Source: Pholiota molesta (lineage: Eukaryota > Basidiomycota > Agaricomycetes > Agaricales > Strophariaceae). Taken from it: 64,000 nt of DNA. Positions 1 through 64,000 of this stretch are shown in pieces (the first letter of the stretch is position 1; each line of letters starts with the position of its first letter). The notes beneath the pieces were generated by a model that worked only from the letters and a program-made list of their open reading frames with translations, ran no database searches and was not told the DNA's origin. Location of the stretch: contig JACGCK010000011.1 in NCBI GenBank assembly GCA_014925825.1, positions 124,001 through 188,000 of the forward strand. Reading direction: 5' to 3'. The position numbers were made by a program, and so were the translations under genes.

Positions 1-1192
1 AATAGTGAGGTATTCCAAGTAAAAGGGGAGATCTCCATCGCAGAACTTCAAGATATATCGCTTCGGTGTAGGGAAGTGATTCTCGATCCTCATAACTTGG
101 AAGGCGTGTCCTACCCATAACTTTGTTGATTTCTAGTTGGGCTTTCTTCTGGATTTCTGGTTTAATGCACATTTGATATAGAAATGTTCCAGTTGCAGAA
201 ATTGTCTGACTCGGAAATCAGAGAGGATAAAAAAAAGGATAATGCAAACATAAATTGTCACTGACTAAAAGGTATTCGTTTCACAAGATCGGTTAATCTT
301 TTGACTTCCACGGCGACCTTATGAGATGAGGCCCTATGTAGGAAACCAAGGCGGAATTTTCCCGAGGATTGGAAAGACGTTGATTATACTTCCACCAGGT
401 GCTAGTAGAGGAGCGGCCAAGCTGACACTGTTTTCGGCTGCCTCAATGACTGGATCATGAATCGACTCAATGTCGTAACCATACATAAGAGACATCGGAA
501 TAGATATGCCCAACTTTATAAAGGTATCAAGGTGACTTACATAGGTCAAATGTAAATCGTACATTTATCGACTTTCATTTTGTTATGATGACAGAAATCT
601 TCGGGAGTTTATAAGAAGGCTTGGAGCATTTGAAAAACCTTCTTTTGGATGACCGGCCTGTATTTTTAGAGGCTTCAATATTGAAGTTCTGCTGCATAAT
701 CTTCCTATGAAATCATCGATCTCGATACCGCAGCATTGAAACCATTGCAGGATCTCATCCAAGTCTAAGAGAAGTGTTGCCTAAAACTGAAACGCCAAAG
801 AAAAATTAAAACATGCTTACAATTTCATAATTGGAACTGGCAATCTGTCGGAGTACTTGCTGGCTCGTCTCTGAAATAGCTCAATGGCATCTTCAGGGTT
901 GTTGAGAATAATCAAGTTGTTCCCAAAAGCACTAGCGAAAACAATATCACCTATGGAAGTCAGCTTGCATGTAGAAAATATTTTTGAGATCCATACTATT
1001 GTATTTCTTTCTCCATTCCCCGTATTCTTTAGCAGGCCTGATTGTTGGAAAATCCAGCATATTGCCAAAGAAAGGCATAGGTTTGGGTCCAGGGGGATAA
1101 GGACCATGTCTTCCGGTAGTAACAAGCTTCCTGAATATAACAACTAACAGGAAAGGTATGACTAGAGAGAGGAGGAAAAAGAAGGCTGTCAT
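1..1192 (-). pseudogene. Cytochrome P450 pseudogene (CYP, truncated by window edge)
   Basis: Recognisable P450 on the minus strand starting at the ATG at 1192. It has an N-terminal membrane anchor, then a proline-rich hinge (PPGPKPMPFFGN), then the conserved segment around NNPEDAIELFQRRASKYSDR, the block YGYDIESIHDPVIEAAE, and near the window edge an ExxR helix (EVLRWR at about 30-45). Such enzymes are ER haem monooxygenases. Several lesions argue against function: frame changes and an in-frame stop in the segment at about 600-700, a five-base insertion with a stop after PPWFP (about 335-345), and loss of the whole stretch between VKRIPF (about 265) and the helix before ExxR (about 200), which should hold the I-helix oxygen-binding AGxDT motif. 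The haem-binding Cys region would lie outside the window. Closest in style to basidiomycete O-methylsterigmatocystin-oxidoreductase-like P450s, but the family is not certain. Confidence 0.8.
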
Positions 1193-1403
1193 AATGGGCC
1201 CTTGGAATGAAGAATTAGAGCGGAATATAAATACGGTTTTTGGACCAGTGAGTTTCGGGCAGATGTTATATATGTGACTCCAGTCGGGCACTGATATAGG
1301 AAAGGATAAGATGGTTCCTGGAGGCTATAAACTTTAACTTTTAAGAGGCCGAGTTCCCAATGGTCCATGGTGAGGTAAGTATGCATGTAATCATGGTCTG
1401 CAA

Positions 1404-1563
1404 CAGGCTCCTAAACCAGCCTCTCGTTCGAGAATCCTTATCATATCTAATCTAAAGACAAATAAGACACAACTCAACTTTAGATGAAGGTTCTCGATAG
1501 AGAGGCTGGCTTTTTTGGATTCGGTCATCCCGGGCATACCTAGTAACGCGTAACATGGGGCCT
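1404..1563 (+). repeat. Left terminal inverted repeat of the Mutator-like element
   Basis: About 160 bp that reads as the reverse complement of 3302-3461, including the shared block around the CCCGGG at about 1530 and ending near AACATGG. Small differences (for example CTAGTAACGCG against CTCGTAACGCA) indicate the copy is not brand new. Confidence 0.85.
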
Positions 1564-1923
1564 ACTTTTAATAAACCAGCCTCGATATATTCCGGTTTGT
1601 CAGCACAGAGCTTGAGCTCATCTTTAACCACTGGGTCAGTTTATGGCACCTCTGAGGCCAAGAATCAATGCTTTTTAGATTAGTTTTGGCAATAGCATTT
1701 AGATTCAAAGTGAAAGGCACAAAATTTATTTGATCTTAATGCTTCTATGAGTGGGTTTGAGCCCTCTTCAGACCAATTGAGGTATATCAAATCATCTAAG
1801 GCTTTTTTTATACCTGTGTTTACTTATTCAGCTTCTACTCAATTTTAGAAAGAACAATGGAGCAAAATTTGAGCAGAATCACCCAGACTGGGGGGAACAG
1901 TGAGTTGAGTGACAACACCAGAG

Positions 1924-3070
1924 TAGTGATGTGCGGGCTCGGGCTGGGCTCGAAAGCCCGGGCTTGGGCCCGGCTTTGAGGGGCTCAGGCTTCAGTAAAG
2001 GTGAAGCCGAGCCCTGTGTACAGGCTTGGGCCTGGCTTGAGCAGGCTCGGGCCTAAGCCCGGGCTTTTTGGTGAGAGCCATTCCAGCACGCATGAGGATC
2101 CCAATTAAGCGTCTGCGCACCGCAGGGGTTGCAAAATATTGCAACCCCATTGTAGGCGCAGACGGTTGGATGGTAGATGGCCGTCGTGCGCGCTGGCCGT
2201 CGTGCCTGCTGGCCGTCGTGCCTGCTGCCCGTCATGCATGCTGCCCGTCATGCGTGCTGCCCGTCGTCGCGTGCTGCCTGTCCGCGCTGCCCGTCGTCGT
2301 GTGCTGTCCGTCGTCGTCGCGCGTGCTGCCTGTCCGCGCTGCCCGTCGTCGCGTGTGCTGTTCGTCGCGCGTGCTGCCTGTAATCGTATGTGTTATACAT
2401 TGTCGTGCTTCCCGTCGCGCTGCCTGTCCGCGCTACCTGTTGTCGTGCGTGCTGTTCGTTGCGCGTGCTGCCCATCGTCGCGTGCTGCCCATCATTGCGC
2501 TGCCCGTCGTCGCACCGCTCGTCGTTGCACTGTCCACTGTCTATGCCATCAGTAAGGTTGATAGAGCAGAGAACGGAAGATATTTACCTGTTAAGGGGAT
2601 GGCGACGACGCGTCATCCCCGTGCCCTCGTCATCCAACATGAATCCAGCGTCTGCTTGTATTCGTCCACATCCCTCGTTGGAGGGGAGGGATATGCACTG
2701 GGTATGGGCGGTTGATAGGCGGCAATGCAACAGCAATGCGGTGACAGTGGGGTATGGGAGTGAGTGGCGGAGAGCAAATGCATGTTCGTTGATGTCATTT
2801 CAAGCGGAGATTGAATTTTAAAATCCAAGGCAATGCCAATTACAAGGTCGAAAAGCCATAAACTTGTCAGTAAATGGATCTTTATCCCTAGAATTCGCCA
2901 TGGTATATCCATACTCAAAGCCCGGGCTTAGGCCCGCGGCTCGGGCTTTGGGAACTCCCAAGCCGAGCCCAAAGCCCACACAGGCCCTCCAATGGGCCGG
3001 GCTTGGCTCGGGCTTTTTGGGGCGGGCTCGGGCGGGCTTCGGGCCTCAAGCCCGAGCCGGCACATCACTA
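1924..3070. mobile_element. Nested non-autonomous hAT-type element (8-bp TSD)
   Basis: Ends are inverted copies starting TAGTGATGTGC followed by GC-rich GGCTCGGGCT; the 8-bp direct repeat CACCAGAG flanks it at 1916-1923 and 3071-3078. An 8-bp duplication and TAGxG-type ends fit the hAT superfamily. It lies wholly inside the Mutator-like element, so it inserted later. Subterminal regions (1930-2070 and 2915-3060) consist of degenerate GCCCGGGC/AGCCCGAGCC repeats in opposite orientation. No transposase reading frame is present; the open frames in it come from the low-complexity core. Confidence 0.85.
2170..2530. repeat. GC-rich degenerate minisatellite inside the hAT-type element
   Basis: About 360 bp of diverged tandem units built on CGTGCTGCCCGTCGTCG, with variants CGTGCTGCCTGTCCGCG and CATGCTGCCCGTCAT. 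Composition is far more GC-rich than the neighbouring DNA. It creates long open frames in several phases rich in Ala, Arg, Cys, Pro and Val, which are compositional artefacts. Confidence 0.8.
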
Positions 3071-3301
3071 CACCAGAGACTATGTTTTGGCAATTTCTTG
3101 GCAATTTCTTGGCAATTTCTGTTGAAAGTCTCGACTTTTTTCAGCTTTCTCTAGTCTTTACTGATATATCTATTGAAGATTTGATAGAACAAGGTAATAC
3201 TGCTTTCACTGACGGGCATGAAGCAACTGCGAGATATCTACACTTCGTGACGGAACAATGATGTGTGCTGGCACGCCGAAGCCAATTTGTTATTATTAAT
3301 A

Positions 3302-3461
3302 AGGCCAATGTTATGCGTTACGAGGTATGCCCGGGATGACCGAATCCAAAAAAAGCCAGCCTCTCTATCGAGAACCTTCATCTAAAGTTGAGTTGTGTCT
3401 TATTTGTCTTTAGATTAGATATGATAAGGATTCTCGAACGAGAGGCTGGTTTAGGAGCCTG
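3302..3461 (-). repeat. Right terminal inverted repeat of the Mutator-like element
   Basis: Reverse complement of the left repeat at 1404-1563. The outer edge abuts the 9-bp target duplication GGTCTGCAA at 3462-3470. Confidence 0.85.
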
Positions 3462-3470
3462 GGTCTGCAA

Positions 3471-4510
3471 TTGTCTTTCCCTCTGAAAACGTGAAACGTA
3501 AGAATCCAAATGAGATATCAGGTAGCTTTCTGACGAACGCATTCGAATGATCGGTTATTCCGCTCGGAGGATGTGCAGTATTGATCTAGATGCTCAATAG
3601 AACATTGTCGATGTCTACCTTTTGTTTATGTCCTGAAACACCAATTGAGGCGAGGAGCGCTGGAGAAGCGGTGGATATAAGTACAGTACTTGGCAGAGCC
3701 AATCCTGCTTACACGGGAGAGTGAAATCGGACTCGAAGCACCAGATTTTGCGATCAGCTTTATGTTAATGAGATACCGGCGGACTTCAATGCAGACTTCT
3801 CCATTCCTGAAGCCCAATGCGTCATCCATAGTTAGGGTCATTGAATGGGTTCGATCATCCTTTCAATGTATTGATGTATTAGTAAAAGAGAATCTAAAAA
3901 CGAGAATTATAGGTATGTATCCACAGTTGTGCCACAATTTTATCTCTTTTCTGAAGGCCACCTATGCAAGACGATTCTACAACCGGTGAGCTTGTCTTTG
4001 GCGACTTGCCAGTGAAAAGAAGCAAAGAAACCGAACTACAGCTTGCAACCCTGCAGGCCGTAGCGTTGCAGAAAGGATAGAAGTCATTTGGGTTGGCGTT
4101 GCTAACCATTCATTCAACGTCAAGTTGTCTACCCCTTATGGTAAATAAACGTTTCCTTGCTCCGCCACGCATGAGATTTGAGCTTTACCCTTGTCGCCTT
4201 TCCGGAGCAGGTGTCGATTCTCGAATTCTGACACAAGAGTCGCTTACTAGTAATGTTCCACCGAAGCAGTTAAGATAAAAAGATAAAGATTTGTCGCATT
4301 AGATCGAGGTTGAGCTTTGCAAGTGGTTCCCCAGTTCATGAGCGCTGAGATGGGGACGTTTGTATTCGGGTCAATGTCAAGAGCCAAGACGGGGTGGCCG
4401 AGTTCCGCTCATTACTTTTCTCGGCCCGGCATGATGATGATGATGATGATCCAAATTGAAAGCGACCTGTGACAATACACTCATCTTCCGAAATATCTAC
4501 CGAATGCTCT
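3471..4510. other. Unresolved region upstream of the DnaJ gene
   Basis: About 1 kb without a supported gene. Open stretches exist on both strands: plus at about 3690-3898 and about 3966-4080 (the latter reads DDSTTGELVFGDLPVK in one frame), and minus at 3626-3841. I could not join them with consistent splice phases and recognise none. It may hold a small unannotated gene or a remnant. Confidence 0.3.
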
Positions 4511-5297
4511 ATGTCAAGCGCATTGTCAAATGGCATTCGATGCTGGGGTTCCCACACACAAGGTAGCCTGTTGATCCACTCTGCAAGAAGCCTCCGGACA
4601 TCTGTCAGAACATCTTCATCTGCGCAAAAACAGGTGGCCAATCCGTTTCCTTATCCTACTCATCGAAATCCTACGCCTCATCAACTGTTTCACCTTCCTC
4701 GTAATGCCACAGAAGCGGACATCAAAGCGCGCTGTATGTATATATCTGCTGTGTTCGTGATGTTCATCTGCTAAATACCACATTTGTAGATTTCGACCTT
4801 GTGAGGCTTTATCATCCAGACAAGGTCGGTGCTTCATCGTCTTCCGACCTTGCGCATGCTCGATTTCAGGCAATTACAGCTGCCTACGATACATTAAGAG
4901 GGAAATCATCCTCCAGCAATGACACCTTGGGACATGGCACTTCAGCATCTCCGGCGCCACGATACCAATCGACAGCTGCATACAGAGCAATGAAGAAAAA
5001 ACGACAGGAGCTATATGATAGTGGTCCAGTCGATGACAGTAAAAAGGACAAACTTATTCTCTTCGGTGTCATTGTGGTAAGTATTTCTCAAAGCACGTCG
5101 ACATCAAAGCATGCATTATTCATTCTTGTCAGACCATTGTTTTTGTGATGGTACAAACTGCATCAGTACGAAGAGACGTATTATCAGAAGCTATGTCAAG
5201 ACATCGGCACACCGCTGAACCTGCTCGTCAAAGCCAGAGGTCGCAGGAAGAGGACAGGCTATTGCTACAAGATTTCAAGCCGTCGGACACATCATAG
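4511..5297 (+). CDS. J-domain (DnaJ) protein with C-terminal membrane segment
   Basis: Three exons: 4511-4733, 4790-5076, 5133-5297 (224 aa, closes in frame). The N-terminus is Ser/Arg-rich, like a mitochondrial presequence. The J-domain starts at about residue 55 (NPTPHQLFHLPRNATEADIK), carries the invariant HPD (LYHPDKVG) and ends near AYDTLRGK. After a linker containing YRAMKKKRQELYDSG, a hydrophobic segment (LILFGVIVTIVFVMVQTA) about 40 residues from the end is a probable single membrane anchor. J-proteins stimulate Hsp70 ATPase; a membrane-anchored form probably recruits Hsp70 to an organelle surface, with mitochondria suggested by the N-terminus. The in-frame ATG at 4511 is preferred because no earlier ATG lies in frame. 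Orthology to a named yeast J-protein is not clear. Confidence 0.85.
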
Positions 5298-6046
5298 TTA
5301 TTTTGTTCATAATTGCATCTTTCATTATTATGCATTAATCAGCTTTGTTGAGTTTTATGTTCAAACCTGATTTTCTCTCAAGCCCAACCAACTTCAGGCT
5401 ATTGATGATTAGCAACCTGCTAATGTTTCTGGCTCAAAACGATACGGGCAGCGAAGTTATATAACAGGTGCACCTTTTGGGATTACTGATATATTTGAAA
5501 GTTAGACTCTACCCCTGGACACCTTATGGTGCTTGCTCCCACCTTGGTATTCTAATTTAAGTATTATGTGGATCGTATCAAGTTAGAAAGAGATCAAATA
5601 AATTGCATATTCGTTCAGACTGCAGTGCAGTCGTTAATCTGTCCAACATGCGACAAGTACTGTCCTCGTGAAAGGTAATCCATCATAACTATATAAGATA
5701 TATAGTTTTTCTTTGCTAATAACCTCCAAGCTTTCGAATAACTGACATGTATTGGTTCTGGAGTTTCGATTGACATTAGCAGTTCCATGTCTAAAAACGG
5801 CCTTGAGAATGTGAGAGAATGTGATGTTCGAAACGCTCGAAACACCGTTGAGATGCTGACCCAATGACCACATCCGTCACCAGTCCTGAGTCACCTCCTG
5901 AAGTATCCAACAGCAACGGTCAACCCCAAAGCCGACCTCGGAGCATTCTTTATGATCTATGATTTGTCCTACTTATCCGCACCGTTTGCCAGATATTTCC
6001 ACTCATTAATCATTGTTTTACCGTTGACCTCTTTACACTCGCAACA
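5298..6046. other. Intergenic region before the chitinase
   Basis: AT-rich spacer of about 750 bp. Short open frames on the minus strand (5615-5873) have no recognisable content. The last 100 bp presumably hold the chitinase core promoter; I see no convincing TATA box. Confidence 0.4.
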
Positions 6047-7764
6047 ATGTTGAAGCCTCTAATATCTCTGTCTTTCTTGACGGGCACCGCTATGGCCTTG
6101 GACTTTCTCTTTCTACAACCCGGAGCTTCGAACAACTCAAGTCATCAAAGCAATACTACCACCATAGCTGCTGCTTGGTACACTGGCTGGCATGCCACCG
6201 ACTTCCCACTTTCTCAAGTTAGCTGGTCAAAATATACGCATATGACTTATGCATTTGCGTTGGTGATTTGATATCGTGAATCCATTCATACAATAATGCG
6301 CGTTCTGTTTGTCTGCGCCTTTTCAGAACGACGACTCCAAATGTGTCCCTTTTGTCTCTTGATGCATCCGACGAGCAACTGCTGCCACAATTCGTGTCTT
6401 TAGCACATCAACATGTGAGCTCATGTTTGACCTTTGGCTTTGCAATAGAACACAATCCCTGAACGAAGATTTTCAGAGCGTAAAGGCCGCTATTTCTATC
6501 GGAGGATGGACGGGCTCTCGCTGGTTCTCTCCAAATGTCAAGACTCCAGCAAATAGGACGGCTTTCGTAAAGACGGTTACCGATCTGGCCCAACAATATG
6601 ACCTAGATGGACTAGACTTTGAGTGAGCATCCTTATTTTAAAAACTTCAGCATGAACCCGTGAACCCTGACAATGCTTCAGTTGGGAATTTCCAGGAGTA
6701 CAAGGAGTCGGATGTAATGAAGTTGACGCTGATGACACCAACAATTTTCTTGCCTTTCTTCATGAGCTCCGAAATTCTACCCAGGGGAAGAGGCTCATTC
6801 TTTCGGCTGCAACATTTGATACACCCTGGGTGGATTCGAATGGGGCACCATCTGCAAATATTACGGATTTAAGCAAAGTGCTGGACTATATAGCTATCAT
6901 GAATTATGACGTTAAATCGAATCCTGCAGTAGGCGCAGGCCCCAGTTCACCATTGGACGACTCATGTGCGCCTGTCGGGGCGCATTTTGGTTCGGTTGTG
7001 TCGGCAGTGGATGCTTGGACGGCTGCAGGAATGCCAGCAAGTCAGATTGTACTTGGGGTTCCTGCATATGGCCATTCATTCGTTCTTCCACCAAGTTCCC
7101 GGCAAAATTTCACTATTACTACATATCCGCCGTATAATGCAAGCCTTGAGCTTCCTGGAGATAAGTGGGATGGTGATGGAGGAGTGGATGTCTGCGGTGT
7201 TGTGCAAGGTCCTGGAGGAACTTATGCGTATCGGGGCCTTATAGAGGAAGGATTTTTGAATCCCGATGGACTCTCCGTGCGGGATGGAGTGGACTTCTTG
7301 TTCGACGACTGCAGTCAAACAGTATGTTATATTCTATTCTACTTCACGGAACTGAGTCGAGTTAATACCCCGGTCAAAGCCTTTCCTCTACAACACGATT
7401 ACAGGAGTTTATGTCTCATTTGACAACTCGCAATCGTTTGCCCTCAAAGGCGGATTTATCCATACAACCGGACTCAAAGGGTTCGCAATGTGGGAAGCAG
7501 GAGGAGACTTCAACGACACGCTGCTCAATTCGATATGTAAGTGCCTAGACTGGCCCTCCGCTTTTTTTAACCTAGGTGATGGATTTATCGTGTTTAGTGA
7601 ATGCGACCCAAAATGGAGGGCCGACTCCGACGTCGAAGACGCAATCAAGCATGCAAGCTACCCCGTTGTCTGTCAATGGTTCCTCCCCAAACATCAAATA
7701 CACTCGGTCCATCTGGCTAGCCCTATCACTATTGATCCTTGTAATATGGCTCACGCTAGCCTGA
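6047..7764 (+). CDS. GH18 chitinase, secreted and probably GPI-anchored
   Basis: Six exons: 6047-6258, 6327-6414, 6477-6622, 6682-7321, 7380-7536, 7598-7764 (469 aa). Signal peptide MLKPLISLSFLTGTAMA. The GH18 barrel shows the SxGG strand (AAISIGGWTGSRWF) and the catalytic motif DGLDFDWE, which is split by an intron (D-F-D and the W-E cross 6622/6682); the last Glu is the proton donor. Later barrel motifs are IAIMNYDV and LKGFAMWEAGGD. The C-terminus is a Ser/Thr/Pro-rich linker followed by a terminal hydrophobic stretch (SIWLALSLLILVIWLTLA), the layout of a GPI-attachment signal, so the enzyme probably remodels chitin at the cell surface. The first donor (GTTGGT at 6259) is weak but needed for frame. 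Family assignment is firm; the GPI anchor is inferred. Confidence 0.93.
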
Positions 7765-9600
7765 AGATCGAAGCGCCTCAATGCCGAGATGAAACGGACA
7801 TGGTGTGGATTTACCGCAATCATTACAGTGTGTGTTGTGTGTACAGTACAGGTATCGCAAATTATAATCATAATCGCCGAAGTTAATCACCTAGATATAC
7901 GCGGAGCTATCCTGCCTCGTACCTTCCCATGTTTCGCATGTCGATACGATAAGATGTTGGATGTCTTTGTGTCAAAAAACAAAAACAAAAAAGAGTCTTT
8001 TTAGGCTAGGACGTCACGGTACCACCCCGTACCTGTGCTTGTCAAGCTCAGTCATTGCTGTTTCCAAAAACAGTGTTGACAACTTCGAGTCAAGTCTCTA
8101 TAACATCATGGGCACCACGAGAATCCTCTGTTCTGTTCTTCTGACTCCCGACCATTTACATTCGGAACTAAAAAGTGGAGTCTGCCTATTCAGTCTACAA
8201 TTGCTATAGACACGCATTTTGGCGTGTTTAGCATCATTCTTTCAGGTTCGCTTATGGTGATATCTATGGGTGCTTCAAGCCACTGCGCCTTATTAGAATC
8301 CAGCTGACTGTCGGTTGTGACCTCTGCATTTTTGCGCCTGCTGGTCTTTGGAATTACCGGGTCATCAAAGCTATGCGGATTTGACCCGTCCGCATTTGCG
8401 CTGGACGTTGGGCGCGCATTGTTGCGCCGTGCGTGGGATCATAGCTGGAAAATAGTCCTAAGAGATAACGCTCCAGGTTTCGACGCTCATGTCAAGCTTT
8501 TACACGAACACCAGCCTCTCGCGGGTCAACGAATACGATCAGGGTCATGCGAAGCCTTGGTTAATAATTATCGCACCCCTTGCCTTGGTGCTCTTTCGAG
8601 CTCTAAATGGATGTGGCGGATGGTCAAGATTAGAAAGTTCACTGCGTCTCTTACGGCAGGGCGGAACAGCCTCTCTCCTCCGGTTCTGCTGGGCTTGAGG
8701 CTGAATCCAACGACATATCCGGGTTTCCCCTTCTTCGTCTAATATGGGCATCGTTGTTTTCTTGCACATATTTCCGGAGCTTGGTGTTTCTGAATGTCAC
8801 TACGTGGCCGCTTCTAAGCCAAAATTATTCTGGAGTATTTGAGAGCCCTCGGATGTATCTCAAGCCCAGTAACATGGGCAACCGGGGAGCGTGTTTGAGT
8901 CCAATCTCAAGGGAGTACTGGGGTTGTACTGGGGGCACTTTGACTTCAATGGTCCTGCAGCCTGGGTACTTGATGAAAGGCTTCTCACCCTCAATTATTC
9001 CGAAAAAGCAACGATGCGACTTCGCATGTTGATGCGATTGCAGAAGGGCATCGGCCTTGCGTCAGACACGAGTCTCTGGCAGACTCGCTGTAATCGTGTG
9101 TTGTCTAATCATCAAACTCCATGTCAAGCCAAATTCCACAAGCCATCAGATCTATCTCAGGCCCTCAAAAATGTGTTATCCGCACTTCCCGCATCCCTGG
9201 GTTATAAAACTGGGTTTTACATACCGACGAATCTCTCTTCCAACGTACAAACGAAACAACATAATCCTCTATCGTCGTTTGCTGTCTATCCATCCATTAG
9301 TCCCGAAACGGCATGTTGCGAACTCGCCCGTCCATATAACCCCCTTTCAACTTACCTGATATAGAATCCCCTTTGTTCTAAAGCTTCAAGGGTGTGAACT
9401 ATCCATCTTCCTACTGTCCGTGTATCGAGCTCGAGTACAATTTCTTGCATTCTGCTTTGCCCCTTGGCCAAGATTCTGATATAAAAATGCACAGACGTCG
9501 TTTCTTGCCCGAGAGCATCGAATCGCTATTGTTGTACGCAAACCTTCACCCAAAGTACCTTCCTCTTTCTCAATAGCCATATGCTCCAAAAATTACATAG
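7765..9600. other. Long gene-poor stretch
   Basis: About 1.8 kb with scattered open frames on the plus strand (8317-8742, 8489-8698, 8891-9364). None has recognisable domains, good start contexts or consistent splice joints. Could be a decayed gene or relic repeat; I can support nothing in it. Confidence 0.4.
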
Positions 9601-9801
9601 ATGACCTCTGATTCATCATCGTCGCATGGCGTCCGCAAAGAAGTCTGTCCACCAAGCCCGACTGTATCTCCAGCGCAGGCAATTGCAGATGCTTGGAGAC
9701 GAGAATCACCAGAAAACCAAGAAAAATGGAGGAAACTTGACTCGGAGGTGAAGACCCGGTACAATGCAGATAGAAAAGCGAGGCCAAAAACGAAGATGTA
9801 A
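9601..9801 (+). CDS. Short HMG-box-like fragment
   Basis: A 66-residue frame whose second half, AIADAWRRESPENQEKW then LDSEVKTRYNADRKARPK, looks like helices 2 and 3 of an HMG box (W-R-x-x-S-P-E-x-x-x-x-W-x-x-L spacing). The expected N-terminal strand and helix 1 (RPPNAFxLYR) are not found upstream in any frame I could join. It may be the last exon of a small HMG protein with an unrecognised first exon, or a remnant. HMG-box proteins bend DNA and include fungal mating regulators, but there is no sign of a mating locus here. Confidence 0.35.
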   Translation: MTSDSSSSHGVRKEVCPPSPTVSPAQAIADAWRRESPENQEKWRKLDSEVKTRYNADRKARPKTKM

Positions 9802-10079
9802 ACGATATATGGTGACCTTTATCTCGGGTGAGAGCGATTACGATTTTTCAGGATATACCGTTTTGACCTCGATGATGCATGAAGCGCAGCTGCAACATTA
9901 TTGCTCTTCTTCGATTTCAAGCATGTATGTCGACGTCGAAATTGTTTGTATACGGTGGACAGTTGGTAGGGAGGGTTTTCTGACGTTGAAGATATTTATC
10001 CCGTCGAAATCAATGGACATGCGAACAGAAAAAAATGATTAACGAACCTACATTTTGTATATCTTTTTGCAATATATAT

Positions 10080-12009
10080 TTACTCTAGAGCCGGATCTCT
10101 ATCTTGCTCCATCTCACTATCATCTTCGTTGTCATCTGGATCGTAATCTTCTTCTTCCTCCTCTTCGAGAGCGGCTTCGGCTTCGGCCTGAGCTTGTGCC
10201 GCAGAGGCCGCATTTGCAATAGCAATCTCCAGGAGGTGCGTCTGCTCGTCGGAAAGTCCATACATCGATAGCGATGCGATGGGTTGGGGGTCTCACAGAC
10301 CGGTATAACTTGTCCAGAGCTCCTGTCTGCGTCTGCCATCTGCACGTCTGGGCCGTCCGAGGGTAAAAGGGATTCTTCCGCAAATGTCGGTGGCACAAAA
10401 ACGGAAGGGATGTTTTGCGACTGTGCACGAGCAATTACACTGGCTAAAGTGGCTTGGCCAACTGATGGATCGACATGTGCTGTGGCGGGTGGCCGACGGG
10501 ATTTCCTAGCGCATTGCCCACTAAAGCTTGTAGCAAACCATGCAAACCTAGGACGGAGGCCTGCATCCCAGCAATTACAGCCGGATTTATTTCGCCTTCG
10601 TCCACCGTCTTGATATCCCTAGACATCATCTTCTGAATGTTGGATGAAGATCCACCAGACGCTTCATGGACGACGATTCCATTCCACAATTTGGCTCTTC
10701 TCTCTTCTCGTAGAACATCTTCACCTTCCACGCCTTCCAACTGAACCTCTACGACCTCAGCCACTAAACAAATTTCGCTTTTTGGTCCACGGTTTTTGGT
10801 ACCATTCTTATGGCGTTTGATGGCATCGCGTCGCGAGAATATTTTCTGACAGCCTTCACATCTCCATGCTTTTTTGTCGTGCAATTTGATATGCCGTTTT
10901 AGGTCGTGGTTCCGTGCAAAAGACGCAGGGCAAATTGTACAGCTGTAGGGACGATGTGAAGAGTGACTCCGCTGATGGGCACGGAGACTATACAGTCGAG
11001 AGAACGTTTTATGGCAGCTAGAAACAAGGCATGGATACACCGCTGTCCCAATGTCAGTTGGCGTAGTAGATTGTCCTCCGTTCCATTGATACCCATGTCC
11101 CTGGCCATAGGGCTGCCCTGGGGGGTGCACCATCCCTTCTGGAGAATGCCCGATTTGAATTCCACTCAGCACACCAATAACCTGGATCAACCCGCTGATC
11201 TCTTGTAGCGCATGCATATTATGACCGCCAGTTGCTGAGGAGGTAACGGCGAAGAGGAACACTTGATGTAACTGGAGACGGATAGAAGACACCAGTGCGG
11301 GGTCGAGGGTCTGGGCAGGAGATGCTCCGAGCGCCTGCGATATAACGCGTACGGCCTCAACGACTTGATTGTGGAGTTCAATATCGGGAACATACGGCCG
11401 CTTATAGGCATGGGTATACAAGTGTTGGCCTTCATCAAACTCCTCGCGTTTGCGCTTTCCTTTGTCGAGTTGAATAGCTGACGCGTTGGATTGCTTCAAG
11501 TTCGCAAAAAGGGTTTCAGAACGAGCAAGTGTAACAATTATTTGACTGAGAGGACCCGCGATACCTTTGCCAATAGTGCTTTCGGCATTGCATCGTAGTA
11601 AGACATCCAAAACGCTGGGTCCATTGGGTACATTGGTGGAGGCAAGGATAGATTTGGCAAGAGGATCATTCTCCAAGAGCCCCAGAATTGCTTTCATGGT
11701 CGAAATTATGGCCTCTTCCTTTCTTGGGATGTTTGGCGGCAGCGACGATGCAATGTGCCTTGGTGTTGTCGCGACCGCAGCAGTCTGAGCACCTTGGTGT
11801 GGGGGCAGTGAGGTTGCTGCAGCGTTTGCAGAGGATCCAGCATTTCGTTCAGCATTTACTTTGCTTATATCGGCCCAGAGTTCCTCTCCTAATCTCCTAG
11901 CTATTTCCAACGCCTCCGCATCAATGTCAGCGTCGTCTTCTTCTTCCTCTTCGTCGTAGTCCTCATCTTCGTCCCAATCTTCCTGTTCCGCTGGAACGGG
12001 TTGCGCCAT
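10080..12009 (-). CDS. C2H2 zinc-finger transcription factor (two frame breaks)
   Basis: Intronless, start ATG at 12009, preceded on both sides by acidic runs (residues 10-30 Asp/Glu-rich). Three C2H2 fingers lie at about residues 325-350 (YPCLVSSCHKTF), 355-377 (YSCTICPASFARNHDLKRH) and 383-402 (WRCEGCQKIFSRRDAIKRH), with linkers typical of DNA-binding arrays. A conserved tail follows in two further frames: HVDPSVGQATLASVIARAQ (about 10380-10470) and MYGLSDEQTHLLEIAIANAA followed by an acidic end to the stop at 10080. The frame changes fall at the GGG run 10487-10489 and the GGGGG run 10286-10290; adding one base at each gives 1932 nt = 644 codons. I read this as one 643-residue gene with two base-level errors rather than a truncated 521-residue protein. 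Target genes unknown. Confidence 0.85.
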
Positions 12010-12306
12010 TCCTAGTTCGTTCCAGGGGTCGTCTTGGGGGGCGTTGCTTGAAGCAGTGGTTGGATAGAATTTACAAGGCCCGAGCTGGTTTAGGAAAGTG
12101 ACTGGAAGCGCCTATATGCACATATTTAAATCTAAAGATGAACCATATATAGACTACTTATCTTATCTACTTAGAAAGCATTTGTACAACTTTGTACCGC
12201 GCTTCAATGACAGTTTTCCGGGATTTTTGCAATTGGCTGAGCTTTTTATTTAAGAAGTGGTGACTGCCTCAGGCCTGCCTTGCTCCATCCTTGCTTCCCC
12301 GCCACA

Positions 12307-13543
12307 ATGTCGAATACAGTCAAAGATCTGACTGCTGGTACTTTTGGTGGAATTTGCCAGGTCAGAACATCATCAAGATTTCGTGGAATGATCAGTGTTC
12401 ACATGGTCATTTAGGTGCTCGTGGGTCAACCATTTGACATTGTAAAGGTGGTCAGTTGCATTGTGTTACCATCTTCTTATGTTCAAAATGACTGAAAAGC
12501 ACCCTTCCATGTCTATAGCGAATGCAAACAGCACCTAAAGGCACCTACAATGGAATGTTGGATTGCGCAGGTGGTATCCTAAAAAATGAAGGGCCCTTAG
12601 CTTTCTACAAGGTAAGATCAAATTAGACTTAGGGGCCCTATATTTTTTGACGAACTTTACAGGGTACTTTAACGCCGCTTCTTGGAATCGGTGTTTGCGT
12701 CTCCATTCAATTTGGCGCGCTGGAATACGCGAAACGAGTTTTCGCTGCGCAAAATCTCGCGTCCGGCCGAGGAGGAGAGGGAGGAAAGTCATTGACGGGA
12801 AGCCAGCTCTTTGTTTCTGGTGTGTTTGCCGGCCTGGCAAACGGTGTTGTTTCCGGACCTGTGGAACATATTCGTATCCGTAAGTTCGTGCTCTATTATG
12901 ATCACACGAGCGATCGAATTCAATTTTATTTTTCAGGTCTACAAACGCAGTCGAACACCAACCCTCTTTATAGCGGGCCATGGGACGCAATCAAGAAGAT
13001 ATATCACCAACGTGGTATTGCTGGCATTTACAAAGGACAGGCTGTCACCCTCCTCCGCGAAGCTAGTGGCTACGGCATCTACTTCTTGACATATGAGAAG
13101 CTTGTACAATGGGAAATAGAGAAGAAGGGTATCCGACGCGATCAAATCAAGCCAATCAATTCTGTCGCTTATGGTGCCGCTGCAGGCTACGCGGTGAGCA
13201 GTTCGTATTCGATAGTTTCTTAGATATTGATTTCTTTTTTTTGTGCATAGCTTTGGGCTGTGATATACCCTATAGACATGATCAAATCTCGAATGCAAAC
13301 GGATGGCTTTACGCCAGCGACAGGGCAAAAATACAAGTCCACTCTGGACTGCGTCAAGACAGTATGGCGTACGGAAGGCAGCAGCGCATTCATTCGCGGT
13401 CTTGGACCTACGCTAATCAGGCGAGCATTTATCGCGTTGTACAACGATATTGTGAATACTGACTATCCAATAGGTCACCATTTGCTAATGGTGCAACGTT
13501 CCTTGGATTCGAATTGGCCATGCGTGCACTAGACAAAATTTAA
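12307..13543 (+). CDS. Mitochondrial carrier, Ymc1/Ymc2 type
   Basis: Seven exons: 12307-12360, 12415-12450, 12519-12611, 12663-12879, 12937-13193, 13251-13420, 13474-13543 (298 aa). Three carrier repeats with signature PxDxxKxRxQ motifs: QPFDIVKVRMQ, GPVEHIRIRLQ and YPIDMIKSRMQ, each followed by the GFYKG-type motif (AFYKGT, GIYKGQ, AFIRGL). The stretch LVGQPFDIVKVRMQT and KGTLTPLLGIGVCVS closely recall yeast Ymc1/Ymc2, inner-membrane carriers linked to amino-acid/organic-acid transport; the exact substrate cannot be read from sequence. The last intron uses a GC donor (AG|GCGAGC at 13421), required to give LIRSPFANGATF with family length; the GT alternative would add four residues. An acylcarnitine-type carrier is less likely. 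Confidence 0.9.
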
Positions 13544-13863
13544 GCTTATCTAAAACTGGGATGGATATTTCAAGGATTGATCGTTTATATATCCACTTAG
13601 CCATTTACCTAGTAATTTTCTCAACTATACCCATATCTTCATACATCTAGACTATTCGGCTTTGTTCTAGACAGCATTTTTGCACATTGTTGTATCTATA
13701 AACTTTAAGAGATATAATTCTTTTTAGACAAAATAATTACGGTATTGCTCATATAATAGTTGATGAAAATCTCATGGAATGTAGGTTAGTGATATGAAGT
13801 TATTGACATCGTGCTAGGAGTATATTAGAAAGTTGTTTAAATACAATTGTGAAAATACCGGAC
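13544..13863. other. Convergent 3' intergenic region
   Basis: AT-rich 320-bp spacer between two convergently transcribed genes (carrier on plus, F-box gene on minus). No gene content; it should hold both polyadenylation regions. Confidence 0.5.
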
Positions 13864-15350
13864 TCAGCATTCATCAATCTCATGCTTAGATTTCTTGTTC
13901 TCCTTGAACTGCTGCTTTGATTCCTCGCCCGGCGCCACTTTCGTAAGAGCAGTCACACTATTGTTCTGAGAGTTCGCGTCTGATTCAGAAGGCGCTTCTT
14001 GATAAGCCCACATGACTCCTTCGCCATCGACAAAAAGTACGCCCATCACTTCAAACCGCTCAACCCACCAAATGAAGACGTCCTTGATAAGAGAATCCGC
14101 ATGCGCCTCAACAAGAAATTCGACCGTTTGAATGAATTCCAATTTAGGGTATTTGTCGACGTTGATCGCCATCAGATGATCCTTTGTCGATGATGTTTTG
14201 TCAGGATAAAGGCCATCGACATTGACACCACGTAGACCAATGCGGCGAAGATTGGGGTGTGTATGCGGTTGGATAGGTGGCGAGTTATCGGAAATACGAG
14301 AGCCTCAAGATTTGGACAGACATCGGGGGCCAGGAAGATACCAGGTTTGATACCAGTACCAGTCCTTCTGAACAGCAGGCCGCTGATGTTCGGATCTGGT
14401 TCGCTATCTATATAATGTGTTGGTAAGTCTACCATAACAAGTGATTGACCATGACTTTGCAAAAAGGCGGTTAGTAAGTCCTCGATGGTATCGTCCCAGG
14501 TTGAATGCCTTAACGTCAAACTGCGTAGAGAAGGCATGAAGATAAGAGTGGCAGCTTCTAAGCTGGTGGAAGTCGATGAAAGAATGAGGCTTTGAACGAG
14601 AGGAAGCGTAGGTTTTGGATTCGATTGAGGCCAGGATAAAGAAAGATTCCCTATAAAATCTCGTAGGTCCAAAACACGTAACGCCTGGAAAGTGCCCAAA
14701 AACGACGCAGGGTCAGTGAGGGTATATAGATTCCCTAAGCGTTGTCGTTCGCTCCAATACAACTCGGAAAGTGATGGACCCAGAAGTCTGGAGAGGGCAT
14801 TTAAGAATTCAACGGGAAGTGTATGTATCCATCGCCCACTCAGTATCCGCAGGTTAGGACATAGACGCAATATCCTGAATACGAGCTGAAGATATTGGAT
14901 GTCTTTTGACCCACGAGTGAAAGTGAGTACAACGACATGTCGGACGTATTGCCCATATCCTAGGGTTGTTGTCACTTCCAGTTCTGACGGGCTCGTTACA
15001 GGGAGTCGACTGTGTTCCAAGGTCTGAAGGATAATGTTGGCGCGAGCTGGGCTTCGAATAGAAAGAGTCTGATATAGTATTTGGATAGCGATGCGTCTCC
15101 ATCCTTTCGAAACCAAAACAAGAGCAAGCTTGGTCCGCATTGCTAAAGATGGTGTATTGGCTCCCATGGCATTTGTCACCGTGTGCTTTGGCGTAAATGG
15201 ATCGAGTGGCGCGATGGTAACGTCGTGGTGGACATATGTGGCGAATTGGAAGATTTCCAGCCAAATCTCGAGGGGTAGGTCTGGAGGCAAGCGAGGTTGC
15301 TTTTGAAGATCCACTCGGATAGGGGTGGCGATTGTGAAAGTGCTGTACAT
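13864..15350 (-). CDS. F-box protein with leucine-rich region (one frame break)
   Basis: Start ATG at 15350. An F-box begins at about residue 20 (LPPDLPLEIWLEIFQFATYV) and continues to the typical LALVLVSKGWRRIAIQILYQ. The remainder is Leu-rich with spaced LRxLxL segments (LRVLDLRDF, LRSLTLRHS, PNLEALVFP), as in the large basidiomycete F-box/LRR-like family that offers substrates to SCF ubiquitin ligases. The frame changes at the GGGG run 14254-14257: downstream the alternative frame reads PNLRRIGLRGVNVDG and ends KKSKHEIDEC. The span is 1487 nt; one added base gives 1488 nt = 496 codons, so a one-base loss in a C run (coding strand) is likely. Substrate unknown. Confidence 0.8.
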
Positions 15351-15579
15351 CAGCCAATGAGGAGGCGGTTAACGACATTCGCAGAGAAGACCTCACCATT
15401 TAAACGGCAGCAGAAAGTCATGAGTCCTTTGCCATAGTCTCAGCATGGTGTAGGTCAGAAGTTGAGAGTCAGTAGAGCGCGTCGATTGTCATTTAATGGC
15501 GTCGGAAGCGTGATTCTCCAAATATCGCCAAATACCATTACTGTCAATGCGTCGATGCGCGCAGCTCCTTCCACCGACC

Positions 15580-16742
15580 ATGTTGCCTCGTATCGCTATA
15601 CCTCTCTTGCTTTCTCTAGGCTTGCAGCTCACACACGCGGTCCACGTTTATCTCTCACCAGCCTCAGATTTCTACCGGTCGAATCTCTCGCCAGAAGATG
15701 CAAGTGCTACTCTATCACGTCATCTAGGGCTTGACGCATTTGAACCATTATGGGAGGCCTCGGATGTGTCGCACAACGAGGAACTCTTTGTCGGACAAGG
15801 AGCCAAAAATGCCCTACTAGTGACTGTGGAAGAAGAAGACGCGCAAGGTAATGTATCCCAGCACTCTTTATTCCTTCCCATTAATGATTTCTTCGCCAGC
15901 TATCATTCCATTTACAATGGAACGACCTTCATTCACTCTGGCAACACCCCCGTCAACGCCCATCTACTCCCTTTCTTCGATCCTTTCCACATATCTTCAC
16001 CGGGCCAGTGATTCATTCACATCCGTATTCTCCTCTTTCGATTTCGGCGATTCCAACGATATTTCATCGCTTTTGGAATTCGTCATCCATCAAAAGCAGC
16101 CCTTCTTTGCAGCTATCGAACTGTCCAAACTTCGTGATATTAGACAGAAATACGGACCGTGGAGTGAAGAATACACTGAGGTTGTAGAGCAACTGCAAGC
16201 TCTTCTACAGAGTCACATCGATGACGACAGAAATACTCTCGCTATCCTCACTTACGCCACTCCATCCTCTGCATCCTTGGCGAAGCGGGACGTTCCTCAA
16301 GAATCGCAAGTTCCATTCCCTCTTCCAGGTCCCCAGCAACCTATTGGCGCAATTTCAACCTGCTTTGCCTCTTTGGATGCCTGCAATAATGGAACTTCAA
16401 CTTGCTCTGGCAGGGGTCAATGCGCCGAGGCTTCGAAAGCTGGACGTACCTGTTTTGTCTGCACCTGTGGAGCAACGAGAACTGGAAAGGGAAAGGATGT
16501 GAAGACTACTTACTGGGCAGGAGAGAGCTGTGAACGTAAAGATATCAGCAGGTTTGTGATAATATTATTCTCCAAACCAGTGTTTAATTTATTCTTTTTC
16601 AAGCCCGTTTGTACTCTTAACTGGAACCGTCATTATCATCCTTCTACTTATTGCCGGTTCCGTGTCCCTGCTCTATAGTGTTGGTGACCAATCCTTGCCG
16701 AGTACTCTGCTAGCGACGGCTGTTCCTGTGAAGAGGGATTAA
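15580..16742 (+). CDS. Vps3844-type ER membrane protein (one frame break)
   Basis: Signal peptide MLPRIAIPLLLSLGLQLTHA, chosen as start over an ATG 33 nt upstream. Exons 15580-16551 and 16604-16742. The lumenal C-terminal part carries a Cys-rich EGF-like module (CFASLDACNNGTSTCSGRGQ, then CFVCTCGATRTGKG and YWAGESCERKDIS) directly before a transmembrane segment (VIIILLLIAGSVSLLYSVG), the arrangement of the fungal Vps3844 C-terminal domain (formerly DUF3844), reported as an ER/vacuolar sorting factor. Frame shifts at the GGG run 16002-16004: with one G fewer the sequence reads SSPASDSFTSVF. Exon sum is 1111 nt, one more than 370 codons, so a single inserted base is likely. Function is assigned from the C-terminal domain only. 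Confidence 0.8.
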
Positions 16743-18234
16743 AGCGATCCGCGATGTCAGCCTTGGCCACGACCTGCTATAAACCTGGGACAAGATGGAC
16801 GATTGAGACCCGCACAGTGTCACAGTGATGGGGAGTGCGGTTTCCCTCTTAGGTAACTTGTAATATTGTTGGACCTGCTGTTATTATTATTCCCAATCCA
16901 GTTTCTTTCTGACAAGAAACGAAGTCAGAGGTCTACCAGGTTTACATCCTTCGTGCCTGTATCTAGATGACTTAATGGTCGCCATTAAGCGCATTTTCCA
17001 CATACCACTCTCACCCTCGACCAAGATAAATAGGAATATTCAAGCTCGTCATATCTGCTAACCTTATTTGTGTGCCCGCCACCTCCTTCATCTCGTAAGT
17101 GTTTCCAGCTTCCAAAAACTCTCCATCATAGCAACTGAATATTTTCTCCAGAAGGTTAACCGTCTTATCAATAGAATGCGTTGCGGTAGTTTGAAAACAG
17201 AGCTACACATAAGTATGAGGCTTCTTGTAGCTTCTTGTGCGATGATACATATCGAGCGATAGCTTCATAGTCGCTTGTTTCGGTGGGGCTGACAGGTTTA
17301 TTCATGGTGTGGATCAAAATCATGTAAGGAGTATTTTCTCGCTGGGTGTGTATGAAACTATCTATATTCAAGGTCTATCTTATATTTAGCAGACATATTC
17401 TTAACTGGCATTTGGTTATCGCTCCATTGTTCTCACTGAGATCACTTACGGCCGCCACTGGGTTCGCGGTACAATAATCATGCTGTAGACAGGATGATCA
17501 CATGGACAGGCCTGTACTTGTCGTAATTATGGGACTCCCGTCTCAACCGCCGGCTTCCATCTCCATCGCTTCGCGAGGAGCTTCGTGTCCCATGTCAAGG
17601 GTTGGTCAGGAAAATGTATTTTATGGCTAGGTTGTTTCAATAACCAAACCACTTACAGACAAGAAGACACTTGTAACACTTGGGAGAACAGATTATCTGA
17701 AGGAAATGTAATGTGCGGGAGTTGATAACTGAAAGGATGAATCTTGTATCACTCCAAGCACTCAGCGACCTAAGAATCAGGTAATTAACGTGGTAATTAT
17801 AGCGCATTCTAATGGCAATTCCTCGGACTGCGAAATTCGAGCATTTTTGGTGCAGGGTTTATTTTTCCAGGGTTTGAGGCGAACAATGTAATGCTACTGA
17901 GCTATCCCGTTTCCACGCGTCCTTCTTCTCCATGATTGATGGCTTTGTACAGGTCCTTCAACCTCTTTACAATCCATGTGAAGATCTCACCCTTATCTCT
18001 ACAATGACCACGGAGCCTACATCCCGACAGTTTGTGGGTAAAATAAGCTAAAACGACGCTTAAAATGTATCAAGGACAAAGATTAAGAACGCCACATGTC
18101 TTCACATTGCTCCAATCGGCCTGGTGAGGAAAGCATCGGCGAGAATGGCAAGGTCTTGATTGCACTGATCCAATAAAGGATACCGGAAGTGGCCCCAAAG
18201 CTAGTCGTACACCTCATCAAAGAAAGTATGGGCG
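16743..18234. other. Intergenic region, nothing recognised
   Basis: About 1.5 kb between the Vps3844-type gene and the 3' end of the WOPR gene. Small open frames at 17068-17371 have no recognisable content. No repeats or RNA genes seen. Confidence 0.4.
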
Positions 18235-19424
18235 TTATATGATCATCTTCGAAGCCTTGCGGAGAACATTGTTAACTGGCAAATCTGGGACTGAGCACAA
18301 TTTGTCTTGCCTGTCGTAATAACTGTCTAGCTTCTTCAAAAGTATCTGGTCTGTCGGTTCTCGTCGAACCAGAGGTTGATCCTGGAGATAAGAGAGGGGT
18401 ACCAAGGCATTCGTAAGGTTCTCGTCAGAAGAGGTCGTACTTGATGGGCCAGATCGTCGGGGTGTTGATTTTTCGCGCAGTAGCTTGTTCTGCCACGCTT
18501 CCGAACTTTCAACTGTGAGATCAGGGTTTGGAGTTGGTGGGGACGGCCTCGGCATGTAAGGGACATATTCGAGACGGGAGAAACCTGAGCCCTCTGATTC
18601 AGGATTGAAGATACTGTCTGGTCTGCCTTTGGCCGATCGTGCGCTTTTGTACAGACCATAAGGGACAACCAAGGATGCAAGTTCAGGGATGTCATCGACT
18701 GTTCTCAGTCGACTAGCTGTATCCTCCGTGAAATAGGCAACTGGATTGGGTGGATGGTGGCGAGTAGATATCAATAACGATAGAGAGAGGTACGAGCGCT
18801 TAAAACTGACTGAGATGCCATTTGCGTCGACCATGGGCGGTATCGACATAAACTGTGTAGGTTTGCTTAATCAAAACACTGCGTAATGGATCATAGGATG
18901 GCGAATGGCTACAAGTCGAAATCAATGAGATAATTCTGCAGAATGAGGAACAGGTCGTACAAGTTATCTGAATAGATTTGTTGGGATGTGACCTTCTCGT
19001 GATAGAAAAGAAATCCCTATGTAGATATCGATACTTATCAGGGGAGCTGATATGTACGAGTAACGTCAAAATGGCATACCTCTCGTACCCGCGATGGACC
19101 CCATCGAATACCTAGTATGGATTGGTTAACCGCCTGGGCTCTAACATAAGAATGATATTTACCATCAGTCCATCGTTCAATGCCTACCTGATCAAAAGTC
19201 AGCAAGGTCTCGTTGAGAACGAACAACTAGCATACCCCCGTTAACTCTGCTTGTGGGCCTCTTTCTTCCCAAACATATACCGATCCTGACGTTATCAGGC
19301 CCCTCTCTTCTGTGTCTAAACGACGAGTGACCATGGGGAAAATGTTGAGGAAGACGGAATGGAAGATAACGCGAGCATCTGAAGGAGATCTAACGCGGAT
19401 TCCGGTGATGGTAGCACGTTGCAT
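18235..19424 (-). CDS. Gti1/Pac2 family (WOPR-domain) transcription regulator
   Basis: Six exons on the minus strand: 19424-19236, 19187-19163, 19111-19080, 19016-18961, 18908-18811, 18740-18235 (301 aa, closes in frame). WOPRa: TGIRVRSPSDARVIFHSV, MVTRRLDTEERGLI, SGSVYVWEERGP, then GIERWTDG and RWGPSRVRE on tiny 25- and 32-nt exons. WOPRb: FLFYHEK, LIKQTYTVYVDTAHGRRKWHL and AYFTEDTASRLRTVDD. WOPR proteins (Wor1, Ryp1, Pac2, Gti1) bind DNA and switch morphology and development in fungi. The C-terminal half is low-complexity Ser/Pro/Glu-rich. Basidiomycete targets are unknown, so only the class is certain. Confidence 0.93.
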
Positions 19425-20562
19425 GATAATGGAAAGAAGCAGAACAGGGGAAAGTCAGAGTCGGTGCAACATAAATTAGCACTCCTCTTTAACGGAATCG
19501 GACATGTCACTCACTTTCGCAGGAGTCAGGCGAAATCAAGGACTGATGGAGAATGTCGTTTTCCGTTACGTCGGTTACGACATGGCTTCGAAAGGGCATC
19601 CAATTCATGGATGTCCAAGATTAGAGTTTTAGAAATTGCCTGGTGATGATATCAGGGGTGTAGGCGGGTGGGAAATATATATCAATACATACAAGGCTCA
19701 AACGAGGCTCTCCGCGATCCGATTGATTTTATATCTGAATTTTTCTTTGGAGAGCTCGGCTTTGACACGTCATATGGTACCGTTTTCATCTTTAGATACT
19801 TAATCGACGCACAGCAATAAACATGAATTCAGCTCAAATCAGCTCAAATTCAGCCAGATAATATGTGGACTGGATAAGGATGATCTCGCTTATTACATAT
19901 GTCAAGGATAAAGTATCCCACTCATCTATTTAACATTTAGGTATATTATGAACCTTGCATGAATCTCAACCGTCAGCACAGACGACACCCATTCAGATGA
20001 TGATAGAATCAGATAGATCACCACCAATCGCTACACGCCAATGCCATTTTGAGTTAAGTACATGCCTAAAAGTGTGTACACCTCAGTGCACTACGGCGGT
20101 CTAGGCCTCGCCAAGTAACCGTGCAAATCGATCTCTAGATCTTTGCTTTGTCTTTGCTACTACATACACATAGTTTCATTGCTAGCCTGTGCGGAACAAA
20201 TCAGCAGGCATCTACCTAGTAGACTCTACATTGAATTCTTTAGAAATTTCGACCGAATCTTGGCCGACTCTCCCTTGAGCGATGATCCTCTGAATGAAAC
20301 AGAAGAGCGCCTCATGGCTGAGATGATTTGAAATTGTAGCTCCAAACCAACCCGCATTCTACTTGAATAATTAAAGAAAGGCTGACGATGCTTTTAGTTT
20401 GCTTGTGCTCGCTTAAAGTTATGAACACCACTTAATTGGTATAACCGAATCATCGATAACGGCGTACGAAGTTATAGACGCCGGTAAATAATAGATAAAA
20501 TAGTAAGTTATGTTGAATATTTGTCGGATAGTTTGTAGGGGGCAGGATGCGCGCAGCACACA
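19425..20562. other. Intergenic region upstream of the WOPR gene
   Basis: About 1.1 kb. A short plus-strand frame at 20143-20331 contains IEFFRNFDRILADSPLSDD, possibly a peptide remnant but with no context. Upstream DNA of WOPR regulators is often long; nothing specific is visible. Confidence 0.35.
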
Positions 20563-22343
20563 TCATTGCCCTGTCGCTAAATTCACATTCCGAACGATAC
20601 CGCCATTCCAATCTTCGACCCGTCTCTCGGAAACCAGACTGTAAGTTGAACCTTCTGTCCCAACGAATCCCACAGCAAAGCTCTGCATAGCCACGTCGAT
20701 TAAAGGGAGGTACCATTCTCCATAGCGCTCCAAGGTCATTTTTTCTGTATGATCGACATAGAACCATCCTTGCTCTCGAACGTTATCCCAAAATGCGGGG
20801 GAAACTTCGTCTAAAAATAAATAAAAAGCTAAACATCGAGAAGGTGGCGAAGCAAAGAGCAGCGTTTGAGAAATACCTGACATGACTATAACATAAGACA
20901 CGAGAAGGCCGTTAAGCTGATTCTTCAACTCGTTTTGGATATCGGTAACGTGCTTATTGTAGGCATCAAGCGGAGGAAAAGGGTCGTTACCATCCTCGCC
21001 ATTATTATTACCAAAAACAGAGAAGTCTCCACGACGTATATGCACTGCTATAAACTATTGCAAACAATCAGAATAAACTTTATCATGGTAGCTGGTTAGG
21101 TATACAACTACTCACCGAAGGTAATTCATCTCCAGGATCGGTGATCATGAGTGCATGTCTTAGATAACTTCGGCCTAGTTCTTTGATCGCATCCGTAAAT
21201 AACAAATGACGGCCAACCATTCGCCACGCTGGGGACCAGGAATATTCCCATTCAAAGCGCCTAGAACCGGAGGTGGCATAATACAAGGAATCGAAACACG
21301 TCAAATGTTTATCAGGCTTCAGCCGGTGACCCTTCGGAGACGGAGCTAAAGCTTGTAAGCTCTCAGGAGCCACACTGGGATTCCGAGGATAAACCAGCGC
21401 AGTTAGTTTGGGTATCACGACGTGGTCATCCTCAGGTGCCGAAGGATCAAAGCGAGTATCCACTGGAACTCTGGTAAAAGAGGCATCAACACCCAAATGA
21501 CGGACAAGATTCACTGCGCGTATAGGCTCGTCGATAATTTCCTTCCGAGTTGTCCAACAACCTATATCTTCAATTTCCGAAGTTGTATACGGGTTCTCTG
21601 AAGACTCTGGGACCGGCAATTCTTTGACATCTCGCCATTCGAGAATGGGTCTTTGCAGTTGATTTCGAAGGGATTGGAGATCGAAGATGTCACCGAATGG
21701 TACAATTCCTGCAGATTTTGCTGGAGACGAATAAGATTTTCACTGCCAACAGAACATTGATAAAACTTAACTTACAAATGTGATGGTCCGGCGCGAATGG
21801 GGGAATAATGGGTACGCGATCCGTCAGAGTGGATATGTAGATCATATTGACCTGAATGGGTAATTTTAAATGTGTATGGAGAATCAAAATCCACTCAGCA
21901 GCAGATATAAAATGAATCTCACGTAGCCCATGAATTGATTGGCTAGCAATGAAGCTCAGCTGAAGTCGCCACGATGTACAGGAGGTATTCACGTACTCAT
22001 CCGGCATTTGACCAACTGGTAAGATAGTTCGTGTCGTTACGAAGATTATCTGTAGCCGCAATAGAGGAAGGCATTGAGACTAAAAACTATTTGTGATTAT
22101 CAAATATATACCTCTAAATTGCCGTGTAGGGACTTCATTCAATAGTGCTGGACTATATTCCCTTTCAATGCCGGATCGATTTGGTGGCGTGGGCCGCAGC
22201 GATTTGAATTGGAGGTTGAAAGTATGCAATTCACGCGAGTTGAAAAAGGGCCTCATTCGACCCGAACGTGACAGAAGGGAATAAGCGCCGACGAGAAGAA
22301 ACAGGGCGAGAACGCTTGCCCGCTTTACCCGCCATACTGACAT
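20563..22343 (-). CDS. GDP-fucose protein O-fucosyltransferase-like type II membrane protein
   Basis: Start ATG at 22343 gives a short basic N-terminus and one signal-anchor (ASVLALFLLVGAYSLLS), the layout of Golgi/ER glycosyltransferases. Conserved blocks follow on the minus strand: NQFMGYVNMIYISTLTDRV then PIIPPFAPDHH (about 21780-21940), PFGDIFDLQSLRNQLQRP and EWRDVKELP, a Trp-rich mid region, and the signature HIRRGDF (about 21020-21040) that contacts the sugar-nucleotide in O-fucosyltransferase-like folds, then FVGTEGSTYSLVSERR near the C-terminus; stop at 20563. The introns at 21064-21115, 20811-20877 and 21730-21770 join cleanly; the first one or two introns between 22110 and 21950 do not resolve and may hide an assembly error. 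Donor sugar and acceptor are inferred. Confidence 0.75.
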
Positions 22344-22959
22344 TGAGTTGAAGAGGCGTTTTGTCGAGTCTGAAAGTATTATCGATGAAAGAAAGAGAAA
22401 AATTGTTTGCCAAATATTGGAGCGAGGCATATTCAAAGTCGGCAGGATCGATCATATTGCAGCACAGATATGGTAATTAAAAAAGTCTCGATCATTTTCC
22501 GACCAAATTTTATAGAAATTCGGTATAACAAATCATTCAGGTACTGTTCCGTTTGATGATCATCTCAGGACTTAGAAAGTTAGAGAATGAATTGTTCCGT
22601 AAGTGTATCGGATTATCGCAGCAGTGACTCGGTTCCCAGAGTTATGTGTTGAACCACTGCAAAGGTACTTACATACTATCAAATCAGGATATTCAATTTC
22701 CCAATAAAGATGGATCCCCATTTAGTATTCACTTCCTTCTATTGCCTATCTTGGCCATGAGCACAAATGTACTGCAAATCGGAAAAGTACTTAATTTGTG
22801 GGATACATTGTACAAAGAGGGGTGTATCTATGGCCTTGAAAGTACCAATCGAGGTAGGACAAAAGAAAATAGAGAGAAATAGCGAGTCTATTGCATACAA
22901 GTTATAAGTATCAATAATCATTCTGTAGCTAGAGGTTTGAATGTTTCGAAGATGATATT
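22344..22959. other. Spacer between two minus-strand genes
   Basis: About 600 bp holding the promoter of the fucosyltransferase-like gene and the 3' region of the R3H gene. Short open frames have no recognised content. Confidence 0.4.
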
Positions 22960-24453
22960 TTACAGGAATAAATATTCATAAAAGCTCCGCGGATCTGAAA
23001 TTCCAGTTATTTGCATCCGTTTTTTGGCATTGCGGCGACGTCTTGAAGGCCACGTTCGGACTGGAGATCTCGAAGGAGAGGACGGAGAACGGACACCAGA
23101 AGCCCAATCACGGCGCCGAGGAGATGCAGAGTCGTGCAAGGGGTGTTGATGAATTTCAGTAATCGTCCTATCCGGATCTATGTTGAAGTCTGTGCAAGAA
23201 GAGTTTCTGCTTCTGATCTTGGTAGCGCTGGAGGAGATTGGATGGACAATGCTTCGAGACGAGGTTGAAGGAAATCGACGCTTGCACTGCCAAATTCTGA
23301 ATTGGAATCAAGTTCATCGTGGTCGGATTCACCACCAGTCACTTCGCCTTCTACATGAGACCATGCATCTTCATCAACAATTGGAAGTGACGCGAATGGA
23401 GACGGATTCGGTGATTCTTCGATTGCTGGAAGGCCTTTGTTATCGCGATCCATTTCTATGTCCGAGTCCATCTCGTGTTCAGAGATGAAGTCAGAGTCGA
23501 TGTTGTCGTCTGTTTCAGGATTAGAAGAATAATCTATGTCAGTTACAGGTGGTGTTTCCAATGCGGCTGGGGCCCGGCGGTCTGGCCGAGTGACGTTGGG
23601 ACGGAGGAGATATGTCAGTCGTTCATCTGTGGTTCCTTTACCTGAAGAACGTTTCAAAACCAATAGTATATTGGAATATATCCGTTTACTCACTGAAGCT
23701 GACAATTTCATGGTATCGCGCACAGCAATGAACAACGTATCTCGCAAATGCATCTTCTGTTATGCGCCACACTAGCTGCAATGGAGTCCTGGAGACTTCA
23801 AAAATAGTCCCGGTAGTCCCAATTGGCGTTCCGGGGGCTTGAAGCCCACCTTGTGCCGCATGGTCCATGTCCGGAGAGAGTACCGTCCCCCCGATAGTTA
23901 ACCACTGCATCATTTCCGACTCTACGTCACGCACGAGGGCTTGTGCCCTACCTCCAGCTCTACGCAAATCTTTTCGCATGCCCTTCAAGCTGAGTGAGAA
24001 GCGACCCGCGTTGGCAGAGGCCGGATCGGTCACCGGAAGAGTAGGCGCTGTGGAGAGTTTGACATTACGGGGAAGGTAATGAGGTAAAGGCTCAGGGAAT
24101 GTCGAATGCACTTTAGGCAGGGACAGCATATAATCTCTTTTTGTTGCAGTTATAATATGGGGATTGCCAACGAAGCGAGCTGTGAGAGCAGACGAGTGAA
24201 CATTAATCATGGCTTATCAGGTTATGACGTTCAGTGAGTTCAGTGAGGACTAACCATTATCTTTGCGTCTCACCCAGCGCTTGCCCTCATTTTGGTCTCT
24301 TTGTTTCTTCTTGATAGATGTCGGAGCTTGGTGCTGTTGTCTAAGAGCGTTGCCCGCTGGGCCACCGTGGAGATGCGCATAGCGGTTATTGAGTCCTGGG
24401 TTGCGTAGAATGGCAGGGAAAGAAAGTACAGGAATGTCTGTGTCGAGAGACAT
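22960..24453 (-). CDS. R3H-domain protein with R3H-associated N-terminal region
   Basis: Exons 24453-24255, 24179-23694 and 23641 onward. The N-terminal part (NNRYAHLHGGPAGNALRQQH through HSTFPEPLPHYLPRNVKL and SLSLKGMRKDLRRAGGRAQA) resembles the fungal R3H-associated domain. It is followed by an R3H motif (RYVVHCCARYHEIVSFS, with R-x3-H), a module that binds single-stranded nucleic acid. The C-terminal half is acidic and Ser/Pro-rich. The frame stops at 23178 (382 aa), but a second frame continues naturally as DFNIDPDRTITEIHQHPLHD then an Arg-rich tail to a stop at 22960; one extra base near the run at 23204-23206 would give 456 codons. Likely an RNA-binding nuclear or cytoplasmic factor; role unknown. 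Confidence 0.7.
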
Positions 24454-24589
24454 TTCAAAGTTACAAGGAAGAGGGGCAATCTGTGATATCGTTGCGGTGA
24501 ATCTTGCTTTGGACCTTGCGATTCAAAGGCGAAAGGCTCGGATAGTCCTTGGATAGTCCGACAGCCAGTGTGAGTAGCGCTTCCGGACC

Positions 24590-24700
24590 CCGGTGTTGGC
24601 GATCCGTTCTATGACTCACGTGATGACTCATGGTATGACGATCTAGATATCTTAGGCTCGTCCCCATCCGGCTACGCACACGTGAAAGACACGTGAGTTG
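24590..24700. promoter_or_regulatory. Cluster of CACGTG E-box motifs
   Basis: Three CACGTG hexamers at about 24617, 24679 and 24690, upstream of the R3H gene (start 24453). CACGTG is bound by bHLH and some bZIP regulators. Whether they are used is inference only. Confidence 0.3.
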
Positions 24701-24731
24701 TGAGAGTAAACTCGACAACTGGCGTAGCCGG

Positions 24732-25309
24732 CTGGGCTGTTTCGGGGCACTTTTGGCGGAGCCCGCCAAATTCAGAGGAGGGGACTTCGTGAAAAAACAC
24801 CTTGGAGGTGAAAAAAAGTGTCAAAATTGGGTATACAAAAAGTGATTTATTTTGCATTTTGAGTCGATTAGAGTATACAAGTTTTTTTCGAGAACTACAC
24901 TTTTAACTTCGTCGTCGTCGACAGGTCCGTGCGCGAGAAGCATTCCGTCGAAGTTTTCGTCCACACAGTACTGAAAACACTTTCAAACTCATCTCAAGCA
25001 TCAGTGGTATCTCATCAATGGCAAGGAAAGGTAGTGGTATTGCTGAAATGCTTGTTATTATGATCCCAAAGCCTTTTTTCTCAGCATTGGAGGGTATCAC
25101 CAACGCCGACAGCATCAGTTGAAGTCAATTTCGAAAAAAATCGCATTTTTTCAAACCATTGCATTGAGTTCTACGAGTAAAAAAAACCATATTTTGTATA
25201 CCCATTTTTGCGACTTTTTTTGAGTTGTGGCCACTTTTTCGACGAAGTACCCATGTATGAATTGGCGGGGAAATCAACCATCACCGAAAATAGACCCGAG
25301 ACAGCCCAG
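24732..25309. mobile_element. Small inverted-repeat element without coding capacity
   Basis: The ends at 24732-24740 and 25301-25309 form the inverted pair CTGGGCTGT / ACAGCCCAG. Imperfect inverted similarity extends about 130 bp inward, including ACTTCGT(C)G-AAAAA and GGGTATACAAAA on both sides. The interior is rich in A and T homopolymers. No clear target duplication (at most CCG on each side), so superfamily cannot be assigned. Behaves like a MITE or an old non-autonomous DNA transposon. Confidence 0.55.
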
Positions 25310-25772
25310 TCCGCTCGCGAGCTCGCTCCCTTCTCGTCATGTGCTCCTGTGTGACTCTTTGTGACTAGAGCTCGCGAGTGTGACTGGCTAGCGAGTCTAT
25401 AGATATCTAAGTCTTACTATCTTGAGTCAACATTTAAGAATCAACGTTAATCAACGCTTAACGTTCCACGTTATTGCAACCTGTTCCGAAGACTTGATTA
25501 TTACTTCTTGTTTTCAAAATGACGTTCTTTATAACACCTGGTAGAATTTTTATTAAAATTTCAAGCAAGTACGAACTTACCTCGCGACTGCTTGCCCAGT
25601 ACTTTTGTTTGACTTTTGTTGTGCTTGCTTTTGGCGTAGTGAACACACTTAAGTACTGATGTTCTGAGTCCTGATGTTGGTAAGCCATAATTTATCGTGG
25701 CGAGAATGCTAGTAATAGGGCGTATATAATAATACTTAGGAATTACAAATATCTATATATTGCATAGCAACG

Positions 25773-28700
25773 TTACCCAGTTATTAATCTTGTTAGAAGA
25801 TACAATGTCGAACCAACAAATCTCTGAAGCACAGATCAATATCCGTTGTGGAGAGTTGGAAATGTTATAAAAGACTTACCACAGAGTTGGTTATCGCCGT
25901 GAAAGCCAAGATAAATACCAAGTATGCCTTGACCTTGGTTATCCCAACATTGCTTCCGAAAGCATCTGTTTCTTTCATGTTGCTCATAATCGCGACAAGG
26001 AGAAATCCCTAGTTGAACGCATTTAAAGAGGGATTCCAACTTGCAATTTGGCGACCTACATTTGATAGTACCCATGAAAGCAGCACGTTTGTTCTCACGT
26101 TTGCGTAGTAATCCTTTGCCGCATGTTCCTTCTCTACCACACTGAGAACTCCTTTACCCTTTCCGTTATCAATAGGTACGCGATCTCGAAAATTTGCCAA
26201 GGATTCTTCATATATGCTGTTCACGTCCGCGACTTCTGTAAGCATTTCCACGTCCACTTGTGAGTGACTATCTTGGATGACAGCTCCAAGGTCGGAATCT
26301 GGAATGGAATCCTGTTTCGTTCCCCATGAAATCTATGCAAGAATTTGGTAAATAGGCAAGAAGTGTAGGGTATAAGGCGCACATCGTCGAGATTAGAGAA
26401 GGCGTAGCTAATATTTGATGGTATCAGAGGAGGAATCGAATCGAATCGAATCGAAAAAAACACAACACTCACATGTTTAGGACGTTGATGTACATCGGTG
26501 ACAAAAGCATATACGGTATAAAACTTGTGAACATATGCCATGGATCAAAGGCAAGGAAACTGCTAAAGGCGTACACTGAAAGAATGGCTTAGCATGATGG
26601 AGTGATTGTTCGAAGGGCAAAGACTTACGGCCGTAGGTGATGGCTACGCTGAACAGGACGATTGAATTTGCTGCTCCTCCTTGACGTGCGGCTTGAATAG
26701 CGCATACGATAGAGGCGATGATCATATAAATCATCAATACACCCAGTATGATGGTTGTGAGTTTGTATTTGAATTTGGCCCTGTGATCATTGCAATTAGA
26801 CGACACTTGCTTCAGAGGATGTGGCGGATAACGAACGCTGCGGGTTTGTTCCCCATCGAAAAAAGGAAACATGCAACAATTAGTGAGGCCATGACGTACT
26901 GGTCGACATGAGATCAGCGGACGCGTAAGGAATCAGGAAAAGGTCACTTACTTGTACCAGGGTGTTAAAGTATTTGATGCCTTGCACACCAAAGGATGCA
27001 TCTTCTAGGGAGCTTGTAAGGACAACCTAAGGATTGGTTGAAATCGGGGCTTAATCAACTTGAGGAAACGGAACTTACAAAAAATAAGTAAAAATTCCCC
27101 TGCGCAGAAACATCATTTAATGTTAGCTTCACACATATGTTTGAGTTGATCGGACGGTTTCTCACAACGCTGAACCAGGAGAATATTAGATTAATAATAT
27201 TGTAGACCGTTTCTGCCATGAGCACCATCTTCCTAGAGAAACTGTGTCCTGAACGTAATATTTGGCCAGTATGGGCTATTGCATATGTCGCAGCGAAGAA
27301 TGATCCATTGAGCCAGCGTCGGCGTTGGGAGATGAACTCGGGAATGGCATCAGGCACATCCGTTTCGCCAACGGCTCCCTTGACATATTTGAGGATCCTT
27401 AAAGCCATTAACATAGAACACATCGAAGAAGACCAATTAAATAAATACCAATTCGAATTCGCTTTTGCGACAAGTTCAAAGCACAGAATGCGCTAGGAAG
27501 AAAATATCAAAAAGGATCAAAGAGGACACAGATGAGTACGCACATCTTCTGCAAGGTCTGTATTTCGTCTAGTCAGACAAATGCACGGATATGTGCAATG
27601 AGGCTTACACATATTGGAGGTAAAGATGTCAGTGTCTCTTCCATGTAGCACTTCTCCCTTGAAGTATGACGCTAATGGACCAATTCCAAATTCGTCGTTC
27701 TGCAGAGCTATATATCTAGAGCACACACATCAGCACGGGTTACAACATGAGAAGCGAGATTAACCTGTATGCAGAGAAAGCTCCGGGCTGGGAAATTCTA
27801 AATGAAAATCGGGAAAGATAGCATACGTGCTGCTAGACATACCAAAACGCTGATATATCCGAACATCGACTCTGTAGGTTTGTCGAGGATACAACTTATC
27901 TTATATTCGAAGTTTTGCGCTGCGACTTTTCAGGAAGAAGAAACATCATAAGAAGGTGATTATAAGCAAAAAAAAGAAGGGCCTAAGTCTCTACCCAGTG
28001 GATTAAGGAGAAGCGACCAGTTTTTGCCCTTATACGTTGCAATTTCTCCACACGCGCCAGCAACGTTCGAATTGAGATCGAATGCTTTCCACAGTCGATA
28101 TATACTGCTGTTGCTTGGTCTTGTCCCTACATCGAGGAGAACACAGACATTTGGCTATAAAGAATATTGGTAACATTGCTACTGATAATCATTGAAAACT
28201 TACTTGTAGCATTGGCGCAAATGCGTTGAAAAACCATCTATGACTATTGATCTTCTTTTGATTCTTTTCCTTCATGCAAAAAATGATTTGAGTAGGAACG
28301 ATGCCTTTATCCGGATATTTGAAATGGAGATTCGGGTCCAGCGCAAAGGAAGTGGTATATTCGAACAGATGTGCTGTCACTTCCTTCTCGTTGACCTTAT
28401 TTTTCATATGATCGCCAGGTTGATATACACCAAGTAAAGTCAGACAGTCGAGGACTCGAGGATGGACTTTCTTGCGGCCGTCCGCCACTATACAAACCAC
28501 AACCTAAAGCGGAGGGCATTAACACAAGAGGACTAAGCTAGTATTCTGCCACAACCTTTTCCCAAGCGTTTGGGCCCCATGTTTGAGAATTTTTTCTCGT
28601 GCAAAGATGGGAAATGTTCCGCATTACACCATACATCGTCCGACAAAATAGCACCTCATCTTCCTATTGAAGCATTCGAATTCGGATACACAGTGAATAT

Positions 28701-29831
28701 CTTGGGTCCTCACATAAAAAGGTAGAAAAAGCTCACGTTGTACATCGTTATGACGATAAACAGTTCTGTCCTCCTTCCAGACTCGTTTTGCCTCAAAAAA
28801 AATCCTTTCTTCTCAAAGTCATCAGGGTCGCATGTTACAGCAGTGTATCGAGTCTTCATTGTCTCTGGTTCGCCCCGTCGGGGTAGCACAAGTTTTGGAG
28901 GGACGTCTAGATCCACTACTAGATTACCATTCGTTAATTGTACCCGCCGTTTCGTTTTGTGTCGTCTCAAGACGCGTCCGGTAGGAGCTGGTCCAAAGTG
29001 TCGTGTTTTTTCATCGGGGGGCAATGAATATACAGTGGATGTCGGGGTCTCGGGTTCTGGATCGTATAAAACATTTTGTCCATTTGGAAGACAACCACGC
29101 TCGGTATAATATGGTTTCTCGGTTGCGTCGTTGTCGTTGTCAGAATGATCATCCGGATAGCCTGTGTAATGCACCGACTCATTGCCAACAATCATGTAGT
29201 CTTCATCGTCTACTGCGGGAGTCGGTGAGCGCGATCGTGGTGGACGATATGAGGCCCGAGAATAATTTCCGGATGCGTATGCTTCTGTGTCATAGTTAAA
29301 ATGGTCTATCTCCGAACCTGCTGGCAGTGTAAGTTGGTCGTAAGAAGAGGTGTAGGATTGGTTTGAAGGTGGATGATACTCTTGGGCCTGGTAATATTGA
29401 TTTGGTAAAAAAGGGAGAGCGTTTGCACCACTAGATAGAGATGTTGCAGGGCTGTAGAAAGAATCTGAGTGGGTAGTGGATTGTAATGCAGAGTCGGGAT
29501 CCAGTTGAAGAGTCTCTCCTGTGATGATTGGGGCGAGATGTTGTCCTGGCTGGTATGGTACATAATCCAATGTTGATGGTTGAGAATATTGGTAAGAATC
29601 AACAGAAGAGTGCTCTCCAACCGAAGATGCAACGTCTTGAAAAGGGTCTGACAGACTGATAGGTTGCGTTTGTTCTCGCTGCTCTGGTAACAGTCGATCC
29701 GCGGGGTTGTCCGTGGAAGCGCTGTAATTGTCGGAAAGATTGTACCGTGTCAGTTGAGGGTCGGCAGGCTCGTTTGTAGGATTTGAGCTCGAAATTTCCG
29801 TTCGCGGGACGGCCTTTCGTTTGGCGGCCAT
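25773..29831 (-). CDS. Chitin synthase (division 1, class I-III type)
   Basis: Start ATG at 29831, stop at 25773, about fifteen exons. Residues 1-280 are disordered, Ser/Tyr/Gln/Pro-rich; then the conserved pre-catalytic region ([20 protein letters not shown]), [13 protein letters not shown] across the intron at about 28690-28731, [48 protein letters not shown] and the product-binding [12 protein letters not shown]. The C-terminal half carries six or more membrane segments (for example [19 protein letters not shown] and [15 protein letters not shown]) and ends [16 protein letters not shown]. It polymerises UDP-GlcNAc into chitin at the plasma membrane; chitosome delivery is usual. All catalytic motifs are present. 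The subclass (I, II or III) needs a tree. No sign of the myosin motor of class V. Confidence 0.93.
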
Positions 29832-30724
29832 GATGAAAGTTCAAAGCAAAGTTAGGAGATGAATATCATAATCCATGTTGGAAACTAGACGCGCCAGTCA
29901 CGTGGCCGCGTCATTTCACGCGCGAAGTACAACTTTCTCGGTCAACCCACTGCACTTACTGTGTACATTCCTCTGAGCTCTCCCGTACCAATCTTTTGTC
30001 ATGGTGTCCTTCCAACATCTCGTCCGCAAATACTCCGAGAGTTGCAGGCACGAAGTACCATACATCCATACCTCCACGGTGCAAAGTTTGTCCTTGACCA
30101 TCGTTTAGCCCAATCTGACGCTGGACTTGCGCCGGACTTCCTTCGCGCCCTCAAAGGCATTGGCACTTACGCCCGCAGCCTTGGTTAAAATTGCGGAAGA
30201 TAAAACAAGAACAACATGCGAGAGGATAAGAAGAGACGTCCAAAGGCTATCTTTTTTATCGCCTCTTGGTTTTCTTCCCCATCATCTGCACCTCTGCAGC
30301 ATGATATTCTCGCCCGTGCATAGTATATCACTACCGATATTAAATAATGCTACTTCTGTCGCGTCAACATCTCTATTAGAAAGCGAGCCACGAGCAACGA
30401 GCCAAGAGCCGATCATCATTATCAACTACGTCCGGAGGCGGACACCTTGCGTCGCAAGTCCATGCAGTGGCTGTATTGCTGGAGGCCCTTATGAAGGTAA
30501 CCATCGGCATGCACCTGCTCTCATGTCTCATGGAGCGTGCTGTACTGCTAATTGTATACTCTAGTTGGGGACCGTTGGGGAATATTTCCTGCTAATTTGC
30601 ATGCCTTTGTCGCTGCTTGCTTGGACGCGGGCGTGGAAGCATTACTTCCTGGCTCGCCCATTTGTGTGTGCCCTTAAAAAAAGTAAAGAAAAATAATAAC
30701 GCAACATCGTCTTAAGCTCCCGAC
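29832..30724. other. Region between chitin synthase start and the tRNA
   Basis: About 0.9 kb. The proximal part should be the chitin synthase promoter. A plus-strand frame around 29940-30188 (contains HGAKFVLDHRLAQSDAGLA) has coding-like composition but no clear start or partner exon; a possible donor is at 30186 and further open sequence lies at 30300-30560. I do not recognise it and cannot decide whether a small gene is present. Confidence 0.3.
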
Positions 30725-30806
30725 CGACGCCAGCAAGATTCGAACTTGCGCCCTCAAAGAGGAACAGATTTCTAATCTGTCGCTGTAACCACTTAGCTAT
30801 GGCGCC
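30725..30806 (-). tRNA. tRNA-Ser(AGA)
   Basis: 82 nt on the minus strand. Acceptor stem GGCGCCA pairs with TGGCGTC. The anticodon arm is ACAGA-TTAGAAA-TCTGT, giving anticodon AGA (reads UCU). A long variable arm (TCCTCTTTGAGGGC) marks a class II serine tRNA, and the T-arm is GCAAG-TTCGAAT-CTTGC. No intron. The D-arm contains the A-box-like TAGCTAAGTGG and the T-arm GTTCGAATC is the B-box, so it carries its own RNA polymerase III promoter. Confidence 0.97.
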
Positions 30807-31292
30807 ATGAAAACCGCTTCAAAATTTGATTTCAAGCTGTAGAGTTTTGGTAGAATCTGTGCGTTTCGTCCGTTGACACGTGCCGACCCACCTCGCGTCC
30901 GCCTCGAGGGAAGGCTGGAAGCTAATAGTAATTGTCGTTTTCTCACTTTCATTTCGCACTACACTACATATCCACGAGGTTTGCGAAGGCTCTCCCAAGA
31001 GCATAAGTGTTATTGAGGTAGGTTGGTCATGAACTAAGCTACAATGAGCCCTTATTCATTCCTTGTAGTCTAAATATTCAAATGCAAGTTTCGACGGGCA
31101 GCACCCAACGACTGCAGGCAACATTCACTGGAACAACTATTTGAATCGGAATAGGTTCAAAGACAACACCCACTGCGATACCGTCTTCCAACAATAGTTG
31201 CAGACCACGAGGGCAGCACGCGCTCTCATTCCACTGCAATGTGTATTGAGGAAGAGTCTCGATACAGATAACTCTTTGGTCTCCTCTTACCA
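30807..31292. other. Spacer between tRNA-Ser and the Smr gene
   Basis: About 490 bp, nothing recognised apart from the presumed promoter of the plus-strand gene starting at 31293. Confidence 0.4.
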
Positions 31293-33474
31293 ATGGACGT
31301 GGCTCTCTCCATCTTGGCGGGCCTTTCTCTGCGCATCTTTCTCTTCAATACAGCTGCTATCTCCTCTGTTACACTTTCGACAGCAGTACTAGGTATATGG
31401 GAAGGAGCGGTGTTGCATCAGGTTTCAGGGCGTTCTTCATCACCAAATCTCGACCATTTTCTAGCATATGGGCTGCGCCTCGCAGTAGATCTCCTTATCT
31501 CGAAGGACTTTCAACGGCTACTTGTGATAGTATTATGGAGTACCCTCGGTACAGTTACTTCAGAAGTTATCACCCCTTACGACAGACTCCGTTCCGCCCT
31601 CAAGACACGAGACCGCGAAAGGGATCGTCGACACAGGCACTCACGCACCGCCTCTGCAGCGGTTCCTATTCCCTCGAACTCTTTTCCTCCTCGACTTCGC
31701 GCTTACAAACCTCCCGAATCATGTTCTACTCCAACCCTTCCAGAAAACCCTCCTCCTAATACCTCTACACCTATCCTATCATCAGATCAACCGCCTAGTC
31801 CCCCAAGCTTCTTCCTTCAGGAAACTTTGGAAACAATTGTCTCACCTTCCCCCAAACCAATGATTTTGCAGAGTCTGCACTCAATTGAATCGTCACCACC
31901 TGATGCCCTTCCCGTTCGACCTCGTTCCGGTTTGGCATCCACTTTCAACCATTCTTCGGATTCGGATTCACCGCTACCTGTACCTATTCATCTACCAACT
32001 CCTCCAGACAGTGCTCAAAGCGCCAATCCTCCTGATGTTTTGAATGATGTCCAAAGTAATGAAGCATACGACAATCAAATCTTAGGCTTCGCACCCGACC
32101 TTGCTCCTATACCCGAACTTTCCTCCCCTGAAGACCACAGCACCCCCAACAGGAACGGGGCCCACCTCATGCAAAGCCATTCACATGATATCGATTCGAA
32201 TACTGGACTGCAACGTATATCCAGGTGGCTCGAATCGCAACCCATAACAGGGGATCCCGAACCTCTTTTTCGAAAACCTTTTTCACCCACTACGTCACCC
32301 GCACGTCCAATTCAGGTGCCTTTTCGAGCTCACTCCCAAGATTTGCTATGGCAAATGCAAATACCTCCTGAAGAACAAGACCCAACCATTGGTCCTGATG
32401 AAATCAGGTTTGAAGGAGGGAGCACCGATCGTGGCAGTGCACTAGATACAGGTAGTGATGAACTGCGTACTCCTGGGCTTCGAAATGGGTTGGATGTTGA
32501 GACAGATAACGAACATGATGAAGATCCACTTCAAACTCCCCGACGGTTTCGTCAAGACGAGGACCAGTTTACTCCTCCCCATTCGCGGCAAGAAGAAGGA
32601 GAGCTATCTCCGCTCGGTATCAACGTACGATCAGCTCTGCCAGATAATGAAGAATATGATATGCAAGAGCCTCTTCAACCATCATCTTCCGAACCTGAGC
32701 AGATCGCCGAAGACGCGGCTAGCGATTTATTGGAAGATACCGACAATCTTCAAATTCCCGGCTCTCTTTCACAGAATCTCTTGCTTCAACCACCCTTACT
32801 AGACTCTAGTCCCCTTTTCCGACCTTCCTCACCTCCACCAGAATCTTCACCTCCACCTTCGCCTTCTACGATTTTGTCTGATCCCAGTGATGCATCCATT
32901 CTTTCGACGCGTGTACCAGACAGATTATACTCCCGCGCTGACGCACTCAGGCAACAAGCTCGGGAAGAAGAAAAACTGAGGGCGCAACTGGAAGAGGAAC
33001 GGAAATTGGCAGAACGACAGGGAAGGATAATGGATGCGCTTATGCTCAAAATCAAGGTCCGAGACATGGATCTCGCAGCCTATAAACTGCACGAGAAAGC
33101 TGCGAGGAGATACTATACTGGTGAGTCATGTGTCGCCTTAGCTCACTATAACGAACTTCCATCCTCACAATGATCGCTATGCTTAACCAGCTCGCAATCC
33201 GAACGCTCAATCTCACAACATTGATGTACATGGTCTTCGCCCGCGGGAAGCGTTTGACCGCATCGAACGAGCTATCGTCCAGGCCAGCGGGGAAAATCGG
33301 ACCGTCCTGAAAGTTATTGTTGGGAAAGGGCTGCATTCGGTCAATCAACAACCCACTCTCAAACCAGCCGTAATTAGAGAGATGCAAAGGTTGAAAATCA
33401 AATGTGAGATTAATTCAAGAAACCCAGGCCAACTTATCATCACATTACCTGGACATTTAAATCCACCTTCCTAG
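31293..33474 (+). CDS. Smr-domain protein with N-terminal membrane segments
   Basis: Two exons, 31293-33120 and 33191-33474 (703 aa, in frame). The N-terminus is strongly hydrophobic (residues 1-45, then LLVIVLWSTLGTVTSEVITP at about 75-95), suggesting one or two membrane helices. It is followed by about 430 residues of disordered Pro/Ser/Asp-rich sequence, then a charged coiled coil (RQQAREEEKLRAQLEEERKL), the DUF1771-like helix (KVRDMDLAAYKLHEKAARRY) and a complete Smr domain (IDVHGLRPREAFDRIERAI, VIVGKGLHS, LKPAVIREMQRL, NPGQLIITL). Smr domains bind nucleic acid and some are endonucleases acting on RNA in quality control; the DxH (DVHG) and GKG motifs are intact. A membrane tether on an Smr protein is unusual and is inferred only from hydrophobicity. 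Confidence 0.85.
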
Positions 33475-34421
33475 CTGTATTTCACTTCTCGTTTCGCTAT
33501 CTATATTTTATATCTGGTTCAAAATATTCTTATATACATATACCTTGTTCAACCAACGTTTCAATAGTTGTCGGATTGTCATGTACTTTGTAAAATTGTT
33601 TTCTGTAGGTTTAGTGGTGACTTTTTTTCCCTGTGTGTTTATTATATTCGAATGCTGGGCCATCTTAGAACGAAATTTTGAGCCTCAAGCAGTAGACATA
33701 GCCTTCGCAACCGGTCTGGAAGATGTTTCTAATCACGGGACGGTTGAGACTCTGTCATGTTCTTGATTTGAATCGTTGCAATGACTATTTTCTTGCTCAT
33801 TCCACTCTCTCATCTCCAAACACTGTACTCCAAGAGAATTGCTTGTGAACTCAGAAGCTTGATCTAGACGTAAAATTAACTTGAAGCTCTCAACAAGCTC
33901 TTAAGATCCTAGAATGGTGCGTTTGTCAGGCGCGATGTCTGCTGCTAGCTGGAAATGCTTTGGTACTTTGTAGTCTTTCTTTGCGGCCTCAGATTTTCAT
34001 CCATCGGAATTGCTCAATAATCAGCCTGTCTACGGGAAATATTTAACAAACACTCCAGCTCGCTTTCATTCCCTATATCTTGTAAAAATGAAGCGACCTC
34101 CATGCCCAAACTTTGATCGATGCGTTAAGTAGGTCTTCTTTCGCGCGACAGCCGCTCACTGGGTTTCAATTGAATGAACTCAAAAACAGTCGAGGAATTC
34201 TTGCCGACCATTTGACTTTGATGCATTGATGTTCGATCAATCCGATCCTACTTACATCTGTGACGTCGATTTTTTCTCTTGGCGATCTTTCCTGGGTTAA
34301 TGGCATAATGTAGGCACATATCATATATAAAGCTCTAGCATGGTGGATATAATCATACTGGCTAGCGCTGGCGATGATATCGATTGTTTCAATATGATAT
34401 GAATATAACGGTTACTGTACA
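33475..34421. other. Convergent intergenic region
   Basis: About 950 bp between the 3' ends of the Smr gene (plus) and the ICMT-like gene (minus). A plus-strand frame at 33545-33766 is hydrophobic at its start but has no family features. Nothing supported. Confidence 0.4.
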
Positions 34422-35254
34422 CTAATATATCCAAGGGACTAGTTTGTATGGTACCCTTCCTGCCCATTGATTCCATTGCACACCGAACACTCTGCGGAGG
34501 GCTGCATCTTCTGACGCCATTCGTGAAATCAATCCAGTCAATATCGATATCGTCAGTGCCAGATATATGAACGTTGCGATTCTTCCCAAGGCACTCTGGA
34601 ATATGCCACTTTCCCTTGCCCATGAACCCTGTCACCATAATTTTGAGTCTGCACCTCCGTTGCTCGTTAGATGTATCTGGCTTACTGGGCTCGCATGGCA
34701 AAAAATGATACCGACGACCACCAATAAAATACCGGTATATCCAGGGTGCCTCACCATCCCATATGGGCCAGTGGTGACCAGTTTGTGTTCGTCACGGATA
34801 GACATCTCAAATGTGAACAGCTTCCCCAATGCTTTATAGCATGACCATCGGATATATCCTCCTGAACTCGTCATGAGTGTGCCAAGTAAAAACAAAGGCG
34901 ATAGACCAATTTTCTCTTGGCTTCCCGGAGCGGTCAGAGTTGTCAAAGCTTTCTGACAGAGCCATAGCTCTGAGTTCCTGGCAGATATGATCACGACGAG
35001 CTCTGCCAACGCAGCGGTCCAGCAGATAGTCTAGCAAATAGAGAAATTCGGACATCCTTCCTAGACACTTTTATGATGGTCTAGACTCTCACCTTGACGA
35101 TATATTGTCCTGAGCGTTGCTTTAACAAAATCTCTAGTCTTGTTGAGGGTACACTTTCAGAGAGACTTGGCGGAGGGTGAGGAGGCGTTGCTGCTACGTG
35201 AAATCCAAGCATCGCGACCGCCATACAAAATATTCGCAGAATAGATGTGTGCAT
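34422..35254 (-). CDS. Isoprenylcysteine carboxyl methyltransferase-like membrane protein
   Basis: Three exons on the minus strand: 35254-35093, 35030-34686, 34628-34422 (237 aa, in frame). After an N-terminal hydrophobic segment and TPPHPPPS come further hydrophobic segments and the diagnostic ICMT/PEMT-like catalytic core: HKLVTTGPYGMVRHPGYTG, then an E-x-x-L-x-x-x-F-G segment (ASEDAALRRVFGVQWNQWAG) and a C-terminal RVPYKLVPWIY. Enzymes of this fold methylate prenylated Cys or similar substrates at the ER using S-adenosylmethionine. Agaricomycetes have many such paralogues, so this need not be the Ste14 orthologue. It lies convergent to the Smr gene. Confidence 0.88.
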
Positions 35255-35365
35255 GGAGATATGTGATACTGGACGCGGTGTTGACAGCCCAGATCAATGG
35301 GCGAACTGTAATCAAGAGCGCTTGGGCTTTAAAGGATCTTGTATTTCGCCCCAAGTGCATGAATC

Positions 35366-36519
35366 CTAGGACTTAGGACGAGCAGTCGTGCCATTCACAT
35401 CCGTTTTCATGTGGTGAATACTTGTCCGGGAGTTCTCGAGGAAGAATCTACTCATATTGTACCTTCTTCCGTCCAGAGAACCATGGCTAGGAACCCCCTC
35501 CACATAAGCATAAAGTCCCAGTCGGCCATATTCTGACTCGTATTTGCCGCTTATCCGCACTAAATCGTTGCGAAGGGTGTCGGAGATTGTTCCGCAGTAC
35601 CAGTACCACTTGCCTGAGTTATCCATGGAAAGGTGGGTCTGTATAATTCCTGGTTTAGCCTCCAAATTATATCAACAACATTTTACTTCCTATTATTGGA
35701 CGATTACCGAGTATGATGTCAAAGTGCCAAATAGTGTATATTTTATTTGGGCTCTTAAGATGCATATGAACAACCCTTAGGCACCTGCAAGGAATGTCAT
35801 TTAGAACAACAGGACCGCCAATGATGATATAGTACTATACCTATGAGAGATTGCACGTCTTCCATTGATTCTAGCCTATAACGTGTTTCTCGGAGCCCAA
35901 GGACCGGTAGAGCAAGTAGGGATTAATGATGTATACGACTCGGAGGGAAGGACTCCCAGTGGCTGAAATCGTCCATAGTGAGGACATTAGTATTCCTGCG
36001 TTTTGATTTTCTAGAACCGGCCATTTAGGTTTTGGTTCGGAGCTGAGTGAGAGTAAAGGGCATCGCGTAAGCGCCGAGATCTGAGAGCTCGTTATAGAAA
36101 CATTCACCAAAGTTTTATCGGAGTGTCGTATAGAATCTGAAAGCAAGCATATTCTCCCTTCCGGACTTTGCAAGTAAATTCCGATCATAGAGTCAGTCTG
36201 GTGGGCGCCTATTTGGCGTCGATGTCCGTTCCAAACAGGGGACACAATAACATTAGCTTTTTTGGACGTCAGTGGTAAATCAAGAAAGGCTATGTCGAAG
36301 CTCAAGATCTTAAAGAAACTTCGATCGTTGGAACGACTTTGAGACGACAAAAACAGATCACAGTACGACACACTTTGATGTTGTACTGAGTAGTGTTTAA
36401 AAGGAGCGATACATGGATGGTGGGACGTCACTGAGCGCTGATTCGCGTTTTACTTGTTGAGGTAAGATCTGGCGGGGCCCTCTGGTTCTGTACACATCGA
36501 GCAACAAGCATTATAGATA
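35366..36519 (-). CDS. Uncharacterised candidate gene (exons uncertain)
   Basis: Two minus-strand open stretches have coding-like composition. One at 36431-35871 includes FLDLPLTSKKANVIVSPVWN and GIYLQSPEGRICLLSDS. The other at about 35650-35366 includes GKWYWYCGTISDTLRNDLVR and GRLGLYAYVEGVPSHGSLDG and ends at 35366. A plausible ATG lies at about 36517 (MLVARCVQNQRAPPD). I could not fix the intron joints and recognise no family. It could be one gene, two fragments, or chance open frames. Confidence 0.3.
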
Positions 36520-36736
36520 GACTTGTGGGAGGCGAAGGTATTGGCGTGTTTGCTGTTGCTGTTACTTACCTACAGTGAGAAATGGAAGGAATTTTAAGAC
36601 GATCACACCATATCGCAGTTTCCAGATGGTGATTTTGAATAGAGCGCGATATCTAAGGTGCCGCGTACAATGGGGAGTTGCCCGACTATACAGGTTGACA
36701 ACGTCCGTCCATTAACCCAAATGGAGAGTCTCCGTC

Positions 36737-37479
36737 TTAGATGGATTCTACGTGATGTACATGTACGTTAGCAATTTGCAAAGGAGAGTATAAAACGGGA
36801 AACTTACGCGTAAGCGCGTTGTTGAGTTTAGTGACACGCGACTGCACGCTCAGGTCGATTGTCTTGTCACCAAAGTCAACGATGAGACCTCCAAGGATAT
36901 TGGGGTTGACCTGGCAAAATTGAAGCGCGTGTTTTGAATATGTATAAGTGGACATACCTTGTTGGTGACCTTGAGGACCTTGGCAGCTTGAGCGGTCTGC
37001 GACTGCTTCAAGGTCTTCTCCAGACGTGTCAAGACGTCCTTTGGCAGAGGTGAAGCCGACGTGACGGTGAAGGTAATTTCGCCCTTGTACTGCGCATAGA
37101 GCTCGTTGAATCCCTCGATAACGCCTTCTGTCTCTCCCAACCTTCCGTTTTCCGATAGGACGGTCAACAAGTTCTTGGTGACATCAGAGTACGACTCCTT
37201 GCCAGAGCCCTCGAGTTTTGTGAAGATTCCTTGGAGAAGTTTGGTGCGCTCTGCCAGAGAAAGAGTGGGGTTATTCACGAAAGCAGAGACGGTAGGGTCC
37301 TTCTGGATGACGTTGGAAAAGTTGGTGAGTTCGGAGTGAACCTTGGCAAGGGTCTGGGGGGATTTGGCGAGGGCAGCACCGTAGACAGCCTTGGAGTATT
37401 TGGTGGCAATGGCAGAAGCCGCACGGCGGCCCAGGCCAGGGGCAGCAGACAATGAACGGGCAGCGGAAGCAAGTAACAT
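36737..37479 (-). CDS. ATP5: Mitochondrial ATP synthase subunit 5 (OSCP)
   Basis: Exons 37479-36958, 36909-36807, 36747-36737 (211 aa, in frame). Residues 1-25 (MLLASAARSLSAAPGLGRRA) form a mitochondrial presequence. The OSCP/delta family is clear: SKAVYGAALAKSPQTLAKVH, FVNNPTLSLAERTKLLQGIF, NLLTVLSENGRLGETEGVIE, and the C-terminal NPNILGGLIVDFGDKTIDLS followed by SVQSRVTKLNNALTQSI. OSCP sits on top of F1 and joins it to the peripheral stalk, so it is needed for coupling. The last exon is only 11 nt. The Ngaro retrotransposon begins about 92 bp upstream of the start codon, so the original promoter may have been displaced beyond 43173. Confidence 0.95.
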
Positions 37480-37571
37480 AGTTGGAGGAGCGGGCGATGG
37501 GCGACCACGACGACACGCAAAAACTCGGGACACCACGGGCTTTTCCGGTCACAGTCCGCGTGGGAATCCAG

Positions 37572-37674
37572 CCTCTGCTGCGCTGCTCAAGTTTGGCAAG
37601 GACATGAAGTCCAAAGAGTAGCAGTAACCGGGGTCCATGTGGATCCCAATAGATTGGCGAGGAGATAGTGGCTA
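37572..37674 (-). repeat. Split direct repeat B2 (3' terminus)
   Basis: 103 nt, copy of B1. Its outer edge at 37572 is the 3' terminus of the element and lies 92 bp from the OSCP start codon. Confidence 0.88.
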
Positions 37675-37765
37675 ATACAAGTGTGTATGATAATACCAAG
37701 CATGTACGTGACGAGACAGAGATAACGAAGTAAGAACTTGAAAAAGAAGGGAGCAGGAGGGTGGG

Positions 37766-38251
37766 CGAAAGAAAAAAGGCTCAAAACTACGAGGAAAAAC
37801 AGTAAGTAAATGTAAATACTTTTGAGCCCGGAGGCGAGGACGAAGTCCTAAGAGAAATCCAGCAAGGAACATACCAAATGAGTGATTAATGGAATATAAG
37901 ATAGATTAAGAGGGGCGAAGCCTCGAAGAGATTAATCACTGTGCAAGAGGTGTAATGTTCAGTGCTGGAAATGAGGATGAAGCGCGGGGCGCTTACCTGT
38001 GCTGAGATGTCGAGATGGGAGTCTGAGGACAAAAGCAGCACAGGTGAGAAAGAGCTGAAGGCCGAAACCTTTTCCTGACTAAGCATCCGCTAGAATTTAG
38101 CACTAAGACAGAAATTCGGCACACCATTTTGAGTGCGTACGAGCGGTGCTCGGCACAAGGAGAGAGCGAGCGGAGCTCGAAGGTAGAAACTCTGAGTGGG
38201 CTCAGAGGCCTACGGAATGTCTCCCTACCCTCGGAATCCGCATTACGACGA
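37766..38251 (-). repeat. Split direct repeat A2 (3' copy, carries an intron)
   Basis: 486 nt, i.e. A1 plus exactly 88 nt. The extra segment is 37787-37874 (minus strand, GTATGT...CGTAG). The outer end at 38251 abuts B1. Confidence 0.9.
37787..37874 (-). other. 88-nt spliceosomal intron inside repeat A2
   Basis: Begins GTATGT, ends TTTTTCCTCGTAG. It is exactly missing from A1, whose sequence reads CACTCATTTG directly joined to TTTTGAGCC. In a transcript starting in an intron-bearing A1 this intron would lie in the 5' leader just upstream of gag. Confidence 0.85.
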
Positions 38252-39432
38252 CCTCTGCTGCGCTGCTCAAGTTTGGCAAGGACATGAAGTCCAAAGAGTA
38301 GCAGTAACCGGGGTCCATGTGGATCCAATAGATTGGCGAGGAGATAGTGGCTATGAAGGGTGAAGTTGTTGCTGAGGGGTGGTGGTGGTGAAGAATGATG
38401 GAAAGCGAGGAGCCAAGAGGTGAAGTTAAAGGTGAAGGCGGAGCCGTAGAGAGGCGAGCTGCTGCTCGGCTCGGATTGTAGGATTGTCCGAATGTAGATC
38501 TTCCATGCCTGAGATGACCACCGTCCGATAGCTTGAATGACGTCTTCAGAGAGGCCCAGGCTTGCATAGAATGTTGCACCACCCGCACGGGCAGAATGCC
38601 CACCAAAGTCCCTGCTCAGAAGGCTGAAAAATCGTGCATCAAACCAAGAGCGCTTGGGGTGGGAACCATCCTCGCGAATGAAAAGAGCAAGACGACCAAG
38701 ATGTAGGGCATCACGGCGAGAAATGTACTCAAGAAGGAGAGTGACAGGATCTGCTACATCCTGAGTATGGTGAAGGATGTCCGTACCACGATAGAAGGGG
38801 TCAGCTTTGTGGTAAGGAAGGCGATATAGAACACGACCGGCTGTGAAGACGAGAGAGTCGCGCTGAATAACTTTGCGCCAGTCGAAAAGATCTCTATTGT
38901 TCTTCTGGACCAGCTCACCAGAGCGGTGGCATGCATAAAAGCAGCAGGATAAGATGGTGGCAAACAAAAAGTCGTCGTAAGAGTTGGAAGATCGAGCGAC
39001 GAAAAGGAAGGCCTGAAGATGGGCAGGCCGCAGAGGAAGCTTACGATGCACACCATCTGCACGGACCTTCTTTGAACCTCGAATAGTTGCTTTGACAAGA
39101 GGGTGGCTGCGGTTGTCATCGAAGTCCGGGTAAATGTCCGAGAGGAAATGACGGACACCAGTGAGATATTTCGGGGCAGATGCGATGAATATTGAAGTGT
39201 AAGCAACATATCGTGAAAGAGTTTGGGGAGTGGGTTCGATAGAGAGACCATGGCTGAGACAGAAGGAGATGTAATCGCGTGCGCCGGTCACATATCCCTT
39301 CACTGTTGACTTCTCAATGGCATTGACCTGTAAATGGACAGTACGTTTGTCGAGATCAGCCAGATCCATGAGTGGGCGACCCTTTCTCGGAGAGAAAGAC
39401 CCGCCCAGGGTGCTCAAAAGCACGCCTTCCAT
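37993..39432 (-). CDS. Ngaro tyrosine recombinase
   Basis: From an ATG at 39432, which overlaps the end of pol by 19 nt, to a stop at 37993 (479 aa). Core-binding region KSTVKGYVTGARDYISFCLS; catalytic box I Arg in ACHRSGELVQ; box II GGHSARAGGATFYASLGL with the H-x-x-R pair; GRWSSQAWKIYIR with the nucleophilic Tyr. It would insert the circular cDNA instead of a DDE integrase. About the last 120 codons run through repeat B1 and into A2, so the C-terminus is encoded by repeat DNA; the Tyr lies upstream of the repeats. The frame stays open further upstream (to 39795), but the ATG at 39432 is the natural start. Confidence 0.88.
   Translation of the reverse strand: MEGVLLSTLGGSFSPRKGRPLMDLADLDKRTVHLQVNAIEKSTVKGYVTGARDYISFCLSHGLSIEPTPQTLSRYVAYTSIFIASAPKYLTGVRHFLSDIYPDFDDNRSHPLVKATIRGSKKVRADGVHRKLPLRPAHLQAFLFVARSSNSYDDFLFATILSCCFYACHRSGELVQKNNRDLFDWRKVIQRDSLVFTAGRVLYRLPYHKADPFYRGTDILHHTQDVADPVTLLLEYISRRDALHLGRLALFIREDGSHPKRSWFDARFFSLLSRDFGGHSARAGGATFYASLGLSEDVIQAIGRWSSQAWKIYIRTILQSEPSSSSPLYGSAFTFNFTSWLLAFHHSSPPPPLSNNFTLHSHYLLANLLDPHGPRLLLLFGLHVLAKLEQRSRGRRNADSEGRETFRRPLSPLRVSTFELRSLSPCAEHRSYALKMVCRISVLVLNSSGCLVRKRFRPSALSHLCCFCPQTPISTSQHR
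38252..38353 (-). repeat. Split direct repeat B1
   Basis: 102 nt starting CCTCTGCTGCGCTGCTCAAG on the plus strand; nearly identical to B2 (37572-37674) with one C fewer in a CCC run. It lies inside the 3' part of the recombinase reading frame. Confidence 0.88.
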
Positions 39433-42400
39433 CGCGCCGGCAGGAGTTCCCTTGGTGGGGAGAAAAGGCGGACGCGGTCTGCGGGAAATTTGCTCCGATA
39501 CTCGTCCAGAAGTAGACGAGACAGGAGATCGGCACGGATATTCAACTTCCCAGGAATATGCCGTACTCGTAAATCCATCCCTGACTCGAGGATGATGCCA
39601 GCCACTGCAAGCAGCGGGGCGTTGTGAATGGACTCGTTTGCATGAAGAGTGTTGAATATGCTGACGGAATCCAGACTGTCGGTATGAATGAGCAGTCTGC
39701 GAGGAGGTTTGGGAAGGGAGGCGACATGGTGGATGGCGGAAAGGATAGCGACCAATTCTAAGAAGAAGATGTCGATTGTGATGTTCAGAGGGCAAGGAGC
39801 CAGCTGGTACATGAAACCGCGGCCAGCATAGGTGAAACCCATCCCAAGTTTGAGGCTAGCATCAGTCCACATAACCATGTCCGCCTCCGAATCATCCCAC
39901 ACCCCATCATCGATGAAACGAATCCCAGAACACTTAGGGATTACAGATGCGAGCCATGAGAGGTCCGCAATAACCTGTTTGTTGAGAAAGATGCTCCCTG
40001 AAGCCAGTGATTTTCCACTCGTCTTCCGGTAGAGTTCGGTGAGAGCGGGACGGCCCCATGGCAAAACATTCAATAGCCAATTGATGTGACCACCGAGACG
40101 TTGCCATTCACGCAATGGGAGTTTGCGATCTTTGGCCGAAATGAAAGAATTGATACGTTCGATGATGTCGGTGATAGATGAAGGAGGAAGGGACAAGGAG
40201 CCGTCGTTGGGGTTAACCCAGAAGCCGATGATTTTCAAGACATCCCCATGTTCCTGCTTCTTGTCCTCGAAAGGACAACCAATGGCTTCCCAGAAAAGGA
40301 GGAGCTGTACTTGACGCCGGGGGCGAAGCATGCCGTGGAAGAAGATGAGGTTATCTGCAAAGTCCCAACCATAGAAGTCATCCATATAAACGAAGAGGCT
40401 GAGAAGACCCAGCTTTCGAACACCCAACCAGCACAGCAAGCCTGAGACAGCACACCAGCAACGAGGCGAAGCTCTGTTCCCAAAAACAAGCCGCCGTACG
40501 ATGTGGAGAATGCCGTCGACGCCCACAACCTGTCGTAGTTGAAAAATGGGATGTGCTGGAAGGTTGAGAAATGCTGAAGCGACGTCGGACTTGAAACAGA
40601 CCATGGAACGGCCTTTGTTGGCGGAACGTGCCTCCCGCAAAGCCTGACCAAAGTCATGCATATCGTCATAACGAACCTTTGCTTCGGCTCGAGGAATTCC
40701 ATCGTTGATTCCGGAACCGCTGTGGTCTGTGATGACACGAGCCTTCTCCTTCTGCCAGACTACGAACATAGGTGATCTTTTCATGCCCGGCAAAAGGTCG
40801 GATATGGGAAGAGGTTTGGACCAGCGGTTGGCAGCAATCTCCTTGTCACGGAAAGCGCGGATTGCTTCAAGGTCTGCTTCCTCAGAGGAATAGGTCTCCT
40901 TGGAATCAGAAAGGAGTTCCTCGGCCCAATCGCCCTCGTCGAAAGGCCAGAACCCATAACGCAGGCCATCCAACACTGATTTGACGAATGGCTGATTCGG
41001 ATGATCATGCAACATGCGCTCGAGCATGTCGACATTGAAGGGTGTTTCCACCCTGATAGATCCCTCCATAGCTTTAAGTGAAGCTTGAATGGCGGGGTCG
41101 TTGAGAAGATGAGTGGGAGGTGAATGAAGTGGTGGTGCGGTTTCGGTGTAAAGAGCAGCAGGAGAGAGAGTTGGCGAATTCGAGTCGGTCCATGCAAACC
41201 GACGACGAAAACGCGGGACCCCGTCGAGAGGTTGAGCCTTGCGCTTCAGGCCAGGCGACGGGTTAGAAAGGGTCTTAGGCCCTTCCTGCCGAACCCGAGC
41301 TACTTTCTCCAGCACCTCCGCTCGTTCCAGACTTTCCTTTGTTGAAGGCGTCCCGCTTAGCTTGGAGGAGGATGTCGCAAGTGGAGTTGTCCCGTGCTCG
41401 GTGTTTAAGACCACACTCGCTACAGATCCCATGCAGCCTTCGGTTAGGGCAAGGATCACTACACTTGCCGAAGTTCCAATTTTGACAAGGAACTGTGCGA
41501 ACTTTCGACTGCTGCCCAGAAGAAAGGCCCGATTGAGACCGTTTTCCAAGGATGGATGTGGATGTGGAGGCACGGAAGAGCTGTGACAACAGCGAGAAGT
41601 GATAGTTGGATTCGATGTCCAAACGGAATGGGCTCTTCGAATAGCGATCTCGAACTTCGAGATCAAAATCGATTGCAGACTTTGGATCTGGTGCTGCGCG
41701 GAACATATTGAGCATATATTGGTGATAAGCAGCGAGCTCGTCCGTCCGATGCCGATAAACCATGCGGACTCCAGCGCTCCAAGCGCTGAAGACACGAGAC
41801 CATTCTGACTCAGATTTAAGGGGTTTGCGAGCCGTTGAACTGTCCTTCTTGATGAGGGAAAAACCGCCAGCAAATTCCCGTGGATCATCATTGTGATCAA
41901 ACCCACGGTCCATGGAGGCATGGAGTTTCTCAAAGTTGACAAAATGGTCTTGAACGATGAGTTTCCAGATGGAGCGGGGGATCGGATCCAGGAGAGGCTG
42001 AACCTGCAACATGTCAACAAGGTTGTCAATCGTCTTCTCCGAAGCAAGAGCTCGACGAAGCTCCCAAGTGGTCTTGACATGCGGATCATCCACATTAACA
42101 CTGCATAACTGCTCGAGATGGGGTGCGAGAGCGAGGACATGGCTGGGGAGTGAGAAAGACTCCGATGGAGATGGCTTGATATTGAACAACTTGGCAAGAT
42201 CTTCGGCTGACAAGCCAGAGGAAGTTGGCTCGCGCAACTTGGGAGTGATATGTTTGAGCTTGGCCTGGAGGACTGCCCAGGCCGCAGACTCAGTGGCCTT
42301 CTTCCTGGAAGCTTCGAGGCGAGCCCGTGCAGCAGCTTCAGTTTCGGCTCGCCGAGCACGATACTCCTCGATCTCGGATTCAGTGAGGCCCTCCGGTGTA

Positions 42401-42725
42401 TTCTCGCGTTGATCCGATGTATGGGTTCCATCGTCAGCGGGGTCGACCTGCTCGGGGCCGCTTCGCTGCTGATCGAGGTGTTGTTCCAGGAGATTGACAT
42501 AATCTCGGCCCTCGCCAGGGGTGGCCCCAAGTTCTTGTAACTTCTCCAAGAATTTATCGGAAGGGAAACGACCTTCGACAACGTCGTTGACGAGAGACTT
42601 GAAGCCTTCGACTCGAAGTCGTACATCTTCGACTTGACTGCCACCAGAGGGAGAACCGCTCGTAGTGCCAACTGAGCTGCCGCTCGCGGGTGCACCGCTC
42701 GCGTCGCTATTTGGAGGATTGACAT
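39414..42725 (-). CDS. Ngaro reverse transcriptase-RNase H (pol), overlapping gag
   Basis: Open from the ATG at 42725 to the stop at 39414 (1103 aa). The first roughly 483 codons lie in the +1 frame of gag and have low-complexity composition; the recognisable protein starts near 41270. RT: palm motif A (CFKSDVASAFLNLP), the YMDD box (FVYMDDFYGWDF), then the thumb (WQRLGGHINWLLNVLPWG). RNase H: MWTDASLKLGMGFTY, FLELVAILSAIHH and LIHTDSLDSV supply the D-E-D residues, followed by HIPGKLNIRADLLSR. Expression could be by frameshifting from gag, leaky scanning to the nearby ATG, or reinitiation. All catalytic residues I looked for are intact. Confidence 0.88.
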   Translation of the reverse strand: MSILQIATRAVHPRAAAQLALRAVLPLVAVKSKMYDFESKASSLSSTTLSKVVSLPINSWRSYKNLGPPLARAEIMSISWNNTSISSEAAPSRSTPLTMEPIHRINARIHRRASLNPRSRSIVLGEPKLKLLHGLASKLPGRRPLSLRPGQSSRPSSNISLPSCASQLPLACQPKILPSCSISSHLHRSLSHSPAMSSLSHPISSSYAVLMWMIRMSRPLGSFVELLLRRRRLTTLLTCCRFSLSWIRSPAPSGNSSFKTILSTLRNSMPPWTVGLITMMIHGNLLAVFPSSRRTVQRLANPLNLSQNGLVSSALGALESAWFIGIGRTSSLLITNICSICSAQHQIQSLQSILISKFEIAIRRAHSVWTSNPTITSRCCHSSSVPPHPHPSLENGLNRAFLLGSSRKFAQFLVKIGTSASVVILALTEGCMGSVASVVLNTEHGTTPLATSSSKLSGTPSTKESLERAEVLEKVARVRQEGPKTLSNPSPGLKRKAQPLDGVPRFRRRFAWTDSNSPTLSPAALYTETAPPLHSPPTHLLNDPAIQASLKAMEGSIRVETPFNVDMLERMLHDHPNQPFVKSVLDGLRYGFWPFDEGDWAEELLSDSKETYSSEEADLEAIRAFRDKEIAANRWSKPLPISDLLPGMKRSPMFVVWQKEKARVITDHSGSGINDGIPRAEAKVRYDDMHDFGQALREARSANKGRSMVCFKSDVASAFLNLPAHPIFQLRQVVGVDGILHIVRRLVFGNRASPRCWCAVSGLLCWLGVRKLGLLSLFVYMDDFYGWDFADNLIFFHGMLRPRRQVQLLLFWEAIGCPFEDKKQEHGDVLKIIGFWVNPNDGSLSLPPSSITDIIERINSFISAKDRKLPLREWQRLGGHINWLLNVLPWGRPALTELYRKTSGKSLASGSIFLNKQVIADLSWLASVIPKCSGIRFIDDGVWDDSEADMVMWTDASLKLGMGFTYAGRGFMYQLAPCPLNITIDIFFLELVAILSAIHHVASLPKPPRRLLIHTDSLDSVSIFNTLHANESIHNAPLLAVAGIILESGMDLRVRHIPGKLNIRADLLSRLLLDEYRSKFPADRVRLFSPPRELLPARWKACF

Positions 42726-42732
42726 TGGTCAT
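41275..42732 (-). CDS. Ngaro gag-like protein
   Basis: 485 aa from the ATG at 42732 to the stop at 41275. N-terminal Ser/Gly/Pro-rich, then an Ala/Arg/Glu-rich helical segment (EEYRARRAETEAAARARLEA), a capsid-like central region, and a Cys/His cluster near residue 430 (CQNWNFGKCSDPCPN, then CSECGLKHRARDNSTC) that probably binds RNA. It would form the particle in which reverse transcription occurs. The frame is fully overlapped by the pol frame. Confidence 0.85.
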   Translation of the reverse strand: MTNVNPPNSDASGAPASGSSVGTTSGSPSGGSQVEDVRLRVEGFKSLVNDVVEGRFPSDKFLEKLQELGATPGEGRDYVNLLEQHLDQQRSGPEQVDPADDGTHTSDQRENTPEGLTESEIEEYRARRAETEAAARARLEASRKKATESAAWAVLQAKLKHITPKLREPTSSGLSAEDLAKLFNIKPSPSESFSLPSHVLALAPHLEQLCSVNVDDPHVKTTWELRRALASEKTIDNLVDMLQVQPLLDPIPRSIWKLIVQDHFVNFEKLHASMDRGFDHNDDPREFAGGFSLIKKDSSTARKPLKSESEWSRVFSAWSAGVRMVYRHRTDELAAYHQYMLNMFRAAPDPKSAIDFDLEVRDRYSKSPFRLDIESNYHFSLLSQLFRASTSTSILGKRSQSGLSSGQQSKVRTVPCQNWNFGKCSDPCPNRRLHGICSECGLKHRARDNSTCDILLQAKRDAFNKGKSGTSGGAGESSSGSAGRA

Positions 42733-42775
42733 TAAGTAAGACGTTGATGGGCGAGGATACCGAGGTGCAAGGTGT

Positions 42776-43173
42776 CGAAAGAAAAAAGGCTCAAAACAAA
42801 TGAGTGATTAATGGAATATAAGATAGATTAAGAGGGGCGAAGCCTCGAAGAGATTAATCACTGTGCAAGAGGTGTAATGTTCAGTGCTGGAAATGAGGAT
42901 GAAGCGCGGGGCGCTTACCTGTGCTGAGATGTCGAGATGGGAGTCTGAGGACAAAAGCAGCACAGGTGAGAAAGAGCTGAAGGCCGAAACCTTTTCCTGA
43001 CTAAGCATCCGCTAGAATTTAGCACTAAGACAGAAATTCGGCACACCATTTTGAGTGCGTACGAGCGGTGCTCGGCACAAGGAGAGAGCGAGCGGAGCTC
43101 GAAGGTAGAAACTCTGAGTGGGCTCAGAGGCCTACGGAATGTCTCCCTACCCTCGGAATCCGCATTACGACGA
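42776..43173 (-). repeat. Split direct repeat A1 (5' copy, intron-less)
   Basis: 398 nt. Matches A2 (37766-38251) base for base as far as I can read, except that it lacks the 88 nt found at 37787-37874. Its outer end (43173) is the 5' terminus of the element. Probably contains the promoter and 5' leader; gag starts 44 nt beyond its inner end. Confidence 0.9.
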
Positions 43174-43845
43174 ACACCGCGTCAGCCTGGCATTTCTGCA
43201 GACTGCGGCGCGTCGCGTTCGGTTCTATTCTCCGTCCCCTCGTGTACATATCGTGTCAAATCAGATTCGTGTTGTGTTTCAAAGTTTTCAGTGCGCAGAC
43301 ACGATTTACAAGAAAAATGCATCAGGCAGGTGTGATGTGGGCGGAATACATACGTTATGTTAGCAGGAGGCCATGACATTAGTGTGGCGCGGCGTTGGTC
43401 GAGGCGAGTGGAACGGCAGTGATGCCAACGGAGTGAGTAAGGCGGGCCCCAAAGATTGCTTTATAAATAATGTAGCAATGATGCCGGCGCAGTGGTCCTC
43501 CATTTCAAACGTTACCGAGCCGCCTCGTTTCTTGCTCCCTCCCTCCCACCATCTCCCGACCACCAGCACGCCACATACACGTTCCATCTTTCCCCAGAAG
43601 TCTTAGAAGACGGCCTTGCATGCCTGAAAAAGCTGGACATTTGAATCCTCCATCCTCACCACTTTCATTTCGCACGCGCTAGAACAAGGCCTATTGTTCT
43701 TCGGCAAGCTTAAACGCCAGGTTAAAGTACAATAACTTTCACTGATTTACAAACAATGGCCTGACCGACTTCAGTCATAAAAAGGAAACGCTTCAGCAAC
43801 CCGCGCATCGGTTTCTTGAATCACCACCGCTATCGCGTCTCCTTC
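43174..43845. other. Spacer right of the retrotransposon
   Basis: About 670 bp. Contains the promoter of the plus-strand TRP/Flc-like gene and probably the original upstream region of OSCP, now separated from it by the 5.6-kb insertion. Short open frames at 43360-43606 on both strands have no family features. Confidence 0.45.
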
Positions 43846-46500
43846 ATGTTTTCTTTCCTCGCCCGGCCGCGAGCCCTTGCCTTCGCTTTACTTCTTTTTA
43901 CATTGTTACCCTATTCTTGCGCATTCGAGGATTCTGTGTGTAAGCTCTACATCCCTTTCCATCACTTTCAATGCTGGTTGCTAATAGTCTGATTTTCTAG
44001 TCACGTCGTCTGTCACCTATTGCAATCCCCCAGAAACTCTCCTCATTCAACGTTTTGAACTCGCGTACTTCCCCGCAAATAACTCGGTTTCTTTCAATGT
44101 GTCTGCCGCGAGCGTTGTGCGTATTTCTACTAGTATGCTTTACGTTCCTTGCATCGCGTCTGATGGTCTTTGCGCAACATCTTAGCAAGCCAATGTCAAC
44201 GTTACAGCCAATCTTCTCCTTAATGTATACGGGATGAATCCCGTCAACGTCACTCTCGATTTATGTGGTATTTTGGGCGGGGCTCTATGCCCTCTACCAA
44301 TGTACAATTTCACTGGAGCAGATTCCATCACGCTACCCTCTGCCTTCAGTGTTGCGAAGTCAGTGCCAGGAATCGCGTATAAGATTCCGGATTTGGAAGG
44401 ATTCGCTCAATTGTCGTTGACGGAAATTCATACGGGCACTGTGAAAGCTTGTGTTCAACTCACTCTATCAAACGGACGCTCTGCGCATCAAACCGCGGTA
44501 GAATGGACCACTGGCGGAGTCGCGCTGGCGGTTCTGTTGATCGCCATCTGGCAGTCAACGTTACATCCCCAGGGAATTCTGCCTTTCCGTCTCCTTGAAC
44601 TCATGACTCTCTACCAAACCATCGCCAGTAGCTCCTTTCTCAATCTCAACTATCCTTCCGTCTATCGCGCGTTTGCATTGAATTTTTCCTGGGCCATGGG
44701 TCTCATTTCGGGTTCATCGATTCAGAACTCCATTAATCGAATGCGCCATCTCACAGGAGGTAACCTCGCCGATGCTATCGGTGGATCTGCCGTGAGTCTC
44801 GTCAATCGAAAACTCAGCCCATACAACTCGCCGGATTCCGATATCGTCAGCCAGTTTATGTCGACTGGATCTATTTTGACAAGATCACTTCCCGCTAATT
44901 TTATCGCCGCCGTCCATCCAAAATTAGTCACGTTTTTTTCTGCTGCCAATCGTGAAACGATTGTCAATGGACAAGTACAAACGGTTACTGCGGCCTCATC
45001 GAATGTCCTTCAAGCAGGTGTTCCAATTTACGTCAACACGCTCCATATTGCCACAGCAAACGCGTTCATGACGGCGTTCCTTTGTGCGTTGTGCATCCTT
45101 GGGGTCGCATCAACAGTATTCGCTCTGGGATGCGGGATGCTGCTTTTGGCAAAACGCGTATATTCACACAAACATCATAAAGGCGCGCTTGCCAGTTCTG
45201 ATTACAAGTCCTTCGTCCTGTCGTGGTATATTCGCATAGTAAGTCCACATCTGATATCTATCTCGAATTCCATCTCATGATTTGACAGGCGCTGGTGATG
45301 TTCTTCCCACTCATGATATTCATAATCTACCAATGGACCCTCAAAGATTCATGGTTATCTGTCCTCCTTTCTGTCATTTCCTTCATCGCTATTTCTGGGA
45401 CTATCTTATATCCCATCTACCTCGTCCTTCGAACGACGCGTCGGGAATCTCCCTTCGCTTTATATGCTCACAAATCGGAACAACTCGCGCGCAACGGTCC
45501 CCTCTACGCACAATATCGCCCAGAAAGATGCTACTTCTCAGGCCTTCTTCTCATTGCTTTCTTCCTCCGTGCTCTGTTCATAGCAGTTGCCCAACCTTCA
45601 GGCGAGGCACAACTCGCGTTGATGATCATTATCGAATCCACCTTGGTGCTGGCGCACTGTATTCTGAAGCCAGCAATGACCAGAGGCGGAGACGTATTCG
45701 GAAGCTATCTGGCCATTTGTCGACTTGTTTGTACTGCCCTGATGATTGCTTTCATCGAGAAACTGCAAGTTAAGGCCATTCCTCGTGTCGTCATTGGGAT
45801 TATAATTGCCTTGGCGTGGTCTATCGCCGTGCTCGTTATTATTGGCAATATCTCATGGAACGCAATCGCTGCTCTGAATATGAAACGCGACAGTCGTAGC
45901 AAGAATTCGTCTATATTGGAATCGCCTGCTGGATCTGAAGGGTCTATGTTAGAGAAGGGTGTCCGCGGAACATCGGATGGCAGTATCAGAAGCAACCCGA
46001 CAGAGAAGAACATGACGCAAACAGGTGGCTCGGCGGATAGCTTACGATATGTGGCCGAGAGTACGGGTGCCGAAGGTGTCGAAGAAGTTGCCCGAGGACG
46101 CCCGGTCAATCCAACACCAGAAAACAACATTCCTTTCGACCAATATAACTATGTTCCTTATCCAATTTCTCCGACCGGAACGACAATTAGCACAATGGAT
46201 CCTCCCAGCATATACTCTAGGGACTCTGGGACCCTCACTGTGGGGAGTCTATTGCCTCGAAGATGGAGTTTCTCGCTCAGTCACCCAGGTTCCCCAGCAA
46301 CCTCAAGTCATAATCGAAATTCGCTGACACCGTCTCCGATGCCTCCTTCATCACCCTCTGAAGCTGGCAGTCATAGTGGAGGTGTTTCCAGAAACACTTC
46401 TATAAGGATGCAACCACATCAACCAAGACACGAAGACATCCAGGAGGAAGAAGTAGCCGAGCCATCATCATCCAACACATTGCCGACACCACAAACATAG
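43846..46500 (+). CDS. TRP-like/Flc-family integral membrane protein
   Basis: Exons 43846-43939, 44001-44116, 44186-45238, 45289-46500 (824 aa, in frame). Signal peptide (MFSFLARPRALAFALLLFTL), then a lumenal ML-like lipid-binding domain (residues about 27-170) with paired Cys (VTYCNPPETL, LDLCGILGGALCPLP, TVKACVQLTL), then about nine hydrophobic segments of the fungal TRP domain (GVALAVLLIAIWQ, FALNFSWAMGLISG, VMFFPLMIFIIYQW, CRLVCTALMIAFI, ALAWSIAVLVIIGNI) and a long cytosolic Ser/Pro-rich tail. The family includes yeast Flc1-3, linked to FAD/haem import, calcium and wall integrity, and fission yeast Pkd2. Which branch it belongs to is not resolved. Paired with chitin synthase and chitinase in this window, a wall-related role is reasonable. 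Confidence 0.9.
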
Positions 46501-47374
46501 AATCTCGCTGTTACGATGGCGGGCACAGCCTAGAATCATATCTTCAATTTTCAACATTCATCCCCTTGGGCGCTCTAGGCGCATAGAGATCGGAATCTGC
46601 AACATCAATTCTGTATTTTTATTTTGCATCAATCATTTATTCCCCACATCCTTACATTCGTTACGATATTCTGCCTGGAAGATATCTTCCATATAACTTC
46701 TTTCTTGCACTACCTATGACGGTTGCAATGGATTTCTCACCTTTAATTAACGTTATTTTACTCAAATGGAATTGAAGCGTAATTAAACTCACTCACAAAT
46801 GTCTGCATGGACTCAAAACTATGTCTCGTCTCATCACCTACATGGCGATCATCAAACTGTTGTTATATCTATGTATCAATATAATATCCGTCTTTGCATC
46901 TACTGCCTAAATAAGAAATTATTCCTTGATCAGGAAACATTCTCTATGGCAGATACCAGTCCGAAATACGTATTTATTAACTTCTTGCAGTCGCGCGAAT
47001 TCTTACTCGCTTTCAGATGTATTCTGAGCAAATCCCGAGTAATTTCTGTACTTTCTGTACTTTCCTTTACTTTCACAGTAGTTATTTATATATGGAATTT
47101 TTGATGATAGGTACGTACGCCCACGTGCGCTGGACCTAATATTAATCTTATCAGCAGTACAACAAGTTATTAAGTAGTAGTAGTAGCACACCTTCATCGA
47201 TCATCTTGTATACTCATGCTCAATGCTCCCAATTTCCAAAGCTTGATAAAGTTCTCAGGGGTTGCCACTGCCCGCTAACCGTTATGTCGCTGACTAGAGC
47301 TCTTTTTAGCCATCATCGACTCCAGCCCGTTGATCTCTGATAACTGTCCTTTATCCCCGTCTTACCTCTTGAAA
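46501..47374. other. Intergenic region
   Basis: About 870 bp, AT-rich. A plus-strand frame at 46799-47104 has no features. A short TAG/GTA trinucleotide run lies at about 47172-47190. Confidence 0.4.
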
Positions 47375-47865
47375 ATGGGAGATATCGGCAATGGGGTTGC
47401 CTACCTTTGTGGCACATGTTGTAAGGCTCATTATCAACTTCGGCTCACACTATACCTAATTTTGGTCTGATAGGTGGTTTGAGAGATGCAGAAGTATCCG
47501 CAGATGGTTCACACTTCAGGACCGGGGGTAAACCCGATCCAAGAGAACGACAAATCGATGAAGAGTTCATGGCGCGCGACTATCGCAAAGATGCCAATGG
47601 CCGCTTCATCAGACAACCTACGCCAACGAGCTCTATCATGATGCTTCCTCGACAGCAGAGCGATGAATCAAGCCAACCTCGAAAAAAGATAGCGCCAATG
47701 AAGCCTGCAGAACCTGTTAATATAGGGTCAGGACCAAAAGCCGGTCCTGATCCTCAACCGACGTTAGAGAGCCCCTCTCTGTTGGGTTCGTTGGCAGGGG
47801 ACGTCTCGCAAAAAAAGACACCAAGAAATCCTATGGAGTTTACCGGTGTTCCTACTCCAGGATGA
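47375..47865 (+). CDS. Small uncharacterised protein with N-terminal Cys motif
   Basis: Exons 47375-47420 and 47474-47865 (145 aa, in frame). Begins MGDIGNGVAYLCGTCCGLRD, with three Cys in five residues and a Gly at position 2, a pattern compatible with lipidation (myristate and palmitate) and membrane attachment, though the myristoylation consensus is weak. The rest is polar and probably disordered (EEFMARDYRKDANGRFIRQP). I do not recognise a family. Splice signals and frame closure support it as a real gene. Confidence 0.65.
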
Positions 47866-48386
47866 TGCCTTCTGAACATTTTTGGTGTATATTACCAGCC
47901 AGGAAACGGCGCTCTTTGACCATGTAGCTAAGATGTCCATACCCTTCGCTGGTGATTGCCCTCTTACGAGTTTCGGCCAGTCATTGACACTGGTGCTCAG
48001 TCAGGCCTAGTTAGGCGCGGACTTGATATATTCTTTCGCCTTTGGGCGATTGTATGTTTTATTTACATCACGCCAGCATCGCCAGAAATGATACACGTAC
48101 TCAGCACGCATTATACTCTAGTAGACTCTAGTAGTCTTGAATTATAACTTCAGCCTTCTGCAAATGATGGTGGAAAAGGAAGTCTGAAAGATTTTTTGTA
48201 TTCTGCAAGTGATAAGAACGACTGGTTATTTTCAAAGTGGACAGCTATATACACATCTGCATATTTGCAAATAGAATCTATATGAACAAAGCCGAAGCTG
48301 AATAGTGGTACTTAGGTATATTACAAGATGCTATCCCAAAAAATAAAAAGGCTTGCAATGAGAGCTTCGCCTATGCCATGTTGGTT
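47866..48386. other. Convergent intergenic region
   Basis: About 520 bp between convergent genes. No features beyond presumed polyadenylation regions. Confidence 0.45.
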
Positions 48387-50505
48387 TTATGTGGCGTCAA
48401 TAGGAAAACCCACAACAGCCCTAATGGTGTCGGCGAAAAAGGCTTTTTCCGCAGCCTCTTCTTCGCTCGAACAAGACGTCTGAGGGCCGAACACGACCAA
48501 AATCAGCTCGTGCATCCGGCCATCTGAGAGCGACTGTGTCCAATCGATGATATCAGGTCTCGATGCCAGTTCCGACTGCTCCGCCTCAAGCTCGGCGCGC
48601 ATGCGCACCATCAGCGTCGCACACGCGAGCAGTAGCTCAAATTTAACCCGTAGAAGCAGGTCAGGAGCAGCCCAAGGGGTTTGGACTGTGCGTTGTGACT
48701 GTGCTGTGCGCGTTGTTCTAGAACGTCCATTCGCTTGCGACGGCGCTCCGAGGGACGCTTCATTCCTCGCTTGAACTTTTGCGAGCTTTGAAACGTCAGC
48801 AAAGGGCGGAAGACGTGGTCGAGGAGGTGGAGCAATGGTTATTGGAGTCGATAGAGATGTGTCATTTGTAGGAGTCGTTGCATTCGCGCTACTAGTACTG
48901 TCTGCAGGTAGAATTGCGACCGGTGTTGCGGACTCGACGGACTTTACAGGAGTCACGGGCTGAGGCGGTGTTGCGTCAGAAATATTGATTTCTTGAGGAG
49001 CAGATACTCTTGCGCTAGTCCGAGGTCTGGGTAAAATTCTAGGAGTTGGAGTTGGTCGCTTGAGGGCAGACACCAGTTGTGGTCTATCCGAGGTTGGATT
49101 CGGCGCGAACGGATTAACTTCATCAAACTTGTTGCTATTCGTGCTGGATCGACTGCTGGCTTTGGGCGCTTGATGAGGAATAGAAGAGGTCATAACACCA
49201 TCCAGATCCTGTAGAATTTTCTGACATAGTAGTATTTTAAATGCAAGGGTGGCAGATGTGCTGGACAGAAGAGAGAAGAGCCTAGTCAAAGGGTGAGGAG
49301 ACGGGCTAGAATCAGTAGACAGGTCTTGAGGTCTGGAGGGTGAATTTCGAGATGATGTTCCGATAGAGGAAGAGGAAGCGAACTGGGCCAGTGCAGTCGA
49401 TGCAAGTGAAGAGACGTTTAGGTACGGTGTTTGTGACAGATCAATGAACTATAAAATGATTGATGATTGATCAGTTATAAAATCAGGATTAGAGATGCGA
49501 CCTACAAGATTCAGAAGACGCAAGCCGATTCGTTGGCGTCTCCAGTCAGATTGTTGGATTGCAAAAGCAACGATTTTGAGAGGTTCAGATGCGTCCCAAC
49601 GGGTATTGGTATTGAGAGGAGGCGGGGGGAGTTGTCTGAGTAATAAAGGGGAGTATTTATCTAAAACGAACGCGCGCCAGAGTGAGCTAGCCAGACTTGG
49701 ATGAACAAGAAAAAGACATACGCATGCTTTTGAATTGCGTTACTTCCGCATCTTTCTCAAATAGCGCTACAAGCCATTCCAAAAGAAACCATGAATCTTC
49801 CCCAACTACTTTAGTGTCTCCCACCTCCGTATTCATATTGAACGAGGCATCTCTTCCTAGTGAACGCATGCTGCTTCCTTTCCGCACCTTAGGCGTCCCA
49901 AATATCTGCATTGCGCGATTGGCGTAGCCTTCTTTTAGGAGTTCCCAAACACTGCGCGCGTTTCTGATGGCAGCGGATTGATTGTATATAGGACTGTCCA
50001 AGTAGTCGAAGGCGAACTGTGCGCCACCTTCACCGCCTATGCTGACTTGCCGCCTGACTTCTGTGTCAGGGTAACTGGCAAGGCTGTCGCAATATCCTGC
50101 GGAGAGTTCGTAGATATAAATGCAAAAAGAAGGTTCTGAGATGCCAAGACAGTTTGGGGCGACAGGACGAGAGCAGATTTTGATTGTTTGACTATTTTGC
50201 GAGGAGATTGGAGTAGGAGCGCCGCAGAATCGCGGACGGGATCAGTCCCAGATTCATCCAGACGTACTTCATGAGAGTTGGAATGAAGCGCAATGAACAA
50301 GAGATGCAGAATGTGTATTCTATGAGTATATTAGCGCGAATCAGAATGGAAAAAGAGGACGTCTACATTGATGGTTTGTGGTCTGGCGAACGCAGCTGGT
50401 CGAGCATAGCAATTCCGCTTTCGAATTGGGCTTCCTCAAGAGCATTGTCTACAATTTGGCGCAGGTACTTGCCCATTTCTGGGGTGGCATTCTGGCTTGC
50501 CATGG
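48387..50505 (-). CDS. Uncharacterised helical/disordered protein (one frame break)
   Basis: Start ATG at 50505 (MASQNATPEMGKYLRQIVDN), stop at 48387, at least five exons. The N-terminal 300 residues look alpha-helical (NALEEAQFESGIAMLDQL, IIHILHLLFIALHSNSHEVR, IRNARSVWELLKEGYANRAM). A middle disordered Pro/Thr/Ser-rich region (PTPTPRILPRPRTSARV) is followed by a helical end (LLLACATLMVRMRAELEAEQ). Frame changes near 50077: with one extra base the text reads DIATALASYPDTEVRRQVSI and continues into the next block. I do not recognise the family and do not assign a function. It is divergent from the CUE gene, with 133 bp between start codons. Confidence 0.65.
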
Positions 50506-50638
50506 TGCGGTAATGAAAAAGTGTGGTCACTGTGGAAAGACGCGTCCTAATGAAGTGTCACGCGCGGTCACGCCCACGGGACCAAAGCGCAGCTTGCAGC
50601 CTGAGCTATGTACGGATGCTGTTACACCTTCTACTACC
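50506..50638. promoter_or_regulatory. Divergent promoter (133 bp)
   Basis: The only DNA between the start codons of the uncharacterised gene (minus, 50505) and the CUE gene (plus, 50639). It must hold both core promoters and 5' leaders; an in-frame upstream ATG at 50513 also exists for the CUE gene. No TATA box is evident. Confidence 0.55.
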
Positions 50639-52057
50639 ATGACAGAGCATACTGAAAACCCGTTCCAGCAATCTAATAGTCCCCCGGCTATCCCACCCAG
50701 TCAATCTTTTGCCTCAGATGCTACAGCCTCGAGTCCGCCTCCGGCGCGTCTTGTGAGATCACAGTCTCCTAGTCCGTCGCCATCAGCAGCTGCTATAAAC
50801 GACAATCCACCTACACCCCACCTAGATGACGAACAAGAACGAGAAACCGTTAATGACCCAAGGGTTATCGCACTTCGTGGAATGTTCCCTGACTACGACG
50901 ATCTTATCTTGTGCGCTCTTCCTACCATCCTTTCGTTGAAAGCTCATTAGTCCAATTAAATCGTTTATCCAGGCAGTCTGTGCTTCAATCCGTTGGCGGA
51001 AATCAGGACCGTGCAATCGATGCCCTGCTTGGAATGAGTGATCCCGACTATCGCAGTGAAGCACCTGCACCAGTCGCTCCCCAGGCCCCTGCATTCGTAA
51101 GTCAATCCTCTGGCCGCTTTTAATTTCTGTATTCATGCATGCTGTATTTACAGTCGCAAGAAGAGCTGGATGAACAATTTGCTCGTCAACTTGCCTTACA
51201 AGACCAACAACGGGAAACAGAACAGTGGATCCAAGCGCACGGAGGCGCCCAGCCTACACCTACGGTTTATCAATCGACCCGCCCAAATGCGCGTCAGGGG
51301 TGGAGCCCTCAGCCTGCCCAAGGACAGGACAGGCCGGGCGAGTTTCAAGAACAGCTAAGCAAGTTCGCAGAGAGTGAGTAACACTGCCGAGTTGATGTCT
51401 GCGCACTCCTGCGGCCCGCTAACGAAATGCTTCTTCTTTTCGCCTTGTCTTTTTGTTTTGTTTTGGTGCTTACCTGCAGCCGGAAAGAAGACGATAGGAA
51501 ATATCTTCTCCAAGGTCAAAGCCAAGATTCAAGAACTCGAACAGGGACGACCTGTTGCGGGACAAGGGTCTGGAATACAGCAACAAGGATGGAATTCGCC
51601 GCCTACGGGAGGCTATATTTCACCTCCGCAATCGCAGCAACAACAGCCTGCTTATTATGATCCTAATCCTCAGCAGAGAACCTCGGGGCCCGCGCGGATA
51701 TCACCTCCCTTAGAAGGTTATGATCTCAGCGGCCCAGCAACATCCTCCTCTCCTCCTGTCCAGACAACGACTTCGCAACTCCGATCCGAGCCTTCTCCAC
51801 AGCCTATTACTGTGCCTCCCCCCCAGCCTGGACCTACTTTGGACGGTGGAAAACTGGGCCTTCTCCCAAAGCGGCCAGTGACTTTGCTACGCGATCCTGC
51901 TGCGCCTAATAATGCTTCAGGTGCTCCGGGTGCGTCAGCAACGCCCGCAGCACCTGCCAACCCCGTTTATCATGATGATGATTACGACGACGACGATGGT
52001 CTGGAATATGCGGAGAATCCCTTTGAATCTGAACATACCGGTCCAAGCAAGAAATGA
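50639..52057 (+). CDS. CUE-domain ubiquitin-binding protein (Cue5-like)
   Basis: Exons 50639-50910, 50973-51096, 51154-51373, 51480-52057 (397 aa, in frame). The CUE domain spans about residues 78-120: PRVIALRGMFPDYDDLILQS then VLQSVGGNQDRAIDALLGM, with the MFP and terminal LL motifs that contact ubiquitin. Next come a charged helix (EELDEQFARQLALQDQQRET) and a long Pro/Gln/Ser-rich tail with an acidic end (YHDDDYDDDDGLEYAENPF). Two NPF motifs (ENPFQ near the start, ENPFE near the end) could bind EH-domain endocytic proteins. Yeast Cue5 links ubiquitinated cargo to autophagy. The start at MTEHTENPF is preferred to the ATG at 50513 because the extra residues look non-native and approach the divergent gene. 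Confidence 0.87.
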
Positions 52058-52572
52058 ACAGAATTTGACTGTATTCTGCAGGCAGGGAAGGGCAGAGAGT
52101 GTAAATTTAGCAAGCTGTACGTAGACGGTGTGGATGTGTGGACTCTCTTTGGATGGTTATCAATTACAGAACCAAGGACCGTATATTTATTGGATAAGGT
52201 ATATATCATTCGTGTAGGATTATTTTCTTGCATTTGGGCAGTATGTATGAACCCCTTATACTGTTGTTAGGGATTTGAGCTCTTGGGAGAAAACCAGCCT
52301 GGCTTGAGATGCATTGTATTATGTGAGCATTCTGTATGCGATAAGTTAGGATACAAGTGCTGCGCAATGCAAATACGGAGGTATCGAAGATGATATTGAA
52401 GACGATGTTGAGGAAGTCCAGGACGTGAATAAAAAGAATCACGAAAGGAGAGTTTTAGCGACGGCGTAGTTACTAGTTACAATGTTCTTCATTCGAGCTT
52501 TCAGAGCGCCTAAACGCACGTCGGAGATCTGTCATTAACTTCATCCAATCCAAAGAGCACAGTTTGATGATT
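52058..52572. other. Convergent intergenic region
   Basis: About 515 bp between convergent genes; AT-rich, nothing recognised. Confidence 0.45.
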
Positions 52573-53670
52573 TCAATGTACGAAAGGAGAAACGACAGCC
52601 TGGGCGACCTGTACACTTGAGGAAGCCGCAAAGTCGCCAGCAGAGCCGACCATGAGAAGTCCCACTAAAGAATGGTCAGTAAAGAGCTCCAAATCCAAGC
52701 AGAGAGCGTACCAATCAAACCGAAAAGTCCCAATATGCTTCCGAAGACTTCTACTACCAGGATTTTCACAAACAAGTCTGGATCCGCAGCATCGGCGAGG
52801 GCAGCCGTCGAGCCTGTGATGCCGACACAGATACCACATAGAAGGTTGCATGCACCAACGGTAAGACCACCCCAGAAGAGGGCAAAGCCAGTGAAATAGT
52901 TTGCTGGAGTGTACAGCTGTGCGGAGGCGAGTGGGGCAAGTTTGGCAGAGTAGACAATCCCAATAATCTACGAATGCATAGGTCAGCATATAATGCGTGA
53001 AATGACCTGTCAAAGCACGTACGACACCATAGATAGCAACAACCTCGCAGAAGATGATGCTATACAAGAATTGATTACATGATAGTCAGTAAACTATAGG
53101 TAGACAGACAGAGAGCATATCGAAATAAGCACCTAATCAAATTCTTCGTTGTAATTCGGGGTGTGCGCACACCTCCACCGAGGATAGACGCGCCAGTGAT
53201 GAAGATTCCCCTGTTATGACGGAATCTAAGGTTAAGGAACACAGACAACCATATAGAAAACGAGAACGTACCATCCAGCGCCTAACACACTGAGCCCAAT
53301 GCAAAGACCGATTCCCGTTGCTCCCCATGCATAAGGACTAGATTCTTCGAGAAAACGACCAACGTTGAATGCTTCTCCGGAGCCTAGTGACGTAGGGATG
53401 GTATTACAGACGCAGAGCCAGTGTTGATGACACGAGTAAATGGTTTACGAGCCAACATTTGAGGAATTGAAATCATATTCATGCCAAGGCAAGAGGAGGG
53501 GAGGCACATATGGACAGAGGCAAGATACAAGGACGATGTCGTCAGAACTGGGACGCTGGCTACAAATTAAATTAACTGAAAGTCCACGTACCTGTGAAAA
53601 GAACATAGAGAGCGATGACAATTACGATAAATGTGGGCAAGCCGTACGAGTAATATGACAGATAGCCCAT
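52573..53670 (-). CDS. VMA16: V-type ATPase proteolipid subunit c''
   Basis: Start ATG at 53670 ([20 protein letters not shown]), stop at 52573, about five to six exons. Five hydrophobic helices: the N-terminal one, then [20 protein letters not shown], the helix with the proton-binding Glu ([12 protein letters not shown]), [20 protein letters not shown] and a last helix ending [20 protein letters not shown]. The extra N-terminal helix and the Glu in the third helix distinguish subunit c'' (Vma16) from c (Vma3) and c' (Vma11). It forms part of the membrane rotor that acidifies vacuoles and Golgi. Divergent from the Arl3-type gene with 129 bp between them. Confidence 0.93.
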
Positions 53671-53799
53671 GGTAAAGGAATGGTCGACAACGGGGTCGAT
53701 GAACAAGAGAGGTGCACGTTGTTTGGCTCTGTGGCAGTTGATGCCAGTCAATAATTCCGTCGCGGCGTTGCCGCAGCTCCTCAACGTCCAAGTACTGCA
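53671..53799. promoter_or_regulatory. Divergent promoter (129 bp)
   Basis: Separates the V-ATPase c'' start (53670, minus) from the Arl3-type GTPase start (53800, plus). It is too short for two independent promoters, so both genes probably share it. A minus-strand frame runs through it but has no family content. Confidence 0.55.
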
Positions 53800-54946
53800 A
53801 TGTATCATCTCCTAAAAGGCCTCCATGAACATCTCACAAGGTATATCAATTTTTCTTATAGGCAGAAGAAATCTCGACTTATTGGGTCTCTAGGAAGGAG
53901 GAATTCTCCGTGATCATCATCGGTCTTGATGGTGCAGGCAAAACCGTGCGTTGAACATCGTCTATCGCGGTCGAGGCCACATTCATTCAGACAGCAGCAT
54001 CCATGATATCCATATATCCCACATATACGCGTGTCTGCATTATAATTCCTCCTCCAGACCTTCCTCGAGAAGATCAAGACACTCTACAATGACGTCCCTG
54101 GTCTTTCTCCAGACAAAATTGGCCCAACCGTAGGACAAAATAGTACGCGCATATTCCTTCATTAGTCCGCATAACAAGCATTTAAACATATTCGGACCAG
54201 CGGGAACTATTGTCCTTCCCTCTACCATCCTTCAATTTTGGGATTTAGGAGGTCAACGTGGAATCCGCAACATATGGTATCGATATTATGGTGACTGTCA
54301 TGCTGTTGTATATGTCATCGATGCAGAAGATCGCGAACGTTTGAGTGAAGGTTGGGAAGTATTCGGTGCGCTTATCGCCTATTCCTCATTCACAATGTAA
54401 CTGACACCGAATAACAGATGGTGTACTTTCAAACCCACAAATATTAGGCGTACCTCTCCTTCTGGTAGCAAATAAACAAGATTCTCCGAATAGTCTTTCT
54501 GTAGACGAGATTAGACATGATTATGAGGACTGGTATCAACGCAAGATGGAGAGCGCTCGCAGAACAAGATACGGCGAAGCTGATCACAACAGCGATCAAG
54601 CAATGCGAAGGGAACGAATAGCAAGTCTTGATGTCATGGGTATTTCGGCTCTGGAAGGGTATGTTTCCTTTCTCTTTGTATTTCAAACATTACATGCACA
54701 TTTTTATTCCACCCGCTTCTCTGCCTTATACTCCAACAAGCTCACATTAATTTTGATTCGCCGAAATAGAACAGGTGTAAGAGCTGCCATAGACTGGCTT
54801 TTTATTCGGGTGCAAAACAGTCGCAGGTATGTTCTTTCGCTGCTAAGTCGCCGCCTTAGTGCTCTGGTGCTATACATATCATGCGACGAGATATTCATGT
54901 TTTTATGTCATCCAGAGACGTGAAGAACTCTGCAGGACCCTCATAG
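53800..54946 (+). CDS. ARL3: Arf-like GTPase, Arl3/ARFRP1 type
   Basis: Seven exons: 53800-53840, 53894-53945, 54058-54142, 54201-54365, 54418-54658, 54770-54826, 54916-54946 (223 aa, in frame). The N-terminus MYHLLKGLHEHL matches the ARFRP1/Arl3 start, which is acetylated (not myristoylated) for Golgi targeting. G1 is GLDGAGKT (family usually GLDNAGKT), switch I GPTVGQNIGTIV-like, G3 WDLGGQRGIRNIWYRYY, G4 NKQD, G5 region ISALEGTGV. The protein controls trans-Golgi to endosome traffic upstream of Arl1. An insertion rich in Arg and charged residues (RKMESARRTRYGEADHNSDQ) before G5 is longer than in yeast. Confidence 0.93.
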
Positions 54947-55162
54947 CAATGGAGGCCCTCTGATGGTCTACTGGTTCTTTTCGATTTGACTTTCTCTTTT
55001 GATTGTTTACCATGTTGTATTATATTGCACATTCAAGGTCTCAGATTCGGTTCACCACAATTTACAATTGATCTATGCAAAAATAATATGCAATGGTATG
55101 CGATAAATACCCTTCCGACACCAGTATAACTTATAAAAGATTGGCAAGTGAATAACTGATCC

Positions 55163-56713
55163 CTAATTGGCGATTCTTGAGAGAACTGTATCTCGAAGGT
55201 ACTTTTTTATTGAATCCCTATTATCCCAAGCTACTTTTGCCAATACAGCAGCGCCAGTCAGCCGAACGACGGATGGGCCAGCGATGTACCAAACATCACG
55301 AAAGAAGGATACCCATGCCTTAATGCCTGTCAACACACTGAAGCCGGAAAGAAAATGCAGTCATTAATTGTTACAGTAATTATGATGCAAATATAGCTTA
55401 CGCTTGCCCAGCGTTGGCTCGGTTATCGATCATTTTATAAACACCTTCCTTGAATTCTTCTTTAGGGACCATGAAAACTGGGCCATCGTCAAGGAGCAGA
55501 AAGGCTGAGCCGCTAGTATTCATATCCGCATCACTTGCAGCGAAAAATATGGCTCCGGCCACGCGAGAGACAGGAGTGAGTGGTATGCCAGCCAAAAGAA
55601 GCTTAACTGGAGTAGGCACAATGGCGGTATCTAGCAAAATGTTCAACATCAGTATGAGGACTCGAACACTAAAATGTTATTTATTTACCAACAAAGAAAG
55701 GATGAATACAGCCTACTCGGATGCCCTTGAGCTCCAGAATGGGATGCAGCGAGCGCATGACGCCGAGCACGGCATGCTTTGAGCCCGAGTACATTTCGCC
55801 CATAGGAACAGCCATCCAAGACGCTGCAATTCAAGGACATGTTTGTAAGTGGACAGCTGCCAGAGGCGGAAATATAAGTTGCTTATTCACCCATTGAGCC
55901 AATAAACACGAGAGATTTCAGATCGTTCTCCTGTTTATTTAATTGAAGGTAATGTAGCCCTAAATGAGCAGCTGGGAGTACCATGAGCTGAATATGATAT
56001 ACATGCTAGGATCTGAGATTTGCCACTCACTATAAAGAACACCGTATAGGTTAACCTCAAGAGTTGCCAATGAAGGTTTCACGGGTTTTCCGTCTTTTCC
56101 AAACATAATTGTCTGGAATGAACCTAGTTCCGTTACTCCAGCATTAGGGACCTAGACAAAGCAACGGAGTAAATTTTAGTAAATGCATCTCACTTGATAT
56201 TACCAGGAGTCCTGAAGTACCACAATATCCACAGAACCAAATCTTTTCACGGCCAGCTCAAACAGCTGTACTTGTTCCTCAAAAATAGTGACATTGCACT
56301 TAATCCATGCCGCAGATCTAGGGATTCGCAAGCATGAAGATATACTGTAAGAAGAAGCTTCTTGGTAATATGGTACCACAAAAACGTACCCTCCTGCCTT
56401 CTCGATGTCTGCCACAACCTTAGCTGCACCAGAGACGTCGAGATCACCAATGACTATTTTAGCACTATAAACAAGCCAGAGTCGTGGGTGGTATCACAGT
56501 AAATTTTTAGCGCCCATTGGAACGTACCCGTGTGAGGCAAAAAGGAGGGCAGTCTCTCTTCCAATGCCATTGGCAGCACCTGTATACGTAGACGCGACAT
56601 ATATCAATGGGCAAGTACTCTAAACAACGTTCACGCGCACCAGTTATAACCACAACCTTGCCCTTGACTCGGCCTGAATGCGAGAGCAGTTGGTCATCAG
56701 AAATATGGCTCAT
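55163..56713 (-). CDS. Short-chain dehydrogenase/reductase (NAD(P)-dependent)
   Basis: Start ATG at 56713, stop at 55163, several introns. Classical SDR motifs: cofactor site TGAANGIG (split by an intron, about 56577-56650), the acidic strand end IGDLD, NAG (VPNAGVTELG), and the catalytic Tyr-Lys in YSGSKHAVLGVMRSL with the Ser upstream. After the core comes a C-terminal extension (WVSFFRDVWYIAGPSVVRLT) that may contact membrane. The GDLD acidic residue after strand 2 suggests NAD(H). Resembles fungal enzymes annotated as 15-hydroxyprostaglandin-dehydrogenase-like; the true substrate is unknown. Confidence 0.88.
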
Positions 56714-58182
56714 TGTATTGGTGGTTGGTCTTGAGGGAGACTCTGTGCTGGAAGAGGGAAATGCTGGAAAAACACAGCGCAGTGAAATGAAAACAGTGTC
56801 AGTGCTTTATACGGCAATCCTGCGTGAATGTCAGTTCTGTGTTTTCACGAGGAAGGTCAACGATCCAGCTGACTGATTTTCCTTGTCATAACATAAAGCG
56901 TTTTGGGAAGTTTGATGAGTGCAGGTCTGCGGAAGCATGGGAAATAATTTCATTACAATTATCAACTGCATCCGTACTCGGCCTCCAATACATGTAGGTC
57001 ATAGCAGGCCATAGCGCCCTAGTCTCCCCGGGAGTCCCGTAGGCAGAGACTCCAGTTGAAAGCGATTAATGATTTTCGATCAATCAGCTGATGAGAGTCG
57101 ATCCAAAATCCAAGTTTTGGCGCTAACTTGACGCTAAACCGGATTTAGGCCTATTGAGACCTATTGGCACAGATCACATCTAGCTTGTAGGTCTGTGAGG
57201 TGGGTAATTTTCAAGTTTATACATGCTTAGAATTCCTCATTATATCATTCATTCAGGAGTTTACTTAAAGCCAAATACTTGAGTCGAAGCCACCACGTAC
57301 CTTCATGGAACTAGTTTAGGTATACTCTGTCGTCAATGAAAGCAAACTATGCATTTCAAGATGGATTTGAGGCAATTTTGAGGGGCATACCTCCAGAAAT
57401 ATTTGTCCCGAATAATTATCGCTGAATTTTCACTAGTGTCCCTGGAACTACTTATTGCTTTACTTATATCACTTGAACCATGAACTCGCTTGAAGTTCAA
57501 GACCAGATGAGTTATCGGCCTGCATTTTGATCAGACTTCGACGATCAGCAGATGATAGTACGACTAAAGAGATCGGAAATAATTGGCGCGTTATGTTCTG
57601 AGCATACAACGTTAACGTTGGTACAACCTAGAAGCACCGCCAAAAACGGATACCCTACATAATGGGAACGAAGAATAGAAGAATCAGTAGGTGGTAGTAA
57701 TTTTATAATTTAGCTCTTTCCTTTAAACTCACTTCGAGCTTTGATTATCACCGCCTCTTGCTTCCTCTTGATTTTTACGCAACCCATCCGCCTGTCATTG
57801 ACACACATGCTCATTCGAAGGACCTTTCATATGCATCCATATAAAATTTACTCTTCTATCCTTCGGGTTGAATTCGGATACAGGGTTCTGGATATTCCAT
57901 GAGAGCAAGGTCCCAGAAAAAGGACTGCCGAAAAGAAATCGAGAATGGGGTTTGGGAGTAAGCTTGGAGTAAGCCTATTTTCTATTTTCGCGCCACATCA
58001 AGAGGGTCCGAGCGCATCAGTTTCTGCCTCACAACACCGTGACCTCACAACGGATTAAAGCCTATTAACGGGCCTCATAAATACCCTTGCGTTAGGCGCA
58101 GCCTCTCCCCCTCCGCCTCTTCTGCACCCCTTTTTGTAACACCAAAGCCTTAATTCCACGTAGCACCCAAATTCCCCACAAA
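56714..58182. other. Divergent intergenic region
   Basis: About 1.5 kb between the SDR gene (minus) and septin (plus). No genes or repeats recognised. The final 120 bp before the septin ATG are pyrimidine-rich (about 58105-58140), a common feature of fungal core promoters. Confidence 0.4.
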
Positions 58183-59790
58183 ATGCCCATCTCAGGTCGA
58201 AGGAGGAATAAAGTCAAAGGGGTACAGTTCACGATCATGGTCGTCGGTAAGAATCCATTAGCATTACCTACGTACGTGCACTAAATATATTTTTTGGTAT
58301 CATTCAATCTTATAGGCGCGTCTGGTACTGGACGTACAACTTTCGTGAATACTCTGTGTGAGTCTGATGTCTTGCAGCACAAGGAACCAGAGCCAGCAGA
58401 GTCTGTCCATCTTGAGACCGGTATTCGAATCAAGCCGGCGAACGTAGGTCAGTTATCATATATACTGTCTCGGAATTTGTTTATGAATCGTCTTGGCAAT
58501 ATAGAACTAGAGGAAGATGGCATCCGCATTGCCCTTACCGTGGTGGATACGCCTGGGTTTGGAGACAGCGTTGATAATGAACACTCGTCAGTTTTCCCTC
58601 TGCAAATATGACCGATCGATACTGATAGTTGCCTTAAGTTTCCAAGAAATCATGAACTACCTTGAGCGACAATACGACGACATTCTGGCTGAACAGTCGC
58701 GTATCAAGCGTAATCCACGATTCCACGACAACAGAGTTCATGCTCTTCTATACTTCATCACTCCCACCGGCCATTCGTAAGTTGTATAGTTTCATGCAAT
58801 GAAAGATCTTGAATTTTTTTTTCTCGTCCAAAGGTTGAGAGAAATGGATATCGAACTGATGAAGAGACTATCACCGCGCGTCAACGTCATTCCTGTTATA
58901 GGAAAGGCTGATTCTTTGACTCCGAAAGAATTGAAGGCATTCAAAAAGAGGGTGCGTTTGTCCCTTTGATTTGCTGATTCCGCGGAATTCACTAATACAT
59001 CATAGATCATGGAAGACATTGATCACTACGAAATTCCAATCTACAATTTCCCATACGATGTTGAAGAGGATGACGAAGAGACGATTGCAGATAACATGGA
59101 ACTACGTGTAAATATTCTGCCATTTAAAAAATATTTGACGTTCAATCTCACATCTCATTCGTACAGGCCCTACTACCTTTCGCTGTTATTGGTTCCGAAG
59201 AAGAAATCGAGCTAGACGGAGAACCTGTTCGCGCCAGAATATACCCTTGGGGCATTGTAGAAGTCGATAACCCCCACCATTCAGATTTTATTAGGTTGCG
59301 AGGCGCCATTCTCGGGTGAGTGTCTTCCCTTCCGTTTGCGGTCTGCATCTAATTTAACCTTCGGAAGCTCCCATCTCAATGACTTGAAATCGCTTACTGA
59401 AGACGTTCTTTACGAAACCTATCGTACCGAGAAGCTTTCGAGGAGCGCAGATTCCAACATTCGTGATTCTCAGATTCTCCCTTCGGAAATGGCGACTCAA
59501 AGTGTAAGGATCAAGGAAGAGCAACTCCGTCGTGAAGAGGAGAAGGTTCGTTGTATAGCTCTGGTCATTGAGAGTCCTTCGATGCTGAACTATAATCCGT
59601 TTTAGCTACGTGAGGTCGAATTGAGGGTTCAGAGGGAGATCAATGAAAAAAGACAAGAATTGATGGCCAAGGAAACCGCTCTGAGGTTGGCCTTATTTGA
59701 TTTTTACAGTATTCAGTATCCATATGTGACGACTTTCTTTGCAGGAACTTGGAAAGCAGAATCAATTCGCAAGCTGGCAACTCTTTCTAA
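58183..59790 (+). CDS. CDC11: Septin, Cdc11 type
   Basis: Ten exons: 58183-58246, 58316-58447, 58505-58586, 58639-58776, 58834-58951, 59006-59107, 59167-59315, 59368-59545, 59606-59685, 59745-59790 (362 aa, in frame). P-loop GASGTGRTTF has Arg where most GTPases have Lys, a trait of Cdc11-like septins. G3 is DTPGFGD, G4 GKADSLT, and the septin unique element runs through SDFIRLRGAIL-SHLNDLK. A C-terminal coiled coil starts near SVRIKEEQLRREEEKLREVE. Septins assemble as rods at septa and bud/hyphal necks; Cdc11 caps the rod. Assignment as Cdc11 rests on the P-loop and family resemblance. Confidence 0.92.
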
Positions 59791-60266
59791 TTGTTCTCCC
59801 CTATTCTGCAATCTTCTGCCCACTTGTGTGCGGTCTATCGAGAAGATCTGCAATATCTTGTGCTAACTGTGTTCGTAGATATGTCAGAAGGATGTCGGAT
59901 TCTTTCATTCTTATATACCCGCATTTACATCGTTTCTTCGCTTGTTGTTGTTGTGATATCTAGCTATGTTGTGCATCTTACTCAAAAATGTGTTCATTTT
60001 GTTCTTGAGTTACATAACATACATGGTGATCTTATTAGTGTAATGTAAGGCCCTCTGGATCTCAGTTTAGTGCACCAAGTGTTCAGGTTGTGTATGTATG
60101 CAGCTACACTCAAGCAGCACTCAAGGCCCAACAGAGGATACATGATGCAGAAAGGGCTGATCAGGAACGCTATCTAAATCGGGCAATCACGTTCGCACAT
60201 ATCCTGTGTGCAGAACGCGTCTGGACTCTGATTCATCACTAGCACTTGTCACTTGCTCAATGAACT
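59791..60266. other. Spacer between septin and CLC genes
   Basis: About 475 bp between tandem plus-strand genes. Open frames at 59791-60048 are readthroughs of septin 3' sequence; no gene is supported. Confidence 0.45.
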
Positions 60267-63200
60267 ATGGATCCCGATGAACTTGCAGACGAAGAACTCG
60301 AAGAAATTCGGTAAGTACATGCCCTTGAGTCCAGACTCTTATTAACTGTTTCAATTACCTTAGCCGCTATGAGGATTTCACGACGATAGGTAGTGACCGC
60401 TGTTGCCACATTTCTGTGTCTGCTAAGTCGATGTTGCATCCTCTATTCAGATTGGATTCAAGATTCAGTACTGGAAAGAAAAAGACGGCTACGGCATGCT
60501 AGAACAGTATATATACCTCACTCTCGACGCTCGCATGGGTTCGGTACAATATCCACTGTCTGGGCACAAATCAAGAAGGGAATGGATGCCGGCCAGACCT
60601 GGTTTGTCCTCAGCATTGTCGGTCAGTTCAACTATCATCTATGCAACATGAAAGGTACTTATAAATGATATTTCCTTACTTCACAGGGGTTTGCATTGGC
60701 GTTAACGCCGCCATAATTTCTATTATCAGCGAATGGCTTTCTGACATCAAAATGGGTTACTGTTCCGACGGATGGTGGTTGAATCAACAATTCTGTTGTT
60801 GGGAAATTGAAGGAGAAGAAGTAGATGGATGTGATTCATGGCATTCCTGGAGTCATGTTACGCTAGCGCGTTGGTTCATCTTCGTTATGTTCGCCGTGAG
60901 TACTGTTCATACACTAGGCATTCCCTGCTACCTAAGCTAAACGCTGTTTGCTCAGACTGCCTTCTCTTTCATCGCCTCGCATCTTGTGCGCTCCTTGGCA
61001 AAATATGCTGCTGGCTCAGGTATTTCCGAAATCAAGTGTATCCTGGCTGGTTTCGTCATGCAAGGTTTCCTCGGCTTTGCGACTTTTTTCATTAAAAGCA
61101 TTACCCTTGTGAGTACATAACACCCTTCTGGCTTCGATTTAGTTTCATTCCAGTTTTTAGCCTCTTGTTATTGCATCAGGGCTCTCAGTTGGTAAAGAAG
61201 GCCCTTCGGTACATGTCGCATGTTGTATTGGATCCCTAGTAGCTGGCTTATTCGATAACTTCCGCCGCAGTCAAAGTGAGTTTCCTATTGATCACGTTGC
61301 GTGGGGCGTCGAACTCAAATACTCTCAGGTAAAATGAGGGAAATCGTCACCGCAGCCAGTGCCGCAGGTGTTGCAGTTGCATTCGGTTCGCCAATTGGTG
61401 GTGTTTTATTCTCGATAGAGGTAGGCTGCATTCTTGCTTATATATCTTTCACGGATAATGCGAACCAACATTCAGGAAATGAGTCACACATTTAGTATCA
61501 GGACTATGTGGAGAAGCGTATTTTGCGCTCTTGTAGCTACATTTACCTTGTCTGTGAGTTCTGTCCAAATGATTTGGAAAACTCAACACCTATTTAACCT
61601 GTTGATTAGGCTATGAATCCTTTCCGTACTGGAAAACTTGTGCTTTTCCAGGTAACTTATGATCGTGATTGGCATTTTTTCGAGATTATCTTCTTCGTAA
61701 TTCTCGGAATCTTCGGGGTATGTTAGCAGGCTTTTCCTCGACTAGTAGTTAGATTCTAACTAGAGGTCACAGGGTCTGTATGGCGCATTCGTCATCAAAT
61801 TCAACCTTCAAGTCGCCGCTTTCCGCCGAAAACATTTGGCCAATCATGGTGTTGCAGAAGCTGTGACTTTAGCCACCCTTACTGCTCTCATTGGCTATTT
61901 CAATCGCTTCTTGCGAATTGATATGACGTCTAGCATGGCCATTCTCTTCAAAGAGTGCGAGGGTGGCGGAAGTGTCTTTGATCTATGCCAGTAAGGAATT
62001 CTATGGTGTCATATCCTAGTTGACTTATTGATTCCTATCTACTCCACAATTCTTAGAACTTCCGCGCAATGGGGCATATCGAACTCTTTGCTTCTCGCCA
62101 CTATCATTCGCATAGGTCTCGTTGTTATCACATATGGATGCAAGGTACCGGCTGGGATATTTGTTCCCTCAATGGCCATTGGAGCGACCTTCGGGAGGAT
62201 GGTTGGAAACATAGTAAAGGCAATGTACCTGTAGGTCTCGACCTCTCCATTAAATGGCTTTGCACTCAATTTATTCAGGTCAAATCAACAATCTGGGATC
62301 TTTAAATTTTGTGCGCCAGATGTTCCATGCATAACACCAGGAACGTACGCGTTTCTGGGTGCTGCAGCTGCTCTGAGGCAAGTAACACAATGACGTCACG
62401 GCTGGTGACCTCTTCCCCAAAATACTGCATTGAATGCTTATTCTCATACTCAGTGGCATCATGAGAATCACCGTAACTGTCGTGGTTATTATGTTCGAGT
62501 TGACTGGAGCTCTGACGTATATTTTGCCCACAATGGTAAGAATTTTAGCACCGATGTCATCCTATGATTCCTATCCAATCAAATCCCTGATATCAGTAAT
62601 TCTCAGATCGTCTTATTGGTAACTAAAGCTGTTGGAGATTTCTTGGGCACCAATGGCATAGCCGATGAGATGATCAGATTCAATGGCTTTCCTTTCCTGG
62701 AGAAAGAAGATCATGTTTACAACGTTACTGGTGAGTGCTTTAACCCATGGCCATATTGCTTGAAACTGATTTGGCGCCTCCAGTATCCACTGTGATGAGA
62801 AAGGACCTCAAGACGTTATCCGAAACCGGCATGTCCGTTAAAGATGTTGGCGAGTTTTCTTATCTTTTCTCATGTCTGCATGATGACTTACGACGAAGCA
62901 TGATCCAGAATCTATTCTCTCCTCGACGAATTACAAAGGCTTTCCTATTGTATCTTCGGATGGTTCTTTGACCTTAGTAGGATACATTGACCGAAGCGAA
63001 ATACGATATGTTCTTGGTATGTCAACCCGTAAGATCACCTGGACTATCTTGATCTGGATCCTTAGAACGAGCTCGCAAAAATCGGGGGAGATTGGCAAAC
63101 ACCCCATGTTTGTTTACAGCAAGACACCAAGAACCGGATGATATTGATCTAGCGCCTGCAGTCCATGAGGACGATGAACCTGAGGAATACTTTGCGCCGA

Positions 63201-63623
63201 CTACAGCAGGCGAAGGCATCCAATTCTGGCCCTGGGTAAATAAGGTATGGGTATTACTCATCTTCAACATTCCCATCTAATATAAAATCAGACTCCAATG
63301 ACAGTATCTCCAGAGCTGCCTTTGGAAATTGTCATGCAAATCTTTAAACGAATGGGGTGAGTGGATGTGCTCGCCATGAGATGAAAGCCTTGCTCACTGT
63401 ACGATGTAGGCCCCGTGCCATCCTTGTGGAAGACCATGGGGTCTTGTCGGGTTTGGTTACTGTTAAGGATGTTCTCAAGTTCATTGCGACAGAGAAACCT
63501 GATCATAGGCCTTCATGGGACGAGCGCGGTGGCTTAGATGGACTACTCGAAGAGGTATGGACGTGGGCTAATGGCAATATATCCAAGATTCTGCAATGGA
63601 GTGGAAGAATATTTCGGCGGTGA
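60267..63623 (+). CDS. CLC-type chloride channel/exchanger with CBS domains
   Basis: Start [16 protein letters not shown] at 60267, stop at 63623, with many short introns; exon 1 60267-60310, exon 2 60364-60389, exon 3 from 60451. CLC signatures: [16 protein letters not shown] (ion-filter Ser), [16 protein letters not shown] with the gating Glu that is typical of Cl-/H+ exchangers, GVLFSIEE, and [13 protein letters not shown]. The C-terminus has two CBS modules ([20 protein letters not shown] and a later [20 protein letters not shown]). Close in style to yeast Gef1 and animal CLC-3/5, endosomal/Golgi exchangers that support V-ATPase acidification, which is encoded nearby. One intron, 62850-62908, has a GC donor. 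Confidence 0.92.
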
Positions 63624-63880
63624 TGACTATTGAATTGTACGTTTAAATTATATATTAACTCGAATCAAAGGCTTGAGTGATTGGATCTCAGTTTGATCTC
63701 AGTAGACCATTGACAGACTGTTAACGAACGGAGTCCGGACCGAAGCGGAATGACGTCTATGGAATTGAATGCCAATGCTCCTGTGTCAGAGTCGTTGGGG
63801 TGATTTGGATAAATAAAAGGCTTCCCAAAGCCTATATAAGTATAAACTGGCATTCCCCCTTGCATGTGGGAAAGCAAGCA

Positions 63881-64000
63881 ATGGATCCTTTACCAGAGAC
63901 AACAAAAATCTCCCGCTACTCTCAAGAGCTCGCAGCCTATACTCTTCGCCAGCTCTGTGAAGCAAGGTCCACGGCCGATAAAAGCATCACTCCAAATAAC
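63881..64000 (+). CDS. Start of an unidentified gene, cut by the window end
   Basis: ATG at 63881 opens a frame to the window end (MDPLPETTKISRYSQELAAY, then TLRQLCEARSTADKS). A TATAAGTATAAA-like element lies about 50 bp upstream (about 63832). Too short to identify. Confidence 0.45.
   Translation, partial: MDPLPETTKISRYSQELAAYTLRQLCEARSTADKSITPNN

Follow-up and report, generated by a model that had tools for sequence, protein, structure and literature searches.

A stretch of 64,000 nucleotides (nts), hereafter the window, belongs to a fungal genome assembly of 65.6 Mb in 625 contigs and carries a retroelement whose A repeat occurs twice, without an intron at the 5′ terminus (A1) and with one in the internal copy (A2). 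The question raised by this locus is how two repeats of a single element came to differ by an intron, and what the difference says about the way such elements rebuild their ends. For tyrosine-recombinase retrotransposons this rebuilding has been modelled, and in the account given for DIRS-1 it is incompletely proven (PMC5633606, excerpted text). An intron present in only one repeat of a single copy is a natural tracer of the part of A1 that comes from the processed 5′ end of the RNA. The same tracer also shows that A2 was not overwritten by spliced A1 sequence in the same cycle.

Structure of the element and its host

The element lies at 37572-43173 on the minus strand, in the order A1, Gag-like ORF, RT/RNase H, tyrosine recombinase, B1, A2 and B2. 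Its features are as follows.

42776..43173, minus strand: A1, 5′ terminal repeat, 398 nt, intron absent, junction between 42797 and 42796
41275..42732, minus strand: ORF 1, Gag-like by position, 485 aa, ATG 43 nt downstream of A1
39414..41240, minus strand: Pol part, RT with YMDD motif near 40388, within a longer open frame (39414-42725)
37993..39795, minus strand: open frame with a tyrosine-recombinase-like motif, HxxR...W...Y, from 38598
38252..38353, minus strand: B1, directly joined to A2
37766..38251, minus strand: A2, internal copy of the A repeat, 486 nt, intron present
37787..37874, minus strand: 88-nt intron GTATGT...CTTAC...TCGTAG, in A2 and absent from A1
37572..37674, minus strand: B2, 3′ terminal repeat

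The split direct repeats were found in the order of Ngaro elements (A1, ORFs, B1, A2, B2); B1 is joined to A2 without a gap, and A2 does not abut B2 but is separated from it by 91 nt. Relatives of Pol numbered 313, and identity was 56-86% among the 120 that were listed, one of which, from Mycena pura, is named as reverse-transcriptase domain-containing. ORF 1 has relatives in Laccaria, Phlegmacium, Jaapia, Amanita and Pleurotus among the named records. A Pfam search of the element proteins returned zero matches at E 0.001, and with the threshold raised to E 10 it gave only sub-cut-off hits to RVT_thumb (E 0.058) and Phage_integrase (E 0.13); comparison of Pol with solved structures yielded no match. 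We take YMDD and HxxR...W...Y to be the motifs of the RT and the tyrosine recombinase. Methyltransferase, protease and DDE integrase had no Pfam match in a search that barely detected even the RT and the recombinase. In the test for target-site duplication, which covered five elements of the family described below (the split element C567/C60 lay outside it), 4 had no common flanking word longer than 6 nt. By its layout, the element would be a Ngaro-type tyrosine-recombinase retrotransposon.

The host is a mushroom-forming fungus, and the adjacent gene for the ATP synthase OSCP subunit is closest, among named records, to those of Pholiota, Hypholoma and Flammula (82-85%). A distance of 92 nt (37480-37571) separates the end of the element from the putative OSCP start codon downstream; both have the same orientation, and a promoter and intron carried by A2 could serve this host gene. 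The recombinase frame of the window copy continues across B1 into A2 (37993-38460), while in three related sequences (C235, C60 and C163) the last long frame listed, assumed to be equivalent to that of the window, stops 74-75 nt before B1.

The two A repeats differ by exactly one intron

In coding orientation, which is the minus strand of the window, A2 consists of 377 nt, an 88-nt stretch (GTATGT...TCGTAG) and a further 21 nt. Removal of exactly the 88 nt at 37787-37874 gives A1 with an identity of 398/398 nt, and when 85-87 or 89-91 nt are removed instead, the match to A1 fails after at most 380 nt. The initial annotation, which described A2 as A1 plus 88 nt running from GTATGT to TAG, was thus right to the base. 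At the corresponding place in A1, between 42797 and 42796, CACTCATTTG is joined directly to TTTTGAGCC. The intron begins 377 nt into A with 21 nt of A remaining, the Gag-like start follows 43 nt after A1, and the splice signals GTATGT and TCGTAG are accompanied by a branch-like site, CTTAC. When all gaps of 40-150 nt possible in the window A2 were enumerated, only 13 of the 43,401 placements (0.03%) began with the 5′ splice-site consensus and finished in YAG. This count and the exact splice-site endpoints rule out a random deletion.

A search with the pattern of the spliced junction, CTCATTTGTTTKRAGCC, gave a sole match, the A1 of the window; the pattern cannot match C235 because that element has one T fewer. 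The intron itself carries an upstream ATG (within GTATGT) whose frame continues into Gag in C567 and meets a stop codon in C388, C590 and C163; we take this as coincidence.

Intron states in six related elements

The related copies were collected by searching the host genome with the A2 region, which gave 15 matches, namely 12 A repeats (two per element) and three B pieces that were left out. This makes at least six elements, the search counts being lower bounds, and the same 12 A repeats were returned when the diverged repeat of C163 was used as the query. A pattern made from the exon ends had 13 matches, 10 of them in five of the six elements, C163 being too diverged for it; the others were C1 (exact, and unrelated on inspection) and C345 and C606 (one mismatch each).

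The intron is present in both A repeats of four elements (C388, C590, C567/C60 and C163) and is missing from A1 while present in A2 in two, the window copy (C13) and C235. No element (0/6) has it in A1 only, and none (0/6) lacks it in both. In C235, the stretch absent from A1 measures 89 nt, again from GTATGT to TCGTAG, and the rest of its A1 and A2 is identical over 396 nt. Each of the two absent introns ends at the last base of TAG and is flanked on both sides by the bases of its own group. The absence of the leader intron from one repeat alone is therefore real and exact, and it is found in two sub-families. The initial annotation had allowed that other copies might show the 88 nt as a random indel with different endpoints, or that the difference might be a misassembly; both gaps, of 88 and 89 nt, prove exact at the splice sites, and the recurrence of exact junctions in two sub-families makes misassembly very unlikely.

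C567 and C60 most likely belong to a single element that another transposon has cut in two; their A1 equals A2 over 486 nt, and both equal the A2 of the window. At the break (L009 position 4260 and L011 position 4857) the inverted ends CATCAGCAAAAC...GTTTTGCTGATG are found, which the assembly leaves unbridged.

The inside of the element is 99.2% identical to the window copy in C388, 98.9% in C567 and 98.8% in C60, and C235 and C590 are 99.57% identical to each other. The window group and the C590/C235 group are 88% alike inside, and C163 is only ~73% identical inside to the full-length elements. The siblings with both introns are thus 98.8-99.6% identical to the copies that lack one, so both losses look recent. 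In C163, 33 of 77 aligned intron positions differ from those of the window, and despite this divergence GTATGT, CTAAC/CTTAC and a CTAG end are retained. Because so distant a relative has both intron copies, the intron is old and was lost from A1. The earlier proposals that the parent carried the intron in both repeats and that A1 lost it through spliced RNA are both supported, the former by the four elements with two introns, which include the most diverged one, and the latter by exact GT-AG absences of 88 and 89 nt in two sub-families. A gain of the intron in A2 of the window copy, which has nothing in its favor beyond the two-state difference itself, is ruled out by C163, C388, C590 and C567/C60, and we regard its probability as practically nil: both repeats carry the intron in 4/6 elements, the outgroup C163 among them.

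Several other features of these copies were recorded. The A repeats of the window and C590 groups are ~93% alike, whereas the coding inside is less so, at 88%; those of C163 are 80-81% alike in local matches and 74% in alignment columns, the inside being 73%. The base preceding the A1 terminus TCGTCG is T at all six left ends (43174 in the window), and G stands at that position at all six internal B1-A2 junctions. C590 has the usual A1 end and matches just 21 nt of B2, and its flanks carry a 13-nt duplication, AACGCGCGAACGT (L012, 1700-1712 and 7339-7351). A flanking duplication is not expected from a tyrosine recombinase, and C590 may owe its insertion to a different route that used a linear copy.

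Apparent exchange of sequence between A1 and A2 across the intron

In the 377 nt before the intron there is not a single substitution between A1 and A2 in any of the six pairs, the only differences being single-base gaps, three in C388 and one in C163. The intron likewise shows no substitution between A1 and A2 in all four elements that have it twice, and 16 of its 88 positions differ between the two groups. In the last 21 nt, the pairs of the window, C235, C590 and C567/C60 are identical by direct comparison, and gapped alignment gives 0-4 mismatches, mostly shifts in T-runs. The intron of C388 has two bases unlike those of the window, C567, C60, C590 and C235, and both A repeats of C388 have them, so that sequence seems to have been exchanged recently between A1 and A2 across the intron in this lineage; C388 is rich in single-base gaps and is possibly error-prone sequence, which weakens its evidence. 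Exchange otherwise has a recent look, which would make it frequent but not obligatory, and the state with the intron in A2 alone would be short-lived. The direction from A2 to A1 appears favored, because exchange mostly from A1 to A2 should accumulate copies without any intron, of which 0/6 were found, a count that comes from six elements and that selection for unspliced genomic RNA would equally produce.

Other Ngaro-like families

Thirteen further loci, with RT 36-40% identical, were taken from 76 listed matches (72 of 120 candidates were scored, and the matches of the six elements themselves are included). An A1/A2 pair was obtained at 8 of the 13, and seven of these pairs are gapless; in the eighth, C555, ~780 nt of other DNA lies inside A1, and the two pieces overlap by 8 nt. 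C1 yielded only a 67-nt piece, and no usable A pair came from C24 (the first of two), C289, C135 or C62. Since a short outer exon might have escaped BLAST, the 3′ edge was scanned separately; no one-sided gap of 30-200 nt was found beyond it in the eight pairs, while the window element, used as a control, was detected. An intron scan of seven of the eight A2 repeats (C76 left out) returned only two weak candidates, in C24b and C95. The eight pairs are themselves without a clear intron in A, and an intron dimorphism of the window type is absent from them; among the families examined, that of the window is the only one with a clear leader intron in A, so that six elements remain the whole sample for the dimorphism. 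A search for Gag in viral contigs found no relative, and the single hit there was a match of 19 bases (L078).

Probable loss of the A1 intron by leader splicing

The best explanation, and in our judgment a probable one, is that the intron left A1 when an RNA with a spliced 5′ leader was reverse-transcribed, a reading drawn from the sequences compared here. An old spliceosomal intron near the inner edge of A would lie in the 5′ leader before Gag by virtue of A1, and again near the 3′ end of the RNA by virtue of A2. Transcription would start in A1 on the outer side of 42797, and the leader intron would be spliced out while that of A2 stays unspliced, or else A2 would derive from another RNA molecule that escaped splicing. 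In reverse transcription the spliced leader would then supply the inner part of A1, and A2 would be made on its own unspliced template, so that the outer, untranscribed end of A1 alone would need to be rebuilt, from B1-A2. Two separate losses would be the simplest history, and whether there was one loss or two, A1 is the repeat that changes. If the repeats were equally prone to loss, A1 rather than A2 would be affected in both cases with a chance of 1 in 4, for n = 2.

A counterpoint is that the A2 intron, if carried by the same RNA, should be spliced as readily as that of A1, and its retention is unaccounted for. RNA folding offers a candidate reason: GGGCTCAAAA in the intron is predicted to pair with TTTTGAGCC, which opens the following exon (37766-37876), and the stem encloses the branch site and the 3′ splice site (z -2.6, with 2/200 shuffles as good). 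Its paired bases, judged by eye, also match in the C590 group, unlike in C163, and our guess is that such a stem could slow splicing. Just upstream of the intron, an inverted repeat, GTGATTAAT...ATTAATCAC (37878-37942), is also predicted to form a stem (z -3.0). A second intron-like stretch of 58 nt, GTAAGC...GCACAG (37939-37996), and a weaker one of 102 nt in A are kept in both spliced A1 copies, which implies either that they are no introns or that this part of A1 lay outside the spliced RNA. Between 37990 and 37500, none of the six poly(A)-like motifs scanned was found.

In the scheme that is said to go back to Cappello in 1985 and to Goodwin and Poulter, the RNA reportedly runs from a start inside the first repeat to an end in the last one, the internal junction is said to rebuild and join the missing ends, and rebuilding from B1-A2 is reportedly needed only for that portion of A1 which precedes the transcription start. 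It follows that the inner A1, coming from the RNA leader, may be intron-less while A2 retains the intron, and the dimorphism would be permitted provided that transcription starts outside the intron and that the A2 intron escapes splicing. The initial annotation argued that the two repeats could not differ if A1 were always copied from A2. This holds against obligatory copying of the last ~109 nt of A, which is excluded for the cycles that produced both A1-minus copies, in either direction between the two repeats, but it does not hold against the scheme just described, which permits the difference.

Within the splicing account, the normal genomic RNA could be the unspliced one, giving elements with two introns, and the A1-minus copies could be occasional leader-spliced by-products, with A2 being no reservoir. 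We give this version, which resembles ordinary retroviral logic, a little less than an even chance. It agrees with the 4/6 elements that have both introns and with the lack of any sign that the A1-minus state breeds on, no such copy having another as its close relative among the six, but 2/6 is not rare, and taken alone it leaves the identity of A1 and A2 across the intron unexplained. The other version, close to the suggestion of the initial annotation that the 3′ copy may serve as an intron-bearing memory, has A1 often lose the intron and recover it from A2 in a subsequent cycle; we consider it possible but somewhat unlikely. The intron has outlasted the ~27% divergence of the family, is missing from A2 in 0/6 elements, and in C388 has two private bases common to both repeats, a mark of recent exchange, all of which would suit a reservoir; yet the data do not fix the direction of exchange, the sample is small at six elements, and the intron would survive equally well under selection for unspliced genomic RNA. 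More tentatively still, A2 would be a protected master copy, with A1 regularly losing its intron by splicing and receiving it back from A2, and with the hairpin at the branch and 3′ splice site perhaps keeping splicing incomplete so that both forms persist. If true, the repeat structure of the retroelement would itself provide built-in intron restoration.

Other explanations than direct leader splicing are less probable. A recombination event after insertion, between A1 and a cDNA made from spliced RNA of the element, predicts the same exact junction, but would require an extra step in both cases, and in each copy A1 otherwise equals the A2 beside it (over 398 and 396 nt), so that we think it improbable. 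Slightly less credit is given to a single old loss from A1, inherited by both A1-minus copies, with the siblings having regained the intron from A2. The same repeat is hit in both copies and exchange between A1 and A2 does occur, as this requires; it must nevertheless invoke one loss and at least two regains in place of two losses, and an intron-less A1 that tracks A2 everywhere else through 12% divergence. The assembly, with its repeats, its 625 contigs and the error-rich C388, might raise the suspicion of an artefact, but an artefact would not choose splice sites, nor produce exact junctions at two places with different sub-family bases, and we hold it to be very improbable. A larger set of copies, drawn from further strains, could allow the tracer to help choose between the replication models by sequence alone.

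Comparison with known systems

Ngaro elements of Agaricomycotina, present in many Basidiomycota (Muszewska et al. 2013, PMC3783388, excerpted text), have the same arrangement of A, ORFs, B, A and B with gag, RT-RNase H and tyrosine recombinase, and differ from the window element, as far as the excerpted text describes them, in that here the A repeat holds an intron and its two copies are unlike. The word "intron" is absent from the main texts, as distinct from the supplements, of PMC3783388, PMC4157794, PMC3266345, PMC6681497 and PMC9210276. A search by titles and the opening of abstracts, with subscription literature, original Ngaro papers included, mostly outside its scope, returned no report of an intron differing between the repeats of Ngaro or DIRS copies. 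Each ingredient is known; the literature searched contained no case of a single Ngaro copy whose two A repeats differ in an intron.

DIRS-1 of Dictyostelium offers a likeness, since its missing repeat ends are proposed to be rebuilt on an internal template and a circular DNA is proposed as well, a scheme that experiments have incompletely proven (PMC5633606, excerpted text). It differs in having inverted repeats and an internal complementary region in place of split direct repeats, and the excerpted text mentions no intron in the repeats (PMC5633606). Penelope-like elements are retroelements reported to keep or move introns, but they have a different RT lineage and a different endonuclease, and their intron retention is ascribed to an antisense or possibly unspliced template; the excerpted text describes no single copy whose repeats differ in an intron (PMC3846280).

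The closing comparison is with ordinary genes. Genes can lose introns precisely when spliced RNA is reverse-transcribed, the removal being exact at the splice sites. Compared with such RNA-mediated loss, the present case lies within the terminal repeat of a retroelement, where the intron-bearing twin 4.9 kb away serves as an internal control.
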